64,000 nt of DNA from an uncultured Acidimicrobiales bacterium (GTDB taxonomy: Bacteria > Actinomycetota > Acidimicrobiia > Acidimicrobiales > SHLQ01). The stretch covers positions 1 to 64,000 of the forward strand of contig CALHTB010000011.1 in assembly GCA_938038785.1 (NCBI GenBank), written 5' to 3'. Position 1 is the first letter of the stretch, and each line of letters starts with the position of its first letter. Shown one piece after another: positions 1 through 64,000 of the stretch. The position numbers and the translations under genes were made by a program. The notes below the pieces were generated by a model. It had not been told where the DNA came from. It was given only the letters and a program-made list of their open reading frames with translations, and did no database searches.

Positions 1-222
1 CGCCACCACGTTGAACGCCAGGAGCCAAACGGCATTCCACGTGGTGGCAAGCGCAATGGCGCCGCTCCGCCGCCTTTGCGGAGGACGCCAAACCCACAGC
101 GCAAACGAAATCAACGCCGGGCTGATCACTGCGAAGGGGAGAAGGAGTTTGTCGCCGAGCGAAAGCTCGCCGATTGCGGGGAGTTGTTCAAGAATGGGGT
201 CGAGCAGTGCAGCAGCGATCAT
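1..222 (-). CDS. Partial membrane protein, N-terminal 74 residues
   Basis: This is the start of a gene that runs off the left edge. Its ATG (220-222) overlaps the stop of the upstream gene as ATGA, so the two are translationally coupled. The visible 74 residues contain a hydrophobic stretch at about 28-45 and a second at the cut end, with an Arg-rich loop (PPQRRRSG) between them, which suggests an integral membrane protein. No family is recognisable from this fragment. The reading frame is open to base 1 and the coupling makes it likely to be real. Confidence 0.6.
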   Translation of the reverse strand, partial: MIAAALLDPILEQLPAIGELSLGDKLLLPFAVISPALISFALWVWRPPQRRRSGAIALATTWNAVWLLAFNVVA

Positions 223-1205
223 GATTGGACCTCGGTCGTGGTCGGTGCATCTTGGGCGAGATTGTGGGCGAGCATGTCGAGTAGAACCTCGGCCATCTCG
301 CCGACTCCCCAGCGCTCGAGCGGGTCGAAGTAGAAGGCGGGTGCGAGCTCACGGTCGAACTCGATCACCATGGTGAGTTGCAGGCCGTGAGGGGTCTCGA
401 CCCATGCGGCCTCGGCTTGGTGAATCGTCATCCATTGAGCCACCGGGGTGGTGTTGTCGACGATTGTCCAGGTGATGCGATCATCGCTTCGGTCGGTGAC
501 CTCGAGTACGAGTTCGCCCATCTCGCCGTCATCGCCGAACTCAACCGTCCGGATGTCGGCAAGGTCAGCGCCCGTGCCGGTGAATGCGGTGGGCTTGGGG
601 AATGGGAGAGCAAACAGGAGCGGCTCGATCTCGGGAATCTCGGCCGGGCCATACAGCGATGCACTTAGCTCGTCGCTGGTGGTGTCGAACATTCGAGTCT
701 CGGCAACGGTGATGTTCTTCGGTAGCTCATAGACCGCTCCGTCTCCAGCTGCACCGAGCAGCAGTATCGGAAGAATCCACGCAGCACGCTTCACGTCCCG
801 GGTGGAGTGCTTCTGTTGGTAGTGGCCTAGGACGAGCGCGGTTGGGAGGATGATCGGTAGCGCCATCAAGACGCAGATGAACCCCTCGCGTAACACGATC
901 GATGATGCGAAGACAACGATCATCGTCGCTGTAACGACGTGGTATTTGCCCCGGTTGCGTCGGGGTTCGAGTGCGAGGAGTGCAGCGAGCGTCGCCGGGA
1001 CCCCGATGAACAGGACACCGGTGTATTCGATGCCGGTCGTGAAGTGCCAGATGCTGATCGACGCCACCATCGCAACCATGATGGTGAGGGACAGGCGGAT
1101 CTGGAAGCGGCCAATGCGTGGCTGCGGAGGCATCGGCTGCGGCGGTGGGGTCTGCCTTGGGCCATGTGGTGGCGGTGGTACGTGGGGTGGGAATGACGAG
1201 GTCAT
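219..1205 (-). CDS. Multi-pass membrane protein with Pro-rich N-terminus and soluble C-terminal domain
   Basis: A 328-residue protein of unknown function. Residues 1-29 are Pro-rich and probably cytoplasmic. About five hydrophobic segments follow between residues 35 and 155, then a soluble region of about 165 residues with alternating strands and an amphipathic C-terminal helix. A lipid-binding SRPBCC-like fold is possible for the C-terminal part, but I cannot show it. The start at 1205 is chosen because AAAGGA lies just upstream; the open frame extends further, but that part overlaps the desaturase gene in another frame. It is followed by a coupled membrane protein gene and preceded on the same strand by the desaturase. 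Confidence 0.65.
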   Translation of the reverse strand: MTSSFPPHVPPPPHGPRQTPPPQPMPPQPRIGRFQIRLSLTIMVAMVASISIWHFTTGIEYTGVLFIGVPATLAALLALEPRRNRGKYHVVTATMIVVFASSIVLREGFICVLMALPIILPTALVLGHYQQKHSTRDVKRAAWILPILLLGAAGDGAVYELPKNITVAETRMFDTTSDELSASLYGPAEIPEIEPLLFALPFPKPTAFTGTGADLADIRTVEFGDDGEMGELVLEVTDRSDDRITWTIVDNTTPVAQWMTIHQAEAAWVETPHGLQLTMVIEFDRELAPAFYFDPLERWGVGEMAEVLLDMLAHNLAQDAPTTTEVQS

Positions 1206-1251
1206 AGCGGGTCCTTTCGGGGCAGTGGGCGTACTGGGGTTAAGCGGTTCG

Positions 1252-2100
1252 TTAGGCGGCAAGGCGGACGTGCAGGACGTCTTCGGTCTCGAGGGCTTGT
1301 TCGATGTGAGGGCGCAGTGCGGCGAGGCGGGTGAGGGGCACCTTGGGGTAGGCGTGGTGCTCAAGGTGCTGGTGGTGGTTGAAGAACAGGAAGGGCAGCA
1401 CCTTGGTATGGATGAGCACGAGTGGGGTGTGCATCTCGCGGCCCCAGTTGACCTGTGGTCCCTTGCCCTGAAGCACAGCGAAGGCGAAGGATGCGAAATG
1501 CAGCAGCGTCAGGTAGATCCACAGGATCTGGTTGAAGGGGAGTAGGGCGAGGCTGGCGATGTGCAGTGTGGCGTGAACGCTCATCTCGAAGCCGATGCGA
1601 GCACGACGTGGGCTGTTCTTCCAGCCCCAGATGGCGAGGCGGTAGCGGTACCGCGCAGCGCCGAGCGGCATTTGCTTCCACGAGAGGTATTCGATGTAGG
1701 CCTCGGGGTCCGGCATGTCGCTGCCGTCGCGATGGTGAACGACGTGGGTCGACTGCAGCGCGTGGCCGCTTTCAACGACGATGCATCCGAGCACTGTCAG
1801 CCAGAAGTGGCGTGCTCGGCCCGAGAGCCCGAGGCTGCCGTGGATGAGGTGGTGGACAGCCGAGAGGGTCGAGCCGTACAGGAACCACACAACTGCGGGG
1901 GTGAGGATCCACCAGCCCTTCACGGCCATGAAGACGTAGGTGGCAACCGACAGCAGCGAGCGGGCGATGAGGCCGAAGGCCAGCGGCCGCATGTCCGACA
2001 TCACGTCGACGTCGAGGTCGCGCAGCCGAGGCATTGCGAGCTTGGGGATCGAGCGTTCCTTGCGGATTGCCCAGGTGGGTTGTGTGGTTGAGATACTCAT
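1252..2100 (-). CDS. Membrane fatty acid desaturase / hydroxylase family protein
   Basis: A 282-residue di-iron membrane enzyme that would introduce a double bond or hydroxyl into a lipid acyl chain. All three histidine boxes are visible: HHLIH at about 83-87, HVVHH at about 119-123 and HHQHLEHH at about 242-249. They are spaced by hydrophobic segments at about 40-80, 95-112 and 175-210. The start at 2100 is chosen over two upstream in-frame ATGs because GGAG lies 6 nt before it. The gene is divergent from a TetR regulator across a 118-bp region with a promoter and a self-complementary motif. Substrate is unknown; beta-carotene hydroxylase-like or sterol-type relatives share the same boxes. 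Confidence 0.85.
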   Translation of the reverse strand: MSISTTQPTWAIRKERSIPKLAMPRLRDLDVDVMSDMRPLAFGLIARSLLSVATYVFMAVKGWWILTPAVVWFLYGSTLSAVHHLIHGSLGLSGRARHFWLTVLGCIVVESGHALQSTHVVHHRDGSDMPDPEAYIEYLSWKQMPLGAARYRYRLAIWGWKNSPRRARIGFEMSVHATLHIASLALLPFNQILWIYLTLLHFASFAFAVLQGKGPQVNWGREMHTPLVLIHTKVLPFLFFNHHQHLEHHAYPKVPLTRLAALRPHIEQALETEDVLHVRLAA

Positions 2101-2143
2101 GGTTGGCTCCATAAACGTATGTTTCAATAAGGCGTTTAATTAG

Positions 2144-2172
2144 AAGGTACGTACGGTGCCATCAATTGTCAA
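2144..2172 (-). promoter_or_regulatory. Promoter of the desaturase gene with palindrome in the spacer
   Basis: On the minus strand a perfect -35 box TTGACA (2167-2172) is followed by a 17-bp spacer and a weak -10 TACCTT (2144-2149). The spacer/-10 junction carries the self-complementary GTACGTAC (2147-2154). A palindrome at this place in a region divergent to a TetR gene is the classical position of a TetR operator. That assignment is an inference. Confidence 0.45.
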
Positions 2173-2218
2173 CACCTGTTTCAAACAAAGAGTCGAAATA
2201 GTCCGTTAGACTCACGGG

Positions 2219-2875
2219 ATGCCGAAAAAAGTCCCGGAATCAGGCGAATCGGAGGAAGCGACGCCGCCAAAGCGCAAGCGCGGGCGTGGCGCCGATCCCG
2301 AACAAACCAAGACCGAGCTCATCGACGCAGCGATATCGAGCCTTATAGATGAGGGGTACCGAGGTACCACAGCCCGTTCGATCGCCGGGCGTGCCGGCTG
2401 CAATCAGGCAGCGATCTACTATCACTTCGGCGGCATCGATGACCTTCTCATCGCTGCGCTCAAGGTCAGTAGTCAAGGGCGCCTCGCCCGATACAAATCT
2501 GCGCTCAGCGACGATCAATCATTGACCGAACTGATCGCGGCGATCGAAGAGCTCTACGTCGAGGACCGCGAGTCGGGTCATCTCAGTTTGCTCACCGAGC
2601 TCGTCGGCGGCATCACCGCAACGCCCGAACTGCGCCAGGGAATCGAAGCGTCCACCGAGCCTTGGCTGACCTTCGTCGAAGAACGAATCAAACAGGCATC
2701 CAAGAGCGTGTCCTTCGGGAAGATGCTGCCATCGAAGGATCTCGCTGACCTCGTCTTCTCGCTCGTTATCGGCGTTGAGCTGCGCAACAAGGTCGACGGA
2801 AACTTCGACCGATCCGATCGACTGTTCCGGCTTGGACACCTTGCCGCAGGGCTGGCCGAATCGTCAGGGTCATAG
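2219..2875 (+). CDS. TetR/AcrR family transcriptional regulator
   Basis: A 218-residue one-component repressor. A charged N-terminal tail (about 1-30) precedes a TetR helix-turn-helix at about 32-80, with the typical signature GTTARSIAGRAG then AAIYYHFGG. The C-terminal ligand/dimer domain has no recognisable specificity. TAGACT lies 6 nt before the ATG, so the transcript is probably leaderless. It sits between the divergent desaturase and, 53 bp downstream, the molybdenum hydroxylase, whose promoter carries a 15-bp palindrome. Either could be its target. Which one it controls cannot be told from sequence alone. Confidence 0.9.
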   Translation: MPKKVPESGESEEATPPKRKRGRGADPEQTKTELIDAAISSLIDEGYRGTTARSIAGRAGCNQAAIYYHFGGIDDLLIAALKVSSQGRLARYKSALSDDQSLTELIAAIEELYVEDRESGHLSLLTELVGGITATPELRQGIEASTEPWLTFVEERIKQASKSVSFGKMLPSKDLADLVFSLVIGVELRNKVDGNFDRSDRLFRLGHLAAGLAESSGS

Positions 2876-2905
2876 AGACTTCCTGCACCAACACTGCATA
2901 GGAAT

Positions 2906-2928
2906 TTTACATTTTGTAAAGTAGTCGA
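2906..2928 (+). promoter_or_regulatory. Palindromic operator overlapping a leaderless promoter (hydroxylase gene)
   Basis: TTTACATTTTGTAAA (2906-2920) is a 15-bp inverted repeat with 5-bp arms TTTAC/GTAAA. Its right arm overlaps the -10 box TAAAGT (2917-2922), which ends 6 nt before the ATG at 2929. No ribosome binding site is present, which points to a leaderless mRNA. An identical 15-mer with identical spacing lies before the GTG at 8188. A regulator bound here would block RNA polymerase. Confidence 0.7.
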
Positions 2929-5568
2929 ATGACCGAGTTCATATTGAATGGCACGCCCGTCTCCGTTGGCGATCACCACGAGCACCTTCTCACCGCGCTT
3001 CGCGACGAGCTCGGTGTGATGTCGCCCAAGGACGGCTGCTCGCCGACCGGTCAGTGTGGCTGCTGCACCGTGATGGTCGATGGCAAGGCACGCGTGTCCT
3101 GCCAAACCTCGCTCGAGAAGACCGCGGGCACCGAAGTTCTCACGCTCGAAGGTGTAGATCCGGCCGAGCGTGATGCAATGTCGGCCGCCTTCGCCGCCCA
3201 CGGCGCGCTCCAGTGTGGCTTCTGCACTCCCGGCATCGTGATGCGAACCAAGGCAATGGTCGACAAGAAGGGTGCCGACCTCACCCGAAAAAACGCGGCG
3301 ACATTGCTCGGCGCCCACCTTTGCCGATGCACCGGGTACATCAAGATCCTCGATGCGATCGAAGACATTGCAGCCGGTGAAGTTCCTGTGGCCATCCAGC
3401 CTGGGGGAGTGGGTAGCCGCGGCATCAAGTACGAGGCCCACGACTTTGCCATGGGTGAGCGACCGTTCATCGACGACATGGTCCCCGATGGCCTTCTCCA
3501 CGGTGCTGTCCATCTGACCGAACACGGTCGCGCAAACATCACCGCAATCGACACGAGCGCAGCCGAGGCAGTCGACGGCGTGGTCCGGGTCCTCACCGGC
3601 GCCGATGTTCCTGGCGAACTTCGCAGCGGGCTCATCCACAAGGACTGGCCATCGTTCATCCCCATCGGCGGACGCACGAGCTACATGGGTGATGTGCTTG
3701 CCCTCGTCGTTGCTGAAACCCGCGCAATTGCTCGCCACGCAGCCACCCTCGTCGATGTCACCTACGACGTGCTCACACCCATCACCAACCCACTCGAGGC
3801 CATCGCTGAAGGTGCCGAGGATGCGGTATGGACCCTCGATGGCAACGTGCTGTCGACCTCGACATACTCCCGAGGTGATGCCGAAGCAGGTCTAGCCGGT
3901 GCCGCCCATGTGGTGCGCGAGTCGTTCCAAACCCAACGTATCGACCATGCCTTTGTCGAACCCGAGAGCACCCTCGCCGTTCCTCTCGCTCCTGGCGAGC
4001 CGCTGCCAGCCACCGGCACCTTGGGTGATGCTGCCGAAGTCAGCGACGAACGTCGCCTCTACGTCTACTCGGGTGGGCAGGGCATCTGGGACGACCGAAA
4101 CGACATCGCCCGGATGCTCGACATCGACACCTCGCTGGTGTTCACCGAGCTCGTCAGCAATGGCGGTGCCTTTGGCGGCAAGGAAGACATGTCGAACCAA
4201 GGCCAGACAGCGCTCGCGGCCTGGTTGCTCGACCGTCCGGTCAAGACCACGTTCTCTCGCGAAGAGTCACTGCTGGTGCACACCAAACGCCACCCAATTC
4301 AGATGCACTACGAAGCGGGTTGTGACAACGAGGGCCACCTCGTTGGGTTGCGCGTTCGCATGGTTGGCGACTCGGGACCATATGCATCTGTGGGAATGAA
4401 GGTGCTCGAACGCGCCGCCGGGCATTCGTCTGGCCCGTACGTGTGCGACAACATCGACGTCGAAGCAATCGCAGCTCGCACAAACAACTCGGTGTGCGGG
4501 GCGTTCCGTGGGTTTGGTGCCAACCAGGCGCAATTCGCCATGGAAGGTGTGCTCGACCGTCTGGCCGAGAAGGTCGGCATCAACGGCTGGGAAATCCGCA
4601 GCCGTAACGTCATTACTCCAGGGGTCGTGTGGGGACCTGGACAGAAGATGGACGACGGGTGCCTGGGTGCACGCGAGTGCCTCGACGCGGTCAAGCCCGC
4701 CTACGACGAAGCAGTGGCGGCCGGGAAGCCAGTTGGTGTGGGGCTCGGCCTCAAGAACTCGGGTCTCGGCAACGGATTCAAAGAGATCGCGAAGGCTGTT
4801 GTTCACTTCCGCGCCGACAATAATCGCGTCGAAGTCCGCCATTGCTGGACCGAGATGGGCCAGGGAGTTCACACCGTTGCGTTGCAGGTTGCGGTGGAAG
4901 AGCTGGGCATCGAGGCTGAACGAATCGATGTCATTGTTGATTCGACCCGTGAGCTTGGCGCCGGCCAAACCACCGGAAGTCGCGGCACGCTCATGGGTGC
5001 TGGCTCGGTGAAAGATGCATGTGAAAAAGCGGTCGCCGATGGCTGCAAACCAGGCGTCGACTATGAGGGTGAGTATCGAGTCGACTGGACCAACTCGCTG
5101 AACGAGGGGCTCGAGAACCCGATCATCCACTCGACCTTCGGGTACGCCGCCCAACTCGTCGTCCTCGACCCAGAGTCGGGCAAGATCGAAAAGGTCGTGG
5201 CTGCTCACGACGTGGGCAAGGCCGTGAACCCGCTGCTGTGCGAGGGGCAGGTCGAAGGTGCGGTGCACATGGGCCTTGGTTACGCAATGAGCGAAGGGTT
5301 CCCGTGTGACGAGAACGGCAAGCCACTCAACACCAACCTTCGTGGCCTAGCGATTATCAGCGCCAAAGACATGCCTCCGGTTGACGTGATTCTGGTCGAG
5401 TCGGCCGAACCCAACAGTCCGTACGGCATCAAGGGCGTGGGTGAGATCGGACTCGTACCAACCGCCGGGGCAGTAGCCGCCGCAATGCAGTCCCACGATG
5501 GCCAGTGGCGCAACGAGTTGCCGCTCGTCAACGAGAAAAACCGCGAACGAGCTTCGGCTTGGCGTTAA
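2929..5568 (+). CDS. Fused 2Fe-2S / molybdopterin hydroxylase (Se-dependent xanthine dehydrogenase-like, XdhD type)
   Basis: An 879-residue single-chain enzyme of the xanthine oxidase superfamily. Residues 1-155 form the two [2Fe-2S] domains with cysteines at 37, 43, 46 and 58, and at 96, 99, 132 and 134 (CGFCTPG, CRCTGY). The aldehyde oxidase small and large molybdopterin domains follow directly (about 170-870), including GGAFGGKED, AFRGFGANQ and GVGEIG, whose Glu is the expected catalytic base. There is no FAD domain, the layout of E. coli XdhD and of selenium-dependent xanthine dehydrogenases. It would hydroxylate an N-heterocycle such as a purine. Electrons must leave by another partner. 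The substrate is not fixed by sequence. The promoter is leaderless, with a palindrome shared with the gene at 8188. Confidence 0.85.
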   Translation: MTEFILNGTPVSVGDHHEHLLTALRDELGVMSPKDGCSPTGQCGCCTVMVDGKARVSCQTSLEKTAGTEVLTLEGVDPAERDAMSAAFAAHGALQCGFCTPGIVMRTKAMVDKKGADLTRKNAATLLGAHLCRCTGYIKILDAIEDIAAGEVPVAIQPGGVGSRGIKYEAHDFAMGERPFIDDMVPDGLLHGAVHLTEHGRANITAIDTSAAEAVDGVVRVLTGADVPGELRSGLIHKDWPSFIPIGGRTSYMGDVLALVVAETRAIARHAATLVDVTYDVLTPITNPLEAIAEGAEDAVWTLDGNVLSTSTYSRGDAEAGLAGAAHVVRESFQTQRIDHAFVEPESTLAVPLAPGEPLPATGTLGDAAEVSDERRLYVYSGGQGIWDDRNDIARMLDIDTSLVFTELVSNGGAFGGKEDMSNQGQTALAAWLLDRPVKTTFSREESLLVHTKRHPIQMHYEAGCDNEGHLVGLRVRMVGDSGPYASVGMKVLERAAGHSSGPYVCDNIDVEAIAARTNNSVCGAFRGFGANQAQFAMEGVLDRLAEKVGINGWEIRSRNVITPGVVWGPGQKMDDGCLGARECLDAVKPAYDEAVAAGKPVGVGLGLKNSGLGNGFKEIAKAVVHFRADNNRVEVRHCWTEMGQGVHTVALQVAVEELGIEAERIDVIVDSTRELGAGQTTGSRGTLMGAGSVKDACEKAVADGCKPGVDYEGEYRVDWTNSLNEGLENPIIHSTFGYAAQLVVLDPESGKIEKVVAAHDVGKAVNPLLCEGQVEGAVHMGLGYAMSEGFPCDENGKPLNTNLRGLAIISAKDMPPVDVILVESAEPNSPYGIKGVGEIGLVPTAGAVAAAMQSHDGQWRNELPLVNEKNRERASAWR

Positions 5569-5972
5569 TCCTCGTCGAGCTCGGATTCGCGCTTTGCGAG
5601 CTCGGCTTCCCATTCGCGTAGGCGACGTTCCTTCGCCGCGGTGGTTTCGAACCCGTCAGCCGAGGGCGTGCTGGGTTTCGTGGATGCGGTCCACTGGTCG
5701 GAATCCTCGAATCCCCGCGGAGCCAGTTTTCGATCTTGAGGCGGTGGACGGGTGTACGTTGCGCCTGGCATAAAACCAGCGTTCACTGGGCGGCCTAGGC
5801 CGATCCAGGCAACGGCGCCAAGGGTTGGCAAGAAGACGACTAGAAGCAGCCAGACCATCTTGTCAAGGTTCCGGACGAGCACGTTGTCGGTGGAGATCAC
5901 GTCGATCACAGCCCACACCCACAACGCGAAGAGGAAGAAGCCGAACAGTCCTGGAACGAGCAGTCTGACCAT
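5565..5972 (-). CDS. PLDc_N-domain membrane protein
   Basis: A 135-residue protein with two transmembrane helices (about 7-27 and 40-60). Together they match the PLDc_N (cardiolipin synthase N-terminal) pattern, including WLLLVVFLPTLGAVAW followed by GLGRP. The C-terminal half is soluble and ends in a charged coiled coil rich in Glu, Lys and Arg. No phospholipase D catalytic HKD motif is present, so it is not itself a synthase. Function is unknown in this stand-alone family, which is common in actinobacteria. It is convergent with the hydroxylase gene and their stops overlap by 4 bp. Confidence 0.75.
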   Translation of the reverse strand: MVRLLVPGLFGFFLFALWVWAVIDVISTDNVLVRNLDKMVWLLLVVFLPTLGAVAWIGLGRPVNAGFMPGATYTRPPPQDRKLAPRGFEDSDQWTASTKPSTPSADGFETTAAKERRLREWEAELAKRESELDED

Positions 5973-6061
5973 GGTGGGATCCTTGCGCCTACAGGCCCCG
6001 AGCGAGGCGAGCTAATTCCATTGTCGGCGAGATGAAAGTGCAAATGCAAACGGTGGCTCGG

Positions 6062-8041
6062 CTACGCAGCGTCTGGGACCGTGTCCTCAGTTGAGTCCTC
6101 GGTTGTGTCCTCCGCCGTATCGACTGTGTCGTTGTCGCGTCGAGCAAGTTCTTCGAGCTCGAGCAACTCACGTGCGGGCATGGGGTGATGAAAGAGGTAA
6201 CCCTGAGCCACGGTGCCGCCGAGAGAGACTGCAGCCGCTGACTGCGGCAACGTTTCGACCCCTTCCAAGATGACGTCGAGGTTCAGCGCTTGGCTCAGCT
6301 CGATGAGCGACTTCGTGAGCGATCTTGTGACCAGGTCGTCGTTGAGCGCGCTGACGAAGGAACGATCGATCTTCACAACGTCGATCGGTAGGTCTCGGAG
6401 GTGGGAGAGTGAGGAGTATCCCGTGCCGAAGTCATCGAGGGCGATTTTGAAGCCGTGTTCGCGGAGCTCGTTCAGAAGGGGGAGCGCCTGGTCGGTGGAT
6501 ATTGCAGTGTGCTCGGTGATCTCGATGAGCACGTTCTCGGGCGGAACGCCGTAGGACTTAGCGGTTTCACGCAACTCGTGCACGTAGCCAGCGGCGATCA
6601 GTTCATTGTGCGAAACGTTCAGCGACATGATGAAGTGCGGATCTTGATCGATGAGCGGCGCCGCGACTTCGAGTGCCCAGTTCATAACGTGGCTACCGAT
6701 CTCGCTCATCAGGCTCGCTTCCTCTGCAACGTCGAGAAAATGACCGGGGGTCAGGATGTTGTCGCCGTCGCGCCAGCGCACAAGTGCTTCGGCCCCGCAG
6801 ATGTGGCCGGTCGCCAATTCGACGATCGGCTGATACCAGGTTTCGATTTGGCCGTCGAGAAGTGCTGAGCGGAGGCCAACTTCGACGTCAAAGCGTCGAG
6901 CGGTTGCCGCCCGGAGCTGCTCATCAAACAGCACCGAGCGTCCTCGTCCTTGACGTTTTGCTTCATACACCGCCGTGTCGGCACGACTGAGTAGATCGCT
7001 AGCCGATGTAGAGCACGTGGTATCGCACACGGCCATCCCGATGCTCATCGACGCGTGCACCTGCCGGTTCGCGAGGGTGAACGGACGTTTGAGCGCGCGC
7101 AGGAAGGTCTCGGCAACGTGGTTTGCCCGCGCCTCGTCGGCGTTGTCGAGCAGAACGACAAACTCGTCACCGCCAAATCGGGCGACGGTTACGTCGTCGC
7201 CAACATTCACCGCGTCGAGGCGGCGGCCGAGCTTGGACAACAAGTTGTCGCCAGCGCCGTGTCCCAACGAATCGTTGACGACCTTGAACTGATCGAGGTC
7301 GCAGTAGAGCAACGCGGGGCTGGCGCCCTCACTCAGCAGCTGAGAGAGGCGTTCGGTTAGCTCGGTTCGGTTCGTCAGCCCGGTGAGGGCGTCGGTCGTG
7401 GCCCGTCGTTGCAGTTCGCTGGTCGCTCGGTTTTCCTCGGTGACATCACGCCCAATACCGAAGCAACGGCCAACGGTGAAATCGAAGTGGAGATTCCATT
7501 GCACAAGCCGGTAAGTGCCATCGGCTCGGCGCATATTGAAGGTCGGGTTGGACCGACCATCTGTCCGAAGGTCTTGCTCGACGTTGGCACGCGTCTCCAA
7601 GTCGTCCTCGGGGAGAAGGGTCCACGAGTCCACTCCAAAGATCTCTTCACCGGAATACCCGAGTAGCTCCTCCCATGCTGCATTGGACTGGATGATTCGG
7701 CCTTCTTGGTCGTATACGACAAAAAGTGAGTCTCCAGAAGAGAAGAACATGCGTAGAAGGTGGTCTCCGGCATCCTCGCGTTCTCCCGTCGCAAGTAGAA
7801 CCGAACCGTCCTCGTCGAGCGGACGAACGCGCCATCGACTACCGAGCGTTCCAAATCGCAACGTACTGCTGGGATCTTCGGTGTACTCGAGCAGCGTCTC
7901 GCCTGGCTCGACCTTGAGCCATCGGTTTGCGTCGATCACGACCCCATCGGGCAAGACGAGCGCCGCCGGGATTGGTAGGACGCGGAGGATCGAGGCCCAT
8001 GCCGCGAGGTGTTCTGGGTTGGTAGGCGTCGGTGAACCCAT
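6062..8041 (-). CDS. PAS-GGDEF-EAL cyclic di-GMP turnover protein
   Basis: A 659-residue cytoplasmic signalling protein. An N-terminal region (1-95) looks like a degenerate sensor. A PAS domain at about 100-205, GGDEF at about 212-375 with an intact RFGGDEF (GGDEF at 290-294), and EAL at about 385-635 follow. The EAL domain has an intact EAL (418-420) and DDFGTGYSS. Both catalytic signatures are intact, so the protein could make or degrade c-di-GMP; no RxxD inhibitory site is seen at the usual place. The tail is rich in Asp, Thr and Glu. There is no transmembrane segment. The gene stands alone and nothing in the sequence shows its control. Confidence 0.92.
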   Translation of the reverse strand: MGSPTPTNPEHLAAWASILRVLPIPAALVLPDGVVIDANRWLKVEPGETLLEYTEDPSSTLRFGTLGSRWRVRPLDEDGSVLLATGEREDAGDHLLRMFFSSGDSLFVVYDQEGRIIQSNAAWEELLGYSGEEIFGVDSWTLLPEDDLETRANVEQDLRTDGRSNPTFNMRRADGTYRLVQWNLHFDFTVGRCFGIGRDVTEENRATSELQRRATTDALTGLTNRTELTERLSQLLSEGASPALLYCDLDQFKVVNDSLGHGAGDNLLSKLGRRLDAVNVGDDVTVARFGGDEFVVLLDNADEARANHVAETFLRALKRPFTLANRQVHASMSIGMAVCDTTCSTSASDLLSRADTAVYEAKRQGRGRSVLFDEQLRAATARRFDVEVGLRSALLDGQIETWYQPIVELATGHICGAEALVRWRDGDNILTPGHFLDVAEEASLMSEIGSHVMNWALEVAAPLIDQDPHFIMSLNVSHNELIAAGYVHELRETAKSYGVPPENVLIEITEHTAISTDQALPLLNELREHGFKIALDDFGTGYSSLSHLRDLPIDVVKIDRSFVSALNDDLVTRSLTKSLIELSQALNLDVILEGVETLPQSAAAVSLGGTVAQGYLFHHPMPARELLELEELARRDNDTVDTAEDTTEDSTEDTVPDAA

Positions 8042-8097
8042 GTTTCAAGATCGACTCGACAAAGGGTCGACCTTAAGGCGAAACGGCAGAGTGTCAA

Positions 8098-8125
8098 GGT
8101 TGTCAGGTCGGGGTTGTCAGGTCGG
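8098..8125. repeat. Tandem duplication of a 14-bp unit
   Basis: GGTTGTCAGGTCGG occurs twice head to tail (8098-8111 and 8112-8125). It lies in the 146-bp gap between the divergent GGDEF-EAL gene and the amidohydrolase operon, about 40 bp before the palindrome at 8165. It may be a simple slippage duplication or a pair of binding sites. Confidence 0.5.
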
Positions 8126-8164
8126 GCCGCGCAACGATCACCTCGGCGAAGGCGGGCACCTGCC

Positions 8165-8187
8165 TTTACATTTTGTAAAGTAGCCAG
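8165..8187 (+). promoter_or_regulatory. Second copy of the palindromic operator with leaderless promoter
   Basis: TTTACATTTTGTAAA (8165-8179) is identical to the site at 2906-2920. The -10 box TAAAGT (8176-8181) again ends 6 nt before the start codon, here GTG at 8188. Identical sequence and spacing at two related genes 5.3 kb apart is strong evidence for a shared regulator and supports the GTG start of the amidohydrolase. Confidence 0.7.
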
Positions 8188-9231
8188 GTGGCTGTGACCA
8201 ACCTTGCTTCCAATCAGACGAACGGGCTTGTTTGCGCTCACAATCACTTCTATTCGGCGTTGGCCCGGGGTATGCCCGCACCACCTCGGACACCAACCGA
8301 GTTCAACGAAATTCTCGAGCTGGTGTGGTGGCGTCTCGACATGGCGCTCGACCTCGATCTGATCTATCACTCGGCCAAGTTGTCGGCGCTAACAGCCCTC
8401 GAGGCTGGGTGCACAGCGGTCATCGACCATCATGAGTCGCCGAACGCCATCGATGGGTCGTTGTCCATCATCGCTGATGCCTGCGCCGAGGTCGGGGTTC
8501 GAGTGAACTGCGCCTATGGCATCACCGACCGTCATGGCCCGCAGGGTGCTGCTGCGGGCCTGGCCGAGAACGATCGCTTTCTCTCCGCCGGAGGTAACGG
8601 CAAAGTTGGTCTCCATGCAGCATTCACGTGCGAGCCCGACACCATCGCTGCTGCCGCCGAAATGGGCCGCAAGCATGGCGTTGGAGTGCACGTGCATGTA
8701 GCTGAAGGCCCCGCCGATACGTGGCAGATGCTCACCGGCCACACCGACGACGATTGGCTCATCATCCACGGCGTGCATCTTCCCGACGACCACGGCCTTT
8801 CGGGAACCATGGTGCACAACCCGCGGTCGAACATGAACAACGGTGTGGGGTACGCCCGGCCAACGCGCTTCTCGAACCCGATTGCATTGGGAACCGACGG
8901 AATTGGGGCCGACATGCTCGACGAATTTCGCGTGGCATTCGTGAGGGCTCGCGAGGTCGACGTGACCACCACCCCCGACGTGATGTGGGGCTGGCTCGAA
9001 ACTGGCTATGAGCTCTTCCCGGAAGCGCGAAACGATGTCGTCACCTGGAACTACGACGTCATGGACCCATGGCGCCTCGCCTACACCACCGCCGTTGCGC
9101 CGCAACGCGTGGAGGTCGACGGGCAAGTGCTTCTCAACAACGGCGTCCCCACCATGGTCGACGCTGCCGAAATCAAGGCCAAGGCATCCGAGGCCGCCAC
9201 CAAACTCTTTGCCAAGCTCAACGAGCTGTAA
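8188..9231 (+). CDS. SsnA-like metal-dependent amidohydrolase, N-terminally short
   Basis: A 347-residue amidohydrolase-superfamily protein. It starts almost at the first metal ligands: CAHNH places His 18 and His 20, followed by FYSALARGM, which is typical of the SsnA/guanine deaminase-like group. Later ligands HVHVAEG, IIHGVH and GTDGIG (Asp) are present, so the metal site appears complete. Members usually have about 440 residues with an N-terminal beta-sandwich strand set before this point. Here those roughly 60 residues are absent, and the shared promoter fixes the GTG start. It would deaminate or hydrolyse an N-heterocycle produced by the hydroxylases. It is the first gene of an operon with two PLP enzymes (16-bp and 3-bp gaps). 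Confidence 0.78.
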   Translation: MAVTNLASNQTNGLVCAHNHFYSALARGMPAPPRTPTEFNEILELVWWRLDMALDLDLIYHSAKLSALTALEAGCTAVIDHHESPNAIDGSLSIIADACAEVGVRVNCAYGITDRHGPQGAAAGLAENDRFLSAGGNGKVGLHAAFTCEPDTIAAAAEMGRKHGVGVHVHVAEGPADTWQMLTGHTDDDWLIIHGVHLPDDHGLSGTMVHNPRSNMNNGVGYARPTRFSNPIALGTDGIGADMLDEFRVAFVRAREVDVTTTPDVMWGWLETGYELFPEARNDVVTWNYDVMDPWRLAYTTAVAPQRVEVDGQVLLNNGVPTMVDAAEIKAKASEAATKLFAKLNEL

Positions 9232-9246
9232 CGACTGGAAACTGAC

Positions 9247-10782
9247 ATGACCGACACCACCGCAACAGATCAGGGTCTCGCCGTCTTTGGCGACTTCGCC
9301 CCCGACGGCCAAGCGTCCTACGACAACGCTGTGCAGCGTTTCCGCGAGCAGAACATCGTCTTGCCGACCTTCGCTCAGCTCCGTGATCCGTCGACGATCC
9401 CAAGCTCGATCGTCGACCAGATGGGCGAGGTCGAAAAGGACGCCGCTGATCCACGAAACCTGTTTCGTGTCCATTGGTTCAACGAGCACGCAGATGCCCC
9501 TGGTGACAACTTTCCGGGTTTTGTTGATGTGCCCACCCACATCGAGCTGCCGAGTGAGATGACCGGTGTCGATGCCCGCATCGTGCTGGCGTTCGGCAAC
9601 CGCTTCCCAATGATCCGGGCGCACAAGGTGCTCGCCGCATACAGCTGTCTGGTCGCGCGGCTCGTGACCGGCCGCTTTGACCCCACCCAGAACCGGGCGA
9701 TTTGGCCCAGCACCGGCAACTATGCCCGCGGCGGCATCGCCATCAGCAAGATCATGGACGTCCGAGGAGTTGCGATTCTTCCTGAGGGTATGAGCCGTGA
9801 GCGCTTCGAATGGCTCGAGCGGTGGACGATCAACCCCGACGAAGATGTCATCAAGACGTTCGGCACAGAGAGCAACGTCAAAGAGATCTATGACGCGTGC
9901 AATGAACTATCGCTCGACCCGACCAATGTCATCCTTAATCAGTTCAGTGAGTTCTCGAACCATGTGGGGCACTACTCGGTGACCGGGCCATCGCTCGAGA
10001 CAGTGTTCAACCATGTCACGAAGGACACCGGCGGAAACTTGGCTGCGTACGTCTCGGCATCGGGGTCTGCTGGCACCCTCGGCGCAGGTGACTATCTCAA
10101 GGACGAGCACGGGGCCAAGATCGTGGCGGTCGAGGCGCTCGAATGCCCAACGATGCTCTACAACGGCTTCGGCGAGCACAACATTCAGGGAATCGGCGAT
10201 AAGCACATCCCGCTGATCCACAACGTCACCAACACCGACCTCGTCGTTGGCGTAAGCGACGATTCGACCAATCGCCTCGACATCATGTTCAACACGCCGT
10301 CGGGCAAGCGGGTCCTGGCCGAGCGCGGCATCGATCCGATGCTCGCCGACATGCTCGTCGACTTCGGGTACTCCTCGATCTGCAACACGTTGGCGGCGAT
10401 CACTGCGGCCAAGGCAATGAACCTTGGCTCCGACGACGTCATCATGTCTGTAGCCACCGATGGCTCCGACCTCTACAACTCCGACCGCGAGCGGATCATG
10501 AGCCAGCACTACTCCGGTGGTTTCGATGACTCCGATGCAAACGAAGTGTTCGAGAACCATCTCGCTGGTCTTCCTACCGAGCACATGATGATGGGCGACG
10601 TCGAGCGCAACCGGGTCTTTAACCTCGGCTACTACACCTGGGTGGAGCAGCAAGGCATCGACATTCCGGACTTCGAGGCGCGTCGCAGCCAGGAGTGGTG
10701 GGGTGGCTTGCGTGGCCTTGCCGACAAATGGGATGCCATGATCGACGGGTTCAACGAGGCCACAGGCGCAAGCCACAGCTAA
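9247..10782 (+). CDS. Fold-type II PLP-dependent enzyme (cysteine synthase-like superfamily)
   Basis: A 511-residue enzyme of the tryptophan synthase beta/cysteine synthase fold. Visible features are a candidate PLP lysine in AHKVLAAY, the substrate loop PSTGN (about 158-162) and a phosphate-binding loop GSAGTLGAG. It is longer than typical cysteine synthases (about 310 residues), with an extended N-terminal region and an aromatic-rich C-terminal region. Enzymes of this fold carry out beta-eliminations or replacements on amino acids. In the E. coli xdhD-ssnA gene set the fold-type II member is the diaminopropionate ammonia-lyase YgeX; whether this protein is equivalent is an inference. It is the second gene of the operon. 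Confidence 0.75.
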   Translation: MTDTTATDQGLAVFGDFAPDGQASYDNAVQRFREQNIVLPTFAQLRDPSTIPSSIVDQMGEVEKDAADPRNLFRVHWFNEHADAPGDNFPGFVDVPTHIELPSEMTGVDARIVLAFGNRFPMIRAHKVLAAYSCLVARLVTGRFDPTQNRAIWPSTGNYARGGIAISKIMDVRGVAILPEGMSRERFEWLERWTINPDEDVIKTFGTESNVKEIYDACNELSLDPTNVILNQFSEFSNHVGHYSVTGPSLETVFNHVTKDTGGNLAAYVSASGSAGTLGAGDYLKDEHGAKIVAVEALECPTMLYNGFGEHNIQGIGDKHIPLIHNVTNTDLVVGVSDDSTNRLDIMFNTPSGKRVLAERGIDPMLADMLVDFGYSSICNTLAAITAAKAMNLGSDDVIMSVATDGSDLYNSDRERIMSQHYSGGFDDSDANEVFENHLAGLPTEHMMMGDVERNRVFNLGYYTWVEQQGIDIPDFEARRSQEWWGGLRGLADKWDAMIDGFNEATGASHS

Positions 10783-10785
10783 CCG

Positions 10786-11874
10786 ATGTCAACACTCAAC
10801 CCCTTTCTCCGCTACCGCGAACGCCTCGACAGCTACGAACCTGTTCGAAGCGGCGCCATGTCGGACGACCAGTGGGTCGACATCGTAGGTTCCCTCGACG
10901 CTGCGGTCAGTGGTGTCGAGGGACATGGATTCGAAGAGACGCCAGTTGTCGAAGCCTCGAAGCTGGCAGCGGCCATCGGTGTTGATGTCGATCTTTGGAT
11001 AAAGGCCGAGCCGCACAACGTGGGCGGCTCGCACAAGGCCCGGCACCTCATGGGCGTCGCAATCGCGATGCTGGTGGACGAATCACTTGGAGCGCCAAAG
11101 GCCGAACGTCTGGCGATCGCCAGCTGCGGCAATGCCGCCATGGGCGCTGGCGTGATTGCGGCCGCCATGCAACGTCCGCTCGATGTGTTTGTTCCGACGT
11201 GGGCCGATGCAACAGTCGTGTCACGCCTGACCGATCTCGGCTCGACCGTCAACCACTCGGAACGTCGCGATGGGGAGGCCGGCGATCCGGCGTATCTCCG
11301 TTTTCGTGAGGCGGTTGAATCGGGCGCTCGAGCGTTCAGCGTCCAGGGCACCGACACACCGACCACCTTTGACGGCGGAAGAACGCTTGGCTGGGAATTG
11401 GCAGATCAACTCGCCGACATCGATTCGCTCTACATCCAAGTCGGCGGCGGCGCGCTTGCTACTTCGGTGTCGATGGCAATTCCCGATGCGCGCCTTCATC
11501 CCGTGCAAGCCGAGGGATGCGCGCCACTTCGGCGAGCGTGGGACTTGCTTGCCCCCGAGTTCGACTTCGAGGCTGCAGCCGCCGATCCCGATTCGTACAT
11601 GTGGCCATGGGACGATCCACAGAGTTACGCCACGGGCATCCTCGATGACATCACGTACGACTGGCAACCGTTGTTGCAACGGACCAAGGCAACAGGGGGT
11701 GAGCCGATCGTGGCCCCCGAAGCGTTCGTTGTGGAGGCTCACGGCTTAGCTCATGAGCACACCAACATTCCCGTGTGCTCGACCGGCGCTGCGGGCCTGG
11801 CAGGGCTAATGGCCGAGCCTCCAAAAGCCAGCGAACGAGTTGCATTGCTCTTTACCGGAATCGATCGCACCTAG
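10786..11874 (+). CDS. Second fold-type II PLP-dependent enzyme (lyase-like)
   Basis: A 362-residue protein of the same superfamily as its upstream neighbour but a different subfamily. The PLP lysine is in GGSHKARH (about 80-87), the substrate loop is ASCGNAAMG, and the phosphate loop is QVGGGALATS. The pattern resembles threonine synthase/threonine dehydratase-like ammonia lyases. It is separated from the previous gene by only 3 bp and so is surely co-transcribed. Two different PLP lyase-type enzymes behind an amidohydrolase suggest sequential breakdown of an amino-acid-like ring-opening product. It ends 3 bp from a convergent gene. Confidence 0.75.
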   Translation: MSTLNPFLRYRERLDSYEPVRSGAMSDDQWVDIVGSLDAAVSGVEGHGFEETPVVEASKLAAAIGVDVDLWIKAEPHNVGGSHKARHLMGVAIAMLVDESLGAPKAERLAIASCGNAAMGAGVIAAAMQRPLDVFVPTWADATVVSRLTDLGSTVNHSERRDGEAGDPAYLRFREAVESGARAFSVQGTDTPTTFDGGRTLGWELADQLADIDSLYIQVGGGALATSVSMAIPDARLHPVQAEGCAPLRRAWDLLAPEFDFEAAAADPDSYMWPWDDPQSYATGILDDITYDWQPLLQRTKATGGEPIVAPEAFVVEAHGLAHEHTNIPVCSTGAAGLAGLMAEPPKASERVALLFTGIDRT

Positions 11875-11877
11875 GCG

Positions 11878-12465
11878 TCAGGCGAGGAGGTCCTGGTGCT
11901 CGGGGTGTTCGTCGATGAATTGCGCAGCGAAGGGGCACGCAGGGAAGACCGTGCGCTCGGTATCGCGCAGAACGTTGAGCAGTCCGTCCATCAACCGGTC
12001 GGCATTGCCGAGCCCCCGGTGTTGCGGGTCGGTTTCGACGTGGGGGATGACGACAACGCCGCCGGAACGTTCCGAGAACGTGGCGATGCTCAGCACCTCG
12101 CCTTGGCGGTGCAGCTCGAAGCGTCCTTCATCGCGATTCTCGACGATGGAGTATTCGGCATCTTCTTCGCCTGCGCCCTCTTGCATCTCGGAGAGCTTGG
12201 CGGCGAGCTGATCGTTGGTGGGCTCGGTGAGGTGGCTGTTGTCGGGGTAGATGATCACCGGGATCTTCTGTACGCCGTCGTTGCGAGCCAAAACGATCGG
12301 CGTACCAGCCTCGTGCTCGACGAGGTCAACGAAATCGTACGCAACGTCGTTTTCGGCAAAGAATGCTTTCGCTCGAAGGCAATCGCCACACCAGTCTGCG
12401 CCGTACATCGTGATCGTGTCGGGTGCGTCGGTCGCGTGGGCGGGGTTAGGAAGAACAGAAGCCAT
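11878..12465 (-). CDS. Glutaredoxin-acetyltransferase (GNAT CG family) fusion
   Basis: A 195-residue two-domain protein. Residues 15-95 are a glutaredoxin/mycoredoxin-like domain with the dithiol motif WCGDC (Cys 26, Cys 29) and the cis-proline region QKIPVII. Residues 110-195 match the small Acetyltransf_CG (YidJ-like) GNAT family, with VETDPQHRGLGNADRLMDG as the acyl-CoA loop and a C-terminal PACPFAAQF segment. Each domain is near its normal length, so this is a true fusion with an acidic linker. The start at 12465 is preferred over the open frame to 12513, because TAGTTT lies 8 nt upstream and the extra residues have no family match. The role is unknown; thiol redox coupled to acylation is only a guess. 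Confidence 0.75.
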   Translation of the reverse strand: MASVLPNPAHATDAPDTITMYGADWCGDCLRAKAFFAENDVAYDFVDLVEHEAGTPIVLARNDGVQKIPVIIYPDNSHLTEPTNDQLAAKLSEMQEGAGEEDAEYSIVENRDEGRFELHRQGEVLSIATFSERSGGVVVIPHVETDPQHRGLGNADRLMDGLLNVLRDTERTVFPACPFAAQFIDEHPEHQDLLA

Positions 12466-12593
12466 GGTGACAGAAACTACTTTGGTGTCCCGCCTTGTTC
12501 CCGCATTGGCCAAAGCGTGCCCAGACGATTCAAACCGAAATGGGTCGCCGCCGATGGATGTTGGGTGAGGGAGACTCGGGATATGCAGATCGG

Positions 12594-14057
12594 ATGCTCG
12601 CTATGAAGTCAGCCTTCACGGTTCATGAAGTGCAACAGCTGGCGCGGTCAATCAACTCGGTGCTTCGCGTTCCCGACATTCAAACGGCGCTGTTAGCACT
12701 GCAAAACAACCCTGATGCGCAGCTGCTAGCTGGCGGCACCGACCTGCTGCTCGAGGCCCAACGCAGCGGTTCGGGCGACTCGGTTGCCGTTGTTGATGTC
12801 ACCGGCATCGCGGGGTTCCGAGACATCGACGACGCCGGCGACCATTGGCGTATTGCCGGGGGAGTGACCCACAACCAAGTGGTTCGTCACGATGCGCTGC
12901 GAGCATCAGCACTTCCGCTGGCACAGGCCTGTTTGGAAATCGGTTCGCCCCAACTTCGCAACCGCGCAACTCTCGCTGGCAACATCGCTACAGCGAGTCC
13001 GGCGAACGATTCGATCTCGGCGTTGATGGCGCTGAATGCCGCCATCGAAGTGTCCTATCTCGATGATGCGGACACGATCGCAACAAATAACGTGCCGATT
13101 CGTGAGTTCTTCACCGGCTTTCGCCAAACCGTTTTGCAGCCTGGACAGCTAATCTCGGCGATTCTTGTGCCCAAATTGGCCGACGGTGAGCGGGGACTGT
13201 GGGTCAAGTTGGGTCTCCGGAAGGCTCAAGCAATCAGCGTGGTCCATGCTGGGATCGTGCTCGAACTCGACGAGGACGGTGCCGTCGAGTCCGTGGCGCT
13301 GGCGATGGGAAGCATCGCCCCCACCGTCGTCATGATCGATGCGATTGACCACGTCGTTGGTTCCCAGCTCGAGGACACAGCCATCTCAGCCGCCGCGCAA
13401 TCGGTAGCAGCATCGATTTCACCGATCACCGACGGCCGGGCAACGGCTGACTACCGACGCAACACGGTTGTCACGTTGATCGAACGTTCCCTCCGGGCGC
13501 TTCGAGATGACGCACAGGCATCGATGTGGCCGGTTGATCCTCCGACGCTCAGTTCCGACGATGAGCTCGCCACAGTTCGCGTTGGCGCCACGAGCTTCGA
13601 CCGAGACGATTCGGTCACGATTGCCGTCAATGGTAAGGACGTCTCGTCGGGCGGCGCCACAGGGACGCTCCTCGACTGGGTGCGAGACCAGGCGGGCCTG
13701 ACCGGCATGAAGGAAGGCTGTGCCGAAGGCGAGTGTGGCGCGTGCACGATGCTCGTCGACGGAGCAGCGGTAATGAGCTGCTTGGTAACCGCGGCCCAAG
13801 TCGATGGTCACGCGGTCACGACTGTTGAAGGGCTCGATCATCCGATCCAGCAGGCGTTCGTCGATGACTTTGCGGTGCAGTGTGGGTTTTGTATCCCGGG
13901 CTTCCTGATGTCAGGCGCTCGCCTCATCGACGAGTGCCCAACACCATCGACCGAGCAGATTCAGTTGGGCCTCTCGGGCAACCTTTGCCGATGCACCGGC
14001 TACTACCCGATTACCCAGGCGGTCCGAGATGCAGCCGTTGAGGTGAGAACGTCATGA
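12594..14057 (+). CDS. Molybdenum hydroxylase subunit: FAD domain followed by 2Fe-2S domain
   Basis: A 487-residue subunit of a xanthine dehydrogenase-type enzyme. Residues 15-290 are the FAD-binding and CO dehydrogenase flavoprotein C-terminal domains, including LAGGTDLLLE and TLAGNIATASPANDS. A linker follows, then the two [2Fe-2S] domains with CAEGECGAC, CGFCIPG and CRCTGYYP. The usual order in fused small subunits is Fe-S before FAD, so this arrangement is reversed. It transfers electrons from the molybdenum subunit to NAD or another acceptor. The start at 12594 is chosen because TATGCA lies 6 nt upstream, matching the leaderless pattern here; ATG 12603 is an alternative. Its stop overlaps the next start (ATGA). 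Confidence 0.85.
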   Translation: MLAMKSAFTVHEVQQLARSINSVLRVPDIQTALLALQNNPDAQLLAGGTDLLLEAQRSGSGDSVAVVDVTGIAGFRDIDDAGDHWRIAGGVTHNQVVRHDALRASALPLAQACLEIGSPQLRNRATLAGNIATASPANDSISALMALNAAIEVSYLDDADTIATNNVPIREFFTGFRQTVLQPGQLISAILVPKLADGERGLWVKLGLRKAQAISVVHAGIVLELDEDGAVESVALAMGSIAPTVVMIDAIDHVVGSQLEDTAISAAAQSVAASISPITDGRATADYRRNTVVTLIERSLRALRDDAQASMWPVDPPTLSSDDELATVRVGATSFDRDDSVTIAVNGKDVSSGGATGTLLDWVRDQAGLTGMKEGCAEGECGACTMLVDGAAVMSCLVTAAQVDGHAVTTVEGLDHPIQQAFVDDFAVQCGFCIPGFLMSGARLIDECPTPSTEQIQLGLSGNLCRCTGYYPITQAVRDAAVEVRTS

Positions 14058-16306
14058 CCGAGTCAATGGCGATTGGCCACACGGCTCCGCGCTTCGATGC
14101 GGTCGACAAGGTGACCGGTGCCGCCGAGTACGCCGGCGACCGGGTCCCCGACGACGCGCTCTTTGCTTCGGTGGTGTTCTCGAACCAACCACACGCCAGA
14201 CTGCTGCGCCTCGACACCACCGCTGCAGCTGCGGCACCGGGTGTCGTCACCATCGTTACCTCAGCCGACGTCCCGGTGAATGAATATGGGCTGACCATGT
14301 TCGACCAACCCGTACTGCTTGGGGTCGATCACACTGGGCGCAGCGCGGTCGACCCCACGATCAGCCGGTGGGAAGCCGACAAGGTAGCGGTTGTGGTTGC
14401 TGAGACCGCCGAGCAAGCCAAGCACGCAGCGGCCTTGATCGAAATCGACTGGGAAGAACTCCCGGTCGTAACCGATATCGAAATGGCGCAATCCGACGAG
14501 GTTGTGGTGCACGACGAGGCCGGGTCAAACACCTACTACGAACTCCGCATCCGCAAAGGTGACATGACAGCCGGATGGGCTGACGCTGATGTTGTCGTCG
14601 AGGGCACCTACGAGCTGCCATATCAAGAACATGCGTACCTCCAGGTCGAAGCTGCAACCTCGTGGATAGACGAGGATGGACGGATCACCGTCGAAACGGG
14701 CGGACAATGGGCGTGGGAAGATCAACAGCAAATCGCACACGCACTCGACATTGCTGACGACCAGGTGCGGGTTATCTACGCGGCGATCGGCGGTGCCTTC
14801 GGGGGCAAGGAAGACATGACGCTGCAGATCGTCATGGCGCTTGCCACCAGAAAGCTCCGCGACCTGGGGATTCAACGACCAGTGCACTGCCGCTGGAGTC
14901 GGGAAGAGTCCATCGTTGGACATCACAAGCGCCATCGCGCCACCATCCACGCAAAGCTCGGTGCATCGTCGGATGGCAAGATCACCGCCGTCGAGGCTGA
15001 AGTGCTCCTCGATGCGGGCGCGTACAACTACACCTCGAACAAGGTGCTGGGTAACGCTCACCTCTGTGTTGCCGGTGCGTACGAAGTGCCGAACGCCCAC
15101 ATCGACAGTCGAGCTATCTACACCAACACCGTGCCGGGCGGGGCCTTCCGCGGGTTTGGTGGGCCGCAGGGAGCGTTCGTCGCAGAAACGCAGATGAACA
15201 AGCTCGCCGAGCAACTAGAGATCGACCCGGTCGAGTTACGTCGACGCAATGTGCTCCACAACGGCAGCGAGGGAATCACCCAAGCAATCATGCCCGACGG
15301 AGTCACGCTGCCCGAAGTGCTCGAGGCGTGCGCCGTCGAGGCCAATATGGAAGGCGAGCTCGGTGCGGCGAAGCCGTTTGCCCCTGTCGCGTCGTTGCCG
15401 CCATCGCCAACAGCGGTCCGTCGTGGTCGCGGGTTTGCGACGGGATACAAGAACGTTGGGTTTAGCTTCGGGTTCCCCGAGCGATGCGAGGCCGAGATCC
15501 GCTTGTATGGCGACGATGACGCAGAGATCCCAGATCGTGCCGACATCTATCACGGCGGAGCTGAGGTTGGTCAGGGTGCCCACCAAGCGTTTCGGCAGAT
15601 GACAGCCGAAGCAACCAGCGTTCCGCTCGAGCGGGTGAGCGGCCACTTCTCTGACACGGCAACGACTGGCGACTCGGGCTCGGTTTCGGCATCACGGATG
15701 ACGTTCATGGCCGGCAACTCGATTCGCGGCGCGGCCGAGGAAGCTGAGAAGGCTTGGCGCGACGGCGCTCGACCCGCCATCGGCCGCTTTCGGTACACGC
15801 CACCACAAACCGAGATGCTCGACGCGGAAACCGGCGAGGGCCAACCAAACTTCAGCTATGGCTACATGGCCCAAGCCGTCGAACTGTCGGTAGATACCGA
15901 GACCGGGCACATTCGTGTTGATCGGGTGACGAGCACCCACGACGTGGGGCGGGCAATCAACCCGAAACTGGTCGTCGGACAGATCGAAGGGGCAGTGGTG
16001 CAGGCCCATGGATACGTCCTCAGCGAAAACCTGGTCGTTACCGATGGCCGAATTCGCAACCCGCGCTTCAGTAGCTACCTGATTCCCGGCATCGGTGATA
16101 TCCCCGAGCACGTTGAGAGCGTCGTGCTCGAACTTGCCGATCCTCACGGTCCGTGGGGGGCAAGGGGTATGGCCGAAATGCCGTACATCACCTACGCCCC
16201 GGCGGTCATCGCTGCGGTTCATGATGCGACCGGCGTGTGGTTTGACGAGTTCCCGCTAACGCCGAGCCGTGTCCTTGCCGGACTTCGAGGTGCCAGGGGC
16301 GACTAG
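14054..16306 (+). CDS. Molybdenum hydroxylase large (molybdopterin-binding) subunit
   Basis: A 750-residue catalytic subunit, partner of the preceding FAD/Fe-S subunit (4-bp ATGA overlap). Aldehyde oxidase a/b hammerhead domain at about 15-120 and molybdopterin domain at about 135-735. Motifs include IGGAFGGKED, AFRGFGGPQ, EVGQGAHQ and a C-terminal GARGMAEMP whose Glu is the expected base. The set is the size and layout of a bacterial XdhB/CoxL-like enzyme, but the CoxL-specific CSFR loop is not seen, so carbon monoxide is an unlikely substrate. It is convergent with the L,D-transpeptidase gene and overlaps it by 4 bp. Confidence 0.88.
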   Translation: MTESMAIGHTAPRFDAVDKVTGAAEYAGDRVPDDALFASVVFSNQPHARLLRLDTTAAAAAPGVVTIVTSADVPVNEYGLTMFDQPVLLGVDHTGRSAVDPTISRWEADKVAVVVAETAEQAKHAAALIEIDWEELPVVTDIEMAQSDEVVVHDEAGSNTYYELRIRKGDMTAGWADADVVVEGTYELPYQEHAYLQVEAATSWIDEDGRITVETGGQWAWEDQQQIAHALDIADDQVRVIYAAIGGAFGGKEDMTLQIVMALATRKLRDLGIQRPVHCRWSREESIVGHHKRHRATIHAKLGASSDGKITAVEAEVLLDAGAYNYTSNKVLGNAHLCVAGAYEVPNAHIDSRAIYTNTVPGGAFRGFGGPQGAFVAETQMNKLAEQLEIDPVELRRRNVLHNGSEGITQAIMPDGVTLPEVLEACAVEANMEGELGAAKPFAPVASLPPSPTAVRRGRGFATGYKNVGFSFGFPERCEAEIRLYGDDDAEIPDRADIYHGGAEVGQGAHQAFRQMTAEATSVPLERVSGHFSDTATTGDSGSVSASRMTFMAGNSIRGAAEEAEKAWRDGARPAIGRFRYTPPQTEMLDAETGEGQPNFSYGYMAQAVELSVDTETGHIRVDRVTSTHDVGRAINPKLVVGQIEGAVVQAHGYVLSENLVVTDGRIRNPRFSSYLIPGIGDIPEHVESVVLELADPHGPWGARGMAEMPYITYAPAVIAAVHDATGVWFDEFPLTPSRVLAGLRGARGD

Positions 16307-17151
16307 CCGCTGATGTACACCGGCGCCCCGAGCGGGACGTGCCGGTCCATAAAGGCAATGACGTCGTTGGGCACCCGGACGCAGCCGTTGGAGACCGCCC
16401 GGCCAAGTACCCCCGACGGGTTGTTGCTGCCATGGATCGCGATAACTGGCAAACCGCCGGAGAAGGTGGTCAAGGTTTCGGAGTATCCCGAGAGCACCAG
16501 AGCGTGGGTTCCGAGGAAACGCTCTTGAGGAGGGTTGACTCGCTTCGCCGCGACGAAGAACGTGCCGATCGGAGTGGGCGTTCGGCGGGTGCCGATGGCC
16601 GCTGATGACTCCGCGATGACCTCGTCGCCGTCGAATACGGTCACGACTCTGTTAGCCAGATCGACCTCGGCACGAACGCGTGTGGTCGTGAGTAGATAGT
16701 CCTCGACTGGAATCCAGCCGGTGAGACCATTTGGTCGTACCGGAAGCTGCACCTGTACCCATGCGTCGTCGATGGAGCCGCGAACTACTCGCAACGTCAG
16801 CGGGCCGCCGAATTGGTGTGGGTTCGGAACTGGGAACTCGAGCGCCATTGGGTTTCCCCCCGGCGACCTGTAGGCAACGAGTTGGGTGACGTGAGTTCGA
16901 GCGGTCGCAACGATGGTTTCGTGCGGGTCGGGTGCTTCGGTGGTACTGGTTGTCCATGGAACGGTGGTGGTTGGCGCCACCGTCGTTGTCGTGGATGTCG
17001 TTGTAGTTGTCGTCGTTGTTGGCGCTGCGCTTGTCGTGGGTGGAATCAATACCTGGGTTTGTTGGATTGTGGCGTCAGCGGGTGCGCACGCCACTGCCAC
17101 TATCGCAAGAACCGCTAGAGCGGCGCGGCGAATCGATGAACGGGTGTGCAC
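16303..17151 (-). CDS. Secreted L,D-transpeptidase (YkuD family)
   Basis: A 282-residue exported enzyme that cross-links peptidoglycan by 3-3 bonds or attaches proteins. An N-terminal signal segment (about 8-22) ends in VAVACAP, a weak lipobox. A Thr/Ser/Pro-rich linker follows (about 37-72). The C-terminal YkuD domain (about 155-282) contains AIHGSNN and the catalytic SNGCVRV cysteine motif. An SH3-like region probably lies between linker and catalytic domain. It starts with GTG, and TAGGCT lies 6 nt upstream, so it is likely leaderless. Confidence 0.9.
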   Translation of the reverse strand: MHTRSSIRRAALAVLAIVAVACAPADATIQQTQVLIPPTTSAAPTTTTTTTTSTTTTVAPTTTVPWTTSTTEAPDPHETIVATARTHVTQLVAYRSPGGNPMALEFPVPNPHQFGGPLTLRVVRGSIDDAWVQVQLPVRPNGLTGWIPVEDYLLTTTRVRAEVDLANRVVTVFDGDEVIAESSAAIGTRRTPTPIGTFFVAAKRVNPPQERFLGTHALVLSGYSETLTTFSGGLPVIAIHGSNNPSGVLGRAVSNGCVRVPNDVIAFMDRHVPLGAPVYISG

Positions 17152-17192
17152 CCCGACAGCCTATTCCGAATCACAAACTCCGGTTAGTCGGG

Positions 17193-18683
17193 CTAGTACC
17201 CGGTATCTGCGATAAGGGCGGTGTCTACCCAGCTCACCCGTCCATCCGGTAGCTCGACTTTGGTCTTTGAAGTGCCATCTGGGAGCTTGCGGGTTTTGCG
17301 GGTGCTCCACACCAGTGCGTCGTGGCGCAACTTGAACAGCCCGTCCGCGGCTCCGACATCGACCGAGCTGCTTCGTGGCGTGTTGGTCACCGAGACCAGG
17401 TCTTCTCGACGAATAAGCACGAACCTGGCCAGGCCGAATATCAAAGGCGCGACCGCAAGAGCACCGAGTTGGATTCTCGAGAGTCGAATGCTGATGAGCC
17501 CTACGAATAGTGTCGTGGCTCGACCAAATATCTCCGAAATCGACTGAATGGAGCCCTGCTCGGGTGTAGCGACCTCGCTTGAAGGTGCAAGCACGTTGAC
17601 GCTAAATACGGTGACACTGGCGGTGGACTCAACTCCCGATTCATCGGTGATTGTGTAGTCGAAGGTGATGTCGCCAGCGAAGCTTGGCGGCAGGTTTGCG
17701 ACGATGTTGTCGCCGACGATCTCGACCGAGCCGCCAGTGGGTTCCGAAACCGACACGATTTGAGCACCCGCCCCGAAGGCGTCGTTGTCGAGCACCGGTA
17801 TGGAGATTTGGTTTCGTGAGGCTCCTACTCGGTCATCGAGGGCGATCAACGAAACGAACGGCAGGGCTGGTGGCACCGTGGATGGCGGAGCGGGAGTGGC
17901 CGAGGTGGAACTCGGCGCCGAAGCAACAGGCTCGGTTGTCGTTGTTGTAGTGGAGGTGCTGCTGGTCGTTGGCGCGGTACTGGTCGTTGGTGCGGTGGTC
18001 GTCGTTGTTGTGGAGGTGCTGCTGGTCGTTGGTGCGGTGGTCGTCGTGCTGGTGGTCGTCGTGCTGGTACTGGTCGTTGGAGCGGTACTGGTCGTTGGCG
18101 CAGTGGTGTTTCGCGGAGTTACTGGCGGGGCGGTCGTGGTCGTGCTGGTTGTGGTCGTGCTGGTTGTGGTCGTGGTGGCTGTAGTGACTGTCCATGTGAA
18201 GACTTGCGTGCTGGCATCTCCGAACTGATCGGTTGCGGTCACCTGCACAATCGATGTTTGCGACGCAGAAGGCACTCCGGAGATCTCACCTGTCTGTGCG
18301 TCGATGCTCACACCGGCGGGGAGCCCTGCTGCACTAAGGCTGACTACATCGCCATCGGGGTCGGTGGCGATCGTCTGCAGGCTTATGACATCACCAGTCG
18401 GATTCGCCTGATCCCCGATAGGGCCAAGAACTGGTGGGCGGTTGGCGTTGAACACCACGATGGTGAATGCGTCGGCCGCCACGGCGTTTCCGTCACTTGC
18501 ACTCACGATGACCGGGTATGAGCCTGCGCTATCGAAGGACAGCGGTCCCGTAATCTCGCCAGTTGCAGGATCAATGGAGATACCTGGTGGTAATCCTGTG
18601 GCACTCCACGTGAGAGCGTCACCGTCGGGGTCGTTGCCGGTCATTGCGATTGCTAACGTCTGACCTTCGACTTCCGAGACCAA
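17193..18683 (-). CDS. C-terminal part of a broken surface protein: Ig/cadherin-like repeats, Thr-rich linker, TM anchor
   Basis: A 496-codon frame starting formally at a TTG. Putative Ig/cadherin-like repeats come first (about 1-165; NRPPVLGPIGD, GLPAGVSIDAQTGEISG). A Thr/Ser-rich low-complexity linker (about 168-250), another cadherin-like domain (about 270-345), a transmembrane helix near 395-415 and a short SH3-like cytoplasmic tail follow. Clear domain coding continues in the same frame upstream of the TTG to about 18758 (NFTWTVNDVNQPP). There is no start codon or ribosome site there, so this is the 3' part of a longer gene whose 5' part is in another frame (18653-20254). Confidence 0.7.
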   Translation of the reverse strand: MVSEVEGQTLAIAMTGNDPDGDALTWSATGLPPGISIDPATGEITGPLSFDSAGSYPVIVSASDGNAVAADAFTIVVFNANRPPVLGPIGDQANPTGDVISLQTIATDPDGDVVSLSAAGLPAGVSIDAQTGEISGVPSASQTSIVQVTATDQFGDASTQVFTWTVTTATTTTTSTTTTSTTTTAPPVTPRNTTAPTTSTAPTTSTSTTTTSTTTTAPTTSSTSTTTTTTAPTTSTAPTTSSTSTTTTTTEPVASAPSSTSATPAPPSTVPPALPFVSLIALDDRVGASRNQISIPVLDNDAFGAGAQIVSVSEPTGGSVEIVGDNIVANLPPSFAGDITFDYTITDESGVESTASVTVFSVNVLAPSSEVATPEQGSIQSISEIFGRATTLFVGLISIRLSRIQLGALAVAPLIFGLARFVLIRREDLVSVTNTPRSSSVDVGAADGLFKLRHDALVWSTRKTRKLPDGTSKTKVELPDGRVSWVDTALIADTGY

Positions 18684-20254
18684 TGCCTGTGGCGCGATTG
18701 TTGGAGGCTGGTTGACGTCGTTGACCGTCCAAGTGAAATTCTGGGTGACTGGGGGCGCGGTTCTTCGAAGTAGACCTGCGCGCCAGCAGCGTTTTCGCTG
18801 GTTCGAACGATCTCGGGATAGTTGAGCAGCCCGTTGGCTCCACCATCGCCATCGCCGGGGTCATTGGGGGTGAGGCCATCATCTTTGAGGTCGATGGCGA
18901 GCCGGTTGTTGCCGACGAAGGTGTTGTTGAGAATGGTCATCGGCCCGGTTGAGTCCGCCCCGACAGCGATGCCATTTTGGCCGTTGTACGAAATGACATT
19001 CGACAGCACCTGGATTGCGCCGTTTTGTGCGGTGAGGATGCCGTCTCGGGTGTTTCCGAGCCCCGGGTTTCCGGCACTGTCAGTGCCGATGAAGTTGCCT
19101 TCAACGACGTTGCGACTCGAGCCCTCGAAGCTGATGCCATCCCGTCCGCTCGCGACGATGGTGTTCGGGGAGCCGACCGCGCCAATCATGTTGTTGGCCG
19201 AATCGTTAAGAAACATCATTCCCGACCAGCCATTGGGGAGTGCAGTTCCATTGACGGAAAGGCCGATGAGGTTGTTCTCGAAGATGTTCGAATCGGAGTT
19301 GCGTAGCACGATGCCGTCACCGCCGTTGCTGGCGATGACGTTTGCATCGTTGCGACCAAAAATGTTGTTCGATGCGTCGATCATCGAGATCCCGGCAGGC
19401 CCGTTGCCCAACGCTGCGGTGCCATCAGCGGTGGTGCCGATGAGGTTGCCATCGATGGAGTTCATTGTTGCCCCAGCGCCGACCAGAACCATGCCCGACT
19501 GGGTGTTTCCCGAGATCACGTTGTCGTGCACAGTCACGCCTTGAGCGTTGCTGAGCACCAACCCATTGAGGCTTGGTCCAGGGGAAACACCGTCGTAGTG
19601 AACACCGATGTAGTTGTAGGCAATCTCACTGTTGTCAGCGCCAACGATGAGTGGGCTTTCCGGGAAGTTCACCCAGCCGAGTCCCAAGATCGATGACCCC
19701 GCGGCAGGCGCAGGAAAGATCAGGCCGTTCGCTACGGGCGAGAGCGATCCGTCGACTTCGACCACCGGAGCTTCGGTCCAACCGGGCTGAGTGCGACCGT
19801 CGATCACAACTGGTGCAATCACCTGGGGGTACGCGGTTGGAGTCTGAATTGTCCAGACTCCAGCGGTATGGCGTGGGTCGCTGACAGGAATGTCGAAGGT
19901 GATCTCGTTGAGCGGGCCGGAGTTTGTCTCAACGATTGCAGCGATCAGCGTGCACTCTGGGTCCCCCTCGGTGTTGAGTAGTCCGGTGTCGCAGACACCA
20001 TCTCCTGGCGCCACATCGGGAGCCGAGCCGGTCGAGTTGATGATCAGCGGGGTTCCGCCTTGAGCTCCAACCGATGGCGCAAGGAATGCGGCAATGACCG
20101 CTACAACGGCAAGCACGTTCGTCGTAAGTCTTTTGCGTGAACGGCGGCGCATTGATGGCGCTACCGAGCGAGGCGCTTCAAACAGGGCCTCGTCCGATGT
20201 TGACGCGCTGTCGGGGCGCGGCGATTTGGATAGAACGCTCATCGCTACCCACAT
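18653..20254 (-). CDS. N-terminal part of a broken surface protein: signal anchor plus right-handed beta-helix
   Basis: A 533-codon frame. Residues about 45-66 are a hydrophobic export signal. The rest to about 490 is a right-handed parallel beta-helix of NosD/CSLREA-outer-membrane type, with repeated N-N-I/V-turn motifs such as GNLIGTTADG and NNLIGLSVNG. After about QVYFEE the frame becomes low-quality sequence (PRPQSPRIS onward), while Ig-like coding appears in the +1 frame. The break at about 18760-18775 is not a clean single-base slip: the helix lacks its usual last strand and the first Ig repeat lacks its first half, so DNA is probably missing. It may be a real deletion or an assembly collapse. 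Confidence 0.7.
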   Translation of the reverse strand: MWVAMSVLSKSPRPDSASTSDEALFEAPRSVAPSMRRRSRKRLTTNVLAVVAVIAAFLAPSVGAQGGTPLIINSTGSAPDVAPGDGVCDTGLLNTEGDPECTLIAAIVETNSGPLNEITFDIPVSDPRHTAGVWTIQTPTAYPQVIAPVVIDGRTQPGWTEAPVVEVDGSLSPVANGLIFPAPAAGSSILGLGWVNFPESPLIVGADNSEIAYNYIGVHYDGVSPGPSLNGLVLSNAQGVTVHDNVISGNTQSGMVLVGAGATMNSIDGNLIGTTADGTAALGNGPAGISMIDASNNIFGRNDANVIASNGGDGIVLRNSDSNIFENNLIGLSVNGTALPNGWSGMMFLNDSANNMIGAVGSPNTIVASGRDGISFEGSSRNVVEGNFIGTDSAGNPGLGNTRDGILTAQNGAIQVLSNVISYNGQNGIAVGADSTGPMTILNNTFVGNNRLAIDLKDDGLTPNDPGDGDGGANGLLNYPEIVRTSENAAGAQVYFEEPRPQSPRISLGRSTTSTSLQQSRHRHWSRKSKVRR

Positions 20255-20305
20255 CGACCAAAACTGATGGTTTTGACTAGTCGGCTGGCTCGCGCAGACG
20301 TGTCG

Positions 20306-21625
20306 CTACGCTGCTTTCCGGCTCTCCAGAGCTGCTGGAAGGCTGATTTCTGTGCGCTTCGTGCGGTTAGCAAAGTGGCTCTTTGGGAGCTCGACAATCA
20401 TCGCGGTTTCGCCATTGTGGCGGTGGTAGCGGAGCACGCCGCCAAGTGATTCGGTGGCCTCGCGAGCCGCAAGCAGACCAAAGCCATAGGTGCCGCTGAG
20501 CAGGTTGCCACGGGTTGCGTAGTCGTTGTCGTGAATGATCGCATCTTCGATCGCTTCAGGCAGGCCTGGCCCGCGGTCGCTCACGCTCATGATGACCAGT
20601 TGGTCTTGGGTCGAGATCTCGATGCCGACCGGGGTAGAACCGTGGGTAATTGCGTTGTGCAGAAGCTCGACCATGACGAGTGAAATTTGCTCATGATCGC
20701 CAATGACTACAGCGTCATTGGCCTGGTCGGTGTCGACCGCAACCGGGTATCCGATCGTGCGAGTCACATCCATGGCGAGCTCGCCGAGATCGACCTCGAC
20801 ATTGTGCAGAGTTCGAACCGAGCCGTTCAGAGCAGCGACGTGTTCGAAACGAAGGACCGACCGGCGAAGGTCACTGTTGTTCTTGAGCTCGGGTACTCCG
20901 TCGATGATCTTGCGCATGTGCGCAGCTTCCTTGGAGACGGCAGCAGCCATAGCGAGAGATGTTGCCTGCGTGTTTTCGTACTCGTGCTCGAGCTGGCGCG
21001 CTCGGCGAGGTGTGCGACGCAGAGCTTCGAAGATGTAGAGCGCGGCTGATGGCACGACGAAAGCCACGACAAAGGTGGCGACCGTGCTGATGACATTCAT
21101 GAGGTCGTTGTCTTCGCGGAGGCGCTCGAGTGCGGCAACCTGTTGTTCTCGAAGCACGGTTGCCAGTGCCTCAAACGATTCGCCGGTGGCGATCTCAGCG
21201 TCGAGAGCTAGCTGGCGATCGGTGTTGTCGCCAAGGATCAGCTGGGCCTGGTTGTCTGCGGCCTGGCGGTAGTCGGAGAGGGCTGCCCGAATCTCCGATG
21301 AGGTTCGGTCGTCAAAGTTCTCCTCAACTGCATCGAGCGCCGAGTTGGCGTTATCGATGGTGGTGGTGAGCACCTCTGATTGATCGGTCGTGCTGAGCGC
21401 AGCAACGCGGGACGCAATCGAGAGCTCGGCGCGAGCAATTGAGACCACTCGAAGGTCCTCGATAATCCGAACCGATTGCTCGGCCTGGTTCGATACCGAT
21501 CGTGCCTGCGATGCAACTGCAAAGACGGTAACTGCGAGCGCAAGAAGGGTAAGTCCACCAACGATCGAGATGATAAACGCACGTCCACGTGTTGATTCAT
21601 TGAATGTGCGTGAACGTCTACTCAT
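20306..21625 (-). CDS. Membrane sensor histidine kinase-like protein (HATPase domain)
   Basis: A 439-residue protein with two transmembrane helices (about 16-38 and 180-202) flanking a helical extracytoplasmic sensor region. The cytoplasmic part has a coiled-coil/dimerisation segment and a C-terminal HATPase_c domain (about 300-420). The domain shows an N box ELLHNAITHG, G1 DRGPG and G2 GTYGFGLLAAREA. A canonical HisKA H-box (HExRTP-like) is not obvious; KEAAHMRKII is a possible site. The start overlaps the stop of the GGDEF gene upstream (ATGA), with AGAGGA as ribosome site. No response regulator gene is adjacent. Confidence 0.8.
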   Translation of the reverse strand: MSRRSRTFNESTRGRAFIISIVGGLTLLALAVTVFAVASQARSVSNQAEQSVRIIEDLRVVSIARAELSIASRVAALSTTDQSEVLTTTIDNANSALDAVEENFDDRTSSEIRAALSDYRQAADNQAQLILGDNTDRQLALDAEIATGESFEALATVLREQQVAALERLREDNDLMNVISTVATFVVAFVVPSAALYIFEALRRTPRRARQLEHEYENTQATSLAMAAAVSKEAAHMRKIIDGVPELKNNSDLRRSVLRFEHVAALNGSVRTLHNVEVDLGELAMDVTRTIGYPVAVDTDQANDAVVIGDHEQISLVMVELLHNAITHGSTPVGIEISTQDQLVIMSVSDRGPGLPEAIEDAIIHDNDYATRGNLLSGTYGFGLLAAREATESLGGVLRYHRHNGETAMIVELPKSHFANRTKRTEISLPAALESRKAA

Positions 21626-23271
21626 GACGCGGTCCTCTTCAGTGCTGCCAATGCTCCGCTCGAGGCATCGGCAATCTTGAGGCCACCACCGCTTCGCTTG
21701 GCTTCATACATTGCGTGGTCAGCTAGGGAGATCAATTGGTCAGCGTCTAGGCCAGGCACGTGAAGTGCGAGGCCAACACTTGCACCGAGCTGTGCGTTTC
21801 GACCATCGACGACCATTGGCTGGGAGATAGCGGTGTCGATGGCTCGGCCAAAGTTGCTGAGACCTTCGGTGGTATCAAAGGCGGTGATGGGCAAGATGAT
21901 GATGAACTCGTCACCACCCATTCGACCTGCGAGAGCGCCTGGGCGATCGAGGGAGCGAAGCCGGTCGGCTACGGTCACGAGCGCAGCGTCGCCAGCGCGG
22001 TGGCCGAGCGTGTCGTTGATTTCCTTGAAGCCGTCGAGGTCCAGGAAGAACAGCGCAGTTTGTGCGTCCGCGAAGATGCGTTCTTCGAGCGTGCTCAAGA
22101 CATAAGCACGGTTAGCCAAGCCGGTGAGGCCATCGTGGCGAACCTCGTAGAGGAGCTGCTCTGAGTGGGCCTTGGCGTCGGCCAGGAGTGAAGCAGCGTG
22201 GTGGATTTCGCGGGCGTGACCGGCGAGGAGGTCGAGGGCACGAAGTTCCTGTTCGGTTGATTCGCGGCGCTTCGACCACACACGAAGAACTGCGGTTCCC
22301 TCGCCACGGGTGGTGCTTGACGGAGAGTTGATCTGGATGGCGTGGCCCGATGCCAGGTCGTGGGTATGAAGAAGCTGGCCGAATTCATCACTGCTCTCGG
22401 CAATTGTCACGATTGAGTCTTCGGTAGCTTCGCGCGTGAGAATTTCGAGAGGTGGCAATCGGAACGGCCCACTCGAATGGCTGCCGTGCGAGGTTAAGGT
22501 GCCATCGGGTTCAACAACCACAACGTCAGCATGATCGAAACCAATGGTGACTGCGCTGTGTGAAACCGATGCGAGGACCGACTCAATGGAGTTCTCCTGG
22601 GACATGTCGGATGCTGCTTGAGCAATGCGGCGAAGGCGATCGGCAATCTGGTCAGCGCTTCGGCGTGCATCAGCGAGCTTGTCGATTCGTTGCTGCGCGC
22701 TGTCGGAAAGCAAGGCAGCCGGACCGCTCACCATCAAGACTGCGAGCACCTGCTGAATCGCAAGGGTCAACGTGTCGACGGTCGGCTCTGTTGTTTCGCC
22801 AACGGTCAGGCGCAGTGCCAGGAAGGCCAGGCTCAGTCCAACCCAAACAACTGCTGCGGGCACCATCGAGAACATCACTGCGGTCTCGAGAACGGGGGCG
22901 ATGAGCGCCACCCAGGCAAGAGGTGAGGTCTCGGCATCGATCTGCGTCATCACACCGATGGCCAGTGCAGAGTCCAGGAGGATGAGCGACCATGGGCGGT
23001 GTATGAACACCGAGTGATCCTTATACCAGTGAATGAGTGTCCTAGCTGCCGACAAAAACCCGAATGCGGCGATGACTAGGAAGGCAAAGTTGACGACCTC
23101 GTTCTGTGAGCTCGAGGTCTCAAGACCTTGGAGCGCAACTGAACCCAGTATGAGCAGAGACAAGATCACTCGTGTGGACGCGAACGCCACGATGACCGAT
23201 TCATTGGTTGTGATGAGTTCGGTACTTGGGTTGGAACGATCCAATCCCGAGACCTGCTTTTCCTGGAACAC
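21622..23271 (-). CDS. Membrane diguanylate cyclase (GGDEF)
   Basis: About 549 residues. Around six hydrophobic segments lie in the first 190 residues, followed by a coiled coil, a GAF-like region (about 225-340) and a C-terminal GGDEF domain. The GGDEF domain has the intact signature GRMGGDEFII, and RSLD lies too far upstream to be a standard inhibitory site. It should make c-di-GMP. The start is uncertain: the frame is open to 23484, but that part overlaps the preceding gene and has no ATG. GTG at 23271 (start of VFQEKQ) is my choice; TTG 23280 is possible. It is translationally coupled to the kinase-like gene downstream. Confidence 0.8.
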   Translation of the reverse strand: MFQEKQVSGLDRSNPSTELITTNESVIVAFASTRVILSLLILGSVALQGLETSSSQNEVVNFAFLVIAAFGFLSAARTLIHWYKDHSVFIHRPWSLILLDSALAIGVMTQIDAETSPLAWVALIAPVLETAVMFSMVPAAVVWVGLSLAFLALRLTVGETTEPTVDTLTLAIQQVLAVLMVSGPAALLSDSAQQRIDKLADARRSADQIADRLRRIAQAASDMSQENSIESVLASVSHSAVTIGFDHADVVVVEPDGTLTSHGSHSSGPFRLPPLEILTREATEDSIVTIAESSDEFGQLLHTHDLASGHAIQINSPSSTTRGEGTAVLRVWSKRRESTEQELRALDLLAGHAREIHHAASLLADAKAHSEQLLYEVRHDGLTGLANRAYVLSTLEERIFADAQTALFFLDLDGFKEINDTLGHRAGDAALVTVADRLRSLDRPGALAGRMGGDEFIIILPITAFDTTEGLSNFGRAIDTAISQPMVVDGRNAQLGASVGLALHVPGLDADQLISLADHAMYEAKRSGGGLKIADASSGALAALKRTAS

Positions 23272-23362
23272 GTACTTCAATCGGGCGTTTCCGGAGGCAT
23301 TAAAGGAAACAGTATGACGAAGACCCGGATGCCCAGAATTGGGTGCAGGTGGGTTTTGTCGC

Positions 23363-23917
23363 CTAGAGGTCAGACCAGTTCGTCCGGTTTCCTCCGGCGG
23401 CCCGCGCGCTGTCCAGATTGACGCGAGCTGCGAGCAACAGATCGTCGGAGTCTGAGAGGGTCGATTCGGTTGTGTGAACCGCACCGATCGTCACCGTCGT
23501 CGAGAGCACCTCTCCCGAGTCGAGAACCGATGCCGCTACCCGCTGGCGGATTGCGTCGGCCACCCTGGTCATGCCGATTCGACCCGAGCCGGGAAGCGCA
23601 ATCGCGATCGTGTAAGGGCCGAGCCGTTCGAGAATGTCCGTCCGCCGAATAGAACTACGAGCGACCTCGATCACATGATCGAGCAGCGCCGCCTGACGTT
23701 CGGGCTGCATATCGATCAATGTGTCGAGTTCGATCACGAGGAGTGCGCCCTCGTTGTCCATTGCGGTGAAGGCCTGGCGAATCGAGGCCGTGAGCCGGTT
23801 GAGCGGAATCTCATGGATCTGGTCATCCATTGGAATGTCGGCATCGTCGCGTTCACCGCCGTGCAGTAGATCGTTCTGGAGAAGAAGAGCGCTACCGTCA
23901 AACAGTTGTGCGGTCAT
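23363..23917 (-). CDS. Degenerate GGDEF-domain protein
   Basis: A 184-residue protein. The start at 23917 is fixed by a strong GGAGG 7 nt upstream (an earlier in-frame ATG at 23965 lacks one). The fold of a GGDEF domain is recognisable from about residue 45, with a diguanylate-cyclase-like strand order and a C-terminal ATVTIGAVHT-like strand (TTVTIGAVHT). The catalytic loop reads RLGPYTIAIALP instead of RxGGDEF. It is therefore probably catalytically dead and may act as a c-di-GMP/GTP sensor or protein partner. It lies just upstream of an active membrane GGDEF protein on the same strand. Confidence 0.7.
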   Translation of the reverse strand: MTAQLFDGSALLLQNDLLHGGERDDADIPMDDQIHEIPLNRLTASIRQAFTAMDNEGALLVIELDTLIDMQPERQAALLDHVIEVARSSIRRTDILERLGPYTIAIALPGSGRIGMTRVADAIRQRVAASVLDSGEVLSTTVTIGAVHTTESTLSDSDDLLLAARVNLDSARAAGGNRTNWSDL

Positions 23918-24012
23918 GATGACCTCCGAATGGTTTGGACCCGCAACCAATGTGTCGTCAGGCACACATTATTCCTTTAGGACTTTCGGACTAGGAGCTA
24001 GGCCCTTCGGCT

Positions 24013-25008
24013 CTAGCGTTCCTCTCGGCGGTACGCCTGACCAATGGCGGCGGGGGCCACGCTGGGTCGATTCCTCGATCGAATCGAGAGCAGAACGAGT
24101 ACCAAAATGGTTAGGAGGTACGGGAGCATGCTCACCAGAATCGGGTTGATCTCGGTGGTGATGCAGTCGGCGACCTCGTCGCCGTTGCACCGTCGAGTTT
24201 GGAATCGAGGCCCAACAGCAATGAGCCCGCCAAACAACAGCGCACCGACGAGCACACGGCCCGGACGCCACGCCCCAAAGATGACCAGCGCGACCGCAAT
24301 CCAGCCAAGTCCACTTACGATTGCCTCGTTCCAGCTGGGCGTGACCTTCAACGTGAGGTAAGCGCCCGCCAAGCCAGCGAAAGCTCCGCCGATTGCAACC
24401 GCCACCAGCCGGGTACCGACGACCGGGGTGCCAGCAGCATCGGCGGTTGCCGCGCTCTCGCCCACGGCTCGCAAGTTCAGGCCGGCTCGGGTTCGGTTGA
24501 TGATGAACCAGGTGATGAAGCCCAACGCCAGGGCAACCCAACCCATAGCGTCCATCGAGAACAAGGTCGGGCCGACGCCGGGAAGCTCACTGAGCGAACC
24601 AAGCGACAGGTCCTCAAACGACGCACCTGGCGGTTGGCTGACGAGGTCGGTGCCCAAAAAGGCGGCGAGGCCGAGCCCGAGAATGGTTAGGGCTAGTCCA
24701 GATACCACCTGGTCAGCTCCAAGCACTACAGACACAACACCATGGAGGCTTGCGAAGAGTGCAACCGCCGCAGCGGCGATGACAATTGCGGCCCAGGGTG
24801 AACCGGTTTGGATGCCTGCCCAGTATCCGGTCATTGCTCCGAGAGCCATCATGCCTTCGACGCCGAGGTTCAGAACGCCAGACTTCTCGGCGATGATCTC
24901 GCCAAGGGCCGCTAGGAACAGCAAGATCCCAAACTCGATCAGGTTCTTCCACATACCTGTGTCGGACATCAGCACACCAATGTCGGAGAAGATGCCAGCG
25001 ATAATCAT
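24013..25008 (-). CDS. BMP-type ABC transporter permease 2 (nucleoside/sugar family)
   Basis: A 331-residue inner-membrane permease of the BPD_transp_2 (RbsC/YufQ) family, with about nine hydrophobic segments and the family signatures GVLNLGVEGMMALGA near the N-terminus and LAGAYLTL later. It is the last gene of a four-gene importer operon. Its start overlaps the stop of permease 1 by 4 bp, so the two form a heterodimeric channel. The family imports purine nucleosides, riboflavin or simple sugars; the operon partners fit the BmpA/NupABC class. The substrate is not determined. Confidence 0.88.
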   Translation of the reverse strand: MIIAGIFSDIGVLMSDTGMWKNLIEFGILLFLAALGEIIAEKSGVLNLGVEGMMALGAMTGYWAGIQTGSPWAAIVIAAAAVALFASLHGVVSVVLGADQVVSGLALTILGLGLAAFLGTDLVSQPPGASFEDLSLGSLSELPGVGPTLFSMDAMGWVALALGFITWFIINRTRAGLNLRAVGESAATADAAGTPVVGTRLVAVAIGGAFAGLAGAYLTLKVTPSWNEAIVSGLGWIAVALVIFGAWRPGRVLVGALLFGGLIAVGPRFQTRRCNGDEVADCITTEINPILVSMLPYLLTILVLVLLSIRSRNRPSVAPAAIGQAYRREER

Positions 25009-26087
25009 GCGGTTGCAGCTTCGGTAGATGTCGAACCAGACCCTGCTCGATCGATTCGATAGGTGGTGAAGACGGCAGCCCCTAGGGCGCCGAGTAGCAC
25101 GATGGCTTGGATGATCTCAGAGATTGAGGCGGGAACGCCCTGACCTTTGATCGCCACTCCGCCAACTCGTAGTGCTCCGAATGCGAGCGCTACTGCGGCA
25201 ACTCCTGACGGACGCATAAGGGCGAGCGCAGCGACGATGATGCCAGCAAAGCCCCAGCCTTCGGCGATGCCTTCGACGATTCGGTCGGTCGATCCCAAGC
25301 GGAGCCCGCCGACGAGGCCAGCAATGGCTCCGGACAGAACCAACACCGTGAGGATCTTGCGCTTGAGAGAAATGCCCACATACTCGGCGGCCTTTTCGCT
25401 CGATCCGGCGACCCGCAATTCAAAGCCCCACTTACTTCGAGCGGCGAAGTAGCCAAAGACCGCCAGGACCGCGGCTGCGATGATGACGGCAATGTTGGCC
25501 CGTTCGAAGAGCGTTGGGAGGGCTGCTTGGTCGGGTAATTCTGGCGCTACAGGGAAACCGATGGACGCGGGGTCTTTCCACGGGCCGTTCACCAGGTAGC
25601 GAACAATGCGAATAGCCACCTCGTTGAGCATGAGCGTGGTGATGATCTCGTTGACGCCTAGGTGAGCTCGGGCCAGAGCGGGCCCAAGCGCAAGCAACGC
25701 TCCACCGACCACCGCCGCAAGAATCATGAGTGGAATGAGAATTGGTCCAGCGAGGTCGGGGCCGAGCCGAGCCACCCAGGAGCCAGCGATGGCGCCCGCG
25801 ATGATCTGGCCCTCGGCGCCGATGTTCCACAACCCCATCGAACCCGCAACGGCAACTGCGAGGCCCGCAAGCCCGAGTGGCACCGCCTGATTGAGGGTGG
25901 TTGACCAGGCTTGTGGATCGCCGAAGGCCGCATCGGCCATGGTGGTGTAGATGTCGAGAGGGGAGTGTCCGGCAACGACGAGTAGCACCGCGCCAATGAG
26001 CAATGCAACGAGCAGCCCGACCGTGAACGCCAAGAACTGTCCACCCCGAATGGGGTTTTCACGTTTGGCTAGTCGAAGTCCAAACAT
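25005..26087 (-). CDS. BMP-type ABC transporter permease 1
   Basis: A 360-residue membrane protein of the same family as its downstream partner (BPD_transp_2/YufP). It has about nine to ten transmembrane segments, the signature LWNIGAEGQIIAGAI, and a long cytoplasmic EAA-like region containing SEKAAEYVGISLKRK. Its first base coincides with the last base of the ATPase gene, so translation is coupled. It lies between ATPase and permease 2 in the order typical of YufNOPQ and NupABC importers. Confidence 0.88.
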   Translation of the reverse strand: MFGLRLAKRENPIRGGQFLAFTVGLLVALLIGAVLLVVAGHSPLDIYTTMADAAFGDPQAWSTTLNQAVPLGLAGLAVAVAGSMGLWNIGAEGQIIAGAIAGSWVARLGPDLAGPILIPLMILAAVVGGALLALGPALARAHLGVNEIITTLMLNEVAIRIVRYLVNGPWKDPASIGFPVAPELPDQAALPTLFERANIAVIIAAAVLAVFGYFAARSKWGFELRVAGSSEKAAEYVGISLKRKILTVLVLSGAIAGLVGGLRLGSTDRIVEGIAEGWGFAGIIVAALALMRPSGVAAVALAFGALRVGGVAIKGQGVPASISEIIQAIVLLGALGAAVFTTYRIDRAGSGSTSTEAATA

Positions 26088-27586
26088 CAGTGGCCTCCGG
26101 CCCCGGCCATCGCTGCTCCAACTTCTGCTCGGGTGGCCGAATCCGGATTGAATTCGGCAACGACCGATCCTTCGTGCATCACGAGCAAGCGATCGCTGAG
26201 GGCGAATAGTTCTTCGAGGTCCTCGCTGATGAGGAGAATGCCGACGCCGCTTGCTGCCTGTTCAACCAGGATGTCTTGGATTGCCTTTACGCCTTGTACG
26301 TCGAGACCTCGAGTTGGTTGGGCTGCGATCAATGCGACCGGGTCGTCGTCGAGTTCACGACCTACGAGGAGTCGCTGAAGGTTGCCGCCAGACAGGCCAG
26401 CGAGTGGCTCGTCCACCCGGCCGACCTTGATGTTGTAGCGATCGATCAGATCGGTCGTTCGTTCCTCTGCCGCACCGCGATCGATGAACGGGCCGTCGCC
26501 GAGCGTGCGGTAGGTACGCAGTATCGAATTGTCGACCGCGTTCATCCGTGGGGCCAGGCCAACGCCAATGCGATCTTCGGGGACGTAGGCCAACCCGTGT
26601 TCGTTTCGGGACCGTGGGTTCAGCTGGCTGAGGTCGTGGGTTCCTACCTGCACCCGGCCCGACGTGGTGGGCGTGAGCCCAGCAATGGCATCGGCGAGGG
26701 GTCGCTGGCCGTTGCCCGCGACACCTGCGATGCCAACGATTTCACCCTCGGCTACCGCAATACTGACTCCGGCTACGACCGCTCGCCCGTGGACGTCGTG
26801 GACGACCATGTCTTGGACATCCATGACCGGATCTCCAATGGGCCGGGACCGAACTCGGCGTTGGGAGACAGCTGTTGCTTCGCCGACCATGAGCTCGGCC
26901 ATCCGGCCGGCGTCGAGGTCGTCAACAGACAACGATGAAGCAACCGTCTTGCCGCCGCGAAGCACCGTGGCCTCGTCGCAGAACGTCTTCACCTCGTCGA
27001 GTTTGTGGCTGATGAAGATGATGCTTCGGCCCTCGGCTGCCATCGCTGCGGTTATGCGGCCCAGTTCGGCAGCTTCGTCGGGGGTGAGCACCGCAGTTGG
27101 TTCGTCGAGGATCAGCACCCGAGCATCACGCCAGAGGGCCTTGAGGATCTCCACTCGTTGACGTTCTCCCATCGAGAGCTGCCACACTTCGCGGCCAGGG
27201 TCGGTCTGCAGGCCAAAGCGCTCGGCCAGCTCGGAAACTTGCTTCTCCAATGCCGACTTCGACAAGACCGCCGGTGCTGCCCCGAGAGCCACGTTCTCGG
27301 TCACCGTGAACGTGGGGATCAAACGGAACTCTTGGTACACCATGCCGACGCCGGCGGCGATGGCGTCGGAGGGCTTCGCAAAGTGCCGTTCGATGCCATC
27401 GAGACGCACGGTCCCTTCGTCAGGGCGATAGACCCCAGCGAGCACGTTCATGAGGGTGGTCTTGCCCGCGCCGTTCTCACCGAGAACGGCATGCACTGAT
27501 CCAGCTTCAACCGTCAACGAAGCACCGGCGTTCGCAATGACTCCGGGGAACCGTTTCCAAATATTGTCGAGCTGTACTGCAGTCAC
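26087..27586 (-). CDS. BMP-type ABC transporter ATP-binding protein (two nucleotide-binding domains)
   Basis: A 499-residue protein with two ABC cassettes in tandem, as in RbsA/YufO. Domain 1 has Walker A GENGAGKTT, signature LSMGERQRVE and Walker B VLILDEPTA. Domain 2 has a degenerate Walker A (GVAGNGQRPL in place of GxxGxGKS/T), a signature LSGGNLQRL and a degenerate Walker B. An asymmetric pair of this kind is normal for the family. It powers the importer formed with the two downstream permeases and the upstream lipoprotein. Confidence 0.92.
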   Translation of the reverse strand: MTAVQLDNIWKRFPGVIANAGASLTVEAGSVHAVLGENGAGKTTLMNVLAGVYRPDEGTVRLDGIERHFAKPSDAIAAGVGMVYQEFRLIPTFTVTENVALGAAPAVLSKSALEKQVSELAERFGLQTDPGREVWQLSMGERQRVEILKALWRDARVLILDEPTAVLTPDEAAELGRITAAMAAEGRSIIFISHKLDEVKTFCDEATVLRGGKTVASSLSVDDLDAGRMAELMVGEATAVSQRRVRSRPIGDPVMDVQDMVVHDVHGRAVVAGVSIAVAEGEIVGIAGVAGNGQRPLADAIAGLTPTTSGRVQVGTHDLSQLNPRSRNEHGLAYVPEDRIGVGLAPRMNAVDNSILRTYRTLGDGPFIDRGAAEERTTDLIDRYNIKVGRVDEPLAGLSGGNLQRLLVGRELDDDPVALIAAQPTRGLDVQGVKAIQDILVEQAASGVGILLISEDLEELFALSDRLLVMHEGSVVAEFNPDSATRAEVGAAMAGAGGH

Positions 27587-27634
27587 AAGTTCCTACCGAG
27601 GCCCCATCGCCTGTCCGCTGTCGACCATGACAAC

Positions 27635-27671
27635 GGGCCGCCCCACTCCAACTGCGGAGTGCGAGCGGCCC
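27635..27671 (-). terminator. Intercistronic stem-loop between lipoprotein and ATPase genes
   Basis: Arms GGGCCGC/GCGGCCC (27635-27641 and 27665-27671) enclose a second stem ACTCC/GGAGT (27645-27649 and 27656-27660). No T tract follows. Its place directly after the binding-protein gene inside an importer operon suggests an mRNA-stabilising or attenuating hairpin that gives more binding protein than permease. Confidence 0.55.
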
Positions 27672-27702
27672 GAAGCTAGGTCGTCTTAGGGCGAAGATCC
27701 AA

Positions 27703-28911
27703 CTAGTTCGACGGTTCGCCGATCACGTTGTCGACAAAGAAGCTCATGGTGGCCAGAACACCGTCGTGAATCGGATCGCCGGCTGCGGCAACAGGGTCGC
27801 CGCTGAACGGATCGGCGAGGTCTACCTGTACGACACCGTCTTCGAAGACGACCTCGCCAGCCTGGTTCATGATCGTGCCCTGATCGAATACATCGAATTC
27901 GCCGTTGAGGATCGAGTCCTTGACGGCCTTCATATCAGCTGCGGCTGGCGAGCTGTCAGGAATCTCGATGTCTACGACGCCGTCGGCCATGCCGCCCCAC
28001 CACGCTTCAGGTGCGTAGGTGCCAGCCTCGGCGGCCTCGATGACCTCGGTGTAGCGCGGGGTCCAGTTCCAGACCGGAGCGGTGAGATACGCGGGAACCT
28101 GTGAGCTCATATCGCTGTGGTAGCCAATGAACGTGCCGCCGGCATCGCTGATGGCAGCGCCGGTTGCGGTGGAGTCCTGGTGCATCGAGAGCACGTCGGC
28201 CCCGGTGTCGATGAGCGCCTGGGCGGCTGCGCTTTCCTCGGGAATGCCAAACCAGGTGCTGGTCCATGCAACCTCGACGGTGGCGTCGGGGTTGGTTGCC
28301 TGCACACCGAGAGCGAAGGCGTTGATGCCGCGAATGACCTCGGGAATTGCGAACGCTGCTACATAGCCGATCTTGTCCGACTCGGTCGCCGCGCCAGCGG
28401 CCATTCCAGCGATGTAGCGAGGCTGGTACATGCGGCCGAACGTGTTGCCGAAGTTGGTGTCGTTCATCTTGAAGCCCGAAATGTGCTCGAAGATGACGTC
28501 GGGGTTGTCTGCGGCGAACTTCTCGGTCGCGTCCATGTAGCCGAACGAGGTGGTGAAGATGACGTTGTAGCCCTCATCGATGAAGTTCTGTACGGCTTCG
28601 TCGAATTCTGCGCCGCCTTCGGGGACTGACTCGACGAATGCGGTGGGCACGCCCGTTGCCGCTTCTGCGCCGATGCGACCTTCGTTGTGCATGAAGTTCC
28701 AGCCGGCGTCGCCGACCGGTGCAACCATGACGAAGGCAGCTTTGATGCCTGCTTCGCCACCATCGTCGGCGGTGCTATCGGCAGCCTCTGTAGTGTCATC
28801 GGAACCTGAATCGGCATCTGCCGTCTCGGTGCTGGTGCTTCCTCCACAGGCTGCTGCGAGCATCGCGAATGTTGCCAGAAGTGCGAGAAGCACCTTCTTT
28901 GTGTTGTTCAT
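27703..28911 (-). CDS. BMP family substrate-binding lipoprotein of the ABC importer
   Basis: A 402-residue lipoprotein. The signal peptide ends in the lipobox LAAACGG, followed by an acidic Asp/Ser/Thr/Glu-rich tether and the BMP (PnrA/Med) domain with GDAGWNFMHNEG, IFTTSFGYMD and HQDSTATG. It captures the substrate at the cell surface; characterised BMP proteins bind purine nucleosides, riboflavin or related ligands. The start at 28911 has GGGAGGGG upstream; the frame extends to 29010 but without a signal. First gene of the importer operon. Purine nucleoside or base uptake would fit the hydroxylase cluster 11 kb away, by inference. Confidence 0.9.
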   Translation of the reverse strand: MNNTKKVLLALLATFAMLAAACGGSTSTETADADSGSDDTTEAADSTADDGGEAGIKAAFVMVAPVGDAGWNFMHNEGRIGAEAATGVPTAFVESVPEGGAEFDEAVQNFIDEGYNVIFTTSFGYMDATEKFAADNPDVIFEHISGFKMNDTNFGNTFGRMYQPRYIAGMAAGAATESDKIGYVAAFAIPEVIRGINAFALGVQATNPDATVEVAWTSTWFGIPEESAAAQALIDTGADVLSMHQDSTATGAAISDAGGTFIGYHSDMSSQVPAYLTAPVWNWTPRYTEVIEAAEAGTYAPEAWWGGMADGVVDIEIPDSSPAAADMKAVKDSILNGEFDVFDQGTIMNQAGEVVFEDGVVQVDLADPFSGDPVAAAGDPIHDGVLATMSFFVDNVIGEPSN

Positions 28912-29070
28912 TTCTGTTGACCCCTCCCGGTCGTTCAGCCTCGTGTCTACAAGCCGAACGGCTCGCCCACAAGGCGGGCAGGCGGGTGTCACATTCTGGT
29001 CACGAATCACTCACAAAGAGCGATGTTGAGCGCGCGCATCGCGCGAACTTTGACCCCTTTGGAAATAGTG

Positions 29071-29138
29071 CTTGAGAGGACCGTGCGCTTGAGAGGACCG
29101 TGCGCTTGAGAAGACCGTGCGCTTGAGAGGCCCTTGCG
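29071..29138. repeat. Four tandem copies of a 17-bp unit
   Basis: CTTGAGAGGACCGTGCG is repeated four times in register (29071, 29088, 29105, 29122). The first two copies are perfect, the third has one change and the fourth two. It lies between the stop of the small gene at 29147 and the start region of the importer operon. There are no spacers, so it is not a CRISPR array. Confidence 0.85.
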
Positions 29139-29146
29139 GCGTTGTT

Positions 29147-29443
29147 CTACACGAGGTGAAGTTCGAGCTGTGCCTCTGCGCTCGAACCTGGGTCGAGGAT
29201 TCGATCAACGAGATCTTGTGATCGGTGCGCCAGCGAGCTGAGTGCGACGTGGATGGCGTAGTAATCCCGCAGTTGCGTGCTGGTTACGTAGGCCTCCGCA
29301 GCGACTGCTTCAACAAGCGAATCGATTTGTCCCGATTGGGTGGTGAGATCGATCACCGGGGGCGGTGCCGCGGGAGCGGCAGCGTCGCGCGGCACTGGTG
29401 AGTGCTCGGTAGAAGGGCATTGCGAATCATCAGGGTATTGCAT
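29147..29443 (-). CDS. Small hypothetical protein, 98 residues
   Basis: A soluble protein of unknown function. The first 30 residues are Pro/Ala-rich and probably disordered. The rest is predicted mostly helical (SLVEAVAAEAYVTSTQLRDYY, then SLAHRSQDLVDRIL). There are no cysteines after the first ten residues and no family I recognise. It is likely to be a real gene because AAGGAG lies 6 nt before the ATG. The 207 bp upstream, to the next gene at 29651, hold no other frame of interest and probably its promoter. Confidence 0.6.
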   Translation of the reverse strand: MQYPDDSQCPSTEHSPVPRDAAAPAAPPPVIDLTTQSGQIDSLVEAVAAEAYVTSTQLRDYYAIHVALSSLAHRSQDLVDRILDPGSSAEAQLELHLV

Positions 29444-29650
29444 AGCGTCTCCTTACGTCGAGTGATACACAGCGCTGTCGACGAGAAGGATCCCGCCAGA
29501 CCTCGCTACATATACCTTCGGGGTACGCACTCCAAAGCTGTAGGCCTTTCGACCTAGGCTCCCCAATTCTGGGGCACCGACGGCAAGGATGGTATTTAAA
29601 TTGCTAGAACCGGGAAGTTATACGCCCGCAATATTACTACGTACCTGCGT

Positions 29651-29989
29651 CTAGTCGAGTTCAGTAAGCGCACGCTCAAACGCTGATTCGTCCTCGAGCA
29701 CGATGTGAAAGTCGATGATGTCATCGTGGGTCAAACGAGCACCGGAACGGGTTTCGAAGAGCTCGGACGGCAGGCTCCACAGGTCAACTCGAACTCCGCT
29801 CGCCTGAAGCAGGTCGATCACATGTCGTTCGGTCTGCAACACGTTCACTTTGTTGCATTCGGGACAGGTGAACCGGTACTCGCTGTGCGAGTTGTCGATG
29901 CACACTCGGGCGCGCATCTGTGCCGGTGAAAGTTCTAGATCTCCACACGGAGTACACGTGACTCGAACAGCTGTCGCCATACACACCAT
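29651..29989 (-). CDS. Small zinc-ribbon-like protein
   Basis: A 112-residue protein with CTPCGD near residue 12 and CPEC near residue 42, the spacing of a four-cysteine zinc ribbon. The C-terminal half is an acidic helical region (DDIIDFHIVLEDE, ERALTELD). No specific family is recognised; similar small zinc-ribbon proteins occur in actinobacteria without known role. Start could also be the ATG three codons later (29980). No ribosome site is clear for either. Confidence 0.6.
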   Translation of the reverse strand: MVCMATAVRVTCTPCGDLELSPAQMRARVCIDNSHSEYRFTCPECNKVNVLQTERHVIDLLQASGVRVDLWSLPSELFETRSGARLTHDDIIDFHIVLEDESAFERALTELD

Positions 29990-30072
29990 GTCGGCGGCCC
30001 CGGTTTCGATGGGTTAGGTCGTACGACTTCTTTGACCTGCATCGTTCGTCGCATCTCAGCTAACCCGCCGGG

Positions 30073-30219
30073 CTAGAAGGTTGCATTCGCCCCAAGAAAG
30101 ACGAAGAGTGCAAGCGCCGCTCCAATCACCACTGCGGCTAAGAGAACCAGCCACTCAGCCTTCGACGGCCGAGCCATGGGACGACGGCCCTTCTCATCAT
30201 CAGTGCTACGTACTGTCAC
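30073..30219 (-). CDS. Very small single-pass membrane protein, 48 residues
   Basis: From GTG at 30217-30219 this frame gives 48 residues. A charged N-terminus (DDEKGRR) is followed by one strong transmembrane helix (about 24-44, from WLVLLAAVVIG to LFVFLG) and a short tail. An internal ATG at 30177 would give 34 residues and keeps the helix. It fits the gap between two genes on the same strand. Small proteins of this shape are often missed. Expression is unproven. Confidence 0.45.
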   Translation of the reverse strand: MTVRSTDDEKGRRPMARPSKAEWLVLLAAVVIGAALALFVFLGANATF

Positions 30220-30256
30220 CAACGAGCGTTCTCATACTCGCGCTCACTTCCGGTCT

Positions 30257-31618
30257 CTATACCCAGAGTCGGTCGCAGACATCGAGCCAAAGCTTGGTGG
30301 TGAGTCGGAGCGACTCGATGTCGATTCGTTCGTTGTGCCCATGAAAGCGACTCATGAACTCGCCCAAGCTGATGTCCGAGCTCAGCAAGCCAGCACCGTA
30401 GGACGGGACGCCCTTGCGGCGGAAGAAGCGAGCATCGGTGCCGCCGGTGACCATCGATGGGAGCACCTTGGCACCTGGGTACGTCATCTGGATCGAGTCG
30501 ACCAGCGCTCCCCAGAGAGGCGTGTCGGTGCCTGACTGGGTTGACCCGCTCTCCTCGTCGAAGATGGCTTCGATCTCGATCGAGCCCATGAGCTCGGGAC
30601 CGATGGCGTCGAGGAGATGCTGGCGCACGTCTTCGCTGGTTTCACCGGGGAGGATCCGAATGTCGACCTCGAGAACAACCTTGTCGGGGATCGTGTTGAT
30701 CTTGGTACCACCGCCGATGATGTTGTTCGAGAAGCTGGTGTGGCAGCACGAGTGCAGGTTGCGCGCGAGGGTCGGCTCCATCTCGGCGAGCGCTTCATTG
30801 ATTCGGCCCGGGTCGAGCAATTTGGCTTCGGTCTCTGCGTCGAAGTTCTGCGCCTTCACTCGGCTGGTGAACAAATCATCAATGCGTGCGCCCGGATCAT
30901 ACGCTTCGATCCGACGGACCACCTCGGCCGCCTTCGCGATGGCGTTATCGGTGCGATATGGCATCGAGCCATGGCCGGGCTCACCCGAAATGGTGAGACG
31001 CTGCGCATCGGCTCCCTTCTCAGCGGTGGTGAGAAGCACGATCACGCCGTCGTCGCTCACGAGCGGCGAACCGCCGTATTCGGTCAGTACGTAGTCGCAG
31101 TGGAGTGCGTCCCACCGCTCCTCGACCAACGGGCTCGCTCCGTAGACCCCACCGGCTTCTTCGTCGGCGACGCCGAAGTAGACAATGTCGCCCGGGTAGC
31201 GGGTCTCGGACTTGGCGATGTGTCGAAACGCAACCGCCATTGACGAGGTGACGTTCAACATGTCGACCGCGCCCCGGCCCCAGATCTCGTTGCCGATGCG
31301 CTCGCCAGCGAACGGGTCGACCTTCCATCCCTCGGGGGAAACCGGGACGACATCGGTGTGCCCCATGAGCATCAGCTTCGGAGCGTCGGGGTCGGTGCCT
31401 GGAAGGCGGGCCACGATCGAATCTCGTCCCGGGAGCACCGGCAAGATCTCTATGTCGGCACCACAACCTTCGAGCTCGTCACGCAACAGGTTGGCGTTGC
31501 GAGTCTCGTGGCCAGATTCGGGCGTACCGTCGTTTACGCATTTGTTCCGAATCATCGCCTGCAACAGCTCGGCGTTCTCTTCGGTGAGTGTGTCCAACGT
31601 GCGATCGTCAACGGCCAT
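30257..31618 (-). CDS. M20 family metallopeptidase / deacylase
   Basis: A 453-residue zinc hydrolase of the ArgE/DapE/carboxypeptidase group. Metal and catalytic motifs in order: GHTDVVPV (His and Asp), WGRGAVDM (bridging Asp), and ADEEAGG (general base and ligand Glu), then the dimerisation domain and a final FHGHNER-type His (RFHGHNERID). It cleaves an acyl-amino acid or a dipeptide. YgeY of the E. coli xdhD-ssnA cluster belongs to the same superfamily, but distance and lack of operon structure give no direct link here. TAGGTT lies 6 nt before the ATG, a leaderless start. Confidence 0.88.
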   Translation of the reverse strand: MAVDDRTLDTLTEENAELLQAMIRNKCVNDGTPESGHETRNANLLRDELEGCGADIEILPVLPGRDSIVARLPGTDPDAPKLMLMGHTDVVPVSPEGWKVDPFAGERIGNEIWGRGAVDMLNVTSSMAVAFRHIAKSETRYPGDIVYFGVADEEAGGVYGASPLVEERWDALHCDYVLTEYGGSPLVSDDGVIVLLTTAEKGADAQRLTISGEPGHGSMPYRTDNAIAKAAEVVRRIEAYDPGARIDDLFTSRVKAQNFDAETEAKLLDPGRINEALAEMEPTLARNLHSCCHTSFSNNIIGGGTKINTIPDKVVLEVDIRILPGETSEDVRQHLLDAIGPELMGSIEIEAIFDEESGSTQSGTDTPLWGALVDSIQMTYPGAKVLPSMVTGGTDARFFRRKGVPSYGAGLLSSDISLGEFMSRFHGHNERIDIESLRLTTKLWLDVCDRLWV

Positions 31619-31763
31619 CGCGCGAACCTATCAGGCCACCGGTTGCGCTGATCAAACCCGCGCCGCCACCAACGCCCCGAACCGTTTGGTGTGAACGATG
31701 GGGTCAGACCCTCTCGTATACACCTGGCCCGCGCAGGCCGCGGATTCGACATGCTGCCGATGG

Positions 31764-32444
31764 CTACAACGCTGCGAAAACTTCTGTGGGGGTCGCTGCG
31801 ATGCCGGTGTAGAACGTGCCGAACTCGGCGTACACCGAGGACGCTTCGTCGAAGCGCATGGTGTAGACGACCTCTTTGAGGTCATCGGGGTGTTGCCCGA
31901 ACAAGGTGACACCCCACTCCCAGTCATCCACGCCGGTTGAACCGGTGATCACCTGCAAGATGCGGCCCTTGAACTTACGGCCCGACGTGCCGTGCTCGTA
32001 CATGAGTTCCTTGCGCTTCTCGAACTCCATGGTGAACCAGTTGGCGTGGCCCTCTCGCTTCTTGCTCATAGGATAGAAGCACCAGGCAGGCTTGTCTTCA
32101 TGGACATCGGTGAGGTCGGGGTAGAGGCGCATGTTGCGCATTTCCTCGGGCACGCCAGCTGCGTACTCACTGATTTCGGTAAGCGAAACGAACGAGTCAA
32201 CGATCTCCAAGCCCGCCGACGAAATCGCCGACTGGAACGCTCGCAAAGTCCACCAATCCGGATGCATTGCCATAATCGCCACGTCGGCTTTATGCCCGAG
32301 CATCGACACGGTCACGACTTGCACATCACCAGCCTGCGCCTTCTCGATAGCGGTGATAGCCGCAGCGGAATCAAACGAATCGGATGGCTTGCAGAACAGG
32401 TGGACGACGCCACGCCCTTCCGACGGAGCAACAGTGTTGGTCAT
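31764..32444 (-). CDS. hemQ: Coproheme decarboxylase HemQ/ChdC (chlorite dismutase-like)
   Basis: A 226-residue protein of the chlorite dismutase fold. It oxidatively decarboxylates coproheme III to heme b, the last step of the coproporphyrin-dependent heme route of actinobacteria and firmicutes. Visible residues are the catalytic Tyr in YPMSKKREG and the proximal heme His in YEHGTSGRKF. The distal Arg of true chlorite dismutases is not evident. TACACT lies 7 nt before the ATG, so it is likely leaderless. It is not next to other hem genes in this window. Confidence 0.9.
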   Translation of the reverse strand: MTNTVAPSEGRGVVHLFCKPSDSFDSAAAITAIEKAQAGDVQVVTVSMLGHKADVAIMAMHPDWWTLRAFQSAISSAGLEIVDSFVSLTEISEYAAGVPEEMRNMRLYPDLTDVHEDKPAWCFYPMSKKREGHANWFTMEFEKRKELMYEHGTSGRKFKGRILQVITGSTGVDDWEWGVTLFGQHPDDLKEVVYTMRFDEASSVYAEFGTFYTGIAATPTEVFAAL

Positions 32445-32486
32445 GAGAAGAAGTGTATCGCTGGGACTCCAGCGCTATCTCGCTGG

Positions 32487-32587
32487 GACTCCCGCCCAGA
32501 TCCGCGGAAACCGATATGTTCGCTACGCGAGCTCCGCTCTCCCAAAGCGCTTGGACCTGGCGACGTTTCAGCTCGGAGAGATGAAAC
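32487..32587. repeat. 101-bp direct repeat, copy 1
   Basis: Begins GACTCCCGCCCAGATCC and ends GAGAGATGAAAC. It contains a self-complementary core around GCGAGCTCCGC. Nearly identical to copy 2 (32625-32725); the main differences are clustered at about 32514-32520. It lies in the 457-bp gap between hemQ and an M20 gene that holds no intact gene. Confidence 0.8.
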
Positions 32588-32624
32588 TCGGGTTCGGGGA
32601 AGCCCGCTAGGGCTGAGCCGATAC

Positions 32625-32725
32625 GACTCCCGCCCAGATCCGCGGAAACCTGCGTGGTCGCTACGCGAGCTCCGCTCTCCCAAAGCGCTTGGACCTGGCG
32701 ACGTTTCAGCTCGGAGAGATGAAAC
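32625..32725. repeat. 101-bp direct repeat, copy 2
   Basis: Same 101-bp unit as copy 1, 37 bp further on and in the same orientation (period 138 bp). Its right end abuts the sigma-factor remnant that begins at about 32730. A related sequence lies in the opposite orientation at about 42193-42265, and a looser match to its end (GCGACGTTTC ... GAAACTCGG) at 55347-55379. Confidence 0.8.
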
Positions 32726-32729
32726 CAGC

Positions 32730-32852
32730 GAGGGGTTGAGCTACGCCGACATTTCTGAGCGGTTGGGTATCCCCGAAGGCACGGTCAAAACCCGAGTGCG
32801 AGCCGCCCGAGCCCTCCTCGCTGAAATGCTCGCTAACCGCCACGCGCCTTGA
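32730..32852 (+). pseudogene. Remnant of an ECF sigma factor (region 4 only)
   Basis: The frame encodes about 40 residues beginning EGLSYADISERLG and continuing PEGTVKTRVRAAR, the sigma-70 region 4 helix-turn-helix that binds the -35 element, to a normal stop at 32850-32852. Region 2 and the rest of region 4 are missing; in their place is the 101-bp repeat. The gene was evidently truncated by the repeat or by a deletion ending there. The long frame upstream is repeat-derived and not a protein I would call. Confidence 0.75.
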
Positions 32853-32901
32853 CCCGAGAGGAGCGTGTGGCAGCGGAAGGCCAGCAGGATGTTCTCTTGG
32901 C

Positions 32902-34089
32902 TTATTGGGCCATGGCCATTGCTGCGTAGAGGCCAACGCCGTTGTAGAGCGCTGACTCATTGAACCGGACAAGGTTTGAATGGTTTGGTTCGGCGTCGAT
33001 CGGGTTGGTGTCATCGGGGCAGGCTCCGAGCATGGCCATCGCCCCGGGTACCTCGTTGAGCACGTAGCTGAAGTCCTCGGCTGCGAAGAGCGGATTCTCG
33101 AACCACTCGAATCCTTCGACACCGAGCAGTTGTTGGGTTGTGGTGGCGGTGAGCTCGGCTTGTTCAGCGTCATTCACCGTCACCGGATATCCCGGGATGA
33201 TGTTGGTGTTGCAGCTACAGCGATGGGCAGCGGCGATGCTGGTCGATACCCGGTGAATGCCGTCGTGGACCGTTGAACGAACCTCTTCATCGAACGTGCG
33301 GATGGTGCCTTCCATGAACGCTGACGCGGGGATGATGTTGTTCGTTGTCCCCGACTCGATGTGGGCAACGGTCACCACCGCCGACTGGTTCGGGTCGAGG
33401 TCGCGGGTCAGAATCGTCTGGAAGCCGCCAACCATTGCTGCCGCTGCCGGGATTGGGTCGATGCAGTTGTGGGGTGCCGACGCGTGTCCACCGCCGCCAT
33501 TGACGTCAATCTCGAAACGGTCGGCGCTGGCGAGCAGCGGGCCACGGCGAGTCGCAACCATGCCGTTGGGAAAGCTCGATGTGACGTGGATGGCAAAGGC
33601 CCGGTCGACGCCATCGAGAACACCCTCCTCGATCATGTAGCGAGCACCGTGGTAACCCTCTTCGCCCGGTTGGAACATGAATCGGACTTTGCCGGAGAAC
33701 TCATCTTTGTTGTCGGCGAGTAGACGAGCAGCGCTCACCAACATCGCCACGTGGGTGTCGTGACCGCAGGCGTGCATTGCGCCTTCGATCGTTGACGCAA
33801 AGTCGATCTCGGCGTCTTCTTGCAGTGGCAACGCGTCCATATCGCCGCGAAGGAGAACGGTTGGGCCTGGTTTGCCAGAGTCGAGGTCAGCAACCACCGA
33901 CGTGGTCGATTCGCCCAACGTGATATCGAGCCCGAGGCCAGTGATGGCATCGACGATCTTCTTCTGCGTCATCGGCAGCTGCAGGCCTATCTCGGGTTCT
34001 GCGTGAATTGAACGACGCAACTCGATCGTGTCGTCTTGCAGCCCGCGGGCTGCATCGAGAAGGTCAGGTCCGATTGAAGCGTTCGTCAT
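32902..34089 (-). CDS. M20D amidohydrolase (hippurate / N-acyl-amino acid hydrolase type)
   Basis: A 395-residue amidohydrolase of the HipO/AbgB/IAA-amino-acid hydrolase group. It has the metal-binding HACGHDTH (Cys-Gly-His), QPGEEGYHGA with the catalytic Glu pair, and a C-terminal AEDFSYV segment. It releases an amino acid or aminobenzoate from an N-acyl conjugate. It is distinct from the first M20 protein in the window. TAAGGT lies 6 nt before the ATG, a leaderless start. Confidence 0.88.
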   Translation of the reverse strand: MTNASIGPDLLDAARGLQDDTIELRRSIHAEPEIGLQLPMTQKKIVDAITGLGLDITLGESTTSVVADLDSGKPGPTVLLRGDMDALPLQEDAEIDFASTIEGAMHACGHDTHVAMLVSAARLLADNKDEFSGKVRFMFQPGEEGYHGARYMIEEGVLDGVDRAFAIHVTSSFPNGMVATRRGPLLASADRFEIDVNGGGGHASAPHNCIDPIPAAAAMVGGFQTILTRDLDPNQSAVVTVAHIESGTTNNIIPASAFMEGTIRTFDEEVRSTVHDGIHRVSTSIAAAHRCSCNTNIIPGYPVTVNDAEQAELTATTTQQLLGVEGFEWFENPLFAAEDFSYVLNEVPGAMAMLGACPDDTNPIDAEPNHSNLVRFNESALYNGVGLYAAMAMAQ

Positions 34090-34168
34090 TTGCCAACCTT
34101 AGGTGCAGTCGTGGCAGGGCGCTCAGTGGACGCCCGCTCGATTCAACGGGTCTGCGCCCTGGCAAATG

Positions 34169-34957
34169 TCAGTAGACGTTGATCTCGCCTTCGCGAACAA
34201 AGCCCGCCAGCTGAATGCCTCCAGCGTGCGCGGTTTCGACCGCAAGAGCCGACGGAGCGCTAACCGAAACGACCGTGCCGAAGCCACCAGCCCACGCCTT
34301 CTGGACCATCTCGAAGCTGGCTCGACCACTGACGTACAGGCCGAGATCGGGTGTGGGCATTCGGCCATCGAGGAGCATTCGGCCAACGATCTTGTCGACC
34401 GCGTTGTGGCGGCCAATGTCCTCGCGGACCAGGCCGATCACGCCGTCACGATCGAAGGTTGCCGCCGCGTGGACCGCGCCCGTCTTTGCGAACAGGTCCT
34501 GCTGGTCGCGAACGTGGTCGGCGACTTCTGCGAGCATGCGCGGATCAAACGGATCACCGTCAAGGGGGACGAGCCGGTCGGTGAGCTCGTCGATGGCGTC
34601 GGCCCCACATAGGCCACACGACGATGAGGTCGATCCGAGCCGTGGCGTCGGCGTCGGCGCCTTGCCGCCGGTCTCGACGGTGACCACATTGAACTCGGTT
34701 TCGACGGCGGGACCATCAGCGCAGTAGCGAACGCCAATCACTTTGGCGCCACCGAGCATTCCCTCGGCGTGCAAGAACCCAACAGCGAGTTCGTAGTCGT
34801 GGCCGGGGGTGCGCATGGTCGTGGCAACAAGTGTTCCGTCGAGCTGGATCGAGAGTGGCTCCTCGACGATGAGATCGTCAGGGCGTCGACGGTCGCCGTC
34901 AGCGCCGTAGCGCTGGACAAAGACTTGACGAGTTCGACCTCGTTGCACTCGGCTCAC
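34169..34957 (-). CDS. fdhD: Formate dehydrogenase accessory sulfurtransferase FdhD
   Basis: A 262-residue protein that passes sulfur from a cysteine desulfurase to the molybdenum cofactor of formate dehydrogenases. Signatures: SSCGLCG (the CxxC loop), GAVHAA, REDIGRHNAVDKIVG and SGRASFEMVQKA. It starts with GTG, and TAGCCT lies 6 nt upstream. No formate dehydrogenase gene is in the window, so the client enzyme lies elsewhere. The xanthine-dehydrogenase-type enzymes here normally use XdhC-like sulfurases, which are absent. Confidence 0.92.
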   Translation of the reverse strand: MSRVQRGRTRQVFVQRYGADGDRRRPDDLIVEEPLSIQLDGTLVATTMRTPGHDYELAVGFLHAEGMLGGAKVIGVRYCADGPAVETEFNVVTVETGGKAPTPTPRLGSTSSSCGLCGADAIDELTDRLVPLDGDPFDPRMLAEVADHVRDQQDLFAKTGAVHAAATFDRDGVIGLVREDIGRHNAVDKIVGRMLLDGRMPTPDLGLYVSGRASFEMVQKAWAGGFGTVVSVSAPSALAVETAHAGGIQLAGFVREGEINVY

Positions 34958-34966
34958 AGCGCCAGG

Positions 34967-36133
34967 CTACCGAGCTGCTTCAGATGTGGTCTGTTGGGAA
35001 ACAACAGCGGCCCCGATCAATGCCAGCACTGCACTTGCGATCCAGGCAGGGGAGTAGCTGTTGAACGAATCGATCGACCATCCAACAACTGGGCCGCCCA
35101 CCGTGAGGCCAATGAGAAAGCCCAGCATGAGACGACCTGTGGCTCGGCCTGCATCGGGCTCGCGGACCATCGACAGGTTTGCCGCGGTGTTCCACGAGCC
35201 CAATGTCATGCCGCCGAGGATTGTGCCGGTCACGAGAAACCATGCACCGCCTTCGATAGCGGCGAGGAGTAGGGCAATTGATCCGGCACCGAAGATGCCC
35301 ATGACGAGAAGCATGACCCGCGCTGAGACTCCTCGGTCGAGCGCCACTCCTGCGGCCAGTCGACAGGGAATTGCGACGAGCCCCTGCAAGCCGAAGACTC
35401 GGCCCGCATCGGCTAACGAAAGACTGACCTCCTCTTCGGCGAACAGGGGAAGGAAGCGTCCAAGGCCGCCGCCGACAATTCCAAGGAGGAACCCGTAGAT
35501 CGCTACTTGGGTTACGAAGGGTGACAGCTTGGTCGAGGGGGGATTGTGGGCAGCGCTCGACGACTCCGAGTCTGTCTGGGTAAGGGTGGTGATCAGCGGT
35601 AGGCCAAGGAGCGACAGCATCGACACCACAACCACCAGCCACATCGTGGCTCGCCAGCCGTAGTTCTCGACGATCCAGGGCACCAGGAAACCGGCGGCAA
35701 AGACCGATGCTTGTACACCGGACTGCTTGATGCCGGTGAGAATGCCGCGCAAGTCGGGGTCGATCCCGGTGGCGATCGCTTTGTTGCATGCTGGGTTGCC
35801 CCAGCCCTGGGCAAGTCCGGCAAAGGCCATCGCTGCGAGCAACATCACATACGAACTCGAAAGCCCAATCCATGCTGCGCTGAGCGCGGATATCACCAGT
35901 GTCGCTGCGATCGATCGGCGGCCACCGAGCTGATCGCTGAGCCGACCCGAAACCGGGGCGAACAGTCCCCCGACCAAGGTGTTGATGGCGCCGAGTAGCC
36001 CGATCTCGAACTTTGAGATTGAAAATTCGGCTTGGAGCTCTGAGGCCGCGACCGCTAACGCGAAGAACGCCAAGGTCGACATTCCCATTGTCGACACAAG
36101 CATGCCGGAGAACCCAGCGAGGCGAAGTTTCAC
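34967..36133 (-). CDS. MFS transporter
   Basis: A 388-residue major facilitator with about 12 hydrophobic segments. The loop 2-3 motif GRLSDQLGGRR, typical of MFS carriers, is at about residue 60. No substrate is suggested by the sequence. It starts with GTG, and TAGGGT lies 7 nt upstream. fdhD follows 9 bp downstream, so the two may be co-transcribed, though fdhD has its own TANNNT box. Confidence 0.85.
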   Translation of the reverse strand: MKLRLAGFSGMLVSTMGMSTLAFFALAVAASELQAEFSISKFEIGLLGAINTLVGGLFAPVSGRLSDQLGGRRSIAATLVISALSAAWIGLSSSYVMLLAAMAFAGLAQGWGNPACNKAIATGIDPDLRGILTGIKQSGVQASVFAAGFLVPWIVENYGWRATMWLVVVVSMLSLLGLPLITTLTQTDSESSSAAHNPPSTKLSPFVTQVAIYGFLLGIVGGGLGRFLPLFAEEEVSLSLADAGRVFGLQGLVAIPCRLAAGVALDRGVSARVMLLVMGIFGAGSIALLLAAIEGGAWFLVTGTILGGMTLGSWNTAANLSMVREPDAGRATGRLMLGFLIGLTVGGPVVGWSIDSFNSYSPAWIASAVLALIGAAVVSQQTTSEAAR

Positions 36134-36213
36134 CTCACGAACCCTACGGTCTTCCCGACCTCGTCGGCTTCACGTAGTATTGAGAACGGCGAGAGGTGCA
36201 AAGGAGTGCGCGG

Positions 36214-36561
36214 ATGCGACGTTGGTTCAAAGAGTTCTGGGCGGAGATGCGCGCACGGTCTCTTGGCCGTAAGGCAATGGGCAACGACAAGGCAACGTTC
36301 AAGTCGGCGCGAGCAACCATGGGAGCCATTGGTCTCAATCGCTCGAACGCCTGGGACTATCTCGAGAACGATAATGGGGCCTACCTGCGTTCAATGGAAA
36401 AGGAACCGATGCTGCCCCCGAGCTTGTTCGTCAGCGAACGCGATCGAACGCGCCATGGGAAGCCAATGCCGTTGGTCGAGCGATGCATCGAAGATCACGG
36501 TAGCGATGAGCCTGTTGGTGACTGGGACATCAGCGAGATCGTCGACGAAGACGCCATCTAG
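36214..36561 (+). CDS. Hypothetical protein, 115 residues
   Basis: A soluble protein of unknown function. The N-terminal 45 residues are basic and helical (RRWFKEFWAEMRARSLG). The C-terminal part is acidic and ends DISEIVDEDAI. The start at 36214 has AAGGAG 7 nt upstream; TAGTAT at about 36175 is a likely -10 box. An overlapping frame of similar length is rejected because it lacks a ribosome site. No family is recognised. Confidence 0.6.
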   Translation: MRRWFKEFWAEMRARSLGRKAMGNDKATFKSARATMGAIGLNRSNAWDYLENDNGAYLRSMEKEPMLPPSLFVSERDRTRHGKPMPLVERCIEDHGSDEPVGDWDISEIVDEDAI

Positions 36562-36579
36562 GCGAGCCAGTAGCCGCTA

Positions 36580-37824
36580 CTAGTCTCGACGTGTGACAGT
36601 TCGTGAGCGGCGATCGAGCTCCCGCTCAATGTCATCGAGCGGGATTCCCTCTGCGGCCAGGCGGGTCATGACGAAGAACAGCACGTCGGCGGCTTCGTGA
36701 ACAATGTCTGATCGACCGGTGGCTTCGTTGAGCTCTGCTGCCTCTTCGGTGATCTTTGCGGCGAGGAGTTCGCGGTCTTCGAAGAGGCGCTTGGTGAAGC
36801 TACCGTCTGGTGCGTTTACGACGCGGTCAGCGAGGCGGCGCTCGAGTTCGGTGAACCCGTCAAAGTCACCGAAGCAGCTGGTTTGGTCGAGGTGACAGAA
36901 TCCGCGGCCGGCTTGGGTGACGGTGAACCGCAGGGCGTCATCGTCGCAATCGGTATCCATTGCGATGAGCCGTTGCGTCGCCCCTGAGGTGAGCCCTTTT
37001 TGCCACAGTTCGTTGCGGCTGCGGCTCCAGTAGGTCGCGTGGCCGGTTTCAAGTGATGCGGTGACACTGGCGTGGTTTGAGTATGCGAGGCCGAGGGATT
37101 GGCCGCGTTCGTTGGTGACCACGGTTGGCCATAGCCCGTCGGGTCGGTCGCTGTGGAGGCATGCAGCCATTGCGTCGCCGAGCGTGAATTCGTTTTTGTA
37201 GAGGGCCATGCCCACCTGGGCGTCGGCGCCGAGCTTGTGAATCTCGCCGATCTCTTCAGCGCCGGTGATTCCCCCGGCGAAGGTAACTCGGCAGTCGCCC
37301 GCTGCATCGAGATATCGGGCGAGTGTGGCGGGGTCGGTGCCGGTCATGCGGCCTTCGCGTTCGACGAACGTCAGAAGGAAGCCGTTGGTCAGGTCGCGGA
37401 GCTCGGCGAGCTTGTCGTCAACCTGCTGGCCGGTGCCCTTTGTCCATCCGTGGGTGACGACCTCGCCGTCGAAGCTGTCGAGGGCAACGACGGTGCGCTC
37501 GGGTGGGAGTTCACGAAGGACCTCGGGCGTTGCGGCTGTGCCGAGAACGACCTTTGTGGCCCCAGCGTCGAGCCATTTGATTGCAGCCTCGACGCTGCGG
37601 ATGCCTCCGCCCACCCGACACGGAGCAAGCGGCAGCAGCTCTTTGATTAGCTCGGTGTTGTCGCCAGTTCCGAGGGCGGCGTCGAGGTCGACGATGGCAA
37701 TCTCACCCACCCGACCGAACTTCTCGGCGAGCGGACGAGGGTCGCCAGCCGACAGCGCATGTTCTTTTCCCCCAATGAGTTGAACGGCTTCGCCACCCAT
37801 GAGGTCAATCGGAGGAATCAGCAT
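36580..37824 (-). CDS. hisA/hisIE: Trifunctional histidine biosynthesis fusion HisA-HisI-HisE
   Basis: A 414-residue protein combining three steps. Residues 1-232 are HisA (ProFAR isomerase; PPIDLMGG with the catalytic Asp, VGGGIRSV, ALDSFDG with the second Asp, FAGGI). Residues about 233-315 are HisI (PRA-CH cyclohydrolase; YWSRSRNELWQKG, DTDCDDDALRF, FCHLDQTSCF). Residues about 322-414 are HisE (PRA-PH pyrophosphatase; KITEEAAEL, HEAADVLFF). HisI-HisE fusions are common; a HisA domain in front of them is unusual. Reactions are consecutive but run HisE, HisI, HisA, opposite to the domain order. TACACT lies 7 nt before the ATG. No other his gene is nearby. Confidence 0.9.
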   Translation of the reverse strand: MLIPPIDLMGGEAVQLIGGKEHALSAGDPRPLAEKFGRVGEIAIVDLDAALGTGDNTELIKELLPLAPCRVGGGIRSVEAAIKWLDAGATKVVLGTAATPEVLRELPPERTVVALDSFDGEVVTHGWTKGTGQQVDDKLAELRDLTNGFLLTFVEREGRMTGTDPATLARYLDAAGDCRVTFAGGITGAEEIGEIHKLGADAQVGMALYKNEFTLGDAMAACLHSDRPDGLWPTVVTNERGQSLGLAYSNHASVTASLETGHATYWSRSRNELWQKGLTSGATQRLIAMDTDCDDDALRFTVTQAGRGFCHLDQTSCFGDFDGFTELERRLADRVVNAPDGSFTKRLFEDRELLAAKITEEAAELNEATGRSDIVHEAADVLFFVMTRLAAEGIPLDDIERELDRRSRTVTRRD

Positions 37825-37848
37825 CCCAAGGAGTGTATTGGTGGAGGC

Positions 37849-38110
37849 TCAGGTCAGCGTCGTGCCACCGGCGACAGTGGAGCAGAGCCCCGTCAACGCG
37901 AGATCCTGTATACGCATGAAGGACTCGCCAGCTCCCCAGGGAGCGAGGGACGAGCGACCGGTCGCCGCCTCCGGCGCAGCAGCCGAGCATCCAAAGCGAA
38001 GCGACGATGCGACCGCTGGAGGAGCGAAGCTCCGGGAAACAGAGACGACGATCGGCTCACGGCCTCCGGCAGTCCGCAGAGTGTCCGGAGCGAAGCGGAG
38101 GATACGATTG
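37849..38110. repeat. Intergenic block of short GCGAAGC hairpin repeats
   Basis: This 328-bp gap between two divergent genes has no convincing gene. It holds three copies of GCGAAGC (37996-38002, 38024-38030, 38090-38096), the second inside the perfect hairpin GGAGCGAAGCTCC (38021-38033). It also holds related purine-rich motifs such as GGAGCGAGGGACGAGCG. d(GCGAAGC) is known to form an unusually stable mini-hairpin. A fourth copy lies at 55387-55393. This is probably a small extragenic repeat element. Confidence 0.55.
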
Positions 38111-38152
38111 CCGGGAGCGAGGAACGAGCGGGAAATAGGGAAGAATGACCCC

Positions 38153-39250
38153 ATGCACCCTGATACTTGGCTGATCTCGCAAGGCCGTCCTACCGAGTTG
38201 GGCGATCCGCTGAACTTTCAACCAACGATGGCATCGAACTTTCGGCTGCCGGGCGAGCGCTACTACAACCGCACCGAGGGCACTGAAACTTCCGGGGCGC
38301 TCGAACAGCTCATCGGCGGGCTTGAGGGCGGCCGATCGCTGGCGTTCTCGACCGGCATGGCTGCGGTTGCAACAGTCTTCGGCGCACTGCCGGTCGGGTC
38401 GACGTTGGCAATTCCCGAGGACCCATATCACGCAACGAATGGCCTGGCCGTCGAGGGTGAGGAGCAAGGTCGATGGACTGTCCTGCGTCTTGACCTCGCC
38501 GACACCGATGCGTGGATTTCCGCCGCTGGAACTGCCGACCTGTTGTGGGTCGAGACCCCGGCGAACCCGCTGATGACGGTTGCCGATCTACCGGCCATCT
38601 GTGCTGCACCACGCAAACAAGGCTGCATCGTTGCCGTTGACGGCACGTTCGCCACGCCGCTAGTGCAAAAGCCGCTGGCGCTTGGCGCCGACATCTCGAT
38701 GCATTCGGCTACCAAGTTCATCGGAGGACACTCGGACCTGATGGCCGGTGTGCTTACGGTTACCGACGACACGATCTACGACGACCTGTGGAACCGGCGA
38801 GTTCGCAACGGCACAACCATCGGTGGCCTCGAGGCGTTCCTTGCGATTCGGGGCGCACGCACGTTGGCACTGCGGATGGAGCGGTCGATGGCGAACGCCG
38901 GCATCCTCGCCGAGCGTCTTGAGGGGCATTCACAGATTGCCCGAGTCCGCTATCCGGGTCTGGCCAGCCACGACACCCACGATCACGCTGCGAAGTTCAT
39001 GGATGGCTTCGGCGCGATGATGAGCCTCGAAGTTGAAGGCACAGGTGAACGAGCGAGCGCGGTGGTCGAACACACCCAGATCATCAACAACGCGACGTCG
39101 CTCGGCGGGATCGAGTCGACGTGGGAACGCCGAGCTCTAATCCCTGGGCAAGAAACCATGCCTCCGACACTCATTCGATTCTCGGTTGGCTGCGAGAACG
39201 TCGACGACCTCTGGGCTGATATCACCGCAGCGCTAGACGCCACTGGCTAA
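38153..39250 (+). CDS. Cys/Met metabolism PLP enzyme (cystathionine gamma-synthase/lyase family)
   Basis: A 365-residue trans-sulfuration-type enzyme of PLP fold type I. Visible are the PLP-stacking region AFSTGMAAVATVF, WVETPANPL, VDGTFATP, the PLP lysine in SMHSATKFIGGHSD, and the C-terminal RFSVGCEN. It may be a cystathionine gamma-synthase, a cystathionine lyase or methionine gamma-lyase. The start at 38153 replaces a longer open frame whose first 118 codons come from the repeat block. AAGAAT lies 6 nt upstream. Its stop overlaps the next start as TAATG. Confidence 0.85.
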   Translation: MHPDTWLISQGRPTELGDPLNFQPTMASNFRLPGERYYNRTEGTETSGALEQLIGGLEGGRSLAFSTGMAAVATVFGALPVGSTLAIPEDPYHATNGLAVEGEEQGRWTVLRLDLADTDAWISAAGTADLLWVETPANPLMTVADLPAICAAPRKQGCIVAVDGTFATPLVQKPLALGADISMHSATKFIGGHSDLMAGVLTVTDDTIYDDLWNRRVRNGTTIGGLEAFLAIRGARTLALRMERSMANAGILAERLEGHSQIARVRYPGLASHDTHDHAAKFMDGFGAMMSLEVEGTGERASAVVEHTQIINNATSLGGIESTWERRALIPGQETMPPTLIRFSVGCENVDDLWADITAALDATG

Positions 39251-40083
39251 TGACCGAGACGACCAAGTCGCCCTCAGCTGATTGGCTGCGCGATCTACCG
39301 TTGGCTCCTGGCGCGCCCGATCTGCGGATGGGCACTCGTTCCCTCGACGTCACCGACTGGCTACCGGTCGACGACAAAACCGCGGCTGAAATCGAGCTCC
39401 GTCGCGCGCTGCTCGCCGAGCATGGCAGCGATGTTGCCCGGATTGTGCCCGGGCACGAGACAGCCCTCACCGAGTTGACGTCGCTCATCGAGATTCACCT
39501 GCAGCGCAGGCTCGAGCCGTCGGTCGGTTCGCCAATCGAGCAGCTTGCGGTCGCCACAGCTGAGGACATCTTGTTGATGTGGCGCGACGAGAAGCACTGG
39601 CGCCTAATCGGTGGGACGTTGCTGTTTCCAAACCAGTGGACGCTCGACGAGAAGATCGGCAAGACCCTCGCCAACATCCACGCTCCGGTCGATGGTTATG
39701 ACGAGTTGCTCGAGGCTCGAATGGACCAGTTCTTCGACCGCTTAAGCGCGGCACGTCCGGTGTGGCGCCGCAACTGGTTCTTCCACGATGATCCGAATTT
39801 CTACCAACCCAACCGATTGGCGCAGGCACCCGTTGCGACGGTGGACGAGGTCGATTCGTTGTTCATTCGCTCGGAGTGGCAGACGCTGCGCCGCCTCGCG
39901 TTCAGCGGCCTGCTCGTCTTCACGGTCAAGACGCAGGTCGCCCCGATTGCCGAGCTCAAAGCGCGGCCTGCCATTGCTGAACAGATGTGCGTCTTTATCG
40001 AGTCGGCGACGCCGCGATCGCTCGAGAACAAGGACGCTACAGATCGAGACGCCGCGATTCTCGACTACCTCCGGAGCCCATAA
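39250..40083 (+). CDS. DUF3445 protein (heme-dependent oxidative N-demethylase-like)
   Basis: A 277-residue protein matching the DUF3445 pattern: IHAPVDGYDELLEARMDQFF, then RNWFFHDDPNFYQ and SEWQTLRRLAFSGLLVFTVKT. Relatives include the alpha subunit of a heme-dependent oxidative N-demethylase that removes methyl groups from methylated amines. No partner subunits are adjacent here. Its start overlaps the stop of the Cys/Met enzyme, so translation is coupled, which suggests a function on a sulfur- or methyl-containing amine. Confidence 0.8.
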   Translation: MTETTKSPSADWLRDLPLAPGAPDLRMGTRSLDVTDWLPVDDKTAAEIELRRALLAEHGSDVARIVPGHETALTELTSLIEIHLQRRLEPSVGSPIEQLAVATAEDILLMWRDEKHWRLIGGTLLFPNQWTLDEKIGKTLANIHAPVDGYDELLEARMDQFFDRLSAARPVWRRNWFFHDDPNFYQPNRLAQAPVATVDEVDSLFIRSEWQTLRRLAFSGLLVFTVKTQVAPIAELKARPAIAEQMCVFIESATPRSLENKDATDRDAAILDYLRSP

Positions 40084-40096
40084 GCACCCCACTGAA

Positions 40097-40149
40097 CGAA
40101 TCTGTGGAGTCTGGTGTTCGAATATCGGTCATCAAACTCCACAGATTCG
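40097..40149. terminator. Long inverted repeat between convergent genes
   Basis: Perfect 14-bp arms CGAATCTGTGGAGT (40097-40110) and ACTCCACAGATTCG (40136-40149) around a 25-nt loop. It lies in the 80-bp gap between convergent genes, so a bidirectional terminator is possible. There is no T tract on either side and the loop is large, so a protein-binding or mobile repeat is also possible. Confidence 0.5.
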
Positions 40150-40163
40150 CGGTTTGTGAGGTT

Positions 40164-40931
40164 TTAGGGGGCCCACCGCGGCGGGCGTTTCTCCAGGTAG
40201 GCCGCCATGCCTTCAGCTGCTTCTTCTGATTCGAAGAGTTCGGCGCTGCGGGCGGCAGCCCATGGGAAGGCTTCGTCGGGGTGCATCTGTGGTACTCGTT
40301 GCAGAACATCCTTGGCGGCCGCGAGGGCGAGCGGTCCGCCGAGGAGAAGGTCATCGACAATGGCGTTGACTTCGGCGTCGAGTTCGGCTGGGTCGACGGC
40401 GGTGGTGATGAGGCCAAGGCGGGCGGCCTCGGTCCCGTTGAACCGGTTGCCACGCAGGAACGCACTGCTTGCATCAGCGGGGCGCATCTTCGGTAGGCAG
40501 ATCACCGAGATGATCGCCGGCGCTATGCCGAGACGTACCTCGGTGAAGCCGAACTTTGCGTCGGAGTGGGCCACCGAGATGTCGAGCGCTGCAGCCAGCC
40601 CGGTGCCGCCCGCGACCGCATGCCCGGCGATGCGGCCAACCCACGGCTTGGGCGACTTCTGAATGCGGCGAAACAGTGCGAGCGGGTCTGTCCTCTCGGC
40701 AACATCGGACGAACGCTTCTCGGTCAGGTCAGCCCCGGCACAAAACACGCTTCCGGTGTTTGTGATGACGGCCACTCGCACCGCGTCGTCGGTGTCGACG
40801 CGGTCCATCGCAGCGACGAGTTCGGCCACCAACGCTTGGCTAAGCGCGTTTCGCTTTGCGTCGTCTTGGAGGGTGATGGTGAAGACCCCGCGGTCGTCGA
40901 GGTAGGTGCCGACGAGTGGTGCTGTGCTCAT
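40164..40931 (-). CDS. Enoyl-CoA hydratase/isomerase family protein
   Basis: A 255-residue crotonase-fold enzyme. The oxyanion hole segments are FCAGADL (about 64-70) and AGHAVAGGTGLA (about 104-115). One catalytic Glu candidate is in FGFTEVRLGIAP. It acts on acyl-CoA, probably hydration in beta-oxidation. TAGGTT lies 6 nt before the ATG. It is divergent from an acyl-CoA dehydrogenase with only 58 bp between starts, so the two likely share control in one fatty acid or branched-chain degradation path. Confidence 0.88.
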   Translation of the reverse strand: MSTAPLVGTYLDDRGVFTITLQDDAKRNALSQALVAELVAAMDRVDTDDAVRVAVITNTGSVFCAGADLTEKRSSDVAERTDPLALFRRIQKSPKPWVGRIAGHAVAGGTGLAAALDISVAHSDAKFGFTEVRLGIAPAIISVICLPKMRPADASSAFLRGNRFNGTEAARLGLITTAVDPAELDAEVNAIVDDLLLGGPLALAAAKDVLQRVPQMHPDEAFPWAAARSAELFESEEAAEGMAAYLEKRPPRWAP

Positions 40932-40989
40932 GTCCGAAACCTAACCGATCCAACGCGGTACTGAATTGGCGCAACGGGTACCATTTCAC

Positions 40990-42237
40990 ATGAACTTCGA
41001 CATGCCACCCGACGACGACCCTCGCCGGGTCGCGGTTCGCGACTGGATCGAGGCCAACCCAAAGCCGTCGTACAAGGACATTGCCGCCGCTGGTTGGAAC
41101 GTTCCGCATTGGCCCGAGCCCTACGGCCTCAACGCCGACCCGATGCATCAGCTGCTCATCGCCGAGGAGTTTGCGAAGGCTGACGTACGCATGCCGCTCA
41201 ACCTGATTGGAATCGGTTGGGCTGCGCCGGTCATCTACCTCTACGGCAATGACGAGCAGCGTGAGACGTACCTGTCCCGCATCTTTAGCGACGAAGATCA
41301 CTGGTGTCAGCTGTTCAGCGAGCCCGACTCGGGCAGCGACCTCGCCAGCCTCAGCACGAAGGCGGTTCGCGACGGCGACGAGTACGTAATTACCGGTTCG
41401 AAGATCTGGTCGAGCGGTGCTCATGAATCGGACTACGGCATCCTGCTCGCCCGTACCGACCCCGACGTCCCGAAGCATCGCGGCATCAGCTACTTCATCT
41501 ACCCGATGGACACGCCGGGCACGACGCTGAGCCCGGTGGTCGACATGACGACCGCCCACTCGTTCAACCAAGTGTTCTTCGACGAAGCCCGCATCCCCGC
41601 CAGCATGCTCGTCGGTGAAGAGGGCGACGGATGGCGATTGGCCAAAGCGACGCTCGCAAACGAACGCGTTGGCCTGTCGTCGGGTGGCGCCATTTGGGGG
41701 CAAGGTCCAACGATGGACAACCTGCTCGACCTCGTGCGAGCGGCCGGCCCGGTTGAGGACCCAATCGAACGTGATCGAATCGCCCAACTTCACATAAAGG
41801 CCGAGGTGTTGCGCCTGAACCAGCTCCGAACGTTGAGCTCGCAACTGGCCGGTAAGACACCGGGCCCCGAGGCCTCGATTCAAAAGATCATGGCCGACGA
41901 GATCGGCGAAGAGATCATGACGTTGGCCAAGGACCTACAAGGCGCCGCCGGCATGCTCGAAGGCTCCGGTCCAGCCGGGCCGCTGCCACGCACACGTCAG
42001 TCCGGTGCGACCGAGGTCAACTGGAACCGGGGTGAGGGCCAATTTCCCGACGTCGACCCGATCTGGCACTACGGCTTTGTCTTCAGCCCGGCGCTGACGA
42101 TCGGCGGCGGAACATTCGCCATCCAACGCAACATCGTGGCCGAGCATGTGCTTGGCCTCCCTCGAGACATCAACGTCGAACAGGGCAAGACCTGGTCCGA
42201 AACTCGCGGGGGAGCGGAGCTCGCGGAGCGACCATGA
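40990..42237 (+). CDS. Acyl-CoA dehydrogenase
   Basis: A 415-residue FAD enzyme that makes the first double bond in an acyl-CoA or related thioester. Family landmarks: QLFSEPDSGSDLASL (FAD loop), ITGSKIWSSGA, and the C-terminal FAIQRNIVAEHVLGLPRD. The start at 40990 (MNFDMPPDD) has TACCAT 5 nt upstream; a longer frame from TTG 40966 is less likely. The last dozen or so codons (ETRGGAELAERP) and the stop are encoded by a dispersed repeat related to the 101-bp repeats at 32487, so the natural tail may have been replaced. Confidence 0.88.
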   Translation: MNFDMPPDDDPRRVAVRDWIEANPKPSYKDIAAAGWNVPHWPEPYGLNADPMHQLLIAEEFAKADVRMPLNLIGIGWAAPVIYLYGNDEQRETYLSRIFSDEDHWCQLFSEPDSGSDLASLSTKAVRDGDEYVITGSKIWSSGAHESDYGILLARTDPDVPKHRGISYFIYPMDTPGTTLSPVVDMTTAHSFNQVFFDEARIPASMLVGEEGDGWRLAKATLANERVGLSSGGAIWGQGPTMDNLLDLVRAAGPVEDPIERDRIAQLHIKAEVLRLNQLRTLSSQLAGKTPGPEASIQKIMADEIGEEIMTLAKDLQGAAGMLEGSGPAGPLPRTRQSGATEVNWNRGEGQFPDVDPIWHYGFVFSPALTIGGGTFAIQRNIVAEHVLGLPRDINVEQGKTWSETRGGAELAERP

Positions 42238-42265
42238 CGACAATCACGGATGTCGGGCGGAAGTC
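42193..42265. repeat. Third, inverted copy of the dispersed repeat
   Basis: GGAGCGGAGCTCGCGGAGCG (within 42210-42230) followed by ACCA and, after a variable stretch, GGATG..GGGCGGAAGTC matches the reverse complement of the repeats at 32487 and 32625. It overlaps the end of the acyl-CoA dehydrogenase gene and the gap before the next gene. Confidence 0.65.
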
Positions 42266-42280
42266 CCGACGGGAGACAGC

Positions 42281-43420
42281 ATGAGAACCGCCATCACTGA
42301 ACTACTCGATATCGACATTCCGATCTTGGCGTTTAGCCACTGCCGCGATGTGGTCGCTGCCGTCAGTAAGGCCGGTGGCATGGGCGTGCTCGGTGCGGTT
42401 GCCCATACGCCCGAGAGCCTCGAGATCGACCTGGCGTGGATTGAAGCCGAAGTGGGAGACAAGCCCTACGGCGTCGACCTCATCATCCCCGCAAAGTACG
42501 AGGGCTCCGATCAGGGTGGCGTGACGACCCAGCAGCTCATCGATGCCATCCCGCCCGAGCACCGTCAGTTCGTCGACGAGATCTTGGCCAAGTACGACGT
42601 GCCGCCAATGCCCGACGGTGAGCGCGGCGGCCAGCTGGCTAACACCGAGGACGCGCTCTTCTCGGCGAACAACGCCGCGCCTCAGTTGGAGATCTCCCTG
42701 GCGCACAATCCGTCGCTTATCGTCAACGCTCTCGGACCGCCCACTAAGGACATGATCGACAAGTCCAAAGAAGCTGGCCGTCTCATCGGAGCGCTGGCCG
42801 GCCGCCCGCAACACGCCGAGCGACATGTCAACGCTGGGGTCGACCTGCTCGTGGCGCAAGGCTCTGAGGCTGGCGGCCATACAGGTGAAATCGGTTCGAT
42901 GGTGCTCATCCCCGAGATCGTCGACGCTGTCGGCGGCCAGATCCCTGTGCTCGGTGCAGGTGGCATCGGTCGTGGACGCCAAATGGCAGCGGCCATGGCC
43001 CTGGGTGCTGATGGCGTGTGGTGCGGGTCGGTGTGGCTCACCACCGAGGAAGCCGAAACGCACCCCACCGTGAAAGACAAGTTCCTTGGGGCCACCTCGG
43101 CCGACACGATTCGCAGCAGGTCACGCACTGGCAAACCCGCGCGGCAGCTGAAGACGGCGTGGACGAAAGAGTGGGAGAACCCGGACACGCCGATGCCGCT
43201 CGGTATGCCGATGCAACCGATCCTTGTCGACCAGGCCCTCGCCCGAATCGATCGTGCCGCCACCGACCCGAACAGCGGAGCAGGCGAGCTCGCCAACTAT
43301 TTCGTGGGGCAGATCGTGGGCAACATGAACGAGACAAAGCCCGCATCGCAAGTGGTGTTTGACATGGTCGATGAGTTCATCGACGCAACCCAAGGCTTGT
43401 ACGATCAACTGCAGTCATGA
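42281..43420 (+). CDS. Nitronate monooxygenase family flavoenzyme
   Basis: A 379-residue FMN-dependent TIM-barrel enzyme of the NMO/2-nitropropane dioxygenase/enoyl reductase-like group. N-terminal IPILAFSHCRDVVAAVS, central AQGSEAGGHTGEIGS (catalytic His region) and GAGGIGRGRQMAAAMALGADGVW (FMN phosphate loop) are clear. The usual first-strand motif P.MGG is not seen, so the substrate may not be a nitroalkane. The start at 42281 has GGGAG 6 nt upstream. Its stop overlaps the next start by 4 bp. Confidence 0.85.
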   Translation: MRTAITELLDIDIPILAFSHCRDVVAAVSKAGGMGVLGAVAHTPESLEIDLAWIEAEVGDKPYGVDLIIPAKYEGSDQGGVTTQQLIDAIPPEHRQFVDEILAKYDVPPMPDGERGGQLANTEDALFSANNAAPQLEISLAHNPSLIVNALGPPTKDMIDKSKEAGRLIGALAGRPQHAERHVNAGVDLLVAQGSEAGGHTGEIGSMVLIPEIVDAVGGQIPVLGAGGIGRGRQMAAAMALGADGVWCGSVWLTTEEAETHPTVKDKFLGATSADTIRSRSRTGKPARQLKTAWTKEWENPDTPMPLGMPMQPILVDQALARIDRAATDPNSGAGELANYFVGQIVGNMNETKPASQVVFDMVDEFIDATQGLYDQLQS

Positions 43421-43908
43421 AACTTGAACCGGCCACACTCGAACTGCTCGACACGGCCGAATTCACGCTGTCGACCGACGTCGATTTGGCTGCCTCGATC
43501 GACGAGGTGTGGGCGGTCATTGCCGACAACACGTCGTGGACCGAGTGGTTCCACAACTGCACCAAGATGACCGCGTCTCACGACACATGGACTGCCGCTG
43601 GCCAGACCCGAACCATCTCCACCACTCCCTTTGTGATCGAGGAAGTGGCCATCGAAGTGGACGAACCGAACCGCTGGGCCATGTCGCTCACCAAGACCAA
43701 CCTGCCCATGGCCAAGCGAATGCTGGAAGTGCTCGACATCACCGACACCTCGCGCAACGGCGAAGAGCGCACCGAAGTCAAATGGACTGGCGCGTTCGAT
43801 CTTCCCGCCTACTTGCTGCCTGTGCGCAGCATCTCCGAGACGCTCTTGGTTCGAACGTGGGGCCGCAGCCTCGAGGCGCTCCAAGATGCGGTGATCGCTC
43901 GACGCTGA
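43417..43908 (+). CDS. SRPBCC family (polyketide cyclase/dehydrase-like) protein
   Basis: A 163-residue START-like domain with the first strand FTLSTDVDLAASIDEVWAVI, helix WTEWFHNC, and a long C-terminal helix ISETLLVRTWGRSLEALQDAV. Such proteins bind hydrophobic ligands in a deep cavity; the function here is unknown. It is translationally coupled to the flavoenzyme before it (4-bp overlap) and to the DNA ligase after it (TGATG), so it is the middle gene of a three-gene unit. Confidence 0.8.
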   Translation: MKLEPATLELLDTAEFTLSTDVDLAASIDEVWAVIADNTSWTEWFHNCTKMTASHDTWTAAGQTRTISTTPFVIEEVAIEVDEPNRWAMSLTKTNLPMAKRMLEVLDITDTSRNGEERTEVKWTGAFDLPAYLLPVRSISETLLVRTWGRSLEALQDAVIARR

Positions 43909-44888
43909 TGCCTCGCTTCATCAAACCCATGAAGGCTGCGCCGGGCCAGCTGCCCGCAGCGGCTGGCGGTTGGGGGTATGAAATCAAGTGGGACGGCATG
44001 CGAATTATCGCCCACCTCACCGCGACCGAAGACGGCCCGGTGGTCCGATTGCAGAGCGGCAACGGCAACGACGTGACCGTGTCGTTCCCCGAGCTCCATG
44101 GCCTCGACTGCTTGCTCGACGGGTTCGACGCGCTCATCCTCGATGGGGAAGTGGTGGCTATCGACGAGGCTGGCCTTCCTAGCTTTCCGCTCTTGCAACA
44201 GCGCATGCATGTATCGGACCCGGTCGATGCACGGCGGCGCGCCGTCACTGTGCCGGTGAGCTTCGCGATTTTCGATGTGCTGCACATCAACGGCCAAGAC
44301 ACGATGCGATTGCCGTTGCGCGACCGCCGGCAACTGCTCGAACAGATTGTCGAAGACGGCGCGCACTGGCGCCTCACGACACTGCACACCGAAGACCCAG
44401 CGGGCTTGCTGGCCACCGTGACCGAGCGGGGCATGGAAGGGCTGGTCGCAAAGCAGCTCTCCTCGCTCTACCAAGAGGGGAAGCGGCCGGCGTCATGGGT
44501 GAAGATCAAGCCCCGACACCGACAAGAATTTGTCGTCGGTGGCTGGAACGAAGGACGCGACGGCAACACCGGAAACCTCGGCGCTCTTCTCCTGGGCTAT
44601 ATGGACGGCGAAGATTTCATCCACTGCGGAAGCGTCGGGTCGGGCCTGAACGACAAGACACGACGCGAATGGCTCGGCCGGGTCATAGAGCACGAGCTCG
44701 ACGAGCCACCGTTCGCCAACAAGGTCGAGCACAAGACCGGCCGCGTCTTTCATTGGACCGAACCGCGTTATGTCGTCGAAGTGGCCTTCAACAACTGGGA
44801 AGAAGACGGTCATCTGCGTCATCCGGTCTACTTAGGCCTACGAACCGACAAGACCCCAGCCGAAGTCGTGAGAGAAACTCATTCGTAA
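43908..44888 (+). CDS. ATP-dependent DNA ligase (LigC / LigD-ligase-domain type)
   Basis: A 326-residue ligase. Adenylation domain with the active-site KxDG motif in EIKWDGMR (Lys 27), LDGEVVAID (motif III), EGLVAK (motif IV) and WVKIKP (motif V), then an OB-fold domain to the C-terminus. It is the size of the actinobacterial LigC/LigD ligase domains used in repair, and lacks polymerase or nuclease domains. The stop TAA (44886-44888) lies inside the anticodon loop of a tRNA-Thr fragment, so the gene end is fused to an integration scar. The C-terminus still looks close to natural length. Confidence 0.9.
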   Translation: MPRFIKPMKAAPGQLPAAAGGWGYEIKWDGMRIIAHLTATEDGPVVRLQSGNGNDVTVSFPELHGLDCLLDGFDALILDGEVVAIDEAGLPSFPLLQQRMHVSDPVDARRRAVTVPVSFAIFDVLHINGQDTMRLPLRDRRQLLEQIVEDGAHWRLTTLHTEDPAGLLATVTERGMEGLVAKQLSSLYQEGKRPASWVKIKPRHRQEFVVGGWNEGRDGNTGNLGALLLGYMDGEDFIHCGSVGSGLNDKTRREWLGRVIEHELDEPPFANKVEHKTGRVFHWTEPRYVVEVAFNNWEEDGHLRHPVYLGLRTDKTPAEVVRETHS

Positions 44889-44923
44889 TGAGTAGGTCAG
44901 CGGTTCAATTCCGCTCGCGGGCT
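44877..44923 (+). tRNA. 3' half of a tRNA-Thr(CGT) gene, fragment 1
   Basis: Anticodon arm ACTCA-TTCGTAA-TGAGT (anticodon CGT at 44884-44886), variable loop AGGTC, T arm AGCGG-TTCAATT-CCGCT and acceptor 3' strand CGCGGGC plus discriminator T. The D arm and 5' acceptor are absent; the DNA upstream is the ligase gene. So it is not a functional tRNA. A 3' tRNA half is the usual attachment-site remnant left by integrases. Confidence 0.8.
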
Positions 44924-45062
44924 CTTCTCCCAAAATTCCTGCAACCACCTACAACCAGTGTGGGTAAATGCAGGAATTTCGCTCGTCTGGTTTGGAGAAC
45001 GAGGTCCGAACGGTGAGCAGCAGGTCGGGGGTTATCGCGAGTTAGAAGACCGCTAAGTCGGG

Positions 45063-45109
45063 TTTCATTCGCAATGAGTGGATCAGCGGTTCAACTCCGC
45101 TTTCTCGCT
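45063..45109 (+). tRNA. Diverged 3' half of a tRNA gene, fragment 2
   Basis: Same architecture as fragment 1 but more changed: TTTCA-TTCGCAA-TGAGT, GGATC, T arm AGCGG-TTCAACT-CCGCT, then TTCTCGC. No 5' half. Most likely an older or different attachment remnant. Confidence 0.65.
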
Positions 45110-45126
45110 TCACCGCAAGAAGGGCG

Positions 45127-45684
45127 CTAGATCAGGCGGTTCAACGCGCGGTTCGGGGCGCCGTAGCTGACTATCCGGATGTCGAGCCCGCTATCTCCGA
45201 ACCATTGCAGCGAAGTCTCGATGGCGTCGACGATCCACTCGGTCTTATTGCCGAATACTCCGCCTCCGAGCAGGGTGAGGAAGACGCGGTTGTTGCCCGT
45301 TTCGTGAGCGTTGATGAGGGCTGCGTGGAGCGTTGCTTCGTAGGAGGCTTCGAGCACGAGTCGGGCGAATGGCTCCCAGTTGTCTCGTCGGTCGGAGTAA
45401 CCGATCGGTAGCGCCGAGCCGTAGACCTGCGTGAGCGTGTGTCGATCTTCCGAGATTGTGACCTCGGTATTCCATTGGATCCCGATTCGTAGCTCTTCGC
45501 GCAAGTCATCTATTACATCCTCGGGTGCTTCCATGAGCGTCTCGGCAATATCATCGAGTTGATCCGGCGTGGGCCGGGCGTACCCGTTCTGCATGCGAAT
45601 GTCTTGACCAAGGGCATCGGCCATGTCCGCAAGGCAATCAACCTGCAAGTCCTCGCTTTGTCCAACCTGGCCTTCGAGCCGCAC
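45127..45684 (-). CDS. Truncated macro-like / unknown conserved protein
   Basis: A 185-residue frame from GTG 45684. The conserved-looking half is YGSALPIGYS, then EATLHAALINAHETG and FLTLLGGGVFGN, resembling the ligand loops of a macro-domain-like fold; this is tentative. In-frame sequence with the same character (ISCGAGTIYRNYF) continues upstream without a start codon to the stop at 45745-45747, so the protein probably lost its N-terminus. It lies between tRNA fragments 2 and 3. No neighbour explains its role. Confidence 0.5.
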   Translation of the reverse strand: MRLEGQVGQSEDLQVDCLADMADALGQDIRMQNGYARPTPDQLDDIAETLMEAPEDVIDDLREELRIGIQWNTEVTISEDRHTLTQVYGSALPIGYSDRRDNWEPFARLVLEASYEATLHAALINAHETGNNRVFLTLLGGGVFGNKTEWIVDAIETSLQWFGDSGLDIRIVSYGAPNRALNRLI

Positions 45685-45749
45685 GAAGTAGTTGCGGTAG
45701 ATGGTGCCTGCGCCGCAGCTGATTGCGCATGAGTGACCACCTTGCTATT

Positions 45750-45768
45750 AAATGTCAAGAGGACATTT
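45750..45768. promoter_or_regulatory. AAATGTC inverted repeat upstream of the truncated gene
   Basis: AAATGTC (45750-45756) and GACATTT (45762-45768) form a perfect 7-bp inverted repeat around AAGAG. On the minus strand it includes TTGACA, a good -35 box. It could be an operator or the end of a small element. Confidence 0.4.
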
Positions 45769-45894
45769 ATTCGCTAGAACGCAAGAAACGGTCGAGGATT
45801 GCCTCTCGCGACAGCAAATAACTACGAGCACAGCGCTCGTTGAGCTAGTTCTAGATCAGGGGCTTCGATGGAGTTAGCACAGCGCTGAGCCCGG

Positions 45895-45941
45895 TTTCAT
45901 TCGTAATGAGTAGGTCAGCGGTTCAATTCCGCTCTCGGGCT
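45895..45941 (+). tRNA. 3' half of a tRNA-Thr(CGT) gene, fragment 3
   Basis: From 45898 on it matches fragment 1 over about 45 bp with a single difference in the acceptor strand (CTCGGGC against CGCGGGC). The anticodon loop TTCGTAA, variable loop AGGTC and T arm are identical. The upstream stem strand is changed (TTTCA) and no D arm exists. Fragments 1 and 3 are direct repeats 1018 bp apart, as attL/attR-like ends would be. Confidence 0.8.
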
Positions 45942-45991
45942 CAAACACTGAAGAATCAACGATCAGCTCGTTGCGATCGGTTTCCGGTCGG

Positions 45992-46140
45992 TTAGCACAG
46001 CGCCCACTCGACAATCTCAAGAAGTTCGATGTCTGAAAGTCGATGGCCGATGGCTCGCCGTTTGGGCCCCGCTGCATCCCGAGTTGACGATCCAGATCCT
46101 CAAAGAACTGGGCCGAGACGCGAACGTCCCGGCGGTTCAC
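45992..46140 (-). pseudogene. Frameshifted and truncated copy of the ParE/RelE-like toxin
   Basis: From GTG 46140 the first 34 codons match the toxin at 46365-46679 (NRRDVRVSAQFFEDLDRQL, RGPNGEPSAIDF). One base is then missing, and the homologous sequence continues in the other frame (LSDIELLEIVEW) until TAA at 45992-45994. The C-terminal half is gone. The formal open frame runs on to 45874, but only as antisense of a tRNA fragment. Start overlaps the stop of its antitoxin (GTGA). Confidence 0.8.
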
Positions 46141-46313
46141 GATGTGGACTGCTCCGTGGAAGCGATGTGATCGAGCGCCACCTTCCTTGCCCACTCCATA
46201 GTCTCAGGTGGGATCTCCGCTGGGTCGGTGACGACGGCTGCACGGGAGATCTCCCGCCGCTCGGCAGGTGTCATCTTTTCGAGTTCTGCGGCGGTCCAGA
46301 TCTTCCGTTCCAT
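46137..46313 (-). CDS. Antitoxin, second copy (58 residues)
   Basis: A 58-residue protein beginning MERKIWTAAELEKMTPAERR, a paralogue of the antitoxin at 46676-46852: same length and an almost identical first half (about 19 of 20 residues), but a different C-terminal half (TMEWARKVALDH). In such modules the variable end normally contacts the toxin, so the two may differ in specificity. Its own toxin gene, overlapping by 4 bp, is broken. Alone it could act as an anti-addiction antitoxin. Confidence 0.75.
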   Translation of the reverse strand: MERKIWTAAELEKMTPAERREISRAAVVTDPAEIPPETMEWARKVALDHIASTEQSTS

Positions 46314-46364
46314 GTTGGCTACCTTACCTGAGCGGTCTGACGTCGAACTTGGAGGTGGAGTTGG

Positions 46365-46679
46365 TCACTCCCAGTCCATCGACAGGTCGAATTCGATGCC
46401 AATGAGTTCGACCGACCCATCTTGGGTTTCGACTCCGATTACTTTCATCGCCATGAAGAGCATGCCGCCCTTGACGAGCACGCGGTAGTCGCTCCGGCCA
46501 GGGAACAGGGGAGCTAGTTCGTGAAAGCCGACAGCGAACCTCTCAACGATCTCGACGACCTCGACGGACAGGAAGTCGACCGATGACGGTTCGCCATTTG
46601 GTCCGCGCTCAGGTTCGAGCTGATTGTCGAGATCTTCCCAGAAGCTGGCGGTCACTCGAACAACCCGCCGGTTGGTCAT
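46365..46679 (-). CDS. ParE/RelE-like toxin of a type II toxin-antitoxin module
   Basis: A 104-residue protein with the ParE/RelE-like order: N-terminal RVTASFWEDLDNQL helix, LAPLFPGRSDYRVLVKGG in the middle and a FMAMKVIGV strand near the C-terminus. The Arg in GRSDYRV matches the conserved Arg of the fold. It would act on gyrase (ParE) or on ribosome-bound mRNA (RelE); sequence alone does not decide. It overlaps the antitoxin stop by 4 bp (ATGA), antitoxin first, as usual. Confidence 0.7.
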   Translation of the reverse strand: MTNRRVVRVTASFWEDLDNQLEPERGPNGEPSSVDFLSVEVVEIVERFAVGFHELAPLFPGRSDYRVLVKGGMLFMAMKVIGVETQDGSVELIGIEFDLSMDWE

Positions 46680-46852
46680 GCAGTCTGCGTTTTGTCGTTG
46701 GCATCCATGTGGCGCCGCGCTGACTCACGTGCTCGTTCCAGAAGCTCTGGAAACTCGTTTGGGTCGGAGATCTCGCATGCTCGCGAAATGCGACTGCGCT
46801 CGGCAGGTGTCATCTTTTCGAGTTCTGCGGCGGTCCAGATCTTCCGTTCCAT
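46676..46852 (-). CDS. Antitoxin of the intact module (58 residues)
   Basis: Start at 46852 (MERKIWTAAELEKMTPAERS); the longer frame adds 15 residues without a ribosome site. A small helical, charged protein. The C-terminal half (NEFPELLERARESARRH) would wrap the toxin. AAGGTG lies upstream. About 55 bp around the start codon are nearly identical to the region of the second antitoxin, which shows a recent duplication. Confidence 0.75.
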   Translation of the reverse strand: MERKIWTAAELEKMTPAERSRISRACEISDPNEFPELLERARESARRHMDANDKTQTA

Positions 46853-46955
46853 GTTGGTCACCTTACCCGCGCGGTCTGATATCGAACTTGGCGGCACCGC
46901 AACAGCAGGCGACTTTGAGCCCAGCGCTCACCGGGGACCCGGTAGAGCAGGAGAA

Positions 46956-46996
46956 TTTGTGCACTTTGCCACCGCAGAGGTAGCAAAGTGCACAAA
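46956..46996. terminator. Perfect 14-bp inverted repeat after the stress protein gene
   Basis: TTTGTGCACTTTGC (46956-46969) and GCAAAGTGCACAAA (46983-46996) with a 13-nt loop that can itself pair partly (CACC/GGTA). It follows the stop of the minus-strand universal stress gene by 9 bp and precedes the antitoxin. The A/T runs sit before the hairpin on the minus strand, not after it, so simple intrinsic termination is uncertain. Confidence 0.5.
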
Positions 46997-47005
46997 AAAT
47001 TGGCG

Positions 47006-47425
47006 TTAGGCGGTTTTGGCGATGAGGACGGCGCAGTCGGCGCGGTGAGCGACGTCTTCAGCGACGCTGCCGAGCACTCGGCCAAGGCCTTGAACGTGCC
47101 GGTTACCAACAAGAATAAGGTCGGCATCGACTTCCTGGGCTTCGTCGAGAAGTACCTTGGCTGGAGAGCCGGGAACAGCAGCCATGCTCACTTCGAGATG
47201 GCAGAGGTCCGACGCGATATCGGCGAGCTGCTTCTGTGCGATCTCCGACGAGCTGAGGAACTGCTTGTCGCTCGAAGCGCCGATCTCATGGATCTTGTCG
47301 CTCTTGTCTACCGCGGTCACCAGGTGCACCTTTGAGCCGGTAGCGGTTGCCAGATCAGCAGCCTGCTCGACCGCGCGAAGCGCCCGATCAGATCCGTCGT
47401 AACCAACAACAATCTTCTTGTACAT
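47006..47425 (-). CDS. Universal stress protein (UspA family)
   Basis: A 139-residue single-domain Usp with KIVVGYDGSDRALRAVEQA at the N-terminus and the ATP-binding signature GNRHVQGLGRVLGSVAEDV, consistent with the nucleotide-binding subfamily. It supports survival under stress; the precise partner is unknown. AGAGG precedes the ATG, a normal ribosome site. The 262 bp between it and the divergent nitroreductase hold no gene; two copies of CGCCGCACGG lie near 47549-47575. Confidence 0.9.
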   Translation of the reverse strand: MYKKIVVGYDGSDRALRAVEQAADLATATGSKVHLVTAVDKSDKIHEIGASSDKQFLSSSEIAQKQLADIASDLCHLEVSMAAVPGSPAKVLLDEAQEVDADLILVGNRHVQGLGRVLGSVAEDVAHRADCAVLIAKTA

Positions 47426-47687
47426 CTCTTCTACCTCTTTGGCGCCGTTTGGGAGGTCGGGGGGTGACGCCGTGTATTCAACGCTATGTACCTACTCGGC
47501 AGTAACAGATGCAGAACACAGCAACAGCGGTCACACTGTGACCGTTTTCGCCGCACGGTGTTTCGCCGCACGGCGGGATCCGGCCCTGGCGGGCCTCGAC
47601 CCGCGCTGCGGTTGGCCGGAGGCCGCGTCCGTTCGGCGGAGCAAGCTCGGATCGAACTCGTTTTGCCGTACCGACTACGGTCCACTT

Positions 47688-48335
47688 ATGGAATTCGACC
47701 TTGCTCAGACCGATCATCTTCTGTTGACCACCAAGCAGATTCGCAAGCGGATGGACATGAGCCGCGCCGTCCCGCGTGAGACGTTGCTCGAGTGCATCGA
47801 TATTGCGAGCCGAGCACCTATGGGTTCGAACGTCGAGCGCAACAAGTGGTTGATCGTCGACGACGCCGATCTGAAAATGGCCATTGCCGAGCTGTACCGC
47901 AAGAACGCCGAACCCTACTTTGCCCAAAGCGAGGACCTGCCCGCTGACGACGTTTCCGAGCGGGTGGTGAGCTCAGCTCGGTATCTGTCCGACCACATGC
48001 ACGAGGTGCCAGCGATGGTGATTCCGCTTCGACTCGACCGGGTCGAAGGCTGGCCATCGGGCGATGTATCGGGCTGGTACGGGTCGGTGCTGCCCGGCGT
48101 GTGGAGCTTCCAGATGGCATTGCGCTCCCGAGGCATTGGCTCGTGTTGGACCACGTTGCACCTGGGCTCAGAAGCAGAGGTTGGCCAGCTGCTCGGTATC
48201 CCCGACACCGTTACACAGGTAGCAATGTTGCCGGTTGGCTATTACACCGGCGACAGTTTCTCGGTTACCAAGCGTCGACCAGCAGCCGACATCACGTTCA
48301 TCAATAAGTGGGGCGATAAAGCCAGCAACGCCTAA
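47688..48335 (+). CDS. Nitroreductase family FMN oxidoreductase
   Basis: A 215-residue protein with the nitroreductase fold: N-terminal helix KQIRKRMDMSRAVP (an RxxRxF-like start with Arg-Lys-Arg), SRAPMGSNVERNKW (FMN loop), LPGVWSFQMALRSRGIGSCWTT and LPVGYYTGDSF. It reduces nitro groups, quinones or enones with NAD(P)H; the substrate is unknown. The start at 47688 has TACGGT 6 nt upstream; the open frame before it is not coding-like. Confidence 0.85.
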   Translation: MEFDLAQTDHLLLTTKQIRKRMDMSRAVPRETLLECIDIASRAPMGSNVERNKWLIVDDADLKMAIAELYRKNAEPYFAQSEDLPADDVSERVVSSARYLSDHMHEVPAMVIPLRLDRVEGWPSGDVSGWYGSVLPGVWSFQMALRSRGIGSCWTTLHLGSEAEVGQLLGIPDTVTQVAMLPVGYYTGDSFSVTKRRPAADITFINKWGDKASNA

Positions 48336-48469
48336 CCCGGCGAACTTGCCCCACGGAGTTAGACCGCCTTACGTTGCCGCTAGACCTTCTAACAATTCGT
48401 TGATAGTGTCTACAGTCACAACGCGCTTCGGCCCGTGCACCGGAAAGCCCCCTGAGGAGGTCGGCAGCC

Positions 48470-49849
48470 ATGACAGCAACAACCAACAGAGAACTTGCTC
48501 AAAAGCATCTGATGCCGCATTACACCAAGGGTGCGGCCTGGAACCGAGACACCATGCCAGTAATGGTCAGTGGCAGCGGGTGCTACACCGAAGACGAGGA
48601 CGGCGAACGCTACCTCGACGGCCTCGCCGGACTGTTCTGCTCGAACATTGGGCACGGCCGAGCAGACCTCGCAGCGGCCGCAGCCAAGCAGGCCGAGAAG
48701 CTGGCCTTCTTCCCCAACTGGGGCATGGCCACACCTCCAACGATCGAAGCCGCGTCGATGATCGCCGAATTCGCGCCCGGCGACGATCTCAGCGAGGTCT
48801 TCTTTGTGAGCTCGGGCTCAGAAGCCGTCGAGTCGGCGATCAAGTTCGCCCGCAACTATCACGTCGCTCGTGGCGAAGAGTCCCGCTACAAGGTGATCGC
48901 CCGCCACTGGGCCTACCACGGCACCACACTTGGCGCGCTGTCCGTCACCGGCATCCCGAAATTCCGCAAGCAGTTCCTTCCTCTGCTGTGGGACGGTGTT
49001 CGTCACGTACCCAACACCCTCGATGGCGCCGGCCCAGAAGGCACACCGGTAGCCGAATGGCCATGTGTTGCCGAGCTCGAGCAAACCATCATCGACGAAG
49101 GTCCTGAGACCATCTCGATGATCATCGGCGAGCCGGTCCAGAACGGCCGCGGCGCAGTTGTTCCGCCCGATGGCTACTGGCAAGAGCTTCGCCGCATCGC
49201 CGACAAGTACGGAATCTTGCTTTGCGCCGACGAAGTGATCTGCGCCTTTGGTCGTATGGGTCACTGGTTCGCTAGTGAACGACTGGGAATTGAACCCGAC
49301 ATGATCACCTTCGCCAAAGGCGTCACGTCGGCATACATGCCGCTCGGCGGCATGGTCGTTAAGCGTTCGCTTGTCGAGCAGACCTGGGACTCCGAGCTCG
49401 GCATGTACAACCACGGTTCGACCTTTGGCGGCCACCCGGTTGCGTGTGCAGTGGCAGTTGCCAACATGGCCGCCATGCGTGATGAGGGTGTGCTGCAGAA
49501 CGTGCTCGACAACGAGCAGTACTTCCAAGACCACCTCACCAAGCTCGTCGACCGATTCGACATCTTGAAGGAATGGCGCGGTATGGGCTACTTCTATGCC
49601 GTCGAATTTGTTGAAAGTCGTGAAAAGGGCGTTGAGCTAAGCGATGAAGACCGGGCAGCACTTCAAGGTGGTGTGCTCGGGGGATTTGTCCACGAGTCAA
49701 AACTTCTCATTCGCCCAGACGACCGTGGGGCAACGATGTTGGTGCTTTCACCACCACTAATTGCCGACCGTGACGTGCTTGACGACATTATGGAACGTAT
49801 GGTCCATATTCTGGAACGAACCGAAGCCTGGCTCGGCGGTGATCGCTAA
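48470..49849 (+). CDS. Class III aminotransferase (taurine/omega-amino acid-pyruvate type)
   Basis: A 459-residue PLP enzyme of fold type I, class III. GLFCSNIGHGRADLAAA, SSGSEAVESAIKFAR, LCADEVICAFGRMG and the PLP lysine in TFAKGVTSAYMPLGG are clear. This subgroup moves the amino group of taurine, beta-alanine, putrescine or similar compounds to pyruvate. AGGAGG precedes the ATG. The next genes encode a TauABC-like importer and a phosphotransacetylase lies further on, which points to taurine, but the substrate is inferred from context. Confidence 0.88.
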   Translation: MTATTNRELAQKHLMPHYTKGAAWNRDTMPVMVSGSGCYTEDEDGERYLDGLAGLFCSNIGHGRADLAAAAAKQAEKLAFFPNWGMATPPTIEAASMIAEFAPGDDLSEVFFVSSGSEAVESAIKFARNYHVARGEESRYKVIARHWAYHGTTLGALSVTGIPKFRKQFLPLLWDGVRHVPNTLDGAGPEGTPVAEWPCVAELEQTIIDEGPETISMIIGEPVQNGRGAVVPPDGYWQELRRIADKYGILLCADEVICAFGRMGHWFASERLGIEPDMITFAKGVTSAYMPLGGMVVKRSLVEQTWDSELGMYNHGSTFGGHPVACAVAVANMAAMRDEGVLQNVLDNEQYFQDHLTKLVDRFDILKEWRGMGYFYAVEFVESREKGVELSDEDRAALQGGVLGGFVHESKLLIRPDDRGATMLVLSPPLIADRDVLDDIMERMVHILERTEAWLGGDR

Positions 49850-49929
49850 CGCGGCTACTGTCCCAATGGTCACGGCGACGGTTCGCCACAACTCGCAAAT
49901 GCGAAAAAACAATCCCTGGAGGGGAATCT

Positions 49930-51024
49930 ATGTTCAAGTTACGCAAGATCTGGTTGCTTCTCGCAGCACTTGCTCTCATTGCTGCGGCCTGCGGTAGTGA
50001 CTCCGACCCGGTTGACACCGGATCGGACGACGGTGAGGCCATGGAAGAAGACGGCGAGGCCATGGAAGACGATGGCGAAGCGATGGCTGATGGGCCAGAG
50101 GTGCTTAACGTCGCATACTTCTCAGGCTGGCCACTTCCACCGCAGATCGGTCAAGCCGATGGCAGCTTTGCCGAAGCCGTAGGCGTCGACGAGATCAACT
50201 GGGTCGCACTGCCTGACGGCGGATCGATGGCCGATGCGATGATCGCCGGCGACATCGATATTTCGTACTCAATTGGTCTGACCCCGTTCGCTGTAAAGGC
50301 GACCGAGGGAGCCCCAATCACAATGGTTGGTATCGCCGTTTCTTACGCAGACGCCGACAACTGTTTCGTGCAGGGCGACCTTGGCTATGACCGAGACAAC
50401 GCGTCGGTCCTTGAAGGAACCACCGTGTTGACGCCAATTGGCAACATCACCCACTACAAGCTGTTGAACAGCTTGGAGTTCCTGGGTCTCGACACCGGCT
50501 CGCTCGACATCCTTCCACACGAGTCCGGCGACGCTACCGCTGCCGCCTTTGCTGCTGGTGATATCGATGTCGGCTGCGCCTTCGGTGGCCCGCTCGTCAC
50601 GATGGCCGACGCCGGTGGCGTGCCATTGCTCACCGGTGATGAGGTCTCGAACGAAGTTGGAATCAAGACCTACGACGTAACCGCAGTGCGAAACGACTTC
50701 GCCGACGCTCATCCTGAGATCGTCACCAGCTTCCTGGCTGCCAACGACGACTTCAACCAGGCATGGGCTGGCGATCCTGACACCAACAACCCAATCATCG
50801 CTGACGCCGCAGGTATGGAAGACGTCGGTAACTTCCTCTCCGGCGAAACCTGGTTCACTTTCCCAAGTGTTCAGGACCAGCTGAGCGATGAGTGGCTTGG
50901 CGCAAGCGTCGCTGAGGTCATGCTCGAGCAGCTCACCTTCTTCGAAGAGCAGGGCGAGATCACCTCGGTTGCTGACGATTACAGCCAGTTCATCGACACG
51001 AGCTTCCTTGAAGCTGTCGGCTAG
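49930..51024 (+). CDS. ABC importer substrate-binding lipoprotein (TauA/SsuA/NMT1-like)
   Basis: A 364-residue lipoprotein. The signal peptide ends in IAAACGS (Cys is lipidated), then an Asp/Glu/Met-rich tether with three copies of GEAMEEDGEAM-like units, then a periplasmic-type binding domain: NVAYFSGWPLPPQIG, DGGSMADAMIAGDIDISYSIG, GTTVLTPIG. This is the pattern of taurine, sulfonate and thiamin-precursor binding proteins. GGAGGGGA precedes the ATG. It is 80 bp after the aminotransferase and is followed by a strong hairpin. Confidence 0.88.
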   Translation: MFKLRKIWLLLAALALIAAACGSDSDPVDTGSDDGEAMEEDGEAMEDDGEAMADGPEVLNVAYFSGWPLPPQIGQADGSFAEAVGVDEINWVALPDGGSMADAMIAGDIDISYSIGLTPFAVKATEGAPITMVGIAVSYADADNCFVQGDLGYDRDNASVLEGTTVLTPIGNITHYKLLNSLEFLGLDTGSLDILPHESGDATAAAFAAGDIDVGCAFGGPLVTMADAGGVPLLTGDEVSNEVGIKTYDVTAVRNDFADAHPEIVTSFLAANDDFNQAWAGDPDTNNPIIADAAGMEDVGNFLSGETWFTFPSVQDQLSDEWLGASVAEVMLEQLTFFEEQGEITSVADDYSQFIDTSFLEAVG

Positions 51025-51060
51025 AACTACCCGCTAGAAAAACTAGACCGGAATCGTGGA

Positions 51061-51089
51061 GGACGCTTCGGGCATGCCCCGGAGCGTCC
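51061..51089 (+). terminator. Intercistronic stem-loop after the binding-protein gene
   Basis: GGACGCT (51061-51067) pairs with AGCGTCC (51083-51089) around an inner GGGC/GCCC stem, followed by TTCCTT. It lies between the binding-protein and ATPase genes of the same importer, so partial termination or mRNA protection is likely rather than full stop. Confidence 0.55.
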
Positions 51090-51117
51090 TTCCTTGGTTC
51101 TGGAGAAAGCCACACGT

Positions 51118-51921
51118 ATGGAATCGCTTAGTGTTCAGAACGTGGACATGGTCTACAACCTGCCCAAGGGGGGCTCCGTCCACGCCCTGAGTGATGTGTC
51201 CTTTGACCTCGAAGCCGGTCGGTTGCTGACCCTCCTCGGGCCGTCGGGCTGTGGCAAGACCACCTTGCTAAACATCATTGCTGGCTTTCTTGCGCCAACC
51301 GCTGGCCAAGTTTTGCTCGGTGGAGTTCCCGTTACCGGGCCAAGCCGAGATCGAGGAATGGTGTTCCAGCAGGGAGCGCTCTTCGAGTGGCAGTCGGTCG
51401 CAAAGAACATTTCTTTCGGACCCCGAATGAGCGGCAAGAAACACAAAGACGTTCTACCTGAGGTCGAGAGTCTTCTCGACGTTGTTGGGCTGCAGGGTTT
51501 TGGAGACAAGCAGGTCTACGAGCTTTCGGGCGGTATGCAACAGCGCGTCGCTCTTGCGCGATGCCTCGCCAACGACCCCCAGATGATGCTGATGGACGAG
51601 CCGCTCGGGGCGTTAGACGCCTTGACGCGTGAGAAAATGCAGAGTCTGATTCTCAGCCTTTGGGCCGAGACCGGCAAGAGCGTCGTCTTGGTAACCCATA
51701 GCGTTGAAGAGGCGCTCATTCTTGGCGATGTCGTCTTTGTCATGGCGCCGCGCCCGGGACGAATCGAGAAGGTCTACGAGTTGCCCTTCGCAAAGCGAGC
51801 GCTTACCGAAGACCCTCGGACCCTCAAAGCTGGTGACGACTTCCAAGAAGTAAAGGAAGAAATCCTCAGCTTCATCTGGGAGATGGAAGAAGAGATCATG
51901 GGAACGGAAGCGGGACAATGA
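51118..51921 (+). CDS. ABC importer ATP-binding protein (TauB/SsuB-like)
   Basis: A 267-residue ATPase. Walker A GPSGCGKTT, signature LSGGMQQRVALARCLA, Walker B MLMDEPLGALD and switch His in VLVTHSVEEAL are all intact; this is the nitrate/sulfonate/taurine ABC subfamily. The start at 51118 is used because the longer frame begins at a TTG. Its stop overlaps the permease start by 4 bp. Confidence 0.92.
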   Translation: MESLSVQNVDMVYNLPKGGSVHALSDVSFDLEAGRLLTLLGPSGCGKTTLLNIIAGFLAPTAGQVLLGGVPVTGPSRDRGMVFQQGALFEWQSVAKNISFGPRMSGKKHKDVLPEVESLLDVVGLQGFGDKQVYELSGGMQQRVALARCLANDPQMMLMDEPLGALDALTREKMQSLILSLWAETGKSVVLVTHSVEEALILGDVVFVMAPRPGRIEKVYELPFAKRALTEDPRTLKAGDDFQEVKEEILSFIWEMEEEIMGTEAGQ

Positions 51922-52877
51922 GCAAGACGGATCGGTCGGATAGAAAGACCGCGGCGTTCGGAGACTCAAGCTCGGTTCGGAGCTTGCCGTTCTGGAGCGT
52001 GCTCTCGGCAGTTGTGTTGATCCTCACGTGGTGGGGCCTCACGACCGCCTGGGGCTTCCCGGACGAATTTCGCGACCAGTTTCAAGCAGCTGCCCTCGCC
52101 GACGGCGATGACCCAAACCTGAGCGATCGCGAGTTCTTTCAGCAATGTCAGCGAGACGCAGTCTGCGACCCTGACACCTCCTATACGCAGTTCGTTTCGC
52201 CGCTCATTTTTCCGAGTATTGGCGATACGTGGTCGGCGGCTGGAGAGCTTGTCACCGAGGGCTACCGAAACACCGCGCTGAGAACCCACACATGGGCGAG
52301 CTTGTGGCGCGTGATGCGCGGGTTGTTCTGGGGGTCGCTCATTGGCATTCCCGTCGGGTTAGCAATGGGCCTGTCGAGTAGGGCCCGTGGTTTCTTCGAC
52401 ACGATCGTCGAAGCGTTCCGGCCAATCCCGCCGCTCGCATTGTTGCCACTCTTTACGCTCAGCTTCGGACTAGGAGAGAAGTCTGCGGTTCCGCTCCTTG
52501 TCTTCGCGTCGATTTGGATCATGATCATCGCCGCCCGTTCCGGCATCCGCAATGCCCAGCTGTCCAAGGTTCGCGCCGCCTACTCCCTTGGTGCGTCAAA
52601 GCGGCAACTGCTGACGAAAGTGCTCATCCCCAACGCTCTGCCGGAGATCTTCACCGGCTTGCGTGTGGCTCTCGGTGTGAGCTGGGGCACCCTTGTTGCC
52701 GCCGAACTTTCCGGCGTTCAAGAAGGCCTCGGCGCAATGATCTCGATCGCCAAGAACTTCTCACGGCTCGATGTCATCGTTGTTGGGATCGTCATCATCG
52801 CCCTGCTCGGCGTACTCATGGATGTGCTACTTCGTTTTCTCGAAGCGGTTCTCATCCCATGGCGCGGCAAGGGTTAA
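51918..52877 (+). CDS. ABC importer permease (TauC/SsuC-like)
   Basis: A 319-residue membrane protein of the BPD_transp_1 family. A cytoplasmic tail is followed by one helix, an extracellular loop of about 70 residues with two cysteines (QCQRDAVCDP), then five helices with the EAA loop AAYSLGASKRQLLTKVLIPNAL. The long loop with its Cys pair is unusual for TauC/SsuC. It forms the channel with the ATPase. Convergent with the beta-propeller gene (6 bp apart). Confidence 0.88.
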   Translation: MSKTDRSDRKTAAFGDSSSVRSLPFWSVLSAVVLILTWWGLTTAWGFPDEFRDQFQAAALADGDDPNLSDREFFQQCQRDAVCDPDTSYTQFVSPLIFPSIGDTWSAAGELVTEGYRNTALRTHTWASLWRVMRGLFWGSLIGIPVGLAMGLSSRARGFFDTIVEAFRPIPPLALLPLFTLSFGLGEKSAVPLLVFASIWIMIIAARSGIRNAQLSKVRAAYSLGASKRQLLTKVLIPNALPEIFTGLRVALGVSWGTLVAAELSGVQEGLGAMISIAKNFSRLDVIVVGIVIIALLGVLMDVLLRFLEAVLIPWRGKG

Positions 52878-52883
52878 AGACAT

Positions 52884-54353
52884 TCACTCCCCGGTGAGAT
52901 CGAGGCGGGGAACATCGATTCGGTACACCTCCGCGTCAATACCGCAGCTGCCCGCGTCGCTATTGAAGTAGACACGACTGAGGTCGCGGTTGGCCACGGC
53001 GTGGGTTTCGGTCCAGTAGTCGTCGCCGCAGTTGTAGGTGTGGGCCAGGTTCACGATCGTGCCGTCCGCGAGGTTCAGCGCGAACACCTTTTGGCAGCTC
53101 CACGCGAACGTCTCTTTGCAGTTGTAGGTGCTGGCCACAACCCAGCCCGGCCGGTCGTAGGCCTTACCCGAGAAGTGGATCGACGTGTTCGCATCGTCGT
53201 AGAGGTCGATGTAGCGGCGGGTTTCGCCGGTCACCAAGTCAACCGCCACGACCCAGCCTCCGTTGGCCGACGCGGTGAAGTCGATGTACACGTAGGTGTC
53301 ATTGCCCGTCGGGCCCACTGCAATGTCGGAGTGTTCGCCACCCTCAAAGACGACCCGCTCGTTCGTCATGTCGAAGTCCCACACCACCGTCTCCTCCCAG
53401 AAGCCGGCCATCACGAAGTCACCCGATGGCGAGGCCGACACGTAGTCGAGCCGGAACTCTACGGTCGGGTCCACGGCCACCGAACCGGCGATGCGGTCGG
53501 TCGCCAGGTCGTAGCTGATGATGCCGACCGGGTCCTCCGCCTCGTTGTAAACAATCCACGCATACCGGTTGCCGTCCATGCTTGGCGAACCTTCAGACCG
53601 GTCGGTCATATAGAGAGCGGTGGGGAAGATGTTCTGTACCCGCTCGGTAAGGTCGGCCAGAACCACCGTGGTGCCGGTGGATACGGTCGACTCGAACAGT
53701 TCGAGGGTGCCGGCCGAGCTGTTGCGGCCTGCAACATGGCGGATCTTGTCGGGGTTGGTTGGGTGCCATTGCGGGTCGCCGTCGGGATGCACCGGCGTCA
53801 CCGCAATGAGCTCGGCGGTCTTGACGTTGTATACGTTGTACGTGGCGTCGCCGTGGTAGGTCATGAACGCTGTCCCGTCAGCATTCTCGGCTTGCCGGCG
53901 GCTGTAGGTGTTGCGGTCAAATCGGGTTCCGTCAGCCGACGTCATTCGAGTTATCGGAAGGCCATAGGCCGGGTCGGGTAGTGTGGCGAGCAGCGATGGC
54001 CGCACCCAGCTCGGGCTAGGCCGGCTGGCGTCTTGGCCCAACACGAGGTTGCCAAGCGAGTCCGTCGGTGCAGGCGTGACAACTGAGGCCGGTGTGTCGG
54101 CTGGCGATGTCGTTACCGGAGCCGCCGACGGGGGAGCGCTGGTCTGCTCATCGAGTTCGTCGTTCCAGGGACGAGTGGTCTGTGAGAAGAGAGCCGGAGC
54201 AAGCTCTGCTGGCGCGTCTGTTCCAGTGATCGCCGCAGCATTAGATTGGACCGCTCGGAAGGCGGCCACGCTGAAGGCTGCGCTGGTTCCGGCGAGCGCA
54301 ACGAGGAGCACGAGCAACATCACTAATGGCCGCGGAAGTTGAGCAGTGGACAT
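52884..54353 (-). CDS. Exported or membrane-anchored beta-propeller-like protein
   Basis: A 489-residue protein. Signal anchor at about 8-28 (LVMLLVLLVALAG), a Pro/Ser/Thr/Ala-rich linker (about 65-110), then a beta-propeller-like domain with repeated blade strands (DGDPQWHPTNPD, GSPSMDGNRYAWIVY, SPSGDFVMAGFW, DIAVGPTGNDTYVY). Several Cys pairs late in the domain suggest disulfides (CKETFAWSC, CGDDYW, CGIDAEVY). No enzyme motif is visible; a binding role at the cell surface is likely. The start at 54353 is used since the upstream extension overlaps the phosphotransacetylase gene. Confidence 0.75.
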   Translation of the reverse strand: MSTAQLPRPLVMLLVLLVALAGTSAAFSVAAFRAVQSNAAAITGTDAPAELAPALFSQTTRPWNDELDEQTSAPPSAAPVTTSPADTPASVVTPAPTDSLGNLVLGQDASRPSPSWVRPSLLATLPDPAYGLPITRMTSADGTRFDRNTYSRRQAENADGTAFMTYHGDATYNVYNVKTAELIAVTPVHPDGDPQWHPTNPDKIRHVAGRNSSAGTLELFESTVSTGTTVVLADLTERVQNIFPTALYMTDRSEGSPSMDGNRYAWIVYNEAEDPVGIISYDLATDRIAGSVAVDPTVEFRLDYVSASPSGDFVMAGFWEETVVWDFDMTNERVVFEGGEHSDIAVGPTGNDTYVYIDFTASANGGWVVAVDLVTGETRRYIDLYDDANTSIHFSGKAYDRPGWVVASTYNCKETFAWSCQKVFALNLADGTIVNLAHTYNCGDDYWTETHAVANRDLSRVYFNSDAGSCGIDAEVYRIDVPRLDLTGE

Positions 54354-54425
54354 GTAGGTAACACGCACGGGGCACACTTCGCGGGGGACAAACAACGTTG
54401 CGTTTCTGCCCGCTAGGTTGTGGCG

Positions 54426-55319
54426 ATGTCTACCTCCGCGTTGCAAGATTCCTGGTTCGAGCGAGCAAAGGCCGAACCAAAGCGAATCGTGCTGGCCGAC
54501 GCCGGGGACGAGCGGGTTACCCAGGCAGCTGAACGCCTCACAGTTGACGGTCTTGCGATACCCATCCTGGTCGACGACCTCGACTCGGTCATTACATCCG
54601 CGGTTGAGAAAGCTGCTGGCGAGCTTGGCGAAAAGGCCGACCTCACCGACCCGCTGCACGTGGCCACTCTGCTCGTGCGCACCGGCGAGGCCGACGGGTG
54701 CGTCGCCGGCGCTACCCGCCCTACTGCCGATGTGCTTCGGGCCGGCATTCGCCTGCTTGGTGTGGCTCCAGGGGCGTCGGCTATCAGTAGCTGCTTCTTC
54801 TTTGTGCTGCCCGATGGCCGCCCGCTTGTGTACGGCGATTGCGGTGTGTTGCCTGACCCCGACGCCGATCAATTGGCATCGGTTGCGATTTCGTCTGCTG
54901 GAACGTTTGCGGCCTTGGCGGGGGAGGATCCACGTGTCGCCATGCTGTCGTTCTCGACGAAGGGCAGTGCCGAGCATCCGCGTGTCGACAAGGTGCGAGA
55001 GGCCACCGCGAAAGCGCAGGCCCTCGCCCCCGACCTAGCACTCGACGGCGAGCTCCAGTTCGACGCTGCGTGGGTGCCAGCAATTGCCGAGAAGAAGGCG
55101 CCTGGCTCTGCGGTTGCTGGTCAGGCGAACGTGTTCATCTTCCCCGACCTCGACTCAGGCAACATCGCCTACAAGATCACCGAGCGCCTCGGCGGCGCAA
55201 TGGCATTCGGTCCACTTCTGCAAGGCGTGGACGGCGTGCTCCACGACCTCTCCCGCGGCTGCTCAGCCGACGACATCGTCAACGTCGCCGTAATCGCCAG
55301 CCTTCAGGCAGCGGTCTGA
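54426..55319 (+). CDS. pta: Phosphate acetyltransferase (phosphotransacetylase)
   Basis: A 297-residue PTA_PTB-domain protein: KRIVLADAGDERVTQAAERL, VAGATRPTADVLRAGIRLLG, SSCFFFVLPDGRPLVYGDCGV, FSTKGSAEHPRVDKVREA, and a C-terminal GPLLQGVDGVLHDLSRGCSADDI. It converts acetyl phosphate plus CoA to acetyl-CoA (or back). There is no acetate kinase next to it. In sulfonate catabolism Pta uses the acetyl phosphate released by sulfoacetaldehyde acetyltransferase, consistent with the upstream taurine-like genes. TAGGTT lies 6 nt before ATG 54426. Confidence 0.88.
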   Translation: MSTSALQDSWFERAKAEPKRIVLADAGDERVTQAAERLTVDGLAIPILVDDLDSVITSAVEKAAGELGEKADLTDPLHVATLLVRTGEADGCVAGATRPTADVLRAGIRLLGVAPGASAISSCFFFVLPDGRPLVYGDCGVLPDPDADQLASVAISSAGTFAALAGEDPRVAMLSFSTKGSAEHPRVDKVREATAKAQALAPDLALDGELQFDAAWVPAIAEKKAPGSAVAGQANVFIFPDLDSGNIAYKITERLGGAMAFGPLLQGVDGVLHDLSRGCSADDIVNVAVIASLQAAV

Positions 55320-55346
55320 CTGCTGGCGGGCCTGGCGTTCAGCGGC

Positions 55347-55379
55347 GCGACGTTTCGGATCGGCAGAGACGAAACTCGG
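55347..55379. repeat. Degenerate dispersed repeat end
   Basis: GCGACGTTTC, ten or so bases, then GAAACTCGG matches the right end of the 101-bp repeats at 32560-32592, with inverted GTTTC/GAAAC arms. The rest of the 121-bp gap holds one GCGAAGC motif (55387-55393) and no gene. Confidence 0.4.
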
Positions 55380-55440
55380 TTAGTGAGCGAAGCGAACGGC
55401 ACGGAGTCGTTGGCGTCGTAGAGATCAGTCAAGCAGCGAC

Positions 55441-56028
55441 TTAGGAGTCGGCCAAACGGCGGATGCCTCGGCACACGATGTCGACGATGTGTTCAAACGT
55501 GTCGTCGAGGTCATGTGGGCTTGGGTGCCCATCGCCAGCTTCGAGGTGGGCAAATCCATGGAACGCGCTGCGCAACGCTCGGGCGGCGTGCACCTGGTCG
55601 ATCGGGCTCAGGTCGTAGCCAATGAGTGCTAGGCCAAGTGTTTCAACGATCGCTTCGACCGCCTCTTCAAGCTCGGCATCGCCCGCGCACGGGTAGCGAT
55701 CGGTGGCCTCGATGAGGCCCGGGCGGTCGCGGACCGCCTGACGCCAGGCGCCACCCATTGCTCGGACAGCGTCGTCGCTCGACACGCCTACCGCGGCCTC
55801 ACGCAGCCGTTCGACGAGTAGTTGGCGTCCCTCGAGGCTTAGGCGCCGTAGGAGGTCGTCATAGCCATCGACATGGCGATAGAGCGCAGGCTGGCTTATG
55901 CCAAGCTCTCGGGCGACTCGGGTAAGTGTTACTGCATCGAGGCCCTCTGCATCAGCGATGCTGCCGGCGGTGGCCACCACGGTTTCGGCATCGAGTTGTG
56001 GTCGGGCATCTCGGTCGGTGTTCGTCAC
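55441..56028 (-). CDS. TetR/AcrR family transcriptional regulator
   Basis: A 195-residue regulator with a GTG start. N-terminal helix-turn-helix at about 12-58 (AVTLTRVARELGISQPALYRHVDG) and a C-terminal WHG/TetR_C-like domain (FHGFAHLEAG). It lies 140 bp beyond the stop of the TRAP operon on the same strand, so it is downstream of it and may or may not regulate it. No binding palindrome was identified. Confidence 0.9.
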   Translation of the reverse strand: MTNTDRDARPQLDAETVVATAGSIADAEGLDAVTLTRVARELGISQPALYRHVDGYDDLLRRLSLEGRQLLVERLREAAVGVSSDDAVRAMGGAWRQAVRDRPGLIEATDRYPCAGDAELEEAVEAIVETLGLALIGYDLSPIDQVHAARALRSAFHGFAHLEAGDGHPSPHDLDDTFEHIVDIVCRGIRRLADS

Positions 56029-56110
56029 GCTGGTTAGAGGGTATCACCAAATCGTTAGACCCAGTTTTGCGACGCATCGTGGCCCAAACCCCAAAGGCCC
56101 AAAACCCCCA

Positions 56111-56143
56111 CAGGCCCGCCCGACCAATGGTCGGACGGGCCTG
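56111..56143 (-). terminator. Rho-independent terminator of the TRAP operon
   Basis: On the minus strand the RNA forms a 15-bp stem with a 3-nt loop; the single DNA mismatch becomes a G-U pair in that orientation. A run with UUUU follows (GUGGGGGUUUUGG). It lies 25 bp after the stop of the large TRAP subunit gene. Confidence 0.8.
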
Positions 56144-56167
56144 CGTAGAGGGAACTGTTGTGGTTTG

Positions 56168-57595
56168 TCAGCCGCCGACCAACACCGAAGGCAGCCACAG
56201 GGCCACCGGCGGGAAGGCCAGCACGACGATCAAACCAAGTACTTGCAATCCCATGAACTGGAACATTCCGGCATAGATGTCCTTCAAGTCCCAATGCGGC
56301 GCAACTCCTTTGAGGAAGTACGCCGATAACGCCACGGGCGGTGATAACCACGCCGTCTGCAGGGTCACCGCAATCAGGATGCCGAACCACACCTTGTTGT
56401 AGCCGAACTCATCGATGACCGGCAGCAAGATCGGGATGAAGATCAGAACGATCGGTACCCATTCGAGCGGCCATCCAAGGATGAAGATCAGCAGCAGGAT
56501 AAGGCCCAGCATGATCAGCCAGTGCACGTTTGCTTCGACCAGGGCGTTGGCCATCGCTGATGCGCTACCCACACGGGAGAAGACACGCCCAAAGAAGTCC
56601 GACGCAACCACCAAGATCATGATCATCGAGGTGGTGAGCATCGTTGACTCGAGCGCACTCTTCAACAGCTTGAAGTCGAGCCTGCGGCTAATAACTGCCA
56701 GTCCGAAGGCACCAGCTGCGCCGAGAGCTGAGCCCTCAACGGTCGTTGCGACTCCGAACAGGATCGAACCCAGTGTCACCGCAATGAGCACCGTTGGCGG
56801 GATGATGCCGAGGAGGATCTCCTTGGCAATCTCTGGCCGCGTCAATGTCTGCTCTTCCTTTGGAAGTGGCGGACCCAAATCGGGCTGGAGGTATGACCGA
56901 ACCATCGCGTAGGTGATGTACAAGCCCGACAAGATCAGGCCGGGGAAGATCGCAGCTGCGAACAGCTCCAATACGTTCACACCGAGCACTGGTGCCATGA
57001 CCACCAACATGATGCTTGGCGGGATCAAGATGCCGAGCGTGCCGCCCGCAGTGATCGCACCAGCAGATAGCCGGGTGTCATAACCGCTTCTGGTCATCGA
57101 TGGGATTGCCATCAGACCAATGAGCGTTACCGATGCTCCAACGATGCCCGTCGCGGCGGCGAAGATCGTCGCTGCGGAGATAACGGCCAGGTACAACGAG
57201 CCTTGCAGGTTGGCCATGGCCAACTGCAAGGCCGTAAACAGCCTGTCCATCAACCCTGCCTGCTCGAGGATGTAGCCCATGAAAATAAACAAGGGCACTG
57301 CCGCGAGCTGGACATTGGTCATGTTGTTGATTGCCGACAGCGTGAACAGGCTGAACACCCTGTCGCCAATCGCCCATGCACCAAACCCGAAGCTCATAAC
57401 CATCAAGGTCTGCGCTATCGGGAATCCGGCGATGATTGCGCCAAAGAGCGCAGCCAACATGATGAATCCGATGGTCTCGGTCGAGAAGTCTGGAAGGACG
57501 CCACCAAAGAAGCTGGCGACCGACGAGACTATCTGTGCGATCCATCCGACTGGCTTGCCGAGCGTCTCGAGAACGGATCCGAGTGTCTCAAGCAA
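56168..57595 (-). CDS. dctM: TRAP transporter large membrane subunit (DctM)
   Basis: A 475-residue protein with about 12-13 hydrophobic segments of the DctM/SiaM family: FIFMGYILEQAGLMDRLF, AATGIVGASVTLIGLMAIP, ITAGGTLGILIPPSIMLV, and WPLEWVPIVLIFIPI. It forms the ion-coupled translocation channel and uses the sodium or proton gradient. Overlaps the small subunit gene by 8 bp. Operon order is P-Q-M on the minus strand. Confidence 0.92.
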   Translation of the reverse strand: MLETLGSVLETLGKPVGWIAQIVSSVASFFGGVLPDFSTETIGFIMLAALFGAIIAGFPIAQTLMVMSFGFGAWAIGDRVFSLFTLSAINNMTNVQLAAVPLFIFMGYILEQAGLMDRLFTALQLAMANLQGSLYLAVISAATIFAAATGIVGASVTLIGLMAIPSMTRSGYDTRLSAGAITAGGTLGILIPPSIMLVVMAPVLGVNVLELFAAAIFPGLILSGLYITYAMVRSYLQPDLGPPLPKEEQTLTRPEIAKEILLGIIPPTVLIAVTLGSILFGVATTVEGSALGAAGAFGLAVISRRLDFKLLKSALESTMLTTSMIMILVVASDFFGRVFSRVGSASAMANALVEANVHWLIMLGLILLLIFILGWPLEWVPIVLIFIPILLPVIDEFGYNKVWFGILIAVTLQTAWLSPPVALSAYFLKGVAPHWDLKDIYAGMFQFMGLQVLGLIVVLAFPPVALWLPSVLVGG

Positions 57596-58199
57596 TTGGG
57601 GCCTCCCACTCGCCCTTACGGAACGCTCGGATGGACTTCACCAGTTCGGAGATGGACTGCAGCAGCCACAAGAAGATGGCGATTGGTAGCACCAGCTTCA
57701 AGGGCCACAACGGGCCATCCCACGGACTCAAAATGGTCTTTTCGCCTTGGTCGATCGATCGCTTCGCGAATGCGATCGACACATCGAGCGCCAAGATCAT
57801 CACGGGGATGAACAGCACGCCGTAGATGAAGATGTCCATCCCGGCCTGCTTCTTGACGCTCCACTTCCGGTATTCGAAGTCTGTGCGGATATGTCCGCTC
57901 CGCTTCAATGTGAAGGCGGCTCCGAGGAGGAAGTGAGTGGCATAGATCATGTAGCCCACGTCTTGGGCCCATGGGATAGATGCTCCAAGGTCCAGGGAAC
58001 GCCAGAGTGCTGACCCACCCAAGACCACCAGGAGTGGGAGGGTCAGCCACGCTGCGGCCTTCCCTACCCACTCACTTAGTGTTCCAATGGCTCGAATTCC
58101 TCCACCGTCCGTGTTCCACGGCTCGGCGATTCCTTCAGCCTCCTCGTCGACCGATACGCCATACCTTGCGGCTACTTCTGCGTCGGTCGTACTTGTCAT
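57588..58199 (-). CDS. dctQ: TRAP transporter small membrane subunit (DctQ)
   Basis: A 203-residue protein with four hydrophobic segments (about 45-65, 80-100, 125-148, 170-190) and the DctQ-typical MIYATHFLLGAAFTLKRSGHIRTD, plus WSVKKQAGMDIF. An N-terminal cytoplasmic extension of about 40 residues is longer than usual. Its start overlaps the stop of the binding-protein gene by 4 bp. Confidence 0.88.
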   Translation of the reverse strand: MTSTTDAEVAARYGVSVDEEAEGIAEPWNTDGGGIRAIGTLSEWVGKAAAWLTLPLLVVLGGSALWRSLDLGASIPWAQDVGYMIYATHFLLGAAFTLKRSGHIRTDFEYRKWSVKKQAGMDIFIYGVLFIPVMILALDVSIAFAKRSIDQGEKTILSPWDGPLWPLKLVLPIAIFLWLLQSISELVKSIRAFRKGEWEAPIA

Positions 58200-59491
58200 G
58201 GATTCTCGCCGACCTTCTCTGGGTAGTAGGTCTCGCCGATTTCTTGGTAGAGCTCGGTGATGGTGAGACGGAACGGCATGACACGGTCGGCGTACGCCTT
58301 CTGTGATTCACGGACCTCAGCGAAGAATGGATCTTCTGCTTCGAGGTCAGCAGCCACCTTGTTCCATGCGTCGATGAAGGCGTCGTAGAACTCTGGTGGG
58401 GTGTTCCAGATGCTGATGCCCTGCTCCTGGTACTCGGCTACTGCGTCGGCGTTGACGGTGATCGACAGCGTCTGGCAGTCGACGATCGTGGCCTGGGTAG
58501 CAACCATGATCATTTCCTGAAGGTCCGATGGAAGAGCGTCCCACCATTCAAGGTTGAACAGCAGCTCACCAATGTCGGTGGACTGATGCAGACCCTGGAG
58601 GTAGTAGTTATCCCACACGTCGGAGAGTCCGAGTGCCCGGTCATCTGCTGGTGAGATCCACTCTGCACCCTCGATGATGCCGCTCTCTGCGGAAGGCACG
58701 ATGTCGCCGCCGCCCATTGCAATGGCGTCGACGCCAAGCTCAGAGAAGGTCAGGCCAGGAAGTCCTGGAGGTGAACGGAATGGCAGGTCCTGAACGTCAG
58801 CGACGCTGGTGATTGGCTCGTTGAACCAACCGAATGGATCTGGTCCCATTGGGCAGACAGGAAGTGGCTTGACGTTCACGCCGATTTCTTCGGTGTAGAG
58901 ACGCTGGTACAGCTCGAGGCCGCCACCGTCGTACATCCATGCGAGCGAGCTCTGCTGGTCGAGGCCGGTCGAACCTACAGGTGGGTTCGAGAACAACGCA
59001 GCTGCGTCGTTCTTGCCTGCCCAGTAGTTGGACCATGCCATGCCGACTGGCACAACGTCTGCGTCGACCGCGTCGAGGATCTCGAGTGCGCCAACAACGG
59101 CACCTGAAGGTACAACTTCAGCTTCGAGACGTCCGCCGGACATACGGCTGAGGCGCTCGCCCCATTCGACGATCTCCGCGTGGTAGACCGATGACGCTGG
59201 GACGCCGGTCTGTACCTGGAACGAGAAGCTCTCACCGTCTTGGGTCGCGACGATCTCTTCGTCTCCGGAGTCTCCAGAATCGCCCGAGTCTCCGGAATCG
59301 CCGGAATCGCCGGAATCGCCCGAGTCACCCGAATCAGTTGAAGTGTCACCACCATCGGTGTTGTCACTTGTCACCGCATCACCGGTGCATGCTGCTGCAA
59401 TCATCGCCGTAGCGAAGATCACTGCAAGGAAGCGCAACAGCCGTGAAGCACGCCGAGGCTGCTCCACGCTATTGGCGGATGGCTTAGTCAT
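58196..59491 (-). CDS. dctP: TRAP transporter substrate-binding lipoprotein (DctP)
   Basis: A 431-residue binding protein. The signal peptide ends in the lipobox IAAACTG; the mature protein starts with a Gly-Asp-Ser repeat tether (about residues 55-80), then the DctP domain: SSVYHAEIVEWGERLSRMSGG, PFRSPPGLPG (the ligand-carboxylate Arg motif) and EWISPADDRALGL. Tethering is expected for a cell without an outer-membrane periplasm. The start at 59491 has GAGGGGGA upstream. Known ligands are carboxylates with an Arg-bound acid group; here a C4-C5 hydroxy acid is inferred from neighbours. Confidence 0.9.
   Translation of the reverse strand: MTKPSANSVEQPRRASRLLRFLAVIFATAMIAAACTGDAVTSDNTDGGDTSTDSGDSGDSGDSGDSGDSGDSGDSGDEEIVATQDGESFSFQVQTGVPASSVYHAEIVEWGERLSRMSGGRLEAEVVPSGAVVGALEILDAVDADVVPVGMAWSNYWAGKNDAAALFSNPPVGSTGLDQQSSLAWMYDGGGLELYQRLYTEEIGVNVKPLPVCPMGPDPFGWFNEPITSVADVQDLPFRSPPGLPGLTFSELGVDAIAMGGGDIVPSAESGIIEGAEWISPADDRALGLSDVWDNYYLQGLHQSTDIGELLFNLEWWDALPSDLQEMIMVATQATIVDCQTLSITVNADAVAEYQEQGISIWNTPPEFYDAFIDAWNKVAADLEAEDPFFAEVRESQKAYADRVMPFRLTITELYQEIGETYYPEKVGENP
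59261..59336. repeat. Tandem 9-bp repeats encoding the Gly-Asp-Ser tether
   Basis: About eight units of a 9-bp sequence (reverse strand GGCGATTCC/GGAGACTCC variants) encode the GDS linker of the TRAP lipoprotein. Such arrays vary in length by slippage in steps of three residues without breaking the frame. Confidence 0.7.
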
Positions 59492-59677
59492 TAGGTCCCC
59501 CTCTATGTACGCGACCCCCTCTGAGCCGCTGAAGTCGGCATTCCACAATGTGGAAGAGCCGTTCTATTTCCGCATCCTTGTGTGTGACGGCGGTCATGTC
59601 AATCCAGACGCAGGAATTTTGGTGACTTGTGTCGGTATTTGTCCGGACGTGAGCGGATCTTCGATGTACCCGACTGC

Positions 59678-62500
59678 TTAGAGCAAGTAGATCGGGTGCT
59701 GCGGTGCGTGCCCGACAAGGCGCGCAGACTGCGACCGACACGAATATCCCGTGGCCACCGGCATGCTGTCCGACTTGGTTACCGCGTCGCTCCATCCCAT
59801 GTGGAAGAGGGTCTTTGACATTTCTTGGTTGCCTGCCTCATGGCCAAAGATCCCGGCCATGCCACAGCAGCCGAGCAACGGTGTGTCCACCGAATAACCA
59901 GCGGCTTCGAGCACCTCGGCCCACTTCGTCAGTGACTGCGGTCGGGTGGTGCGCTCGGTGCAATGCCCGAGCAGCGACACCGGTTCGCCTTGGCTACCCC
60001 GGCTTGTGAGGCGGTCGAGGTTGTCGTGTAACACATCGACGAGATGACGCACCGACGTTGGATAGTTGGGGTCAACTGCGAGGTATTCGTGCTCGTGCAG
60101 CAGAGCGACCGCTGGCTCGATCGCCACCGGCGTAGCGCCGGCTTCGACGATCTTCTCGACGAGGGCACGCTGGGCCGCGACCGCCTTTGCGAACTCGCGG
60201 CGCTTGCCCTTCACGTGATCGAACTTGCCCGACGGAACGAACGGCGACAGCTCGACCTGCATGCCGAGGCGGGTCAACACCACGGCGGCTCGCTCGATTG
60301 TGTCTGGCTCGAGCTTGTCGGTGAAAACGTCACGCAGCAGTACGACGTCGATACCTCGCGATGGGCCCGCTGGCGATGGGCCCGCTGGCGACGGCCTCGC
60401 TGGGTCGAACGTGTTGAACGCGGTCGGCCCGCTTCGCTTCTTTGGCCCAGGCAGGTCGACAAGCCCAAGTGCCTTGCCCGCTGGCTTGGTGCCCAGCCCG
60501 GCGAGCTTCGGTGAAATGGTCGCGATCGCCGCGAGCGATTCAAATTTGCTGAGCAGTAGATGGGCGAGTGGCCGCTTTCGGGTCTCGTAGTACATCTCGA
60601 AGAACTGACTCTTCAGCTCGGGGATGTTGACCTCTACCGGGCACGTACCCGAGCATGCCGCGCAAGACAGGCACTCGTCGAGGTTGGCAGCAACTGCATC
60701 TTCGAACGATGCATCACCACCGCTCTGTCGACGCAGTACAACCGAGCGCATCAAGTCGGCCCGCCCCTTTGGCGACAGCGCCGGGTCGCCGGTTGCTTTG
60801 TACGACGGACACATTGCGTCGGTGGCCGAATGCTGATGGCACAGGCCATTGCCGTTGCAATTGAACGCGTCGCTGAACTCGCGGCGGATCTCAACCGGCA
60901 CGGCTCGGTTCACCTGGCCTCGCATCGGAGCCTCGTGGATTCCGGTGATGTCGAGCGTGGACCCGGCGGGTCGATACAGCTTGCCTGGGTTGAGCAGGTC
61001 GAGCGGATCGAAGATTGCTTTGACCTCGCGCATCAAACCAATCGTCTCGGAGGTCAGGAACTCGGCGGCGACGTCACCGCGGATACCACGCCCGTGTTCG
61101 CCCCACAACACACCGCGGTGAGCCTTCACTACCTCGACGACTTTGTCGGTGATGTCGCGGACGAGTTGTTCGTGCGCAGGGTCGGTGGTGTCGAGCGCAG
61201 GGCGCACGTGCACGCAGCCAACGTCAGCATGGCCAAACATGGCGTACTCGACATTGAAGCTGTCGAGCGCCGTTCGGAAATCTGCAATGAACTGGGGCAT
61301 GGCCGCCACCGGCACGGCGCAGTCCTCGACCATGGCGGTTGGCCGAGCGGACAACGCCGGCGCTCCAACCTCGATCTTGGCCAGCAAACCAACAGCGTCA
61401 GCCCGAACCTTCCACGCCTGAGCTCGTTCGGCCGCGCTCGGTAGTGTTTGGGCCGTCACCATCCGTCCGCTCGCCTCGAGCGCGGCATGGATTGGGGCGG
61501 GGTCGACCGGGTTGGGACCGTCGTACTCGAGCAGTAGGACCGAGCCTTGCATGTCGCCAACCACCTGGCCGAGGGCGGGCCAGGCCGGCGACGCTCGGCC
61601 GGCGTCGAGGGTGCGCTCGTCGAAGGTCTCTATTGCGGTTGGGCCGGTCTCGCGCATAACCAGTGCGTCTTGGAGCGCGTCGTCGAAGCTGGCGTATGCA
61701 GCGACGACAAGAGTCGTATGGGCCGCGATGGGGGAGAGCCGCACGGTGGCGCGGGTCGTGACGCCCAGTGTTCCCTCGGAGCCAACGAGCAGCGCCAGCG
61801 GGTCGATCACCCCGTCGCGGCGGAGCCGGTCGATTCCGTAGCCGCTGAAGCCACGCGCCAGCTCGGGTAGGTCGAAGGTATCGCCTTGCGAAATGTCGAG
61901 GTCGAGAAGCGCACGCCATATCTCGCCAACTCGCCCGCCCTCGAGCGCGCGGGCTTCGGCGTCGGCGATCGACAGGGGCTCAGCGCGGAACTCGGTGCCG
62001 TCGGCTAGCACGATGTCGAGGGCCAAGACGTGGCGGTGCGCTCGGCCGTACACGAGCGAACCCTTGCCCGCCGCGTCGGTCGCGATCATCCCGCCCACCG
62101 TTGCTCGGCTCATGGTGGATGTATGCGGGGCCCAGAAGAGGCCGTGTTGTTTTAGCTCGGCGTTGAACTTTGCGGTGACGACTCCTGGTTCGACGACAGC
62201 CGTGCGGTTCTCGACGTCGATTTCGAGCACCCGATTCAAGTTGCGCTTCAAATCGATCATCACGCCGTCGGTGAGGCTCTGACCGTTGGTGCCGGTGCCG
62301 CCACCGCGTGCAACGATCGGCGCCGGTGAACTCGATTCGGCGTTCTGTTTCACGATGCGAACAACGTCGGCGGTGGTCGACGGCAGGGCAACACCAGCGG
62401 GGGTGATTTGGTAAATCGAATTGTCGGTGGAGTAGACGGTTCGCGTGACTTCATCGGTGTGGAGATCACCGGCGATTGAAGCCGTCGAGAATGAGTTCAT
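59678..62500 (-). CDS. FAD-linked oxidase with Fe-S ferredoxin domains (YdiJ / D-2-hydroxyglutarate dehydrogenase-like)
   Basis: A 940-residue fusion of a GlcD-like flavin domain and a GlcF-like iron-sulfur domain. Residues 35-210 form the PCMH FAD domain (ARGGGTGTNGQSL); 215-510 the FAD-oxidase C-terminal domain (AMFGHADVGCVHVRP, HRGVLWGEHGRGIRG). Residues about 560-680 hold two 4Fe-4S sites (CNGNGLCHQ, CPSYKATGDP and CLSCAACSGTCPVE), and the rest is a CCG-like domain (LGCCGMAGIFG). YdiJ and related enzymes oxidise D-2-hydroxyglutarate and pass electrons to a carrier. The divergent gene at 62616 produces that acid in its reaction, supporting the assignment. Start 62500 has GGAAAG upstream. 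Confidence 0.85.
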   Translation of the reverse strand: MNSFSTASIAGDLHTDEVTRTVYSTDNSIYQITPAGVALPSTTADVVRIVKQNAESSSPAPIVARGGGTGTNGQSLTDGVMIDLKRNLNRVLEIDVENRTAVVEPGVVTAKFNAELKQHGLFWAPHTSTMSRATVGGMIATDAAGKGSLVYGRAHRHVLALDIVLADGTEFRAEPLSIADAEARALEGGRVGEIWRALLDLDISQGDTFDLPELARGFSGYGIDRLRRDGVIDPLALLVGSEGTLGVTTRATVRLSPIAAHTTLVVAAYASFDDALQDALVMRETGPTAIETFDERTLDAGRASPAWPALGQVVGDMQGSVLLLEYDGPNPVDPAPIHAALEASGRMVTAQTLPSAAERAQAWKVRADAVGLLAKIEVGAPALSARPTAMVEDCAVPVAAMPQFIADFRTALDSFNVEYAMFGHADVGCVHVRPALDTTDPAHEQLVRDITDKVVEVVKAHRGVLWGEHGRGIRGDVAAEFLTSETIGLMREVKAIFDPLDLLNPGKLYRPAGSTLDITGIHEAPMRGQVNRAVPVEIRREFSDAFNCNGNGLCHQHSATDAMCPSYKATGDPALSPKGRADLMRSVVLRRQSGGDASFEDAVAANLDECLSCAACSGTCPVEVNIPELKSQFFEMYYETRKRPLAHLLLSKFESLAAIATISPKLAGLGTKPAGKALGLVDLPGPKKRSGPTAFNTFDPARPSPAGPSPAGPSRGIDVVLLRDVFTDKLEPDTIERAAVVLTRLGMQVELSPFVPSGKFDHVKGKRREFAKAVAAQRALVEKIVEAGATPVAIEPAVALLHEHEYLAVDPNYPTSVRHLVDVLHDNLDRLTSRGSQGEPVSLLGHCTERTTRPQSLTKWAEVLEAAGYSVDTPLLGCCGMAGIFGHEAGNQEMSKTLFHMGWSDAVTKSDSMPVATGYSCRSQSARLVGHAPQHPIYLL

Positions 62501-62615
62501 GGAAACAGCTTTCCATTTTTGGGTCTAAGGTGCAGAATCGTTACACGCAACGCGAATTGCCGAAGCCTTATTGTGGCGCGACGGATCGTGTAGCGCAGGA
62601 CCTAGGGGGAATCAC

Positions 62616-63923
62616 ATGTTGTGTCAGCATTACGAACTCAAGCTCGAGGGTGCCGATAGCGCTTTCAGTGTCGATGCATCGAACGTGACGTTCGGCGCCG
62701 GATGTCTGTCTGAGGCTGGGGAGATTGCAAAGTCTCTCGGCATCACCCGCATCGGCGTATACACCGACGATGGGCTTGTCCAGACCCAGCATGTGCAGAA
62801 GGTGCTCGACTCGCTTAAGGCTGCCAACGTCGACATTGCCTTGTACGACAACGTGCGCGTCGAGCCAACCGACGAATCGTTCCAAGCAGGAACCAAGTTC
62901 GCCATCGACGCAAAGGTCGACGGCTTCATCTCGATCGGTGGCGGTTCGGTCATCGACACTGCAAAGGCCTCCAACCTCTACAGCACCTACCCCGCCGAGT
63001 TCCTCGACTACGTGAATGCCCCGATCGGCAAAGGCGTGGCCGTCCCCGGAATGCTCAAGCCACACATTGCCTGCCCGACCACCTCGGGCACCGGCTCGGA
63101 GTGCACCGGCATCGCCGTGTTCGACCTCCTCGAAATGAAGGCCAAGACCGGCATTGCGTCCAAGATGCTGCGCCCAACCCGTGCCCTTATCGACCCCGAC
63201 ACCACGCTCACCCTTCCACCGAACGTCGTGGCCGCAAGCTGCTTCGACGTGCTGAGCCACGCACTCGAGAGCTACACCGCCCGCCCCTACACCCAACGTC
63301 CAGCAGCATCATCGCCGGCCCTGCGCCCATCGAGCCAAGGCTCAAACCCCTGGAGCGACCTCGGTTGTGCTGAAGCGCTTCGCCTTGCGGGCATCTACCT
63401 CGAGCGAGCGGTAAAGGACGCAAGCGATGTCGAAGCCCGCCACCAACTGATGTGGGCTTCCACACTTGCTGGCATTGCCTTTGGTAACGCTGGCTGCCAC
63501 GCGCCACACGGCATGAGCTACTCGGTGTCGGGCTTGGTCAAGGACTTCCAGCCCGAGGGGTACCCCATGGGCGAGCCGATGGTGCCACACGGCATGAGCG
63601 TGATTGTGAACTCGCCATCGGTGTTCCGCATTACCGCCGACGATCAGCCTGGCCGCCACATCGATGGTGCCCGTTTCCTCGGAGCCGACGTATCTGACGT
63701 TGGCGATTCCGAGGCTGGCGAAGTGCTGTCGAATCGCATCATCGAGCTGATGAGGGCCACCGACATGCCCAACGGCCTCGAAGGTGTTGGCTACAACGCC
63801 GACGACATTCCTGACCTCGTCAACGGCTCGATCAACCAACGTCGCCTTCTCGACAACGCGCCAATGAAGATCGACGAAGAGGTATTGACCAACATGTACG
63901 CCGGCGCGGTTAGCTACTGGTAG
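62616..63923 (+). CDS. Iron-containing alcohol dehydrogenase, hydroxyacid-oxoacid transhydrogenase (HOT) type
   Basis: A 435-residue Fe-[18 protein letters not shown] (NAD/cofactor loop), [32 protein letters not shown] and [14 protein letters not shown] (metal His region). The long insert and the ARPYTQRP segment match ADHFE1/HOT enzymes, which transfer hydride from 4-hydroxybutyrate to 2-oxoglutarate without free NAD, giving succinate semialdehyde and D-2-hydroxyglutarate. The start at 62616 has AGGGGGA upstream. It is divergent from the YdiJ-like gene. Confidence 0.88.
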
Positions 63924-63952
63924 TAGCCCCCGTAGCTTCCAGTCTGACCGCA

Positions 63953-63982
63953 CGCCACACCTGTGGTCTTGCGCGTGTGGCG
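63953..63982 (+). terminator. Possible terminator hairpin after the transhydrogenase gene
   Basis: CGCCACAC (63953-63960) and GTGTGGCG (63975-63982) form an 8-bp perfect stem with a 14-nt loop, 29 bp after the stop at 63923. No T tract follows before the window ends. The last 77 bp hold no gene. Confidence 0.4.
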
Positions 63983-64000
63983 CCGGAGGCGGAGGGAGTG

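Follow-up and report, generated by a model that had tools for sequence, protein, structure and literature searches.

The DNA that separates a ligase-like gene from a universal-stress-protein-like gene in the window (the whole stretch of 64,000 nucleotides analysed here, from an uncultured Acidimicrobiales bacterium) is very probably a short tandem array, decayed in part, whose members are non-autonomous integrative units, or "cassettes". Each unit terminates in an attachment site: a core formed by the 3' half of tRNA-Thr(CGT), flanked by GCACAGCGCT arms. Larger elements of the same family, seated at the tRNA gene in relatives, would supply a Xer-like tyrosine integrase that recombines such sites within the anticodon loop. 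Ordinary insertion would generate the order tRNA - unit - half - unit - half beside the tRNA; in the window, insertion would have struck a tRNA-like stretch in the 3'-terminal part of the ligase gene, creating a stray array with neither tRNA gene nor integrase. The cargo consists of small accessory genes, in the window toxin-antitoxin-like pairs. The parts of the array and its neighbours are these:

43905..44888, + strand: gene for a putative ATP-dependent DNA ligase-like protein; left neighbour of the array, its terminal codons extending into half 1
44877-44925, + strand: tRNA-Thr(CGT) 3' half 1 (BLAST; profile 50 bits), left junction of the array at a secondary site
44926..45061, + strand: remnant of unit 1, with an inverted repeat inside (44933-44979)
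45039..45105, + strand: attachment site 2, decayed, in which tRNA half 2 is preceded by a P2 arm in degenerate form GTTAGAAGACCGCT
45062-45105, + strand: tRNA-Thr(CGT) 3' half 2 (BLAST; profile 32 bits)
45127..45684, - strand: cargo of unit 2, a 185-aa ORF
45814..45943, + strand: attachment site 3, a complete right end with P1, P2 and tRNA half (R1 model)
45828..45837, + strand: arm repeat P1 GCACAGCGCT
45877..45886, + strand: arm repeat P2 GCACAGCGCT, 49 bp after P1 and 24 nt before the anticodon-loop TCG
45894-45943, + strand: tRNA-Thr(CGT) 3' half 3 (BLAST; profile 55 bits), the core of attachment site 3
45994..46003, + strand: arm repeat P' AGCACAGCGC, left end of unit 3
46009..46140, - strand: toxin-like gene, truncated, matching positions 2-45 of the 104 in the profile
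46137..46313, - strand: antitoxin-like gene, 58 aa, paired with the truncated toxin
46365..46679, - strand: toxin-like gene for a 104-aa protein whose fold is predicted to be of RelE/ParE type
46676..46897, - strand: antitoxin-like gene, 73 aa (about 58 aa if an inner start is used), upstream of the 104-aa toxin gene and overlapping it by 4 nt
46912..46930, + strand: possible P1 remnant TTTGAGCCCAGCGCTC, differing from the arm at one position, where unit 3 would end on the right
46956..46996, no strand: strong palindrome, placed after the right-end remnant and before uspA
47006..47425, - strand: putative universal-stress-protein-like (uspA-like) gene; right neighbour of the array

That three tRNA-Thr(CGT) 3' halves without a D arm lie here had been noticed in an initial annotation; BLAST and the profile bear it out, at 44877, 45062 and 45894. 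Halves 1 and 3 are indeed near-identical direct repeats 1018 bp apart (46 bp aligned in a search of the organism's own genome, 98%, one difference, E 3e-16). In the same search halves 2 and 3 give a 66-bp alignment (83%, E 2e-13); they also have in common an extra stretch further 5', 82% alike over 71 bp in register, that is not tRNA: it is an attachment-site arm. Half 1 has no arm motif upstream; 9 of the 12 bases directly 5' to it match the tRNA of G003 by eye (AGTCGTGAGAGA vs AGTCGGTAGAGC). Neither ARAGORN nor Rfam detects a tRNA in the window, which rules out a D arm or 5' acceptor lying there behind a long insertion, and common scattered repeats are excluded by the fact that just these three halves match at E < 0.9 in the 3.67-Mb assembly (BLAST). 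The search for an intact tRNA-Thr(CGT) gene, which the annotation had proposed, succeeded in relatives, where the gene contains the same 3' half; none was found in the organism's own assembly (73% complete; BLAST with half 3, and ARAGORN at the loci of 30 of 54 tRNA hits).

The position of the array is not that of a tRNA gene. Orthologues of the ligase-like gene are present in 17 of 18 genomes searched, and in three relatives (G010, G008 and G004) the ligase-like and uspA-like genes are about 20 bp or less apart, with no tRNA between them; the same neighbours are 2.1 kb apart in the window, which makes the array a stray insertion, at a secondary site away from the tRNA-Thr gene. Its left end is inside the ligase gene, and the left-hand tRNA of an Islander-type island is lacking there. 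One sister genome shares the stray array. When the window island is aligned pairwise with that of G006 the match is clear at the ends only, so that gain and loss of units between the two islands cannot be placed to the base. On contig G017:C110 there is a right junction of the reciprocal type that the model predicts: P1-P2-CTTCTCGT, then non-tRNA DNA.

The initial annotation had read the locus as the tRNA-Thr integration site itself, emptied by deletion of larger elements that left a truncated tRNA behind. Its proposal of tandem site-specific integration at tRNA 3' halves stands; its placing of the event does not. One can point, in support of it, to the missing intact gene in window and assembly, to the decay of half 2 and to the absence of an integrase from the array, which the annotation had also asserted and which tblastn with four recombinases (E 0.01) upholds for the three segments of the array. 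The adjacency of ligase and uspA in relatives speaks against this, as does the fact that in 12 loci the sequence upstream of the tRNA-Thr(CGT) ahead of an array is a different one. The halves are not bare leftovers of a tRNA, being parts of larger sites with arm repeats, and the elements were not simply lost: the window units hold genes (the 185-aa ORF and two toxin-antitoxin-like pairs). A deleted tRNA-Thr site is accordingly very improbable. Could the halves be a dispersed repeat, or the gene of a D-armless tRNA-like RNA, with no tie to integration? Half 3 does fold well with its flank (z -3.7), an acceptor-like stem included, but halves 1 and 2 fold poorly (z -1.0 and -1.2), on which ground a D-armless tRNA gene was rejected; the 5' pairing is not conserved in relatives (by eye), the three copies in the assembly are all at this one locus, and the arms have a geometry of their own. 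The probability left to such a repeat or RNA gene is negligible.

That geometry is seen in other Acidimicrobiales, where the same halves are found downstream of intact tRNA-Thr(CGT), often in tandem. Eighteen genomes yield 28 structured attachment sites, with direct repeats of GCACAGCGCT at fixed, helically phased distances. P2 precedes the core by exactly 24 nt in 27 of the 28 and by 23 nt in one (in a scan of offsets 21-27 with at most two mismatches permitted). P1 and P2 are 49 bp apart in 13 sites, plus that of G034 (the 28th site), 38 bp apart in four and 37 in one; P1 was not found in nine. P' follows the core by 92-94 nt in 12 places and by 102-104 nt in five; the alternative arm spacings differ by about one helical turn. 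(In the window the GCACAGCG of P' begins 94 nt past the core TCG, and all three exact copies of AGCACAGCGC are within 180 bp of half 3.) Only seven of the 28 half sites are followed by P' at 60-160 nt, six of those seven at standard spacing; most inner units therefore lack one arm. P'-like motifs at other distances, mostly with one mismatch, were taken as chance. A tRNA followed by one to three sites, and thus by the displaced 3' fragment of Islander-type islands, is present in 12 of 19 loci, all 19 having been selected for a match to the fragment, the model or a pattern (in G010 the contig end cuts the tRNA). The genomes are mostly fragmented MAGs, and several of the arrays are at contig ends.

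How widely does this anatomy occur? The P1-P2 pattern, run against 84,980 species, returns eight stretches, all in MAGs of the Acidimicrobiales/Acidimicrobiia. Over the order it gives 23 hits in 17 of 397 genomes, and one for the reversed-pattern control: 15 are sites with a tRNA-Thr half and one (G017:C110) is P1-P2 without a half, these 16 falling in 12 genomes; two (G046, G250) have no recognisable tRNA half; and five were set aside as tandem repeats (G005:C52, G323, G192, and G184 twice). In 32 chosen genomes the pattern has 17 hits (control 0), and a P2-core pattern has five in three of 395 genomes of the class (control 0). The R1 model, trained on 14 sites with the two weakest A1 right ends (L079 and window half 2) excluded, finds a match in 366 of the 397 genomes, a figure not to be taken as prevalence: to go by bits and model positions, the matches listed are mostly ordinary, complete tRNA-Thr genes, which cover positions of about 50-130 in the model and score no more than about 51 bits. 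Matches of at least 55 bits are confined to 16 of the 397. Attachment site 3 scores 102 bits (E 5e-29), its own sequence being among the 14 used in training, so that the scores of these 14 are not independent. In IMG/VR the arm pattern has 0 hits and the integrase 28 pattern hits with no confirmed relative; these results lend a viral origin no support.

Between such sites 21 bounded units can be delimited, 751-10,647 bp long; 14, of several families, are shorter than 2 kb, and 18 have no integrase match (tblastn E 0.01, four recombinases). Short integrase-free units are thus common in relatives, which tells against loss as the origin of the short segments in the window. Among the genes carried are toxin-antitoxin-like, nucleotidyltransferase, NYN, PIN and acetyltransferase ones; the unit ORFs scanned have no Pfam hit to transfer genes, and the 185-aa ORF of window unit 2 has no family in Pfam, NCBIfam or PADLOC and no relative among the loci compared. 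(A trmB-like gene tried as a chromosomal flank proved accessory, present in 6 of 18 genomes.) The three units of G308 resemble one another in their last 76-83 bp only (blastn E 1e-3). Unit 2 of G308 and the sole unit of G111, which belongs to another genus, share 80% identity across 812 bp that extend as far as the att end; the 2 kb upstream of their tRNAs give no tblastx match at 1e-5. It is this sharing of a unit between genera that suggests mobilisation in trans, the units presumably moving singly.

The 104-aa toxin-like protein has no sequence match in Pfam or NCBIfam, and nothing below E 0.3 among PDB sequences. Its RelE/ParE-type fold is predicted from a structure model with pLDDT 93 (an earlier one, from 4 sequences, had pLDDT 47 and was not used), for which the best Foldseek matches are PfiAT, HigB2/HigBA2 and ParDE chains at probability 0.98-1.00, none reaching E 0.001. 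Toxin profile A4 finds 25 members, 10 in or beside arrays; the copies in four arrays (window, G010, G006, G015) served to build it and are by construction among its five best hits, and 6 of the 21 other hits are in or beside arrays. The putative toxin-antitoxin pairs may stabilise the array.

The candidate integrase, a Xer-like tyrosine recombinase, adjoins the tRNA in two large units (10.6 and 7.8 kb). Relatives at E < 1e-60 are found in 5 of 22 genomes, including the query's own, G034; the gene is next to tRNA-Thr in G034, G018 and G311, as is a contig-end piece in G002. One 2.5-kb unit of G444 has a short integrase piece, and on G444:C3 the cognate integrase is on the 5' side of its tRNA, a misfit to the proposed arrangement. 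The best recombinase in the window genome (73% complete) is 32% identical, and the array-bearing genus-mates G005, G006, G007 and G010 have none above 34%. The integrase would act on the arms; Pfam recognises no separate arm-binding domain in it.

Might the units instead be once autonomous elements, shrunk independently by internal deletion, with no single-gene cassette ever moving? The large integrase-bearing units, the integrase piece in G444 and the occurrence of P' mainly beside the tRNA are what one would expect of them. The many short units of several families, mostly integrase-free, are not, and neither is the same small unit in two genera with unlike flanks upstream of the tRNA; independent deletions rarely would leave one gene and both ends. 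Shrinkage is for these reasons rather unlikely. Recombination of the P1-P2 region as a folded single strand, in the manner of integron attC sites, is suggested by the cassette-array look, the toxin-antitoxin-like cargo, hairpins in some P1-P2 regions and weak matches of the integrases to the integron-integrase model. But attC-like folding was rejected, the hairpins being non-significant (mean z -0.5 over 28 sites; mononucleotide shuffles, RNA parameters); XerC/XerD models score far higher than the integron integrase (160 vs 55 and 146 vs 42 bits), whose cut-off is 265; and the core belongs to a tRNA gene. An integron-like mechanism is hardly credible.

Returning to the window array of integrative units, its decay is real, both at half 2 and at its right end, and unit 2 alone has a site on either side, the left one being decayed. 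The P1 remnant at 46912..46930 is called on the TTTGAGC..GCTC context that it has in common with the right-end consensus; one-mismatch arm matches in the window number nine against a chance mean of 7.85, which is no excess. With half 1 armless, half 2 degenerate and the right end without P2, the array is probably immobile.

Of known systems, additive tRNA islands, cis-mobilizable elements and dif modules come closest. Acinetobacter dif modules carry toxin-antitoxin cargo. They are small and depend on Xer-type recombination in trans, as is proposed for the present units; they are mostly plasmid-borne, with short dif sites and host XerCD, whereas the arrays here are chromosomal, with a tRNA core, arms and an element-encoded integrase (PMC13141974, PMC6449649). 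The additive islands of Ca. Actinomarinales (PMC7771536) and the fGI-2 islands of Methylophilaceae (PMC10872708; sizes from 330 bp up to 42 kb, the final 20 nt of tRNA-Lys being repeated) likewise have gene cassettes at tRNA genes and partial-tRNA direct repeats. These features, and content varying between relatives, recur here, the window array itself not being at a tRNA; the conserved phased arms, the integrase family and the stray array set the present system apart, the cited passages on the islands naming neither arms nor cognate integrase ("integrase" occurs 0 times in PMC7771536). The Dehalococcoides ssrA islands, with their cis-mobilizable elements, also contain tandem units bounded by RNA-gene 3' repeats, some integrase-free; as the cited text presents them, they use a serine recombinase, a tmRNA gene and a 20-bp repeat (PMC3146451), in place of a Xer-like tyrosine recombinase, a tRNA core of about 50 bp with arms, and mostly short units. 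The units here may be cis-mobilizable elements (CIMEs): they have att sites, and 18 of 21 give no integrase match; in the window only unit 2 is two-sided, with a decayed left site. Chromosomal integrons and CALINs share small accessory cassettes, a recombination site at one end and integrase-free arrays (PMC9024848, PMC11551772, PMC7923331), but not the tRNA core, and attC fold and integron integrase are missing here. SGI1 is reported to insert at a secondary site in the chromosome and to build up tandem arrays (PMC2297512); it is described as a large mobilizable island with trmE as its primary site (PMC8409611), the units here being short. Tycheposons have a tRNA at the border and a XerD-type tyrosine recombinase in the account cited, and measure 4-200 kb (PMC10872708), against 0.75-10.6 kb here.

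Among the best matches listed from the open-access literature, no description of a tRNA-half/arm cassette system was found. It may be ventured, with somewhat more doubt than conviction, that the Acidimicrobiales have a cassette system of their own, apart from integrons: circular single-gene P1-P2-tRNA-half cassettes would insert in tandem at tRNA-Thr(CGT) through a Xer-like integrase provided in trans, would be held in part by toxin-antitoxin pairs, and would seed stray arrays free of integrase. The analysis also brings to light a toxin-antitoxin-like family without a database name. The tRNA-gene cassettes of streamlined and uncultured bacteria tend to be characterised by their tRNA repeats; this array system supplies the anatomy of the attachment site in full, together with a candidate integrase and a model to search with, and through these the addition of single genes at tRNAs becomes testable.

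Three 3' halves of tRNA-Thr(CGT), which the initial annotation had read from the sequence, are indeed present on the plus strand, each without a D arm (located by sequence profile):

44877-44925, plus strand: tRNA-Thr(CGT) half 1, anticodon arm to 3' end
45062-45105, plus strand: tRNA-Thr(CGT) half 2, anticodon arm to 3' end
45894-45943, plus strand: tRNA-Thr(CGT) half 3, anticodon arm to 3' end

The near-identity noted for the first and third also holds: there is one difference over 46 bp. Neither ARAGORN nor Rfam calls a tRNA within the 64-kb window; in the genome's own assembly (3.67 Mb, 73% complete) these are the only strong copies of the half, and an intact tRNA-Thr(CGT) was not found. 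(A dense tRNA gene array on contig C62 of this assembly, 62863-69398, holds 21 of the genome's 54 tRNA hits within 6.6 kb.)

Half 3 and its flank are matched in 38 of the 59 genomes searched (its own among them), and ARAGORN calls a tRNA-Thr(CGT) in 24 of 29 loci cut from relatives' genomes, although one of these calls, in genome G034, is actually a half with arm repeats. In several genomes the intact gene is followed by one to three halves in the same orientation. The displaced halves have in common a non-tRNA sequence, GTTAGCACAGCGCTnAG, in place of the tRNA 5' half; the intact gene or the first half often has, on its 3' side, another conserved stretch that consists of a short inverted repeat (type GTTGAnAAATCAAC) followed by TTAGCACAGCGnTC. 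In G005 (locus L075) the T stem of the intact tRNA (880-928) differs from that of the displaced half (129-177): GCGG..CCGC in the former, GCAG..CTGC in the latter. Such a difference would be expected had an incoming element carried its own tRNA 3' half. Loci L166 (G368) and L139 (G258) have two complete tRNA-Thr(CGT) genes in one orientation, 1.8 kb and 6.7 kb apart. Locus L134 (G227) has tandem halves (cores at 11531 and 14074) that lack the GCACAGCGCT geometry and have a different sequence in common upstream; the same tRNA is perhaps used by a second integrase family.

The halves are cores of attachment (att) sites of regular construction: arm repeats P1 and P2 precede the core, and an arm repeat P' follows it. 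At 27 of 28 sites, which come from 18 genomes, P2 precedes the anticodon-loop TCG by 24 nt, and at the other by 23 nt. The P1-P2 distance is 49 bp at 13 sites, 38 at four and 37 at one; P1 was not found at nine, and at the remaining site (in G034), which was assigned separately, the distance is 49. P' follows the TCG by 92-94 nt at 12 places and by 102-104 nt at five. The alternative arm spacings differ by about one helical turn; steps of 10-11 bp are expected of proteins that bind the same face of the DNA. Of the 28 half sites, only 7 are followed by P' (six at standard spacing); many inner units therefore lack it. Site 3 of the window is complete (P1 at 45828, P2 at 45877, core 45894-45943, P' at 45995), and the exact AGCACAGCGC is found at no other place in the 64 kb. 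At site 2 the P2 repeat is degenerate, and at site 1 arms are absent.

The construction is narrowly distributed. A search of one genome each for 84,980 species (the window's own possibly not among them) found the P1-P2 pattern in eight DNA stretches, two of them from one isolate bin, all in Acidimicrobiales or Acidimicrobiia MAGs; 2.9 million viral contigs contain none. Within the order, 16 of 397 genomes match the att-type model at 55 bits or more, and 12 have a P1-P2 match at such a site (the backward-pattern control gave 1 hit). G444, which belongs to another order of the class, has four tandem sites.

What lies between the sites? They bound 21 units, ranging from 751 to 10,647 bp, with 14 shorter than 2 kb. 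The ORFs scanned match nucleotidyltransferase (PF01909), NYN (PF01936), PIN (PF01850), GNAT acetyltransferase and DUF4259 families in Pfam, an RHH antitoxin adjoining a weak Fic/Doc match below cut-off, and two PADLOC candidate-defence models (PDC-S09 and HEC-09). The units behave as modules: the second of three units in G308 has 80% identity with the sole unit of G111, a genome from another genus, across the 812 bp that run up to the att end, while the 2 kb upstream of their tRNAs yields no tblastx match at 1e-5; the three G308 units are alike only in their last 76-83 bp. Beside four arrays stands a Methyltransf_4 (TrmB-like) gene (L069:6359-6997, L070:6790-7431, L071:11275-11934, L136:2512-3147). 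Five further genomes, from two genera, encode proteins 90-95% identical to that of G010, and in 12 of 18 genomes the gene was not found; it is 93% identical between G010 and G017, whose ligases share 47%. Judged by these identities, it has probably been mobile recently.

In the window, the 185-aa ORF of unit 2 is matchless in Pfam, NCBIfam and PADLOC. Unit 3 holds two tandem gene pairs on the minus strand, the second gene of one pair being truncated. Its 104-aa protein has 25 homologues in 15 of 32 genomes; 10 of these, including the five best, are located within or next to tRNA-Thr att sites, but four of those five built the profile, so that the independent count is 6 of 21. A check for arms at 16 further toxin loci found tRNA and arm together only at G179:C57, already one of the 10. 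The predicted structure of the 104-aa protein (from 10 sequences; pLDDT 93) has as its best solved neighbours chains from the toxin-antitoxin entries PfiAT, HigB2/HigBA2 and ParDE (Foldseek E 2e-3 to 6e-2, probability 0.98-1.00), and on this structural likeness the protein and its partner would likely be a RelE/ParE-type toxin with its antitoxin.

The 10.6-kb unit of G018 and the 7.8-kb unit of G034 begin with a tyrosine recombinase of 300 or 317 aa, about 90 bp or less from the tRNA, which matches Phage_integrase and a SAM-like N-domain; the XerC and XerD models score best, yet below their cut-offs. (Both elements contain a second, different tyrosine recombinase, PF00589, at L072:3635-4687 and L073:10182-11201, with 34-35% mutual identity.) Relatives of this candidate integrase at E < 1e-60 are found in 5 of 22 genomes, G034 itself counted; G002 has, in addition to these, a piece at a contig end. 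The copies in G311 (with one in-frame stop) and G002 also adjoin tRNA-Thr(CGT); that of G015 lies behind tRNA-Ala(TGC), and that of G444 lies 5' of a tRNA-Arg, against the usual arrangement. In 6 of 6 cases an arm motif lies either in the interval from tRNA to integrase or where the integrase begins; arms and integrase thus seem to be associated, perhaps at more than one tRNA. Among the 22 genomes, that of the window and its genus-mates G005, G006, G007 and G010 have recombinases only 29-34% identical. Searched with all four G018 and G034 recombinases (E 0.01), 18 of the 21 units show no match, the others being these two elements themselves and one G444 unit with a short piece; nor does any of the window array's three segments match, in keeping with the earlier statement that no integrase remains there.

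The window array is a stray insertion: the ligase-like (43905-44888) and uspA-like (47006-47425) genes flanking it are 2.1 kb apart, versus about 20 bp or less, with no half between them, in G010, G008 and G004. In G006 a half lies at the equivalent position, together with an island of 0.93 kb, so the insertion probably predates the split of this genome from that of the window; a further, distinct array of G006 sits at its tRNA gene. Nine of the 12 bases directly upstream of half 1 agree, by eye, with the G003 tRNA in its D-arm region, making a secondary attachment site plausible on sequence grounds. Another such left junction lies behind a different gene (G010:C104), and a reciprocal right junction, running from P1-P2 to CTTCTCGT and then into non-tRNA DNA, is found at G017:C110; together these junctions put the point of exchange within the anticodon loop or close to it. 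Adjoining the uspA-like gene is a near-perfect palindrome (46956-46996; TTTGTGCACTTTGCCACC/GGTAGCAAAGTGCACAAA), with one exact copy in its own genome and similar ones in the G006 island and behind a G006 array site: a terminator or a small repeat element.

Integron membership was tested and rejected. The arrays are of the same kind as the additive genomic islands with tRNA repeats described in PMC7771536 and PMC10872708, and as the tandem ssrA islands of Dehalococcoides, some members of which have no integrase (PMC3146451); that secondary sites and tandem integration do occur is reported for SGI1 (PMC2297512). Having a single good site among its three and damage at the right end, the window array is probably fixed. 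Directly observed are the sites with their geometry, the modular units, the place of the integrase and the ectopic location. Most likely, an integrase of the G018/G034 family would recombine att sites in the anticodon loop, inserting units at tRNA-Thr(CGT) and, on occasion, at sequences that resemble a tRNA; the toxin-antitoxin-like genes may help to stabilise the array, and the short units would, by analogy with cis-mobilizable elements, most likely be mobilised in trans.
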